Source of the DNA: Thermoprotei archaeon
Lineage (GTDB): Archaea > Thermoproteota > Thermoprotei_A > Sulfolobales > Ignisphaeraceae
Length of the DNA stretch: 35,024 bases
Assembly: GCA_003661775.1 (NCBI GenBank)
Contig: QMWT01000003.1
Span: forward strand, 1-35,024
Direction: 5' to 3'
In this document: positions 1 to 35,024 of the stretch, in pieces
How positions within the stretch are numbered: position 1 is the first letter of the stretch
Layout of the letters: every line of letters begins with the position of its first letter
Program-made: the position numbers and the translations under genes
Notes under the pieces: model-generated
What the model saw: only the letters and a program-made list of their open reading frames with translations
Told to the model about the DNA's origin: nothing
Databases searched by the model: none

Positions 1-168
1 AGCTACTACATCGCGTTGTTCTCCGGCACCAGCTACCAGCACCAATCCTTGAAATTCTCGGGGAGAAGGTTCGACCTCTAGCTGTGTAAACAACTCTTTT
101 ATGTAAGAAGCAACAACTCTTTCAAAACCTAGCCTGCATGTTACCAGTATATCGTACTCCACGGTCAT
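1..168 (-). CDS. THUMP-domain-like RNA-binding protein, N-terminal part (truncated by window start)
   Basis: Minus-strand frame open from ATG at 168 to the window edge: MTVEYDILVTCRLGFERVVASYIKELFTQLEVEPSPREFQGLVLVAGAGEQRDVVA. Resembles COG1818-type THUMP proteins. Too short to appear in the ORF track. Confidence 0.6.
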   Translation of the reverse strand, partial: MTVEYDILVTCRLGFERVVASYIKELFTQLEVEPSPREFQGLVLVAGAGEQRDVVA

Positions 169-325
169 CGATGCGGGACCTCATCACACTAGACTCAGCT
201 CCGGGTATATCCCACTCATCCCTACGCAATACCATCAAGTTTTTCTATTGCTACCTAGGTATAAGGTTTTAGGTTCTAACTCCCAGAGTGAGAAGGCTGT
301 AGAGAGGAGAAGGGTGCCGATATTC

Positions 326-2794
326 ATGAAGGAGCAAAACTTCGTTCCTATTATCAAGCAAAAACGATGGGATTTAAAACTTGAAGTTGAGCTACTTAAA
401 AAGTGGGAAGAAGAAGGCCTCTTCAAGTTCCGCTACGATCTTGCAAAGAAGACACTTGTAATAGACACTCCGCCACCCTACGTTTCGGGGAAACTTCACA
501 TAGGCCAGGCCGCGCACTACGTACAGATAGACATGGTTGCTCGCGCCTACAGAATGCTTGGGTACAACGTACTATTCCCGTTCTACGCTGATAGAAATGG
601 TCTTCCCGTGGAGGTGTTCGTCGAAAGAAGCTACGGCCTAAATCCCCATGAAGCCGCCAAGGAGCCTTCGGGCCGCGAAAAATTCCTAGAACTTTGCAAG
701 AAACACCTCGATTCAGTTGAAAAAGAGTTTGTGAGAGTACTGAGGAGACTAGGCAGTTCCTTTGAATACTGGAAAGAGGGTACCGACAGCGAGGAATACA
801 GGGCGATAACACAGAAAACCTTCATTGAGCTATGGCATAGAGGCCTAATATACGAATCCGAACGACCCGTGATATGGTGTCCTAGATGCAGAACTACGTT
901 AGCTGAAGCAGAACTTGAGTACCGAGAGGAAGTAGCCGAACTGTACTACGTAAAATTCAGAGTAAAGGAACTTGATCAAGATGTTATCATAGCAACTACG
1001 AGACCCGAACTTATTCCTGCAGTTAGACTACTTGCTTACAACCCCGATGATGAACGTTACAAAGATCTTAAGGGGAAGACCGCCGTAGCTCCTCTCTACA
1101 ATATTGAGGTTCCGATAGTAGAGCATTCCAGCGTTGAGAAGGAGTTCGGTACTGGGTTGATGATGTTCTGTAGCTATGGAGATCAGACAGATGTTAGAGT
1201 CCTTAGAGAGCTTGGCATAAAGCCTGTTATTGTCATAAACCCCGATGGACGTATGAATAAGAATGCCGGGTTCCTAGCAGGGCTTAGCGTTAGTGAAGCT
1301 AGGAAAAGAATAGTTGAAGAGCTTGCAAAGAGAAATCTCCTCGTAAAGGTCGAGAAGATAACTAGAAGCGTTCCTGTATGTTGGCGCTGCAAGACGCCTA
1401 TAGAATTCATACACATGAGGGAGTTCTTCCTGAAACAACTCGCCTTCAGAGATAAGCTCTTAAAGACTGTTGAAAAGATAAGGTTCTACCCTCCCGAACA
1501 TAAGCAAAAGCTTATCGATTGGATAAACTCACTAGCTATGGACTGGCCCATTTCTAGAACACGTTACTATGCAACAGAGATACCTGTATGGCACTGTCGT
1601 AAATGTGGCAGCATCCTCGTACCTGAACCAAAGAAGTACTATAGACCGTGGAAGGAGCCTCCGCCTTGGAGGCACTGTCCCAAGTGCGGTGCACAGGCAG
1701 AGTTTTTAGAAGGGGATAAGAGAGTTTTCGACACGTGGTTCGACTCATCGATCTCAGTTCTCTATGCTGCTGGTATAACGAAGTATCCCCAAGTATTCCG
1801 AGATTGGCTCGAGGGCCGCGCATTCGCTATGAGGCCTCAGGGCATCGATATCATCAGGACATGGCTCTACTATTCGCTTCTGCGGATTCTGCAACTGTTT
1901 GACAGACCAGCATTCTCCATGGTGAGACTAACTGGGATGGGTCTAGATGAAAAAGGTGAAGCTATGCACAAAAGCAAGGGGAACATCATAGACCCCGACC
2001 CTGTTGTGGAGAAGTATGGCGCAGATGTGGTAAGATTCTGGTCAGCTGCCGCCGCTAAGTTAGGTAGCGACTATAGGTACCAAGAGCAGGTTCTGCGCAC
2101 AGGTCTTCTCTTTATAAATAAGCTGTGGAATATAGCCCGCTTCGTATCTTCGTTCCCCCAGGTAGAGAAGCCAAAGACTGTACTCCCAGCAGATCTAGCG
2201 TTTCTAGCCAATCTTGCTAAACTCATAGACCGGTGTGTAAAGGCTTACAAAGAGCTAGATGTTTACGAGCCTATACACAGCATCTACGACTTTTCATGGA
2301 ACGTCTTCGCCTCGCATTACATAGAGCTCGTTAAGAACCGCGCCTATAATAGAGATGGGGTCTTCGGCCGTGAAGAGCAGGAAAGTGCTTGGTATACACT
2401 CCATTCAACACTCCGAACAATACTTCTACTACTTGCTCCAATAATGCCGTTTGTAACCGACTACCTATGGCGCGAATTATATGGCAAAGGTAAGACTATT
2501 CACCTAGAATTGTTTCCAACACCCGAACCTATGTGGAGAGAGGGGGATGCTCAACTCTTCGAAAAAATTATGAAGATAAATAGCGCGATCTGGAGCTTCA
2601 AGAAGAAAAGAAACATGAGGCTGGGAGAGGAGCTTTCAATGGTGCTCTACGTCGAGCCTGAGCTAATGATGTTCGCGAAGGATCTTAAAGCAATGCATAA
2701 AGTAAAGGATGTCAAGGAGCTGCCCAAGGAGATTCCTCCAAACGCAATTAAACTTATAGAGGGCGTATACCTAGCTCCTCTAGAGACCCGGTGA
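326..2794 (+). CDS. valS: Valyl-tRNA synthetase (ATG 326 likely; ORF track opens upstream at 248)
   Basis: Class I aaRS: PPPYVSGKLHIGQAAHYVQIDMVARAYRMLGYNV, HIGH-like HIGQ, KMSKS-like MHKSKGN, Zn-binding CPRCRTTLAEAE. Confidence 0.95.
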   Translation: MKEQNFVPIIKQKRWDLKLEVELLKKWEEEGLFKFRYDLAKKTLVIDTPPPYVSGKLHIGQAAHYVQIDMVARAYRMLGYNVLFPFYADRNGLPVEVFVERSYGLNPHEAAKEPSGREKFLELCKKHLDSVEKEFVRVLRRLGSSFEYWKEGTDSEEYRAITQKTFIELWHRGLIYESERPVIWCPRCRTTLAEAELEYREEVAELYYVKFRVKELDQDVIIATTRPELIPAVRLLAYNPDDERYKDLKGKTAVAPLYNIEVPIVEHSSVEKEFGTGLMMFCSYGDQTDVRVLRELGIKPVIVINPDGRMNKNAGFLAGLSVSEARKRIVEELAKRNLLVKVEKITRSVPVCWRCKTPIEFIHMREFFLKQLAFRDKLLKTVEKIRFYPPEHKQKLIDWINSLAMDWPISRTRYYATEIPVWHCRKCGSILVPEPKKYYRPWKEPPPWRHCPKCGAQAEFLEGDKRVFDTWFDSSISVLYAAGITKYPQVFRDWLEGRAFAMRPQGIDIIRTWLYYSLLRILQLFDRPAFSMVRLTGMGLDEKGEAMHKSKGNIIDPDPVVEKYGADVVRFWSAAAAKLGSDYRYQEQVLRTGLLFINKLWNIARFVSSFPQVEKPKTVLPADLAFLANLAKLIDRCVKAYKELDVYEPIHSIYDFSWNVFASHYIELVKNRAYNRDGVFGREEQESAWYTLHSTLRTILLLLAPIMPFVTDYLWRELYGKGKTIHLELFPTPEPMWREGDAQLFEKIMKINSAIWSFKKKRNMRLGEELSMVLYVEPELMMFAKDLKAMHKVKDVKELPKEIPPNAIKLIEGVYLAPLETR

Positions 2795-2844
2795 AGATAA
2801 CAAGGCTTCTGAGCGCGTGATGAGGGCCTGTGTTGCAGAGGGTC
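2785..2844 (+). ncRNA. Candidate C/D-box guide sRNA
   Basis: GACCC-G-[C GTGAAGA]-TAACAAGGCTT-[D' CTGA]-GCGC-[C' GTGATGA]-GGGCCTGTGTTG-[D CAGA]-GGGTC. GACCC/GGGTC gives a 5-bp terminal stem followed by a 3-nt bulge, as in a K-turn. It fills most of the valS/2852-ORF intergenic gap and overlaps the valS stop. Confidence 0.5.
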
Positions 2845-2851
2845 CAGCGAT

Positions 2852-3424
2852 ATGCTTTTACACTCCAAGAATCTCCTGTACAGAATCAGCGTGTATGTCA
2901 CTATAGACCCTGAGTACGGCTTTGTCAACACCATCAGAATTTTCAAAAAATGTGGAGCTGAGAAGTTAAAATCCGATAGCATTACTTTAACTATACACGC
3001 TGAATTTTCAGGTAGCTATGAACAGCTCAGCAAGTTTCTTGATTGTATAGCAGAGATAAGAGGAAGTTGTGGTGCCGAGTTACGAGCTTTACTTAAGCTA
3101 GCCGACAGTTCCAAGCTTATAAAATGCGGGTTTGTCCGAGGGCCCAGGCAACTCTTCGGAAAGAACATATTTTATCGTGGTATTCAGGAAGGATTTCTTG
3201 TAATAGAGCCCACTAAGAAAGAACAACTCTACGTAGCTAGATTATACCATGTTAAGAGGCTTCTTCCACCGTTACAACCCTCTATGTATATGGTCTACGG
3301 CATCTTATCTGAGGTTACGATCAAAGTAAAAGATTACATGGAGGTATTAGCTAGAGAATTAAACTCATTGCAGAAGTGTATAGAGCTTCAAGCAAATGTC
3401 AAACTCAGCTCAACCACGACCTGA
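2852..3424 (+). CDS. Hypothetical protein (190 aa)
   Basis: Single long ORF, no family recognised; 3' end overlaps the convergent 3388-3696 ORF. Confidence 0.7.
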   Translation: MLLHSKNLLYRISVYVTIDPEYGFVNTIRIFKKCGAEKLKSDSITLTIHAEFSGSYEQLSKFLDCIAEIRGSCGAELRALLKLADSSKLIKCGFVRGPRQLFGKNIFYRGIQEGFLVIEPTKKEQLYVARLYHVKRLLPPLQPSMYMVYGILSEVTIKVKDYMEVLARELNSLQKCIELQANVKLSSTTT

Positions 3425-3696
3425 TTAACGTAGTCTACAGCCGAATACCTGAGGCTATTCCTGTCAACAAACTTAGTCACTATTATCGGCAAGGTTCCTG
3501 TGGATATACCTTGTCTTAGAAGTGCGGCAAGTGCTTTCGCAAAAGACTCCTCATTTGATACTTGGATACGTACGCAGTTTACACACTCAGCACGCCCATC
3601 AACAAACACAACCGCATCTATAAGACCCAATTCTTCAACAACCTTAGATATCATCTTATTCAAACTCTCCTCAACCTCCCTGACATTCCTAGGCAC
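3388..3696 (-). CDS. Hypothetical small protein (102 aa), GTG start
   Basis: ORF MPRNVREVEESLNKMISKVVEELGLIDAVVFVDG...; downstream of the minus-direction TATA in the shared 3696-3773 intergenic region. Confidence 0.6.
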   Translation of the reverse strand: MPRNVREVEESLNKMISKVVEELGLIDAVVFVDGRAECVNCVRIQVSNEESFAKALAALLRQGISTGTLPIIVTKFVDRNSLRYSAVDYVNQVVVELSLTFA

Positions 3697-3735
3697 AGTT
3701 CTTCACCCATACCTAATTCTAGTTCAAATTCTCAG

Positions 3736-3750
3736 CTATATTTATATAAT
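3736..3750. promoter_or_regulatory. Shared bidirectional TATA element
   Basis: ctatatttatataat lies between divergent starts at 3696 (-) and 3773 (+). TATA-to-start spacing of about 28 nt fits a leaderless GTG at 3773. Confidence 0.5.
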
Positions 3751-3772
3751 TCAGGGTAGAGTCGGGTTGGTT

Positions 3773-4558
3773 GTGGTATCACCTTCGCTTATATACAAAC
3801 ACGTGAATTCTTCTCCTCTTCTATCAAAAGCATTCAATCTGCTAGAGAACGATGACGAAGTTCAAGAGCTTATACGTATGAGCAACGTGATCGCTGTTAC
3901 TAGACTTAAGTACAACGATCACGGTCTAATCCACGCAAGAATAGTAAGCGGAACTGCCCTCGAACTGTTTACATCACTTGTAAAGAGGGGTGTGCAGCCA
4001 ACAACATTAAGAGACGGAACTACACACAGTCTTGATGAGGCCAAGCTTATTGTTTTATTGGCTTCATATCTTCATGATGTGGGCAACGCTGTCCACCGTA
4101 CTGGTCATGAATTCGTGGGTGCTCTCATCGCAAAGGATATCCTAGATAGAATTCTCCCACAATTACTCGCCGACTACCCTCCAAAGAGGTTGTATGCCAT
4201 AAGACAGGAGGTTATGCACGCCATATATGCAACTGAATACAATGTGCAATGCTTGACTACGGAAGCCGGCGTTGTGAAGATCAGCGATGGTCTAGACATG
4301 TCCGAGGGAAGAGCACGTGCACCTTATAAACTAGGGAAAAGAGATATACATGCAGTTTCAGCTCTCAGTATAAAAAGAGTAGAAGTATCTGAAGGGAGCT
4401 CCAGACCTATAAAGATAACAGTATTTATGGATGAACTCGCTGGGATATTTCAAGTTGAAGAAGTACTGATGCCAAAAATCAAAACAAGTGGACTTGAAGA
4501 ACATCTCGAGGTCTATGTAGAGACACCTCGGGAGTACAGGAAGTATTTCCCCAAATAG
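3773..4558 (+). CDS. HD-domain metal-dependent phosphohydrolase
   Basis: HD signature: HARIVSGTALEL...LLASYLHDVGNAVHRTGHEF...; start shortened from the 3500 ORF to the GTG just downstream of the TATA box. Confidence 0.8.
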   Translation: MVSPSLIYKHVNSSPLLSKAFNLLENDDEVQELIRMSNVIAVTRLKYNDHGLIHARIVSGTALELFTSLVKRGVQPTTLRDGTTHSLDEAKLIVLLASYLHDVGNAVHRTGHEFVGALIAKDILDRILPQLLADYPPKRLYAIRQEVMHAIYATEYNVQCLTTEAGVVKISDGLDMSEGRARAPYKLGKRDIHAVSALSIKRVEVSEGSSRPIKITVFMDELAGIFQVEEVLMPKIKTSGLEEHLEVYVETPREYRKYFPK

Positions 4559-4561
4559 CTT

Positions 4562-5818
4562 TCATGCTCTTGTTAGAAGTGATATAAAGAATCCTTCACA
4601 TTCATCCACATGCGGATAAGTGCGTCTTACCTTATTCCATATGGAGTACCTTCTATACCCTCTCGACGCGTTTACTGGCGGGTCAGCAAGGCTATGAGTA
4701 TCGACTTCATTAAGCACTTTCAGCACAACCTCCTCACCCTCCATAGGCATTATCGAGCATGTTGCATAAACCACCCGCTCTGCAGACTTAAGAGCATTTA
4801 CGAGCATCTTGAACTGCGTTTGGGCGAACTTCCTAACACGTTCTCTATCCCTAAGAAACAGCTTTATCGCAGGATCCTTGGGTATAGCTCCGCTGCTACT
4901 ACATGGCGCATCCACTAGGGCAAGGTCTGCTAGTCCTCTAGGTCTAAAGATCCTAGTATCTGCAAGAACCAAATCAATTCTTTCAACTTTAACACCATAT
5001 TTTTTAAGCAGGGCTTTCATAGACTTCAACCTCTTGGGCGATAGATCCATAGCTACAACACGCGCTCTATTATCGGTTAACTGCATGATGAGCGAAGTCT
5101 TTATACCAGGTGCTGCAGCAAAGTCATATACAGTGTCTCCTGGTTCGGGTTGAAGAGCTAATACCGTGAAAACGCTTGCCTTGTCCTGTATTATCACCTT
5201 CCCTTCTCTGAACAGCCTAGTATTGCGGATAGGCTTCTTACTCTTTATAACTTTCAGAAGAAAGGGAACCCTCTTCACCTCCTCTACCCTAACGCCTTCA
5301 TCTTCAAGAATCTTTACAGCTTTATCGATATCTATGAGCAGCGTGTTTACACGTAACCACATCACTCGCTGATCTAAGGCTTTGAGAAGCTTCACCGTCT
5401 CGTCTACTCCCAGCAACTTAACAAGTTCTTGGTAAAACCATTCTGGATAACTTAGAACGAGCTGCTTCTCCTCATCAGCTTCTAAAGTTTGACTTAGGAA
5501 CGGATACTGTCTTAACAAGGTTTTCCTCATTCTTGACGTGAACTTGATCCCAAGTCTTCTACTCTCAAGGAAGAGGTAGAGTCTTGCAATAGATCTCCGA
5601 GAAGCACTTCGCCCAGAATTCTCCACATATCTATATAGGAAGAGCACCTTCCGCAGGAAATCCTCTGCTATTCTATGAATTTCCTCCCGTGTGAAGCTCT
5701 TCGACGAGCACTTTACCCTTCTGCATACACACGTAAAAGCTCTATCCAAGGATATCTTACGCTCTTCGATCTCGTAGAGCACATTTGCCAGGACATTTGC
5801 GAGCACATCCACGTCCAT
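4562..5818 (-). CDS. NOL1/NOP2/Sun (NSUN) family RNA m5C methyltransferase
   Basis: VYDFAAAPGIKTSLIMQL SAM motif, LVDAPCSSSGAIPKDP (PC), YATCSIMPMEGEEVV (TCS). Start MDVDVLANVL at 5818; the ORF-track N-terminus is translated tRNA-Glu. Confidence 0.92.
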   Translation of the reverse strand: MDVDVLANVLANVLYEIEERKISLDRAFTCVCRRVKCSSKSFTREEIHRIAEDFLRKVLFLYRYVENSGRSASRRSIARLYLFLESRRLGIKFTSRMRKTLLRQYPFLSQTLEADEEKQLVLSYPEWFYQELVKLLGVDETVKLLKALDQRVMWLRVNTLLIDIDKAVKILEDEGVRVEEVKRVPFLLKVIKSKKPIRNTRLFREGKVIIQDKASVFTVLALQPEPGDTVYDFAAAPGIKTSLIMQLTDNRARVVAMDLSPKRLKSMKALLKKYGVKVERIDLVLADTRIFRPRGLADLALVDAPCSSSGAIPKDPAIKLFLRDRERVRKFAQTQFKMLVNALKSAERVVYATCSIMPMEGEEVVLKVLNEVDTHSLADPPVNASRGYRRYSIWNKVRRTYPHVDECEGFFISLLTRA

Positions 5819-5911
5819 TTCGACTCCTCGAACTTCGTATGGGCTGGAGGGATTATTACCTCGGATCAGCCATAAAGAGTGTTTGAAATAATTGGTGAAT
5901 ATTCCTGGAGG

Positions 5912-5989
5912 TGGTGCCGCGGCCGGGATTTGAACCCGGGTCACGGGCTCGAAAGGCCCGCATACTTGACCGGGCTATACTACCGCGGC
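5912..5989 (-). tRNA. tRNA-Glu (anticodon TTC), CCA encoded
   Basis: GCCGCGG/CCGCGGC acceptor, anticodon arm CGGGC-CTTTCGA-GCCCG, T-arm CCGGG-TTCAAAT-CCCGG, discriminator A then CCA. Promoter-like cttaaag at 6016-6022. Confidence 0.95.
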
Positions 5990-6017
5990 GCCTTTCTAAT
6001 GTTATACCGACCCGCCT

Positions 6018-7004
6018 TTAAGTCTTGTTCGCCTTTTGTAGCGGTCTTACGTAGCCTCCGCATTCCGACGTTCCAACAGAGACCACCTCAAACTCTTCGC
6101 TTGTTTCTTGTAGAAGCCCCCTCACCTCGATTTCGCCGCCTTCATATAGAATGGGTGAGAAAACATTTTCGTACGAACGTATTAAGAACTCGCGATTACC
6201 GACATACATCCACGTCTCCGACGGGTACATAAGAGCTGTGCACTGTTCTGGAGGTACATAACCCTTTATCTCGATACAACCTCTGTTCTTAACAACAAAT
6301 CTTTCGCGATTCCACCACTCGGTGTTCACAGGTATGAACGAGACAATTCTATTCTTCCATCTAAATCTCTTCCACTTACGATAGAGCAGTTTTGCGAGCT
6401 CGAAATCTATGTGCAAGAGAACTGCTATCCTATGCGCCCTAGAAAACTGTTCGGATGGAGTGAGTTCAATAAACTCTTTAGAATTGTTAATTATCTGCAC
6501 CAAAGTCTGCGCTTCCTTACATCCATAAACAACTAGATCTATGTCGGATAGCACAGTATTGTGTATAGAGAGGAGTATTGAACCAGTTATCCCGAAGCTT
6601 TGGAGAGGTAACGAACTAAGGTCCTTTAGCAACAATATCAATTGCAATGCATCTCTTTCAAGAGTATCTCTTGTAGTGTGCAATAACCTTTCAACACCTT
6701 CTTGAGGTTTTAAGTGCACTACTACTTCATTTATCGGTATACAAGGCACTGATCCTCCATAGAAGCTATCGTAACACCACCTCTGCATCGAAATTCTTCT
6801 TACCTCTTCTACAGAGTAATCCTTTAGAACTCTCTCGAAACATACACCTCCTTCTCTACACCAGTAACTAGGCTTTTTTGTAGGGATGTATTTGGCGTAT
6901 AGGTAAACCATCTGCACTGGATGGTAGTTACCCAACACTACATATACGACGCCATATCTATCGATAACTATGTCATGATCTCTAAACAAGGTTCCCCCGT
7001 ACAA
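6018..7004 (-). CDS. Predicted nucleotidyltransferase (COG1665-like)
   Basis: Nucleotidyltransferase-fold motif FGITGSILLSIHNTVLSDIDLVVYG in a 328-aa ORF. Confidence 0.75.
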   Translation of the reverse strand: MYGGTLFRDHDIVIDRYGVVYVVLGNYHPVQMVYLYAKYIPTKKPSYWCREGGVCFERVLKDYSVEEVRRISMQRWCYDSFYGGSVPCIPINEVVVHLKPQEGVERLLHTTRDTLERDALQLILLLKDLSSLPLQSFGITGSILLSIHNTVLSDIDLVVYGCKEAQTLVQIINNSKEFIELTPSEQFSRAHRIAVLLHIDFELAKLLYRKWKRFRWKNRIVSFIPVNTEWWNRERFVVKNRGCIEIKGYVPPEQCTALMYPSETWMYVGNREFLIRSYENVFSPILYEGGEIEVRGLLQETSEEFEVVSVGTSECGGYVRPLQKANKT

Positions 7005-7067
7005 GTCGATAGCAAGGTGACTATAATTTAACTAGGCGCGTCCAAAGATAAGTATGGTGTAGCAACA

Positions 7068-7355
7068 TTGGTACCTATAGAACATGGAGCTAAGAACAGT
7101 GAAAGGATTGTACTCGGCAACAAACCTCTAAGAAACTACCTCCTAGACATAGTGTTGGCACTAAATCGAGGAGCAGACGAAGTAGAGATCTTGGGTAAAG
7201 GTAGACATATCAACAGGGCCGTAACTTTGTACAACATGCTTTCAGGACGTCTAGGTGATTCTCTACACCTAGATAAGGTCGAGATAGGCAGCGTGCACGA
7301 AAGAGGAAGAAGAATCTCCTACATTAAGATAGTGGTCAGCAGGAAAATAGCCTAA
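7068..7355 (+). CDS. Alba family chromatin protein, divergent paralog (Alba2-like), TTG start
   Basis: IVLGNKPLRNYLLDIVLALNRGADEVEILGKGRHINRAV matches the Alba core; Asn replaces the first Lys of the GKKP motif. Confidence 0.9.
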   Translation: MVPIEHGAKNSERIVLGNKPLRNYLLDIVLALNRGADEVEILGKGRHINRAVTLYNMLSGRLGDSLHLDKVEIGSVHERGRRISYIKIVVSRKIA

Positions 7356-7418
7356 ACCAGAGCTTATCAGCAGACGAATGATTTGCCCAAACGCGGTACG
7401 TACCACATGGAATTGCGT

Positions 7419-10400
7419 TCACTCCTCCTGATTCACCTTAACGACATTCTCTTGTGCAACAGCACCCAACTCTGCAAACTTGATATGCTGCGCAACCATA
7501 TGTTTGATATTATCAAGTGCTTCAGCAAGGTTCAGCTCACCTCTTTCAACCATATCCACGAGCTTTTCTAGCTTCCTAGTAGCTTCTTCACCCACAAGTT
7601 CTAGGAAATTATTTCTTATCACTGTTGAGATCTCGATCCCGAGCTTAGTTGGTATCAATGCTTTCCTCTTCTTACTAAGCACAATGTAGCCGTGCCTCAC
7701 ATTATTCTCTATTGCTTTAGAGTAAGTACTGGGTCTACCAATACCCTTGGTCTTCATTAACCTCACCACCTCAGCTGAAGTGAGTAGCCTGATAGCAGCC
7801 CCCCGCTTAATAATAACCTCATTTACCTTCAACCTATCTCTATTCAGAACCATTCTCAGCGCAGGAACAAGCCTTGGAGGATACACAACCGTAAACCCTT
7901 CTTTAACTATTTCAGTTGCTTCGTCGACCACAGTTTCATAATTACCTACTCCAAATCTCGCATGCACAAATTTTACAAGCGACGCTGCCATCTGGCTCGC
8001 TACAAACCTCCTGAATATCAAGTCATATAATCTAACATGTAGCTCACTTATATTAGTCAAGAGGCCTAGCTCACCACGAAGAAGTTTCCGTTTCAACTCT
8101 TCAGCATCCACGGGCGCAGTAGGTCTTATGGCCTCGTGAGCCCCTACATGTCCTTGACTCCACGTTCTTGGTACAAACAAGTTATTCATACCCAGTCTCT
8201 CTAGGTACTGACGAGCTATCTCGATACCTATGTTCGATACTCTATTACAATCAGTCCTGTGATACGTTATGAAACCACTTTCAAAGAGCTGCTGCGCCAA
8301 CTTCATCGTGAGGACTGCCGTGTATCTCAATTTCCTACCTGCCTCGATAATCATATCATCTGTGGAGAACGGGGGAGGAGGCTGCACCTCCTTCACATAC
8401 TCCTTAGCTTCAAGAACGTAAATACCTTCACGCCGAGCTTTTTCAGCAATCTTCTCTGCTTCATCTCTTTCAAAGATAAACAGCCGCAGCTTCATCCCTT
8501 CAGCATCTAGCACTACCCAGAAACCTCTCTTCCTTAGGTACTCCTCATATCTATCGACAACCCATAAGAGAACCGGCGATTGCACTCTTCCAGCTCCAAG
8601 CCACTTCTTTCCAAGTTTCAACTGAAGCCATGTACTTATCTCGAACCCGACCCACCTATCATCAACACGCCTAACAATCTGCGCTCTAATTCTTCCTATG
8701 TCAAGCTTCCGCGGATTCCTCAAAGCTTCAAGAATTGCTCTACGCGTAATCTCGTGAAACTCTACCCTTACCACATTGCTATTATAGGGTTTTAGCAACA
8801 TATACAGGTCGAACGCTATTTTCTCACCTTCATTATCAGGATCCGTAGCTATGTAGATTCTGTCTACCTCGTGTGCAAGTTTTCTAAGCGCGTTAACTAC
8901 ATGTTTACTGCTAACTATATTTGAAGAATTACAGTAAGGACATCTCTCGTAGAGACCCACAGTCTGTCTCCCACAACTCCTACAACGTATAATAAAGTCA
9001 TAGATTGGCATGTAGCGCCCACCACTCACATCAACACCGTGGAATCCCTCATCTGTAACTAAGTCAGTTAAGTGGCCTAGGGAGGCGGCTATATTAATAA
9101 TCACAACTTCATCATTATGAAGCGGAATAACAGCCTCATACACGGGGACTTCGCCCACATAGCGTTTAGCTGACTTGCCAAACATCGAGGCGATAGTACG
9201 CGCTTTCGTCGGGGATTCTACTATCATTAATGCGGTCACGATCCTATCATACTGCTTTGAACTCCCAGCCACCAGAATTCGGGAACGTTGAACTTGCTCC
9301 ACAACCTTCTCTAGATCAATCGCTGTTATATGGACAAACTTCAATTCAGGAACAAAACTCTTCAATCTTCGTTCGAGCATCGAGAGAAGATCATAGTCGT
9401 CAGCTACGATTAGGGAGAGGCCCAACGTTTTCCTTCCATTAAGAAGCCTCGAAGCTCTACCACTTGCTTGAATATAGGTATAAGGGTCAGGCCTGTAAAC
9501 ATACACATCCCTACCGCGTTTCATCACAACCGCTGTTGGGAGAACTATTTTACCTTCAATTCCTAGCATGACTTTAACTGTGTTGTAGAGCCACTTCTTA
9601 ATTTCTAAGAGCTTATCAAGTATCTCAGCTGTTTTATCATCACACTCCACACATCCCTTGGCCAAGAGTTTATTCAGTACATTGATATACCCTATAGAGG
9701 CTCTCTTCAGGATGTTTACTATGAATTCTAAGTATTCTTTACACTCAACTCCTCTTCGCGAAAGCTCTTCGAGGAGAACATACATGAATCGTACACTATT
9801 AAGCGCATTTTCTAGTTTAACCCCAGATCTCGGAACTCCTATGAATATAGTGAATTTTACTCGTAGAGGTTCATCGATCCCCCTCACTAAGATACCATAG
9901 TAGCTCGCTGAACCAATTAATACATCTACCTCTCCATTCCTAAATCTATCGAGACTCTTCCTCCCAGACTTTACAACTTCAACTCTAATCCCATGACGTT
10001 TAAGATATTCTGCTACCACCTTGGGACTCATACCCTGCGCCACGAACACCAGTCCGCTCTTTAGACGCTTCACAATCTCAACAACCTGCTCTAACCACGG
10101 CTCATCCATGTATACATAAGTATCGATAATCCTACGCCAGTACTCAAAAACTGCACCACCTTCAAAACCAAGAAGTTCGCGCAAGACCTTGGACTTCAGT
10201 CCACGGCTCCTGCCGGTAGCTGAAGCAACCACCAGCTGACAATGCCGTTCCAGTAATAAGATCTTCAACTTAGCTTTAGCTTCCTCTATGAACACCTCTA
10301 GTTCTTGTGCCTTGTGCTCGCGACCTGCAAGTCTAGCTACTACAAGTTCCTGCTTTGCTTTTGCTATTTCGTATGCAAGCTTTATCTCTTCATCGTCGAA

Positions 10401-11042
10401 GCCAAGCAGTTGCAATATACGGTCAATATTCCTAGAATTTCTTAGGAGTGCATCTAGGTCATCGGCTACTACAAGATTAAATCGCCATTTTCTAAGAAGC
10501 TCGTAGTTCTTAGATAAGAATCCTGCCGACGTTATCAGAATATCGAAATCGCCAGAAGCTATTCTCTCCTTAACCTTTTTCGCATTTCTTACGCCGGATA
10601 CGTAGAGCAGTACTCGAATCTCACTATCTGAAAACTTTTTAGCTCTATCATAGTACTCCTCTATCCTCCTCCAGAGCTGGGCAGCAATTTCTTTGGTGGG
10701 TGCTACGACATAGATTTTCCACTTGTAATTAATTGCTCTATAGAGCACGTACACTGCGAGCAAGGTAGATTTTCCAACACCTGTAGGCGCCACCATAGCA
10801 AAACTTTCTCCTGCTACGAGTCTCCTTATCCAAGCACGCTGAAGAGACCAAGGTTCAAACCCTGTAACATTCTTGAAGAAAGTCTCTAACTCATTAACCT
10901 CCTCCTCGAAAGCTCTCATAAACGTCTTAACACTAGCTTGAGCAGCGACGCATCGCGTACAAGCACCTTCGCTAAGTAGCTCTTCCGAAGTTACCCTCTC
11001 GCCGCAATACGGACAGCCGTGTCTGTAGACTACAGTAACCAT
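7419..11042 (-). CDS. rgy: Reverse gyrase
   Basis: 1207 aa: N-terminal Zn finger CPYCGERV...CTRC, Walker A APTGVGKSTLL, VADDLDALLRNSRNIDR, TopA MIVESPTKARTIASMFG, second Zn finger CRSCGRQ...CPYCNSS, catalytic SGFITYHRTDCNRVS. Confidence 0.98.
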   Translation of the reverse strand: MVTVVYRHGCPYCGERVTSEELLSEGACTRCVAAQASVKTFMRAFEEEVNELETFFKNVTGFEPWSLQRAWIRRLVAGESFAMVAPTGVGKSTLLAVYVLYRAINYKWKIYVVAPTKEIAAQLWRRIEEYYDRAKKFSDSEIRVLLYVSGVRNAKKVKERIASGDFDILITSAGFLSKNYELLRKWRFNLVVADDLDALLRNSRNIDRILQLLGFDDEEIKLAYEIAKAKQELVVARLAGREHKAQELEVFIEEAKAKLKILLLERHCQLVVASATGRSRGLKSKVLRELLGFEGGAVFEYWRRIIDTYVYMDEPWLEQVVEIVKRLKSGLVFVAQGMSPKVVAEYLKRHGIRVEVVKSGRKSLDRFRNGEVDVLIGSASYYGILVRGIDEPLRVKFTIFIGVPRSGVKLENALNSVRFMYVLLEELSRRGVECKEYLEFIVNILKRASIGYINVLNKLLAKGCVECDDKTAEILDKLLEIKKWLYNTVKVMLGIEGKIVLPTAVVMKRGRDVYVYRPDPYTYIQASGRASRLLNGRKTLGLSLIVADDYDLLSMLERRLKSFVPELKFVHITAIDLEKVVEQVQRSRILVAGSSKQYDRIVTALMIVESPTKARTIASMFGKSAKRYVGEVPVYEAVIPLHNDEVVIINIAASLGHLTDLVTDEGFHGVDVSGGRYMPIYDFIIRCRSCGRQTVGLYERCPYCNSSNIVSSKHVVNALRKLAHEVDRIYIATDPDNEGEKIAFDLYMLLKPYNSNVVRVEFHEITRRAILEALRNPRKLDIGRIRAQIVRRVDDRWVGFEISTWLQLKLGKKWLGAGRVQSPVLLWVVDRYEEYLRKRGFWVVLDAEGMKLRLFIFERDEAEKIAEKARREGIYVLEAKEYVKEVQPPPPFSTDDMIIEAGRKLRYTAVLTMKLAQQLFESGFITYHRTDCNRVSNIGIEIARQYLERLGMNNLFVPRTWSQGHVGAHEAIRPTAPVDAEELKRKLLRGELGLLTNISELHVRLYDLIFRRFVASQMAASLVKFVHARFGVGNYETVVDEATEIVKEGFTVVYPPRLVPALRMVLNRDRLKVNEVIIKRGAAIRLLTSAEVVRLMKTKGIGRPSTYSKAIENNVRHGYIVLSKKRKALIPTKLGIEISTVIRNNFLELVGEEATRKLEKLVDMVERGELNLAEALDNIKHMVAQHIKFAELGAVAQENVVKVNQEE

Positions 11043-11140
11043 TACCCACTACCATTTACACCTCTCTTGATACCTTCAAGATGAGTTGATAAGCCCGGAG
11101 GCGTATCCCGAACATCTGCCCACCTTGATATAAGCTTTTA

Positions 11141-11150
11141 TTGGAGTCCC
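11141..11150 (+). promoter_or_regulatory. TATA-like promoter of alba1
   Basis: cttttattgg about 55 nt upstream of the alba start; ribosome-binding-site-like ggaggtg just before the ATG. Confidence 0.4.
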
Positions 11151-11202
11151 TACTAAGCTGAAACACGCAACTGAATACCAGTACGCTCGGAGGTGCCGAA
11201 GC

Positions 11203-11496
11203 ATGTCCCAGGTTCCGGGAGCAACCAATGTTGTGCTGGTAGGCAAGAAACCCGTAATGAACTACGTACTAGCAGTGCTAACCCTCCTAAACCAAGGAGT
11301 TAACGAGATCGTTATAAAAGCTCGTGGAAGAGCAATCAGCAAAGCTGTTGACACCGTAGAGATAGTGAGAAACAGATTCCTACCCGGAAAGGTCGAGGTA
11401 AAAGACATCAAGATCGGCAGCCAGACTATCACGAGCCAGGACGGCAGACAGAGCAGAGTATCCACAATAGAGATAACCATAGAGAAGAAAGAGTAA
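11203..11496 (+). CDS. alba: DNA/RNA-binding protein Alba (Alba1/Sso10b-like)
   Basis: [88 protein letters not shown]. Confidence 0.97.
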
Positions 11497-11585
11497 AACA
11501 CGAACCCAAGTCGTCATGGGATGGTGACACAAACAACGTTTTTTGAAGAGAAACCCTAGATAATGTGCTGAGGGACGAAGAAAGT

Positions 11586-11978
11586 TTACTCCAAACATTC
11601 AACGATGATGAGCCTGTCAAAGAAGCTCTTGACTTTGGCGCACTCTTCTCCACTAAGTGCTACCCTTATATGGTCGCCTCTCACCTCTATGAGCGCTTCA
11701 ATACCTTGGGCGCGTAAATTACGTCTTATTCTCTCAGCAATGTAATTGTTAAGTAGTCTTTTAATTGCGTCATCAAGAGGGTTTATTCTAACCTGCACAT
11801 TCTCAATAGATAAGAAACCTTTCTTGTGCAACCTCTTCATAACTTTACGCGCAATTTTTCTAGGCATCATTATTTGAAGAACTTCTAGCGCCTCACCGAT
11901 GTTTACTATGTTTTTCTCGCCTAACACTTCTCGCAATACTACGTATGTTGCCAACTCACGCTTAGACAACCATACCAT
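11586..11978 (-). CDS. Hypothetical, possible winged-helix protein
   Basis: 130-aa ORF; N-terminal helical segment LSKRELATYVVLREVLGEKN...RKIARKVMKRLHKKGFLSIENVQVRINPL resembles wHTH. Inference only. Confidence 0.55.
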   Translation of the reverse strand: MVWLSKRELATYVVLREVLGEKNIVNIGEALEVLQIMMPRKIARKVMKRLHKKGFLSIENVQVRINPLDDAIKRLLNNYIAERIRRNLRAQGIEALIEVRGDHIRVALSGEECAKVKSFFDRLIIVECLE

Positions 11979-11990
11979 AGCAACCCCGGA

Positions 11991-12047
11991 CCTCAGCTGC
12001 CTGGTTATACATCACCACAGCTCAGTTCTTACGAGGCTCATCATGGG
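11991..12047 (-). ncRNA. Candidate C/D-box guide sRNA
   Basis: Minus strand: CCC-[C ATGATGA]-GCCTCGTAAGAA-[D' CTGA]-GCTGTG-[C' GTGATGT]-ATAACCAGGCAG-[D CTGA]-GG. Two 12-nt guides; C, D' and D match consensus and C' has one mismatch. Located in the 11978/12043 divergent intergenic region. Confidence 0.7.
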
Positions 12048-12855
12048 GATTTTTACTCGCGTGCACTTTGTGCAGTCGGGGTACTTGATTTTGAGGCTAA
12101 ACGAAGGATGCTGGTTCACTCCTATCTACGAAATTATTAAGGGTGGCGATAAACTTATCGAAGCTATCTTTGAGAAGTCAAAGACGGAGCCCATATTTAT
12201 AGCGCTCAAACCTACAATCATCCCAACCAAATTAAAAGGTCGAAGAACTGCAATCGCTATAGCTCCTCTCACTGTTATTACATGCAGTGAAAGGCTTGTT
12301 CCTAACTCTATTATTGCGACAGAGCCGCTATGGATCGACACCGCCATATTGATACCATACGCACGTAGCAGAGAAGATAATGAGTGTTTCAGCACCATCT
12401 TTGGTTTAGAGCTACCCGTAGATACTGAGTTAGGGGCTTCCTGTAACATCCTCAGATGCTCCCCTACCCCATCTATTGAAAAACTTGTGAAGTTAGCCCA
12501 GGATATGAGGAAAGGCGTTATATGCGTAGCAGATGCCGATATGCATGAAGATAAGGTTGCGATTAGAAGCGCCACTCACCCTCTGGCAAAAATATCGCTA
12601 GATCTAGTAGGAGAAAAAGCAAGCTGTGTTTGTTGCTTAGATGTAGAAGAGGCTATTCCGTGGATAGAGCCTATACTTATACATGGACAGAACGGGCATC
12701 ATTTAGTGCTGGGAGAGATTCTCTCAAACGTACTCGTGTTTCACGAAGATACAGGGAAGAAACTTCGATACATACTCTCACTATACACCTTAAGTGAGGA
12801 AATGAGCTCGACCTTAGCTAGGGTTTATACTTCCTTCCTCAAAAGAGGTTTTTAA
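12043..12855 (+). CDS. Hypothetical protein (about 270 aa; start ATG 12043 or GTG 12061)
   Basis: Long ORF (track 11899-12855); upstream part is antisense to the 11978 gene and the sRNA. No family recognised. Confidence 0.65.
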   Translation: MGIFTRVHFVQSGYLILRLNEGCWFTPIYEIIKGGDKLIEAIFEKSKTEPIFIALKPTIIPTKLKGRRTAIAIAPLTVITCSERLVPNSIIATEPLWIDTAILIPYARSREDNECFSTIFGLELPVDTELGASCNILRCSPTPSIEKLVKLAQDMRKGVICVADADMHEDKVAIRSATHPLAKISLDLVGEKASCVCCLDVEEAIPWIEPILIHGQNGHHLVLGEILSNVLVFHEDTGKKLRYILSLYTLSEEMSSTLARVYTSFLKRGF

Positions 12856-14463
12856 CAATTGTTTCCGTCTACGTGATTCTATCTCCTCAAACGTATTTCT
12901 GACTACCACTTCATAGAGACGAGCCTCTTTTCCGGGAGCGGGTCTGAGGAGTCTACCCAATCTTTGAATAAACTGTCGACGAGAACCAGTACCAGTAACT
13001 ATCACACCTACATTCGCATCTGGAATGTCAAGGCCTTCGTCACCAACGGTTGTAACGACAAGAACTCGCGACAAACCTTTCCGGAATTGTTGAAGTCTTC
13101 TCCTTCTGACCTCCTCATTAATCTCGCCAGTAATTACATTGGCACCTAGGTACTCACCCAATTTATGGGCTTGCTCAACATACTGAGTAAATACTATTAT
13201 CTTGCTACCCCGTTTAAGCTCCTCCTCTACTATTCTTTTGACAGCCCCAAACTTAGATTGTGAGTTATGTACCAGCTGTCTGAGCTCGTTATGAATCTTA
13301 ACAGCCTTTATAGCCATCTCATCACCCATCTTCGCAGCTCTTAAAACCTCTTCAAACGATGTATATCCTACGATGGACCTGTAGGCTGAAAGCAACTCTC
13401 TATAACGCTTCCTTTCATCGGGTTTTAAATCCACCTTGATCGTTATAATGCGGAATGGCGCCAGGTATCCTTGAGCTGTTAACTCGCTTGGTGATTTAGA
13501 GTACACAACACCACCCATTAACGGAAACAACTCCTTGTGACGCCCGTCCTCTCTAACAACAGTCGCAGAAAGTCCCATTCTCATGGGCGCTACCGAGTTT
13601 GTAGCTATGAATCTAAACTTGTCTGCTGGAAGATGGTGCACCTCATCTACTATCAACAATGAGAAGTAAGGACTGAGTTTAGTTATATGCCTATACGCAG
13701 ACTGGTACGTGGTGATAGTTATAGGTGCTATTCTTTTGTCTTCAGAATAATAGAACCCGATGAGATTCTTAGGCGCATGAGTAAACTTTCTTATCTGCTC
13801 CGCCCACTGAAACATCTGCTCTTTTGTGAAGGCGACTATAAGCGTTCTAACATTCACTAAGGCCATAGCGGCTATCGCGATAACGGTCTTTCCGCTTCCC
13901 GTAGGTAATGCTACTACTCCTCTGTATTTATTCAGAGCCCATGCTCTCAAGGCTTCTTGCTGATAGTCTCTTAACGTTCCTAAGAACTTCAGCTTTATTG
14001 GTAGCTCGAGGTATGGGCTTAAACCAGTTTGATTTTCTACTTTAACACCTCGTTTAGAAAGAACGTCGATAACCTCAAAGAGATACATAGGTTTTATCTT
14101 GAACACCTTGCGCTCACGATCATAAACAAGTGCATGTTTTAAATCATCTATTAACTCACCTAGGTACCCTTGCGGTTCTAAAATGAACTCGTCACCATAT
14201 TTCTTCACTACTACCCTTACCCGGCTTTTTGCTAAGAGATCTTCGAGATACTCTAGTTCTTCGGGTTCGAGCTCTACATCGTATTTATTCAATATAGATA
14301 CTACGTCATCAACGTCCAGGCCGTTCTTTATTACCCTGTCTATATCCAGTACAAATCTCGACCCTTTCCCTGGCTCCCTTCCTAGATACCTTGCAATTTT
14401 CAGTAACTCATAGAACTCCTCATCGCTTAACCACTGATCTACATAGAACTCTAATCTCCTCAA
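12814..14463 (-). CDS. XPB/Rad25-like SF2 DNA helicase
   Basis: LRDYQQEALRAWALNKYRGVVALPTGSGKTVIAIA (Walker A), LLIVDEVHHLPADKFR (DEVH), MGLSATVVREDGRH, VVTTVGDEGLDIPDANVGV, RRQFIQRLGRLLRP. Confidence 0.92.
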   Translation of the reverse strand: MRRLEFYVDQWLSDEEFYELLKIARYLGREPGKGSRFVLDIDRVIKNGLDVDDVVSILNKYDVELEPEELEYLEDLLAKSRVRVVVKKYGDEFILEPQGYLGELIDDLKHALVYDRERKVFKIKPMYLFEVIDVLSKRGVKVENQTGLSPYLELPIKLKFLGTLRDYQQEALRAWALNKYRGVVALPTGSGKTVIAIAAMALVNVRTLIVAFTKEQMFQWAEQIRKFTHAPKNLIGFYYSEDKRIAPITITTYQSAYRHITKLSPYFSLLIVDEVHHLPADKFRFIATNSVAPMRMGLSATVVREDGRHKELFPLMGGVVYSKSPSELTAQGYLAPFRIITIKVDLKPDERKRYRELLSAYRSIVGYTSFEEVLRAAKMGDEMAIKAVKIHNELRQLVHNSQSKFGAVKRIVEEELKRGSKIIVFTQYVEQAHKLGEYLGANVITGEINEEVRRRRLQQFRKGLSRVLVVTTVGDEGLDIPDANVGVIVTGTGSRRQFIQRLGRLLRPAPGKEARLYEVVVRNTFEEIESRRRKQLLKTSFEEGSINPS

Positions 14464-14511
14464 ATCCTCGCCCCCTTATTATCGCTACATGTTTCTAAGG
14501 TACATAAGCGG

Positions 14512-14952
14512 TTAAGCGGGATTAAGAAAGTCTAAGAAGTAACCATCTATCTTAACATCGAGCTTCTTACCGTATAGCTTCTTTGCCAAAAGTCCAACCT
14601 TCTTAATACATTCGAGCAACTCTGTCTCGTTAGCCGGTATGAGCACTCCTACATCCTCACCATAGCTAAAGATGAATGCTCCGAGCTCACCCACAATATG
14701 GTTCAATTTTTCTATGGTGATCTTCTGCGATTCTTCTGGATTTAATACTACCAATAGTGCTATGGGCGTTAACTCCTCATCAAAGGGGTTCACTTCACAT
14801 GCAAGCAGGCTAAACATGAATGTAGGTTCCACCGAGAGCGTATAGTACACTAAGTTCATACCCCACACTTTTGCTTCTTCAACACTAAACCACACGATTT
14901 CGGGCTTCGCCAGAAACTCTCCTACTTTTTCTAAGAACTCTTGTACCTTCAT
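14512..14952 (-). CDS. Hypothetical protein (146 aa)
   Basis: ORF MKVQEFLEKVGEFLAKPEIVWFSVEEAKVWG..., no family recognised; same strand as xpb. Confidence 0.65.
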   Translation of the reverse strand: MKVQEFLEKVGEFLAKPEIVWFSVEEAKVWGMNLVYYTLSVEPTFMFSLLACEVNPFDEELTPIALLVVLNPEESQKITIEKLNHIVGELGAFIFSYGEDVGVLIPANETELLECIKKVGLLAKKLYGKKLDVKIDGYFLDFLNPA

Positions 14953-15042
14953 AACTTCTACCGCATATCATAGTTAGCTAATATTCTCTTTAAGCCGTTT
15001 TGAAAATCAAATATAGCTTAGGCTGTAAGGATTTCCATCTAG

Positions 15043-15357
15043 GTGCAGAGTATGGCTTCCACTACAGAGGCTGATGTCGATGTGATTGAGCATCTAGAAC
15101 GTTTAGCGTTGATAAAGTTCAGTCAAGAAGAGAGGGATAGACTTAAAAAGGAATTGAGAAAGATAATTGAATTCTTTGACCAGCTACGAGAACTTGGAGA
15201 ACTTAAAAACATTGAACCCTTGTTTCACGTATTGGATATAGAGTCTCCTCTAAGAGACGACGAACCACGTAGATGTGAGATCCCGCAAAACGAATTGCTA
15301 AGCGGTGCAGAGATCGAGCAAGGATATGTAAAAGCCCCTAGGACTATAAGCGGGTGA
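15043..15357 (+). CDS. gatC: Asp/Glu-tRNA amidotransferase subunit C (GTG 15043 or ATG 15052)
   Basis: VIEHLERLALIKFSQEERDRLKKELRKIIEFFDQLRELGELKNIEPLFHVLDIESPLRDDEP; directly followed by gatA and gatB. Confidence 0.92.
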   Translation: MQSMASTTEADVDVIEHLERLALIKFSQEERDRLKKELRKIIEFFDQLRELGELKNIEPLFHVLDIESPLRDDEPRRCEIPQNELLSGAEIEQGYVKAPRTISG

Positions 15358-15363
15358 AGATCC

Positions 15364-16830
15364 TTGAAATACATTTACGAACCAGCTTACAAACTTGTCG
15401 ATCTCTTCCATCAAGAACCCGACAAAATATTTGATTACATTGATGCCGTTTTCAATAGAATAAAGTCTGTTGAGAGCAAGGTAAAATCCTACATAACACT
15501 TCGTAGTTACGACAGCGTACTCAAGGAGGCCGAGGAGGTAGTGCTCAGGATTAAGAAAGGTGAGCATCTGCCCCTCGCAGGGATCCTCATAGCGGTGAAG
15601 GATAACATATCAACACGCGGTCTGCGAACTACCTGTGCATCCCGAATTTTGGAGAATTATGTTCCTCCATACGATGCTACAGTTATTAAAATGATCAAAG
15701 AAGCGGGGGGTATAGTCGTAGGGAAAACAAACATGGACGAATTCGCGATGGGTTCAACAACGGAGAACAGCGCATTCTTTCCCACACACAATCCCTGGGA
15801 TCTGACACGTGTACCTGGAGGTTCATCTGGAGGAAGTGCCGCTGCTATTTCGGCTGGAGAGACAACTCTTGCCTTAGGTAGCGATACCGGAGGCTCCATA
15901 AGGTGCCCAGCAGCTTTCACGGCAACAGTAGGACTTAAGCCTACCTACGGTCTGGTAAGCAGGTATGGGTTAATAGCCTATGCTAGCAGTCTGGATCAGA
16001 TAGGTCCCATGGCTAGAAATGTACATGATGTAGCACTGTTACTAAGCATAATAGCTACTCACGACTCACTCGATTCTACATCTATACCGCGTATACAAAG
16101 ATGTAATTTCTTAATGGAGCTCCTAGACACAATGAAGAAAAGACCTCGCCTCAAAATAGCTTTGGTAAGAGAATTGTGGAAAGGCGTAGAAGAGGATGTT
16201 GGCAAGGTGCTTCACAATGTTTTGGACAAGTTGTGCTCCGAGCACATGTGCGAAGAAGTTTCTATCCCCATAGTACACTATGCACTGCCTGCTTACTACG
16301 TCATAGCTATGGCCGAGGCGAGCTCTAATCTAGCTAGATACGATGGTGTTAGATACGGCCTGAGCACTACCAAAGAAGGTAGAAATTGGATCGAGGTTTT
16401 CTCAGAAGTTAGATCTAAAGGTTTCGGATTCGAAGTAAAGAAGAGAATTGCGTTAGGAGCATTCATACTAAGTGCAGGCTATCAAGAGCAGTACTACATA
16501 CGCGCGTTAAAAGTTCGAAGGATACTAAAGGTTGAATTTGACAAACTGTTTACGAAGTTCGATGTAATCGCCTTGCCTACCATGCCTATAAAACCTCCGA
16601 GGCTCGGCGAGGCTATAACAGACCCTATAAAGCTTTACAGCATGGATATAGACACTGTGCTAGCCAACATGATAGGTTCACCTGCTGTAAGTGTTCCAGC
16701 GGGATTTGCAAACGCGCTACCAGTGGCTGTGCAGTTCATGGGGAAGCCTCTTTCCGAAACAACGCTCTTGTACGCCGCATCTCTCATTGAAGAAATTACA
16801 AAGCTTCATGACCTAAAACCTCCGTTATGA
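15364..16830 (+). CDS. gatA: Asp/Glu-tRNA amidotransferase subunit A (TTG start)
   Basis: Amidase signature: AVKDNI, VPGGSSGGSAAAISAGE, LGSDTGGSIRCPAAF. Confidence 0.96.
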   Translation: MKYIYEPAYKLVDLFHQEPDKIFDYIDAVFNRIKSVESKVKSYITLRSYDSVLKEAEEVVLRIKKGEHLPLAGILIAVKDNISTRGLRTTCASRILENYVPPYDATVIKMIKEAGGIVVGKTNMDEFAMGSTTENSAFFPTHNPWDLTRVPGGSSGGSAAAISAGETTLALGSDTGGSIRCPAAFTATVGLKPTYGLVSRYGLIAYASSLDQIGPMARNVHDVALLLSIIATHDSLDSTSIPRIQRCNFLMELLDTMKKRPRLKIALVRELWKGVEEDVGKVLHNVLDKLCSEHMCEEVSIPIVHYALPAYYVIAMAEASSNLARYDGVRYGLSTTKEGRNWIEVFSEVRSKGFGFEVKKRIALGAFILSAGYQEQYYIRALKVRRILKVEFDKLFTKFDVIALPTMPIKPPRLGEAITDPIKLYSMDIDTVLANMIGSPAVSVPAGFANALPVAVQFMGKPLSETTLLYAASLIEEITKLHDLKPPL

Positions 16831-16841
16831 GGTGAAATAGA

Positions 16842-18296
16842 GTGGCGGAATCTGGTGTTAAGATAGGTCTCGAGATTCACGTACAGCTAACCGCACTTAA
16901 ATCAAAACTATTCTGTTCGTGCCCTACGGATTACCGAGGTAAGCCTCCTAACACCAACATCTGCCCCGTATGTCTAGGGCTACCCGGGGTCCTCCCTGTT
17001 GTTAACAGAAAAGCTATTGAGTATGCGATAATGGTCGCCCTCGCACTGAACTGCAAATTAAGCAACAAAGTAGTGTTCGTACGTAAGCATTACTTCTATC
17101 CTGACCTACCTAAGAATTATCAGATATCGCAATACGATGGAATAGGCTCGACCCCCCTCTGCCGAGACGGATATCTGCAGATACGTGTAAATGGAAAGAA
17201 CAAAGTCGTGAGAATAAGGAGGATAAATATAGAGGAGGATCCTGGCAGACTTACGTACCCTACGGGTGATATTGCTACTAGCAGATACAGTCTTGTAGAC
17301 TACAACCGTTCGGGAATAGCGCTACTGGAGATCGTCACTGAGCCTGATATACATACACCGCAAGAAGCCCGAGCTTTTCTTACAAAGCTCGTGAGTATTC
17401 TTGAACACCTAGGGATAACAGACATAAGCCTTGAAGGCGCTTTCCGAGTGGATGCTAATATATCGATCGGGGGTGGAGGAAGAGTAGAGGTCAAGAACAT
17501 AGGCTCTATAAAAGATGTTGAAAGAGCCTTATCTTATGAGATCCTAAGACAGCGGAGCATAGTAGCTAAAGGTGGCGTTGTTAAACGGGAGACTCGCCAC
17601 TGGGATTCTAGTAAGAGGATAACAGTCAGTTTAAGAGTGAAGGAAACCGAGGAAGATTATAGATACTTCCCTGACCCAGACCTACCTCCGATAACGATCA
17701 GCGATGAGCTTGTAAAACAAGTAATGGAGAGAATGCCTGAGTTACCCGATCATAGAATAAAACGCTTTATGAAGCAGTATGGTCTCGATGAATACCGGGC
17801 TACAGTCTTAGTTATGGAAAAGTGGTTGGCTGACCTCTTTGAGAGCGTGGCTAAGCTTTACAGTAACTACAAGAGAATTGCTGATCTCTTGATTACGGAT
17901 TTCATGAGGTGGGTCAACGAATTTAGGCTAACTCCACGTGATGTCAAAGCTACACCTCAGGTACTAGCTAAGTTGCTTAGACTCCTAGACCAAGGGGTTA
18001 TTAGCATAAAGATCGTTAAGGAGATACTCCCTGAAATTATAAGTAAAGGTGTAGATCCGGAGGATTACATAAAGAAGAAAAGGTTAACTAGGATCGCAGA
18101 TGAGGAGTATCTGAGGAACATAGTAAGGGAAATTATACATAAAAATAGAAAAGCTGCGCTTGACGCTCTCACCAACCCACGAGCTATAAACTACCTAATC
18201 GGTATGGTCATGAAACAAACTCGGGGACGTGCTGACCCAAGCATAACAGCCAAGCTGGTAAGAGAAGAGCTTGCTAGACTCAAAGAAGAGAAGTAG
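16842..18296 (+). CDS. gatB: Asp/Glu-tRNA amidotransferase subunit B (GTG start)
   Basis: GLEIHVQL, CPVCLGLPGVLPVVNRKAIEYA, YFYPDLPKNYQISQYD, YRYFPDPDLPP, C-terminal YqeY-like tail. Confidence 0.96.
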   Translation: MAESGVKIGLEIHVQLTALKSKLFCSCPTDYRGKPPNTNICPVCLGLPGVLPVVNRKAIEYAIMVALALNCKLSNKVVFVRKHYFYPDLPKNYQISQYDGIGSTPLCRDGYLQIRVNGKNKVVRIRRINIEEDPGRLTYPTGDIATSRYSLVDYNRSGIALLEIVTEPDIHTPQEARAFLTKLVSILEHLGITDISLEGAFRVDANISIGGGGRVEVKNIGSIKDVERALSYEILRQRSIVAKGGVVKRETRHWDSSKRITVSLRVKETEEDYRYFPDPDLPPITISDELVKQVMERMPELPDHRIKRFMKQYGLDEYRATVLVMEKWLADLFESVAKLYSNYKRIADLLITDFMRWVNEFRLTPRDVKATPQVLAKLLRLLDQGVISIKIVKEILPEIISKGVDPEDYIKKKRLTRIADEEYLRNIVREIIHKNRKAALDALTNPRAINYLIGMVMKQTRGRADPSITAKLVREELARLKEEK

Positions 18297-18301
18297 GTGG
18301 T

Positions 18302-18369
18302 TATGCTCACCGCGTGGTTTCCTCATCACACAGTTATTCAGCTCTTAAAACCTCGATCATCGCAACATA
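18302..18369 (-). ncRNA. Candidate C/D-box guide sRNA
   Basis: Minus strand: TATGT-T-[C GCGATGA]-TCGAGGTTTTAAGAG-[D' CTGA]-ATAACTGT-[C' GTGATGA]-GGAAACCACGCG-[D GTGA]-GCATA. 5-bp terminal stem TATGT/GCATA in K-turn register. Fills the gap between convergent gatB and TFS; C and D each carry one mismatch. Confidence 0.45.
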
Positions 18370-18378
18370 CTGGGGTCT

Positions 18379-18723
18379 TTACTCATACTCTCTCCACACA
18401 TATCCGCATTTCACGCACTTGAAGAATCTTGTTGTAGGTTCATCAGCTGCACGTGTCTGCATTTCCCAATAGTAGACTTCGTCATATCCACACTTAGGAC
18501 ATCTGACAACACCTTTAAGCTTAGGTGCTGCTTCGGGCATCTTGCCTTCTAACACTATCGTCTTCTCTTTCTCACTATGTTCGATTCTCTGGCTGAGAAC
18601 TAAAGAGCTTGGTGTAGAGTTTAGTATATAGCCGCATTTAGTACATACTAGCACGCTCTTTCCTCCACTTCTTCTAGGTAACATCATCCCTCCACATCTA
18701 GGACAAAAGTACATCATTAACAC
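18379..18723 (-). CDS. Transcription elongation factor TFS (TFIIS/RpoM-like)
   Basis: Two zinc ribbons: CPRCGGMM...CTKCGY and CPKCGYDEVYYWEMQTRAADEPTTRFFKCVKCGYVWREYE (acidic DE hairpin). Confidence 0.95.
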   Translation of the reverse strand: MLMMYFCPRCGGMMLPRRSGGKSVLVCTKCGYILNSTPSSLVLSQRIEHSEKEKTIVLEGKMPEAAPKLKGVVRCPKCGYDEVYYWEMQTRAADEPTTRFFKCVKCGYVWREYE

Positions 18724-19088
18724 CCCGAATAGCCAGAAAGAAACTGCGTGTAACCCGCTTTTAAGCTATGCCTACATAATGCATAGCAAACATGTCGGGC
18801 AAAATCAAGCCACCTGGATACAATGCTCATACCCCTCGACCCTTGCAAGGTCTTGAATCTCTTTACCTCATAAAGTTTCTTCAAAAGCTCACTATCTACA
18901 CCAACATCTATGTATATGTAGCTTACCTCGCCGAGTATGCTATCGCTAAGAAGTTCTTGCACTAGTTCTCTAGAGGAGCTGTGAAGTACTATCTTATCTA
19001 ACCCTCGACTGCCTCTCACCACTAGGGCCATGCAGGGACAACATTTATCAGGATGAGTAATTATGAGAATCCTAGATTCACGCTTCAT
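18717..19088 (-). CDS. Hypothetical protein (123 aa)
   Basis: ORF overlaps TFS and rpoL ends by a few bases, indicating translational coupling; contains DKCCPCMALVVRG. Confidence 0.7.
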   Translation of the reverse strand: MKRESRILIITHPDKCCPCMALVVRGSRGLDKIVLHSSSRELVQELLSDSILGEVSYIYIDVGVDSELLKKLYEVKRFKTLQGSRGMSIVSRWLDFARHVCYALCRHSLKAGYTQFLSGYSGC

Positions 19089-19380
19089 CCGAGCCTCCTA
19101 ACACCTTCTCTATTTCAGTGCGCAATTTCTCGCTAAGGTTCTTAGCCTTATTTAGAACCTTCATGAGTACCTCCAGGGCATCCACATTCCCATCAGTAAG
19201 TATCACAACTTCAGGGGGTGAAACCAGAGGGTGATCGATTATGTATGCTGCATACTTAACTCCTGGCTCGCGCATTGCTAATTTCGCTATTAAATTAGGC
19301 AACGAATGCTTATCTTCATCATAAATTACGAAACGTATCTCATTCTTTGTATACTTCTTCAGCTCAACCTTTGGAGCCAA
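19078..19380 (-). CDS. rpoL: DNA-directed RNA polymerase subunit L
   Basis: VELKKYTKNEIRFVIYDEDKHSLPNLIAKLAMREPGVKYAAYIIDHPLVSPPEVVILT matches Rpb11/RpoL. Confidence 0.95.
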   Translation of the reverse strand: MAPKVELKKYTKNEIRFVIYDEDKHSLPNLIAKLAMREPGVKYAAYIIDHPLVSPPEVVILTDGNVDALEVLMKVLNKAKNLSEKLRTEIEKVLGGSDEA

Positions 19381-19415
19381 GGTTCCTCCCTGCAGGTTGT
19401 CGTTGAGACAGTCTA

Positions 19416-20039
19416 TTAATGTTCCGCTGAAACATCAAATCCCTGATCCTCGATAAGCCTCCGTGCAGCTTCAGTCCATGGAACAATTAACTCTCCGGAA
19501 TCTCCTAAAAGTCCTAGCTCTTCTAATCTCCTAAGAAGAGATGGCGGTCTCTGTCCAGTAATAGCGCCAACCATAATTAATACCTTCTTTACATTAGCTG
19601 GGACATCTATTCTCTCCAGTCGAGTAAGCGCTTCACTTACCATCTTGGCAACTTCAGCTAATTCCGTAACAGACATATCAGCGTAAATAATATTTCCACG
19701 AAGTTCTGCCTTGATGCCGTTGAGCTTAAGTAGCTCTACGACCACCTCAGGTACTACGGGCCCCTTTACAAGCCTGCTCAGTTCTTCGACAAGAATACCG
19801 CTTCTGGCACTTTCACTACGTCTTCTAATGAGTTTAACTGCTTCACGTATTCTCAAGACCGTTCTAACAACATCAGGCTCAAACCCTACAACCCTGAGGT
19901 AGATCTTGCCGCCTCTTATGAAGCCAAACACGTCTGCCCTCATCGATACCTCCTCGCTGAGTCTATCCATGAGTTCAGAGCATGTCCTCGGATCGCCGCA
20001 GTCGATAACAAATAACCTCTCAGCGTAACCGCGCGTCAT
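19416..20039 (-). CDS. Conserved hypothetical (DUF2067-like)
   Basis: 207-aa ORF in the Csl4/rpoL neighbourhood; family assignment from memory only. Confidence 0.55.
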   Translation of the reverse strand: MTRGYAERLFVIDCGDPRTCSELMDRLSEEVSMRADVFGFIRGGKIYLRVVGFEPDVVRTVLRIREAVKLIRRRSESARSGILVEELSRLVKGPVVPEVVVELLKLNGIKAELRGNIIYADMSVTELAEVAKMVSEALTRLERIDVPANVKKVLIMVGAITGQRPPSLLRRLEELGLLGDSGELIVPWTEAARRLIEDQGFDVSAEH

Positions 20040-20084
20040 CTTCTCTCCTTATTCAATTACTTACTCAAGTTTTTATCTTCTTTA

Positions 20085-20669
20085 TCAACGAGTCCTTTTA
20101 TAATGCCGTGTTATCAGGTAGTCCAGCGAAACTCTTCTATTTTCTTGATTACAGCATTCAGGGCATCTCAACTTATCGTTATCCTTCACAAGTGGTGCGC
20201 CACATTTTGAACAATAGGCTAGGATCACACCTAGCCGTGGCTCTTTAATGCTTAGCAAGAATGGAGGCTTGGAGCTAAGCACCTTAGCTTTTACTAGATC
20301 ACCTACTCTCAGCACTTCAAATATGCTATTTACTCTATGCTCACTTACTTGGGATATATGTAGGAGACCAGTGAACGCAGTTTTGAAGGGCATTGCTAGA
20401 TTTAGCGCCAGAATCTTTACGAAAACGATATCGTCCCTACCACCGCTTACTTGTCCTATTACAACATCACCTACACTGGGTATCGATACCTTTTTGCTTG
20501 GAACTACGTACACCCTTCTTAAGTTCATATCGTAGACGACTCTTCCGACCACAGCTGAGTAGATATTCCCGTCCTCTACATACGTACCCGTTGAGGCCAT
20601 GAATTCTTCCTCGACACAAAGATTATCACGCGGAAGTACCAGCTTCATCTCTTCACTCAACCGGTTCAC
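20085..20669 (-). CDS. csl4: Exosome complex RNA-binding subunit Csl4
   Basis: S1-like GDVVIGQVSGGRDDIVFVKILA...GLLHISQVSE, Zn ribbon CSKCGAPLVKDNDKLRCPEC. Confidence 0.93.
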   Translation of the reverse strand: MNRLSEEMKLVLPRDNLCVEEEFMASTGTYVEDGNIYSAVVGRVVYDMNLRRVYVVPSKKVSIPSVGDVVIGQVSGGRDDIVFVKILALNLAMPFKTAFTGLLHISQVSEHRVNSIFEVLRVGDLVKAKVLSSKPPFLLSIKEPRLGVILAYCSKCGAPLVKDNDKLRCPECCNQENRRVSLDYLITRHYKRTR

Positions 20670-21301
20670 CTACCTGATTTTCTGATAAAGTACAGGTCTA
20701 TAGAGACCCTATATACTCTACGTTTATGGCTTTCAAACAGTTGAGGTATCAAAATGTTTCTGGTATTGAGAATCAAAGCCCTGTACCCCTTCCTCAACGC
20801 AGTATCCATAATAAGCTTCCTCGTCCCGTAATTGGCCATGTGCATAGTGTAAATAGCTTGTGGTGCAAAGGAGTACGCACACTTTAAAAATAGCATATCA
20901 GCTCCTCGTCTATGTATGCCAAAGGGAGGGTTCATGATAACTGTGTCGACACCTCTTAATGAAATATTAGGGATCACGGCTGTAAGACTGTGCAGTCTTT
21001 CGCTTAATCTCAGTCTTCTCGCCCATTCATCGGCGAGCCTTACAGCTTCGGTATCTATATCTATACACAGAACATCTGATGCTCCTAGGAGCAAGCTTCC
21101 TATCGCAAGTACGCCGGTGCCACAACCTAGATCCGCTACCACTTTACCCTCTATATCACCTCTCATGTATGCTTCCCACAGAATTTCGCTGGCTGTATCA
21201 CCGTCAGTCACATACTGTTCAAGTTCACGAACAGCTCTAGGAAAACTTGGAGCTCTACTCAATAACAGCGCAAGCTCGCGCCTGCTCTTAATACCTACCA
21301 A
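20666..21301 (-). CDS. METTL5-like/COG2263 rRNA adenine methyltransferase
   Basis: EQYVTDGDTASEILWEAYMRGDIEGKVVADLGCGTGVLAIG and NPPFG motif. Confidence 0.9.
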   Translation of the reverse strand: MVGIKSRRELALLLSRAPSFPRAVRELEQYVTDGDTASEILWEAYMRGDIEGKVVADLGCGTGVLAIGSLLLGASDVLCIDIDTEAVRLADEWARRLRLSERLHSLTAVIPNISLRGVDTVIMNPPFGIHRRGADMLFLKCAYSFAPQAIYTMHMANYGTRKLIMDTALRKGYRALILNTRNILIPQLFESHKRRVYRVSIDLYFIRKSGR

Positions 21302-22305
21302 GGATACACATACCTCTCTTCACCAGTAAGAACCATGTAAGCCTCTCCGGGAGTTAATACAGGCTTCCTAAATTCGTAAAGGTCGTCTATAGGTATGCGT
21401 GGACATGATGCCACAACAAACACATCTACATCTTCGGAATCTAAGTTCTCGAGCACATGCTGGTCTAAGTACAATGCTATAGTTTTTATACACGTACCAC
21501 CACGTTGCCTAATTAATTGACATATCTTATCGACAATACTTGGTCTATGCTGTCCATATACGCCATCTATCACTACCCAAGTCTTTGCCTCACGACTATA
21601 CGCAATCTTCCAGTACCTAATCCTCAAGATCTTCTTAACATCTTCTTGTACATCTCTAATAGCACCAGTATAGGGGTCAACCATTACAATTGTAGAAGCT
21701 CTGTCTAGGTTTCTTAACGCTACCCCTATTGCATGAAATCTCCCACCTGCTACCACAAGGGTAATATCTATATCCTTAGGTATCTTAGGAACAAGACAGC
21801 CCGTTACGATGCCCCCGTACTCCGCTCTAAATCCCTTGGTGTTTAGAAATTCGACTAGCCATCGAGAAAGCTCTGCATGCTGAGATGTAGTTAACACTAA
21901 CACGCTCTGCACATTCTTAGTTCTGATATAGTCTACAATTCTCTCAAACCTAAGATTGTGGACCCCCGTGTATTCAGCAGGTATAAACAAGACTGGTATT
22001 GCAGGAGTATAGTTTGGATACTCTACATGCCCTATGTGGACCAATAAATCCGAGCCAGAAATTCTAGAACCTAGCTCGTCCAATAGACAAGAACCGTGTG
22101 AGGGATTCAATGAAAAGAGAATCTCTACACTCTCTACGCATCTGCTAAGCTCTTTGTACAGGAAGGGAATACATCTTAAAAAACCTTCAGGAAGCTGTAT
22201 TAGAATCTTTCTGCACTGCCTTCTCTTAACCACTTCACATATATAGTCAGTTCGGAACTCATAATTTTTGCAAAACTCTGCAACTCCTTTATCTGTACGA
22301 ACCAT
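21295..22305 (-). CDS. dph2: Diphthamide biosynthesis protein Dph2 (probable start MVRTDKG at 22305)
   Basis: ILIQLPEGFLRCIPFL, GSCLLDELG, LVHIGHVEYPN, VVASCPRIPIDD. Confidence 0.9.
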   Translation of the reverse strand: MVRTDKGVAEFCKNYEFRTDYICEVVKRRQCRKILIQLPEGFLRCIPFLYKELSRCVESVEILFSLNPSHGSCLLDELGSRISGSDLLVHIGHVEYPNYTPAIPVLFIPAEYTGVHNLRFERIVDYIRTKNVQSVLVLTTSQHAELSRWLVEFLNTKGFRAEYGGIVTGCLVPKIPKDIDITLVVAGGRFHAIGVALRNLDRASTIVMVDPYTGAIRDVQEDVKKILRIRYWKIAYSREAKTWVVIDGVYGQHRPSIVDKICQLIRQRGGTCIKTIALYLDQHVLENLDSEDVDVFVVASCPRIPIDDLYEFRKPVLTPGEAYMVLTGEERYVYPW

Positions 22306-22309
22306 ATCA

Positions 22310-22825
22310 TCAACTTGCCTTGGCAAGCTTCTTAATGACAATCCTAGTTTTTACAGGAAGTTTTGATGCTGCTCTGCGTAGAGCCTCTTTAGCATGTTCT
22401 ATGTTGTTAGACTTGACGCGTACTTCTATGATCTCTGTACCCATATCTACACGTGCTGCTGTCCCTACGGGCTTACCAAAAGCTAGGCGCATACCCTCCT
22501 GTAGTCGGTCTGCACCGGCAAATGCCATCATCTTATGCTCGCGTATCACATGGTGCGGATATGTTCTTATTATGAGCATGAAGTTCTGGTCGCCAATGGT
22601 TGTGCTAAGATATTTAGATGCCATGAGTCGCGCAGCTTCGAGCGCATTGTGCCTTACAGCAGCTTTCTCTAATGCCATTAAAACTACAACGGTATCTGCG
22701 TCTATGTGTGGATTACCCATAACGTACTTAACTATCTTTGGAGGTGGCACGCCGTGTATGTATTCCTTCCTTGTGTATGGGGGCTTCTCTTGATGTGTAT
22801 AGCATCTGGCAGGCCTTAGAGGCAT
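22310..22825 (-). CDS. 50S ribosomal protein L10e (uL16)
   Basis: [39 protein letters not shown]..., [40 protein letters not shown]. Confidence 0.97.
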
Positions 22826-22884
22826 AACGTATACCCCAGCGACTCTGAATTCATTACCGTACTTTAAAGCTTTGCTCGCTGCTC

Positions 22885-23625
22885 CTACAAGTCACTTTCC
22901 TTAACCAAATGCCGGAATTCTCGAAGAGCTACGGCAGCTCTTCTAAAGAATAGTGTTAGGACCCCGACCTCAGCCTTGGAGAGCGGATAACAGTTCACAA
23001 GTCTGCGTAACACTAACTTCATCTGTTCCTTCTGTCTATCATCAGAACCTGCATACTCCGATGCGCTTACTATATACTTTTCGAGTATACCGAGCTCAGC
23101 TTCACTAGCTCTAGATACTTTGAGCATAGAACTTGATCGATACGCAGTATGCTTATAGAACACATATAATGCTATAGCTACAGCGTGGCTTAGGTTCAGC
23201 GTGGGGTACTCGGGGTTAGCGGGTATGTGAACGGTGTAAGTACACGTGGACAGTTCTTCACGTGTTAAACCGACACTCTCCCTCCCAAACACCAGCGCCA
23301 CTTTCTCTCTATTCTTAACAATATCAACAAATTCCTCTATGGACAGTGCATGCCTGAGCACATCACCACCGCTACTCACTAAGGCTGTAGTACACCCAGA
23401 AACCTCGACACCACGCAGTGCTTCACTCAAGCTCCCTACAACGATCACACGCTTACGATCGATAAACTCTGCTCCACGGGCAGCGAACCTTCTAACTTCT
23501 TCGGAGAAAGGATCGATGCGCGGATTAACTAGGTAAAGTTCTCTAACGGCGAAGTTACGACATAGCCTCAGTATAAAGCCTAGGTTTATCTCGCCTTCAG
23601 GCTCAACTAGCACAACTCTAAGCAA
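22885..23625 (-). CDS. SpoU/TrmJ-like RNA 2'-O-methyltransferase
   Basis: [65 protein letters not shown] (SPOUT motifs). Confidence 0.93.
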
Positions 23626-24238
23626 CTTTACTCGCCTCGTAAACGTATAGTTCCTCGAAAAAGAACTTCTGCACTGATCTCATAACTACATCGTATCCCA
23701 TGTTTCTTAACTCAGTGATAGCTCTACTCACGTTTCCGAGGGAACTCAGCAGGAATACGTATTTCCCTCCGTAGTCCAAAACATTATAGACATCTCTTGA
23801 AATCCTAAGAAATACTTCTATTCCTTCGTAACCTCCGCTCCAAGCTATTCCTGCCCAACCAGCATCTCGAACTGGAAGATAAGGAGGATTAAACAATACA
23901 ACTTCGAATAACTCTTCCCGCCTTAAGCTAGCCACACCATCTCCTTGAACTACATGCCATAAACACTTGTGTTTACCAACACTATTCTTCATGTTGATAG
24001 AAGTTGATGCAACCGCATCGGGTGACAGATCAATAGCTATAACCTCTTTACATAGGAAACAGAGCTCTAATGTCAGTATACCGGAACCGCAACCTATATC
24101 TGCGCACATCCTAGGTTTATCCTTCGATGCCGGAAGACTTAAGTTGTGGACTACTTCGAGAATCGCGTAGCTATCCTCTGCAGGCTCGTACGTATCTCCT
24201 ACAATAATTAATTCAGTACCGTGGTAGTAGTCGGGCAC
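23618..24238 (-). CDS. HemK/PrmC-related N5-glutamine methyltransferase (GTG 24238 probable)
   Basis: VYEPAEDS-like DTYEPAEDSYAILEVV, CADIGCGSGILTLEL, FNPPYLPV. The ORF-track start at 24346 would overlap ksgA by 91 bp. Confidence 0.92.
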   Translation of the reverse strand: MPDYYHGTELIIVGDTYEPAEDSYAILEVVHNLSLPASKDKPRMCADIGCGSGILTLELCFLCKEVIAIDLSPDAVASTSINMKNSVGKHKCLWHVVQGDGVASLRREELFEVVLFNPPYLPVRDAGWAGIAWSGGYEGIEVFLRISRDVYNVLDYGGKYVFLLSSLGNVSRAITELRNMGYDVVMRSVQKFFFEELYVYEASKVA

Positions 24239-24255
24239 TCTGCTAACATTTTTTG

Positions 24256-25068
24256 TCAAAGGCACGTACGAACGATCAAGAGCAAGTCGTTTAGACCGAG
24301 CTCGTACACTCTTTTCTCCAGTATTTCTACCGGTATCCCGTTGCAATTACCTACACACCTAGCTAGTACCTTTCTAACCTTTTTCCTCCTAGAGGTGAAA
24401 AGACATTTAGTGATATTCTCTAACATCGCAGCTGTTCTGTCGAACTCCCTTACTCTCTCCATAAACACGAGCGCCGAGGAAACCTCTGGTACTGGGTAAA
24501 AAGATGCAGGTGGAAATGTCTTTACGAGCTTCTTTTTGAATAAGTAGTCTGTTATTATTGTGAGCCTACCATAATTCTTTGTTCCTGGTCTTGCAACTAG
24601 ACGATGCGCCACCTCAAGCTGAACAGTTATGCATGCTCGCGGACTACTACTCTTAGAGATGGCTATTATGAGGTCTGACGTAATGCAGTAAGGCACGTTG
24701 CCTACTACGCTGCTTTGCACATGTTTCAAGAACTTCCTAGCATCAGCCACAACTATGTGCACCCTGCTATCATTACTAAGTACTCTGTGTGCGAAGCGCG
24801 CTAACCTCTCGTCCATTTCAATACCAAGAACCTCGACACCTTTTAACAGCAAGGCTCTGGTGAGAGCACCTAGCCCTGACCCTATTTCAACTACGAATTC
24901 GCCCTCTTTACAACATACATCAGCTATTGTCTTTAACATATTTGGATCCACAGAAAACGATTGACCGAGTTTTTTGCTAGGTCTTACTCCAAGATACTCT
25001 AGAGCTCTCTTTGTCCAGAGAACAAGCTCTTTCTTTGAATTGATGGGTGGACTACCAAGGCTTGTCAT
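24256..25068 (-). CDS. ksgA: 16S rRNA dimethyladenosine transferase KsgA/Dim1
   Basis: KKLGQSFSVDPNMLKTIADVC, VVEIGSGLGALTRALL, VVGNVPYCITSDLI. Confidence 0.95.
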   Translation of the reverse strand: MTSLGSPPINSKKELVLWTKRALEYLGVRPSKKLGQSFSVDPNMLKTIADVCCKEGEFVVEIGSGLGALTRALLLKGVEVLGIEMDERLARFAHRVLSNDSRVHIVVADARKFLKHVQSSVVGNVPYCITSDLIIAISKSSSPRACITVQLEVAHRLVARPGTKNYGRLTIITDYLFKKKLVKTFPPASFYPVPEVSSALVFMERVREFDRTAAMLENITKCLFTSRRKKVRKVLARCVGNCNGIPVEILEKRVYELGLNDLLLIVRTCL

Positions 25069-25756
25069 AGTTCGTTAACTTATACAGGTAGTCAAGATAA
25101 TTTAGTTTTACGAACCCCGGACTATCAGGATAAGGTTCAACGAAAATATAGTATTTCTCTTGACCCTGCAGTTCAAGTATTATCCTATCGACAATAAGTT
25201 TCACCGGGTCATTAATTCTAGTTCTCGCCTGAATTTCCTCAAAAGACTCAAATGATTTCTTTTTACGTTCTTCCAATATTATCTTCAATGTCTTCTTACC
25301 AATTCCAGGAAGAAGCTCAAGACTATGAAGCCTTATGTTTATGGGTTTCGCGACGTTGAAAAACTCAACAAACACCTTCTCTTTCTCAATAACTATGTCT
25401 CTCAAAAACTTCGCTAAATTGGTCTTGGCTACAGACGATAGTTCATTATAGCTTAACCTATCCGCTACCGGATGCCCCGGCAGTTCTGGCTGAGGAGCTA
25501 TAGGAACCCTCTCACCTATGTTCAGAGGCATATTCTTGAGTGGAAGTATCTCCACGAGTGCGAAGAATTTCGTACCTAATGCCTGCGCCACCGGACGTGA
25601 ACGATGTTGAACATGGCGGTCGTACGGGTTGCCGAAGGGCATATAATCTAAAACTATTGCAAACTCGTCCCTTACACGAACATGCCTATGCCTTCGGCTC
25701 TGCCCTCTGGGCCTCACTAGCATGCAACCCCTATCTCCTAATTTAGAAACCCCCAC
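25052..25756 (-). CDS. DUF655 protein (HhH-like)
   Basis: EFAIVLDYMPFGNPYDRH, LELLPGIGKKTLKIILEERKKKSFESFEEI; conserved rpoF/ksgA context. Confidence 0.88.
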   Translation of the reverse strand: MGVSKLGDRGCMLVRPRGQSRRHRHVRVRDEFAIVLDYMPFGNPYDRHVQHRSRPVAQALGTKFFALVEILPLKNMPLNIGERVPIAPQPELPGHPVADRLSYNELSSVAKTNLAKFLRDIVIEKEKVFVEFFNVAKPINIRLHSLELLPGIGKKTLKIILEERKKKSFESFEEIQARTRINDPVKLIVDRIILELQGQEKYYIFVEPYPDSPGFVKLNYLDYLYKLTNYDKPW

Positions 25757-25795
25757 GGAATTGTAGATTACTGTTTTTTAATAAATACATATGGG

Positions 25796-26140
25796 CTACT
25801 TTTCGAGCGGACAGTATTTATCGAGTAATTCCAACACTTTGTTAAGAACCTCCTCCTCAGGTATTTCTGATTCAAACACTAACAATGGTCTGAGCTCGTC
25901 TACAATCCTAGGTCTAATATTTATGATCATTGCAGCTGTTATTCTCTTAAACCCCATATTGACGAGTTCATCCATTATTTTCTCTGCAGAGTCTTCAGGA
26001 CAGTGGGAAAGCTCTTTAGCATACTCATATACTACTTGTATAAGTTCAGAGACCTTGTCTCCCTTCTTTATCTCTGCCTCCAACAACTTCTTTACTTGCG
26101 GTATGGAGAGCTCTACATAGTTTAAGATCTCGTAAGGCAA
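25796..26140 (-). CDS. rpoF: DNA-directed RNA polymerase subunit F (Rpb4-like)
   Basis: 114 aa ELSIPQVKKLLE...ELVNMGFKRITAAMIINIRPRIVDELRPLL between DUF655 and L21e. Confidence 0.9.
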   Translation of the reverse strand: MPYEILNYVELSIPQVKKLLEAEIKKGDKVSELIQVVYEYAKELSHCPEDSAEKIMDELVNMGFKRITAAMIINIRPRIVDELRPLLVFESEIPEEEVLNKVLELLDKYCPLEK

Positions 26141-26152
26141 CTCGTTGCTCCC

Positions 26153-26572
26153 TTAACCGGTGGTTTGGATTTTCTTAATCTCGTTGAGAACCTTCATCAT
26201 AATCTTGCGACTCTCCTTGGATCTCTCTATGAGTTCTAGGTACTTCTTAGTCATGTTTGCTATCCTTTCCTCGAGAGGAAACGCCGGTCTCATATGCTCG
26301 GGCAGCAAGAAGAGCGTCTTGATCTTCCTCCCTAACTTCACATGCACTATGTAGGCTCTGCCTCTCCTACCAACAACTACACCTACCTTTCCGTGATACC
26401 TCCGATGAGGCATAGCTTTATGCACAGCAGGATCCGTAACTATATAAACTCTATCGCCTTCCTTGTACTCAATCATAATTCTACTCAGAGGTGGAACCGC
26501 TCCTCGCTCACGTACGTGCTTTCTTAATAGCTTCCTTGTACGATGTCTAAACCCGTGTGGTGGCTTTACCAA
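26153..26572 (-). CDS. 50S ribosomal protein L21e with C-terminal extension
   Basis: HGFRHRTRKLLRKHVRERGAVPPLSRIMIEYKEGDRVYIVTDPAVHKAMPHRRYHGKVGVVVGRRGRAYIV, then FPLEERIANMTKKYLELIERSKESRKIMMKVLNEIKKIQTTG. Confidence 0.94.
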   Translation of the reverse strand: MVKPPHGFRHRTRKLLRKHVRERGAVPPLSRIMIEYKEGDRVYIVTDPAVHKAMPHRRYHGKVGVVVGRRGRAYIVHVKLGRKIKTLFLLPEHMRPAFPLEERIANMTKKYLELIERSKESRKIMMKVLNEIKKIQTTG

Positions 26573-26633
26573 GGTTTACACCTTACAGCACACATCTGCT
26601 ATGCAGCACACTCTTAAGCTTTTTAAGACTAGT

Positions 26634-27944
26634 CTATATCTGTTTATGAACGTAGAGTACATCAAGTTCAGCACAATAGCTCGGAGAGCCTAGCACTTCA
26701 GCAAAGCTAGGTGCAGTTCTTCCTCCATCACCATCGACAAGCTCCTTTACATACAATCCACCTTCGCATCTTATCAACGCCACAAATACGTGCTCAGAAA
26801 GCTTTCTAGTTTTAACTTCGAAAACCTTTCTTATTCTCACAACGTCCTTCTTTCTTCTGAGAATTCTTCTTGGCGTTCGCTGCACGATTTCTCTATTATG
26901 AAAGAACTTCTCTAATCTTTCCATGTCGTCCATCTCTATCCTTTTACTGACAACCACAAGTGCACGATAGATCTTGTAACTAGTTCTCCCTGACTCCTTA
27001 ATTCTTCTCACTATCTCCCTCCTAACATATGTATACACTTTGAACCTTAGCCATTTAGTGTACTCGTTAAGTACATGCTCTACCAATTTTAGATCTACGT
27101 CTCTACGTCTAGGCTGCCTAATCTCTATTACAAGAGATCTTCCTGTTCCAAGCATACGTACATCCACGTCTTCTCTTCCCGCGGCATGGATAACGATATC
27201 CGAACCGTTGTATACCGAAGCTAGTTTAGAGCATGCGTCATAAACAGAAAGAGGATACTTCCTACCTCCCTCCTTTGTTACCCACGGCATCTGTGAAATT
27301 CCCCTACCAAGTTTTATGTAATCTGCTAGGATAAGGATAGAAGGTCTCTCAACAGTAATCCCTTTGTCAACGTCTATTATGAATATTGCTTCCGGTTCTT
27401 CAAAGTCGGGTTGTGCCCCCGTCACATCACGAACGTGCTTACCTATGACTCTCTTCAGCTCACTCTTCACAGACTCCCACGTATCGATTCCGAATTCTTC
27501 TGCTATTTCACGTTCTCTTTTTGAGATCTCTTTTAACGATTTTACGCCGATCAAGAATCTACGTACTTTCTCCCTTAGAACTAGTTCGGCAACTTCCTTG
27601 CTGTACCTATGTATAAGTTCCTCAAGGTTACCTCCGCAGATATGACACTTATTGTAGCTAACATCTTTAATACCAAGGGCACTGCATAAGGGCTCATATT
27701 CAGGGCCCATGTTTCCACATATACTGCTCATGTCGTCTATAGAGAGTTCGCCTTTCCTCATCAAATCGTGTAGATGCATCAAGGCAACTATCTTCAGAGA
27801 TCGTCCTCGCTCACTGTTGTCTAGTCCTCTTCCAAGTTCCGCAAATAAACGACCTAAACAACGATCACAGAGAGGATACCTGCTTAGAATCTTGATAGTT
27901 TTGTGTAGAATCGTGTTCAACGCTCCGCACCTACGATCGTTCAA
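26634..27944 (-). CDS. pus10: tRNA pseudouridine synthase Pus10
   Basis: CDRCLGRLFAELGRGLDNSERG, CHICGGNLE, AAGREDVDVRMLGTGRSLVIEIRQPRRR, GGLYVKELVDGDGGRTAPSFAEVLG. Confidence 0.93.
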   Translation of the reverse strand: MNDRRCGALNTILHKTIKILSRYPLCDRCLGRLFAELGRGLDNSERGRSLKIVALMHLHDLMRKGELSIDDMSSICGNMGPEYEPLCSALGIKDVSYNKCHICGGNLEELIHRYSKEVAELVLREKVRRFLIGVKSLKEISKREREIAEEFGIDTWESVKSELKRVIGKHVRDVTGAQPDFEEPEAIFIIDVDKGITVERPSILILADYIKLGRGISQMPWVTKEGGRKYPLSVYDACSKLASVYNGSDIVIHAAGREDVDVRMLGTGRSLVIEIRQPRRRDVDLKLVEHVLNEYTKWLRFKVYTYVRREIVRRIKESGRTSYKIYRALVVVSKRIEMDDMERLEKFFHNREIVQRTPRRILRRKKDVVRIRKVFEVKTRKLSEHVFVALIRCEGGLYVKELVDGDGGRTAPSFAEVLGSPSYCAELDVLYVHKQI

Positions 27945-27973
27945 TATTTCTTGAAGGTACTGTTTCGGAAACG

Positions 27974-29317
27974 CTAAGTTAGTTTGAGGAAGTCAAGACC
28001 GGGAATCCTTACTTTGCGTCTTCTCCTAACTTGCTTCAACATTCTCTGCATCATTTGATAGTATTTCAATAGTTCTCGTACTTCGTCAATACTTGTCCCC
28101 GATCCCCTTGCTATTCTCTCCATCCGCCTTCTGTCAATTATTGAAGGTTTATCGAGCTCCTCCATAGTCATAGAGTCCATTATTGCTATCCATCTTCTAA
28201 GTTTTTCCTCGCTCAACTTCAACTGGTCGTCTGATATAGGTAATAGCGAGAGTCCAGGGATCATCTGCAGAATCTTTCTAAGGGGCCCAAGTTTTCTCAG
28301 CGCTATGATCTGCGCATATAGATCCCTCAACGTGAATTTTCCGCTTGCGATTGCATGCGACATTCTCTTTTCTACTGCTCTTCCTATATCTAGAGATTTC
28401 AGTTTCTCTATTAAGGATTCCAAGTCTCCTAGTCCAAGAAGGCGTGCAACGAATTTCCTTGGGTTAAACACCTCTATTTCAGGTATTTTTTCTCCAGTAC
28501 CTACAAATTTTATCGTTGCACCTGTAGCTGCAACCGCCGATAGAGCTCCCCCTCCTCTCGCACTACCGTCAAGCTTTGTCACTACTATGCTCCCTATGGG
28601 GGTGTAATCGTGAAATCTCTTGGCCAGATCGTACGCCTTCTGACCCATGGCAGCATCGATCACCATAACAACTTCATCGGGTTTTATCGAGTCCGCTAGT
28701 GCTTTCATCTCCTCGAGAAGAGCTTGCTCATTTCCATAACCGTGTCTACCTGCAGTATCTATTATTATTATTGAACATCCTAGTTTTCTAAACTTCTCCA
28801 GGCACTTATTGGCTATATCGACGGGGTTCTTACAATTAGGATCACCGCAGAAGGGCACATCGATCGCGTTGGCTAACTGCTGCAACTGCTCGTATGCAGC
28901 CGGTCTATAGGTGTCTACCGTCGCGAGACAAGGACGATAACCGTACTTCTTATACAAATACGCTATTTTAGCTGCTGATGTTGTCTTCCCTGAACCCTGA
29001 ACTCCTACAAGCAGTATCACCCATGGAGTCTTCGGCGGAAATATGTTCGGGGTCTTATCTCCTCCAAAAAGTTTAGAGAGTTCCTCATAGACTATCTTTA
29101 TGAACCATTCGCGTCGCGATACGTAGGGAGGCGGAGACTCCTTTAAAGCTCGCTCCTTTATGCTGCGAGTTAAACTGAAAACAAGTTTTACGTTGACATC
29201 TGCTCTGAGCAGCGCCTTCTGCAACTCTTTGACAAAGTTCTCTACCGCAACCTCGTAAGGTTCCTTACCTTTGATAAAACTGAGAATTGCTCCTTTTAGC
29301 TCCGACAAGAACCTCAT
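27974..29317 (-). CDS. srp54: Signal recognition particle protein SRP54
   Basis: LLVGVQGSGKTTSAAKIAYLYKK, TVDTYRPAAYEQLQQLA, IIIDTAGRHGYG, TKLDGSARGGGALSAVAATG, M-domain tail. Confidence 0.97.
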   Translation of the reverse strand: MRFLSELKGAILSFIKGKEPYEVAVENFVKELQKALLRADVNVKLVFSLTRSIKERALKESPPPYVSRREWFIKIVYEELSKLFGGDKTPNIFPPKTPWVILLVGVQGSGKTTSAAKIAYLYKKYGYRPCLATVDTYRPAAYEQLQQLANAIDVPFCGDPNCKNPVDIANKCLEKFRKLGCSIIIIDTAGRHGYGNEQALLEEMKALADSIKPDEVVMVIDAAMGQKAYDLAKRFHDYTPIGSIVVTKLDGSARGGGALSAVAATGATIKFVGTGEKIPEIEVFNPRKFVARLLGLGDLESLIEKLKSLDIGRAVEKRMSHAIASGKFTLRDLYAQIIALRKLGPLRKILQMIPGLSLLPISDDQLKLSEEKLRRWIAIMDSMTMEELDKPSIIDRRRMERIARGSGTSIDEVRELLKYYQMMQRMLKQVRRRRKVRIPGLDFLKLT

Positions 29318-29321
29318 AGCG

Positions 29322-29720
29322 CTACTCCTTAACCCTGACGATCATCCGCCTGTCCATCACTACCCAATACTCGACCTCCTTACCAGGACCTAGTTTATTA
29401 GCCACTGCAGGATCGTTCGGCTTATCGACTTCAAACGTTTCGAAAGTCTCGAGATCCATTATCTGAACTTGATCTCCTATCAGCGCGGTTACCTGTCCAG
29501 TTCTCTTTTCGATCATCGGCACTTCCACACGCTGACCTACTGGTCCCACAAGGGTTTTCCTGGCACCACTGAAAAGACATATCGCTGTTAAATGTACTTT
29601 AGCGCTACCATGTTTCCCCGTCTTTGCTCGCGATACTTCCACTACTCTACAAGGTTCTCCATCTATAACTACATAGCTTCCGCTCTTCAACTGACCTAAC
29701 TCAGCGTACGTTATACTCAT
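29322..29720 (-). CDS. Translation initiation factor aIF5A
   Basis: [45 protein letters not shown]; hypusination-site region KTGKHGSAK. Confidence 0.96.
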
Positions 29721-29796
29721 CTCATTATCACCTCACAGAACCCATTACTGCAAAGCCAGATAAAAATGCTCTTGAGGCTAAAATGCTGGGGATTAA

Positions 29797-30231
29797 ATGG
29801 AGCTAGGCAACATTATCACGTCTATAGAGACCGCCCTCAACAAGCATAGCAGATGCAGCGAACTCACTAAGGAAACTTCGAGACAGTGCCTCGAGTCTTT
29901 ATATCAGCTGCTCTCAGCACTTGTTGAGAATCTGGCAGCGGCTCTCAACCTACCTGAGGCGGATATCGCGAAGAAGCGTGGCGGGTGGAACATAGAACTT
30001 CTCGACGACGCTGTTGAGCGCTTAGTGGATATATTCGATGGTTCCTCAACGATTCTCAACTGTTGGGATAGGCTATGGGAACTATACCTGAAGAGGGAGC
30101 TTGATCCAAGAAGCATTTCGGAGTTTTACAACGAATTACAGTCAATGCTTAGAGTCTTAAAGATGAAGTCGTCTTCAAATACCTTCCAGAAACATCATCG
30201 CGAACGCAGTGCCTTAAGACGACAACCTTAG
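29797..30231 (+). CDS. Hypothetical helical protein (144 aa)
   Basis: ORF preceded by TATA-like agataaaaa around 29757-29765; no family recognised. Confidence 0.55.
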   Translation: MELGNIITSIETALNKHSRCSELTKETSRQCLESLYQLLSALVENLAAALNLPEADIAKKRGGWNIELLDDAVERLVDIFDGSSTILNCWDRLWELYLKRELDPRSISEFYNELQSMLRVLKMKSSSNTFQKHHRERSALRRQP

Positions 30232-30351
30232 ATGGTAGCACATCTAGTTCAAATTTTGATGTCGGAGAGCGTTGTTCAAAACTTTTCATATCGCTTCCAC
30301 AAAAACTACAACACTTTTTTATCCCCGCTCAGAAGTGCTGAGACTGGTAGC

Positions 30352-30429
30352 GCCGCGGTAGTATAGCCCGGCCTAGTATGCGGGCCTGTCGAGCCCGTGA
30401 CCCGGGTTCAAATCCCGGCCGCGGCGCCA
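30352..30429 (+). tRNA. tRNA-Asp (anticodon GTC), CCA encoded
   Basis: GCCGCGG...CGGGC-CTGTCGA-GCCCG...CCGGG-TTCAAAT-CCCGG-CCGCGGC-G-CCA; TATA-like tttttatcc near 30315-30323. Confidence 0.95.
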
Positions 30430-30576
30430 CAAGCACCTCCAAATCAACTATTGTGAATAGGAATTTCTTGAATGTCTTAACCTAAATGCAAATAGTCAAC
30501 CAATGAACGTGGTGTAAATAAAGTTTATAAATAATCCTAAAATAAGCATTTCCTTTGCAGAGACAGGTGTAGCATC

Positions 30577-31698
30577 ATGATATTGACTAGAAATGATCTT
30601 GACTTAAGAACTTTTCGACGTATGTATAGAGAGAATTTAATTAAGGCTGCTAAGTTCTTAAAACCAAGTTTTATTCCTTGTAGGATTGTGTTGACTAGAG
30701 CAATGTTTTATTTGCATCAAGAGAAACTTATCGAAATAATTAAGCGTTACCCTCTGGCATTCCCAGATTATGATCCAAACGAAATAAAGCTAGATAACAT
30801 ACCTAAAAATCTGTATGAAGATCATGAAGAAAGACTTGTGAAAGATGTTTTTGGAACTGTGTGGAGATACAGAATAGCAGGTCTTGGCCCTCATCCTCAT
30901 CAATATCCATTAGATGATCTGGACAAGGTATACACTTGGACTTTACCAGATCCAGAAGAAGGCTATCCCCTAGGATATGCAGACCCCAAACCCATGTTAT
31001 CATGGGAAGAACTCTTTGATTATTTCGACAAGTTGAGAGAGCAAGGAAGATTAGTTGTTTTTAGTTTACATCACTTCCTATTTCAAAAACTTATGGACGT
31101 GATACCTATAAACAAGCTGATGATGGCTATTCGTAGAGGTGACAAAAGATTTTTAATAGCGTTGAACAAGATTGCAGAATATCAATACGGGTTGTTGAAG
31201 ATAGCTAAAAGGTATAGCAAAGGAATAGACGTTGTTACATTTCTAGAGGATTTAGGCACTCAGAAGAGTCCATTTATAAGACCTGAATACCTAAGGAAGT
31301 ATTTCCTACCTTATTACAAGAAATTCTTTGAAGAAGTGAAATCTATGGGTTCCTTAGTCTACTTCCATAGCGACGGTTTGATCGTGCCTCTATTTGATGT
31401 AATTCTTGAAGCGGGAATTGACATACTCAATATTCAAGATCTTAATGGAATAGATAATATTTCAACTAAACTCAAAGGTAAGGTATGTGTAGACCTAGAT
31501 ATCGATAGACAAAAGCTCATCCCTTATGGGTCAAAAGATGAGATCTACAAACATATACAGAATGTTGTCAACACGTTGAACATAGAGGACGGAGGGCTTA
31601 TGATACACATAGAGGTGCATCCGCCAACACCTCTAGAGAATATTGAGTATCTTGCTCAAGCTTGTTACAGATATTGTCTAGGAATAGAACCATCCTAA
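30577..31698 (+). CDS. Uroporphyrinogen decarboxylase (URO-D) family protein, probable corrinoid-dependent methyltransferase
   Basis: 373 aa; FLEDLGTQKSPFIRPEYLRKYFLPYYKKFFEEVKSMGSLVYFHSDGLIVPLFDVILEAGIDILNIQD, IHIEVHPPTPLENI; followed by a corrinoid-protein gene. TATA ttataaata near 30522-30530. Confidence 0.85.
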   Translation: MILTRNDLDLRTFRRMYRENLIKAAKFLKPSFIPCRIVLTRAMFYLHQEKLIEIIKRYPLAFPDYDPNEIKLDNIPKNLYEDHEERLVKDVFGTVWRYRIAGLGPHPHQYPLDDLDKVYTWTLPDPEEGYPLGYADPKPMLSWEELFDYFDKLREQGRLVVFSLHHFLFQKLMDVIPINKLMMAIRRGDKRFLIALNKIAEYQYGLLKIAKRYSKGIDVVTFLEDLGTQKSPFIRPEYLRKYFLPYYKKFFEEVKSMGSLVYFHSDGLIVPLFDVILEAGIDILNIQDLNGIDNISTKLKGKVCVDLDIDRQKLIPYGSKDEIYKHIQNVVNTLNIEDGGLMIHIEVHPPTPLENIEYLAQACYRYCLGIEPS

Positions 31699-32034
31699 TA
31701 TTTTGAAGTCCTATTCTTATGTAACCCATTCAATGTATTCGTATAGTATCTTAGTGTCATACCTTCACCTATGCATTGTCCCGATGTTGGTTTAGACCAA
31801 TGAATTCAATAGAACATCATAATTCTAGAGATTTAACTCATAATGTTTGACAAAATAGTGTTGATATGTAAACAAGATTAAGAAGCTAAATCGTTATGGT
31901 GTCAGGATACCACTTTACAGATATCCGTACCTCGGGAAAATGTATTATCAAGAAGATTTCTGATAGTTACAAAGAGTAGAAGGTGGCTTTAGCGATGGCT
32001 GACGGGGCTATACTTTAGGTTTATGTGTACATAA

Positions 32035-32343
32035 TACCCTGATTCATCGGTTAAAATCCAGTATAGGAGGAAAGACAAAGCAATACAAGCATTTGTTGAG
32101 TATGAATATAATGAGGTTATGGTTGTCTACGAAGGTAAGCAGACACCTTATGCACAAACTGAAGACGTTATTTTGAAACGACATTGAGCTTGGGATGCCT
32201 ATAGGAACAAAGTTCTTCATAGTGATATTGGGTTTACTTATGCTAGGGTTTACATTGAACTACAAGATATTGAACTTGAAAGCTCGAGAAGGAATTATGA
32301 TAATGGGTCACAGTTGAATAGAGGCGTAGGAACAGCATTTTAA
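32035..32343 (+). pseudogene. Possible disrupted ORF, one in-frame TGA at 32185
   Basis: One frame reads YPDSSVKIQYRRKDKAIQAFVEYEYNEVMVVYEGKQTPYAQTEDVILKRH*AWDAYRNKVLHSDIGFTYARVYIELQDIELESSRRNYDNGSQLNRGVGTAF*. Confidence 0.3.
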
Positions 32344-32421
32344 AGTAATCACAGGTCCTATAACTGAGATATCTCTACCTTGATAGGCATTTTGTAGGGA
32401 GACCCCGCCACATACAAGGAC

Positions 32422-32431
32422 TTAATATTTA
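32422..32431 (+). promoter_or_regulatory. TATA box for corrinoid protein gene
   Basis: ttaatattta, implying transcription start near 32455 and a 5'UTR of about 60 nt. Confidence 0.45.
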
Positions 32432-32518
32432 TCAAGTATACATATGTTGTCGGCGCCGCTACTCCGCGAAAGCATTGCGTGCCTACAAACAAGGAACGCT
32501 TCGTAGGGTGAAATCTCT

Positions 32519-33193
32519 ATGAGTGATGACATTCTTGAAAAGGTAAGGGATAGTTTAGCTGACTTAGATTTGGAGAACACCCTAAGGTATGTAGAGGAAG
32601 CCCTGAACCAAGGAGTAGATGTTGTAGATATAATAATGAAAGGTCTTACAGAAGGTATGAAGATCGTTGGTGAAAGATTTGAAAGAGAAGAGTACTTCAT
32701 CGCAGAAGTCGTAGTGGCTGCAGAGATATTTAAAGAGGTTATGAACATGCTTAAGCCGAGGCTGTCCCAATCTAATAAAGGATTGAAACCTATAGGGAGA
32801 GTTATTATAGGAACTGTCTATGGTGATATACATGATATAGGGAAAAACCTTGTCGCAGCAGTTCTAGAAGCAAACAATTTTGAAGTTATTGATCTAGGTG
32901 TTGACGTGCCTCCGGAGAAGTTTGTCAAAGCTGTTGAAGAGTATCAACCGGATATACTAGGAATATCAGCGCTTTTAACAACAACCATGATGAACATAAA
33001 AAACGTTGTTGAAGCCCTTGAAAGAGAAGGTCTAAGAAACAAAGTGAAGATAATTGTTGGGGGGGCGCCTGTAACAGAGGAATTTGCAAGGAGCATAGGT
33101 GCTGATGCATATGCAGAGGATGCATTTAAAACCGTAGAGGTATGCAAAAGACTAATAGAAGAAAAGAGGAGGGGGTCTCAGCGTAAAACTTAG
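32519..33193 (+). CDS. Corrinoid (B12-binding) methyltransferase protein, MtaC/MtbC-like
   Basis: N-terminal helical cap then B12 motif GTVYGDIHDIGKNLV (DxHxxG), VIDLGVDVPPEKFV, ILGISALLTTTM, IIVGGAPVTEEFARSIGADAYAEDA. Confidence 0.95.
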   Translation: MSDDILEKVRDSLADLDLENTLRYVEEALNQGVDVVDIIMKGLTEGMKIVGERFEREEYFIAEVVVAAEIFKEVMNMLKPRLSQSNKGLKPIGRVIIGTVYGDIHDIGKNLVAAVLEANNFEVIDLGVDVPPEKFVKAVEEYQPDILGISALLTTTMMNIKNVVEALEREGLRNKVKIIVGGAPVTEEFARSIGADAYAEDAFKTVEVCKRLIEEKRRGSQRKT

Positions 33194-33319
33194 CACCTAT
33201 TATGCGTATCAAAGATCATTAAGCTAAGAAAGGGATTAATTCGGGAAATGCACTTTCACATAATATCGATATCGTGAACTCGAAGGTTATGGGATCGCAG
33301 AATCTCCTCATACATATAC

Positions 33320-33347
33320 GTCCTAGCAGTAGTACTATTGCTAGGAC
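33320..33347. repeat. 28-bp near-perfect palindrome
   Basis: gtcctagcagtagtactattgctaggac; 13 of 14 mirrored positions are complementary. Confidence 0.85.
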
Positions 33348-33476
33348 TCTCGAATACGTTGAAACCTCCTAGTTCTGAGGACAGAGAACATAATACTTAA
33401 TGCTCAACATCGTCATGCCTATGCTAACAACGGAATTAGATCTAGCGTGAGCTACGATGTTTGATTTCGATAACAA

Positions 33477-34211
33477 ATGTTGTTTAAGCTATTCTATCGC
33501 TGTTATGTAGTGGAAAGGTGGCATAGCTTGCGCAGTTCCGTAGAGCTCCTTAAGAAAGAGCTAGAGAAAGGCTTCGTAGTACAATCGCTAAACTTGATTC
33601 CAGGTCTCAGTGCTATAGTGTCTACTGCGGCTGAGCAAGGCTGTGCTGAAGATACTGGTAGAGGATTTGTGATCAAGAATAGAGCCTGCTTCGCAATGAT
33701 GCTATCGGCGATCGGGTTGAACCCGCTACACCTAGTCGACGTTATAGAGTGGCGCGAGTTTGAGGAGTTTGTAGCAGGAGTACTAAGTGCAAATAACATG
33801 AATGTTTACCGCAACATTAGGATCCGTGGACGTGGGAAGCACTACGAGGTGGACGTACTTGCCATATCAAACCGTGTAGGGCTTGTTGTCGAGTGCAAGT
33901 CGTGGAAGAAGGTTAGACACAGCTTAAGCGCTATCCGTAGCGTGGCAGCGAAACATCGCAATAGGGTCGAAGTGCTAGCCAAGCGCTGCTACAGCCTCAT
34001 ACATCAATTTAGGGAGATAAACCGTCCAAATTGCTTCGTACCTATTATCGTGTTGTTGAAGGATGTGGGTATACCTGTTGTAGATGGAGTTGCAGTGGTT
34101 TCTATATCCAAGCTTAACGACCTTGTGACGAACCTGGACTACTATATCAGCGAGCTAGGTATCGAGTGCATAGAGAATCTCTGTAAAAATAGGAAAACAA
34201 CCCTTCTCTAA
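33477..34211 (+). CDS. PD-(D/E)XK restriction-endonuclease-like (Mrr-type) protein
   Basis: WREFEEFVAGVLSANNMNVYRNIRIRGRGKHYEVDVLAISNRVGLVVECKSWKK contains the D...ExK core (EVDVLA / VVECKSW). Start codon uncertain. Confidence 0.75.
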   Translation: MLFKLFYRCYVVERWHSLRSSVELLKKELEKGFVVQSLNLIPGLSAIVSTAAEQGCAEDTGRGFVIKNRACFAMMLSAIGLNPLHLVDVIEWREFEEFVAGVLSANNMNVYRNIRIRGRGKHYEVDVLAISNRVGLVVECKSWKKVRHSLSAIRSVAAKHRNRVEVLAKRCYSLIHQFREINRPNCFVPIIVLLKDVGIPVVDGVAVVSISKLNDLVTNLDYYISELGIECIENLCKNRKTTLL

Positions 34212-34221
34212 GGACTATATA

Positions 34222-34634
34222 ATGATATGCCCACAGCGTGCGAAGAGGATCCCCGCTGATGAGTTGAGAAGTCATGCAAACAAGCTGAAGAATGTTGCCC
34301 CAGTACCTAGGTAACGTCAAAAAGCGGCGGTCGTTAAGAGCTACGAAGGTGATGTTCTCAGCGTTGTGATCGTTGACGAGAACGTTGAGCTGGTCAAGAA
34401 AACGGGAGCTTCTCACATGCTGAACCGCTCTCTCCACTGCTTGTTGTGCTCTTCATGGTTCTCGGCTCCAAGGTCGGGAAGAAATTTGTCTCGTTGTTCG
34501 AGTAGTTGGAGTCCATGCTTCAACTTCACTACAGCCGCGAACTGGAGGACTTTAAGCAATTCACCGTTATGAAGTACGAAGTCTATGGAAAACGCATTAT
34601 TATCAAGATGAAGGTAAGGTACGACTCTGCCTAG
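34222..34634 (+). pseudogene. Decayed ORF (two in-frame stops plus frameshift)
   Basis: MICPQRAKRIPADELRSHANKLKNVAPVPR*RQKAAVVKSYEGDVLSVVIVDENVELVKKTGASHM, frameshift, PLLVVLFMVLGSKVGKKFVSLFE*LESMLQLHYSRELEDFKQFTVMKYEVYGKRIIIKMKVRYDSA*; preceded by TATA-like actatataat. Confidence 0.5.
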
Positions 34635-34744
34635 CCTTGACTGGGTCTACATCCCCCCAGTGCCAAGAATTCTTAACTCCTCCACGTTTCCCCAGCTATG
34701 TTCTGCTCCCTTCAAAACTCAATTGTGTGAACGGGGGAACAGAT

Positions 34745-34940
34745 ATGGCGAAAAACATGTTCTATCGAGTTAAGAAGTGCCAGGGATCATTACTATTTGG
34801 TTAAGGAGTTCCACGACCTGAGCTCTGGACGTAAGAGGTCTAGAAGCATGAGCAACCGCAAGGTTATAGAGCGGGTGCATGTACTTCTAGAGGATCTGAT
34901 CGAGGAGCAGCTCTCGAAGCTAATTGAATGCGCGAAGAAT
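34745..34940 (+). pseudogene. Frameshifted small ORF
   Basis: MAKNMFYRVKKCQ(frameshift)RDHYYLVKEFHDLSSGRKRSRSMSNRKVIERVHVLLEDLIEEQLSKLIECAKNGG. Confidence 0.45.
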
Positions 34941-34949
34941 GGAGGGGTG

Positions 34950-35024
34950 TGGTGCGGGGGGTGGGATTTGAACCCACGCAGGCCTACGCCATCGGGGCCT
35001 AAGCCCGACCCCTTTGACCTAGCT
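34950..35024 (-). tRNA. tRNA-Leu (anticodon TAG), 5' end beyond window, CCA encoded
   Basis: Minus strand: ...TCGGG-CTTAGGC-CCCGA, long variable arm TGGCGTAGGCCTGC, T-arm GTGGG-TTCAAAT-CCCAC, CCCCCGC-A-CCA. Confidence 0.9.

Follow-up and report, generated by a model that had tools for sequence, protein, structure and literature searches.

A conserved box C/D sRNA gene of thermophilic Thermoproteota predicted to guide ribose methylation at U34 and C17 of tRNA-Val

Between two divergent protein genes in the stretch of Thermoprotei archaeon DNA analysed here (35,024 nt, hereafter the window), the minus strand carries a series of short motifs resembling those of archaeal box C/D RNAs. The questions raised by this locus are whether these motifs belong to a genuine guide sRNA and, if so, on which RNA it would act. 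The preliminary description had recognised canonical boxes with two 12-nt guides on the minus strand, and this was borne out, with all coordinates as claimed (Table 1). The strict C/D pattern has a single match in the window and no match in 400 dinucleotide shuffles (0.0 expected per window), and even the loose pattern is expected only 0.0025 times per window in the same 400 shuffles. Boxes C (RUGAUGA), D' (CUGA), C' (C-like) and D (CUGA) follow in the archaeal order, and the guide and spacer lengths (12, 12, and 6 nt) are as usual in archaea, where each guide has about 10-12 nt and the D'-C' spacer is short. The dinucleotides CC and GG flanking the core could form a short outer stem of a k-turn. 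The folding stability of the sRNA alone is no greater than that of shuffled sequences (z -0.45), as is expected of a k-turn RNA, and a simple stem-loop fold was rejected on this value. The partner methyltransferase, fibrillarin, is encoded in the source genome (G000:C2:19162-19839, E 1.1e-105).

Table 1. Coordinates of the sRNA, its parts and the adjoining genes in the window
Feature	Position	Strand	Evidence or remark
C/D box guide sRNA	11991..12047	(-)	sequence, shuffle test, sub-threshold Rfam C/D families, conservation
sRNA box-to-box core	11993-12044	(-)	sequence
box C ATGATGA	12038..12044	(-)	sequence
D' guide GCCTCGTAAGAA, 12 nt	12026..12037	(-)	predicted to pair with tRNA-Val(UAC) anticodon loop CTTACGAGGC, N+5 = U34
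box D' CTGA	12022..12025	(-)	sequence
D'-C' spacer, 6 nt	12016-12021	(-)	sequence
box C' GTGATGT	12009..12015	(-)	sequence
D guide ATAACCAGGCAG, 12 nt	11997..12008	(-)	predicted to pair with tRNA-Val D-loop GCCTGGTTA, N+5 = C17; own tRNA-Val(CAC), L015
box D CTGA	11993..11996	(-)	sequence
uncharacterised winged-helix (wHTH) protein, 130 aa (MVWLSKRE...)	11586..11978	(-)	sRNA in its leader
divergent uncharacterised gene, 254 aa from TTG 12091	12091..12855	(+)	corrected start of the gene earlier placed at 12043
T-rich element ATTTTTA, possible TATA box of the divergent gene	12049..12055	(+)	inference; TATTTAA at the same place in G001

A scan of the locus against Rfam gave no family above the gathering threshold. 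At relaxed thresholds there were 13 matches, every one of them to an archaeal C/D box family and lying at approximately 11991-12048(-); the strongest were to sR9 (25.6 bits, E 0.0024) and sR2 (E 0.0019). The families sR9 (RF01312), sR2 (RF01139), and snoPyro_CD (RF00095) resemble our sRNA in boxes and length and match over the whole RNA, but below threshold, scoring 23-26 bits against gathering values of 36-45. At the gathering threshold neither the sRNA nor any of five tested relatives falls into an Rfam family. A search of open papers for the guide sequences as text found none.

The distribution of the sRNA was addressed at several levels. Within the same family, a homologue lies upstream of the wHTH gene. 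A sequence-only model built from 15 members matches 134 of the 214 genomes of the order at E<=0.01, the weakest of which may be other C/D sRNAs instead. GTAAG and CCAGGC-like guide cores were both retained in all 40 further loci that were read individually. An exact-pattern scan of 84,980 species returned 19 contigs, all from Desulfurococcales, Pyrodictiaceae, Sulfolobales, or unclassified Thermoprotei bins, and in none of the species scanned was the exact pattern present outside these archaeal groups. Boxes and guides are thus conserved, and the guides covary with their target (see below), as they do in archaeal C/D sRNAs. On these sequence data the minus-strand locus is a real archaeal box C/D sRNA gene, conserved across the order.

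The source genome is a metagenome-assembled genome (MAG), 55% complete and without rRNA genes, and the guides were accordingly searched against its own tRNAs and against the rRNAs of relatives; tRNA positions are numbered by the standard scheme as applied in this analysis. This search, which the preliminary description had suggested, located targets of both guides, both in tRNA-Val, and gave no convincing target in the rRNA of relatives. The D guide singled out the tRNA-Val D-loop TAGCCTGGTTAGG, while the D' guide is complementary to the anticodon loop of the tRNA-Val with anticodon UAC. The gene for this isoacceptor was not found among the tRNAs of the 55% complete source MAG, and for this reason the D' pairing was judged on a tRNA-Val(UAC) of the same genus (L153), which is identical to the sequence expected from the D' guide. 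The nucleotide at N+5 is U34 for the D' guide and C17 for the D guide. A published criterion asks for at least nine consecutive Watson-Crick pairs including the N+5 nucleotide (PMC4644070); both guides reach it, with runs of 9 pairs between the D guide and the source organism's own tRNA-Val(CAC) and 10 pairs between the D' guide and the same-genus tRNA-Val(UAC). Runs of at least nine pairs spanning N+5 for both guides on one tRNA arose in only one of 20,000 shuffled guide pairs. Both guides are complementary to one tRNA, as expected of a double guide, and from these pairings the sRNA is very probably a double guide for Um34 and Cm17 of tRNA-Val, the methylation itself being inferred. The D' guide should be inactive on the CAC and GAC isoacceptors of tRNA-Val, because the mismatch sits at position 34; the D-loop sequence is identical among the Val isoacceptors seen in this genus. 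It should be noted that a second tRNA-Val(UAC) gene (L204, G012:C10:80673-80747), with the different D-loop CCTGGTTTGG, lies approximately 2 kb from a 16S rRNA gene.

The majority of archaeal C/D sRNAs act on rRNA, and by this general rule the sRNA might be chiefly rRNA-directed and its match to tRNA-Val incidental, the more so as rRNA scores within single genomes (8-9.5) equal the tRNA scores for the D guide. The best rRNA sites, however, which were taken from the rRNAs of relatives since the source MAG has none, vary by species and stay at the level of shuffled guides (7-9). No rRNA target better than chance or constant across species was found in the rRNAs of relatives, and an rRNA target would leave the covariation with tRNA-Val unexplained; we consider it very improbable that rRNA is the main target.

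This covariation was analysed in 56 genomes carrying the sRNA, each compared with its own tRNA-Val genes. For the D guide and the D-loop the observed complementarity was reached in none of 20,000 permutations, whether free or within families. For the D' guide and positions 37-39 it was reached in 0 of 20,000 free and 79 of 20,000 within-family permutations. Exchange within families corrects for family and not fully for relatedness. Compensatory changes in the D-loop include C for U at 17a, matched by G for A in the guide (G018, G002), C or G for U at 20a, matched by guide G (G021) or guide C (G207), respectively, U for A at 21, matched by guide A (G148), and a CC insertion with guide GG (G178). 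In the anticodon loop there are C38 with guide G (G105) and, in many genomes, G37 or A37 with guide C or T. In genus g5, where the tRNA-Val D-loop is one base shorter, the D guide is gone. Both this genus and G004 have a shortened or otherwise altered D-loop, and the sequence in place of the D guide has no tRNA-Val match and is often GGGGATA-like. The pattern has its exceptions, namely a guide C opposite A37 in the Sulfolobus-type genomes G046 and G055 (L263, L264), a guide A opposite C38 in most members of family f7 and in G021, poor pairing in G195, and irregular D' boxes in G029, G039, and G036, where the N+5 count is off by one. Several D guides of family f2 (AGACCAGGCT) fit the D-loop of tRNA-Gly as well as or better than that of tRNA-Val, which suggests a shift of target or a double use involving tRNA-Gly. 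At three f2 loci (L283, L284, and L290) AGACCAGGCT-like D guides match the tRNA-Gly D-loop AGCCTGGTCT better than tRNA-Val. As a comparison of sequences, the covariation shows selection for pairing with tRNA-Val and says nothing of the chemistry.

Contact with two loops of one tRNA could also mean that the sRNA is chiefly a chaperone for folding, with methylation only secondary or not occurring, and for rRNA double guides such dual contacts have been proposed to aid folding (PMC4644070). Yet nearly all species have U34 and C17 at the two N+5 positions, and pairing there is retained, as would be expected for methylation; a chaperone as the main role appears very unlikely. As a double guide for methylation, the sRNA would bind L7Ae, Nop5, and fibrillarin; its D' guide would pair with the anticodon loop of tRNA-Val(UAC) and direct 2'-O-methylation of the wobble nucleotide U34, and its D guide would pair with the D-loop and direct 2'-O-methylation of C17. 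The two marks would make the D-loop more rigid at high temperature and tune decoding at the wobble position.

Similar pairs of modifications are known. In S. acidocaldarius tRNA-Gln(UUG), both U34 and G18 were assigned to C/D guidance and both methyls were observed (Ziesche 2004, as cited in PMC7668247). This precedent resembles the present case in that the wobble U34 and a D-loop nucleotide of a single tRNA are assigned to C/D guidance, but it concerns Gln and not Val, G18 and not C17, and other guides. Position 17 of S. acidocaldarius tRNAs is also described as methylated on C or A, probably as 2'-O-methyl, and some tRNA methyls as having no assigned guide (PMC7668247). The C/D box RNA in the intron of pre-tRNA-Trp, which guides Cm34 and Um39 (cited in PMC7994747), likewise has two guides for two nucleotides of one tRNA; there, however, the guide is an intron of its own target, whereas our sRNA is a separate gene adjoining the wHTH gene. 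As a rule tRNA-directed C/D sRNAs have one targeting guide, the tRNA-Trp intron being an exception (PMC7994747). Those of Pyrobaculum (Lui et al. 2018, cited in PMC7994747), in which the other guide has no target, share with our sRNA the box architecture and position 34 as a target. In contrast to them, the sRNA has both guides on the same tRNA in most lineages; the members of the family in genus g5 revert to the Pyrobaculum-like one-guide state.

Neither U34 nor C17 of tRNA-Val is named as a C/D target in the accessible open literature. The sRNA is a specific, order-wide candidate source of ribose methylation of U34 and C17 on tRNA-Val in thermophilic Thermoproteota, including the Sulfolobus-type organisms, where methyls occur at position 17 and the guides of some tRNA methyls are still unassigned. 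It is also a clear example of a C/D sRNA and its tRNA evolving in step, base for base, down to the loss of a guide where the target loop changed. RNA-seq detected 62 C/D sRNAs in S. acidocaldarius, and the homologue of our sRNA in that species is probably among them (PMC5539422).

The gene order in the window is XPB-like helicase (-), divergent gene (+), sRNA (-), wHTH gene (-), and Alba (+). The position of the sRNA just upstream of the wHTH gene on the same strand, already remarked upon in the preliminary description, was confirmed: box D and ATG 11978 are 14 nt apart, and the arrangement is conserved in relatives. The distance is 0-14 nt in family f1, and in genus g5 box D can directly adjoin the start codon (G005, G012). 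In the Sulfolobus-like family (f11) the two are again on one strand, the gap from the sRNA to the wHTH start being 2-10 nt in most genomes (about 140-150 nt in two), with a divergent gene and a helicase-like ORF beyond. The sRNA is on the wHTH strand in f9 and f10 too. Families f3 and f7 have it on the opposite strand, ahead of a divergent gene and with the wHTH gene directed away from it, and a search of approximately 600 nt around it turned up no wHTH gene in f2, f5, or f8. The sRNA has thus long been associated with the wHTH/divergent gene pair, its strand having changed over time. At many f11 loci a TATA-like stretch, read by eye, precedes box C by about 30-40 nt, a placement which suggests that sRNA and gene are co-transcribed; in the window no evident TATA-like element lies ahead of box C. 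The sRNA may be derived from the 5' leader of the wHTH mRNA or from a promoter of its own just upstream. At L064 and L066-L074 (genus g5 and G004) the GGGGATA that often stands in the D guide sits close before the wHTH start codon, where it might act as a Shine-Dalgarno-like element.

Searches of Pfam and NCBIfam placed the wHTH protein in no family above cut-off, and it has no sequence relative in the PDB. Its AlphaFold2 model (pLDDT 88.6) has the H-H-H-E-E order of a winged helix followed by a long helix and a small C-terminal part, and the Foldseek matches were all weak (E 0.007 and above), with many winged-helix proteins among them. The Sul7s family (PMC8998557) was considered for this protein and set apart, by description only, on length (59 aa vs 130 aa).

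The short distances to the start codon in f1 and f11, and the same-strand arrangement retained in f1, f9, f10, and f11, would also suit a C/D element that is mainly a regulatory leader, with L7Ae or the C/D proteins controlling wHTH translation through its k-turns. Autoregulation of L7Ae via a k-turn in its 5' UTR is established in S. acidocaldarius (PMC5539422). Such a regulator would have no need of 12-nt guides that covary with a tRNA, however, and the guides are still complementary to tRNA-Val where the sRNA is on the opposite strand (f3, f7) and where no wHTH gene was found near it (f2, f5, f8). Regulation of the wHTH leader may be an added role; that it is the main one is very unlikely. 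The sRNA and the wHTH gene might form a coupled unit, the leader being either excised as a tRNA-Val guide or kept on the mRNA for translation, and the deep linkage on one strand seen in four families would be a relic of it. We regard this as rather unlikely; if it were true, the supply of C/D proteins would set both the methylation of tRNA-Val and the level of a conserved DNA-binding protein. An sRNA overlapping the 5' end of a gene is reported to be rare (7% of cases; PMC7994747), and an sRNA placed just before a start codon and kept there across several families is a close counterpart of that arrangement.

On its other side the sRNA faces the divergent gene, and the preliminary description had it antisense to an ATG of this gene at 12043, with a possible effect on translation. 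Box C is indeed complementary to this ATG, which speaks for an antisense regulator of the opposite gene, but ATG 12043 is an unlikely start: in G001, of the same genus, an in-frame stop lies between the sRNA and the conserved part of the gene, and the orthologue starts at a TTG matching TTG 12091, while the G004 orthologue has an ATG at this position. The start of the divergent gene should therefore be TTG 12091, and since this codon lies 46 nt beyond the end of box C, the sRNA is not antisense to the start codon. The proposed effect on translation is left unsupported, and that the sRNA is an antisense regulator is extremely improbable. The T-rich element beside the sRNA (Table 1) fits the divergent gene better than the sRNA. 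Homology of the divergent gene between f1 and f7 or f3 is only suggestive (hhalign P 0.003-0.006). In f10 (L379, L380) the gene after the divergent gene resembles, by eye, the TYW3 wyosine methyltransferase, another tRNA modification gene. Between the sRNA and TTG 12091, the sequence GTGCACTTTGTGCAG (12061-12075, plus strand) holds a perfect 5-3-5 inverted repeat which is absent from G001 and could be an operator of the divergent promoter.
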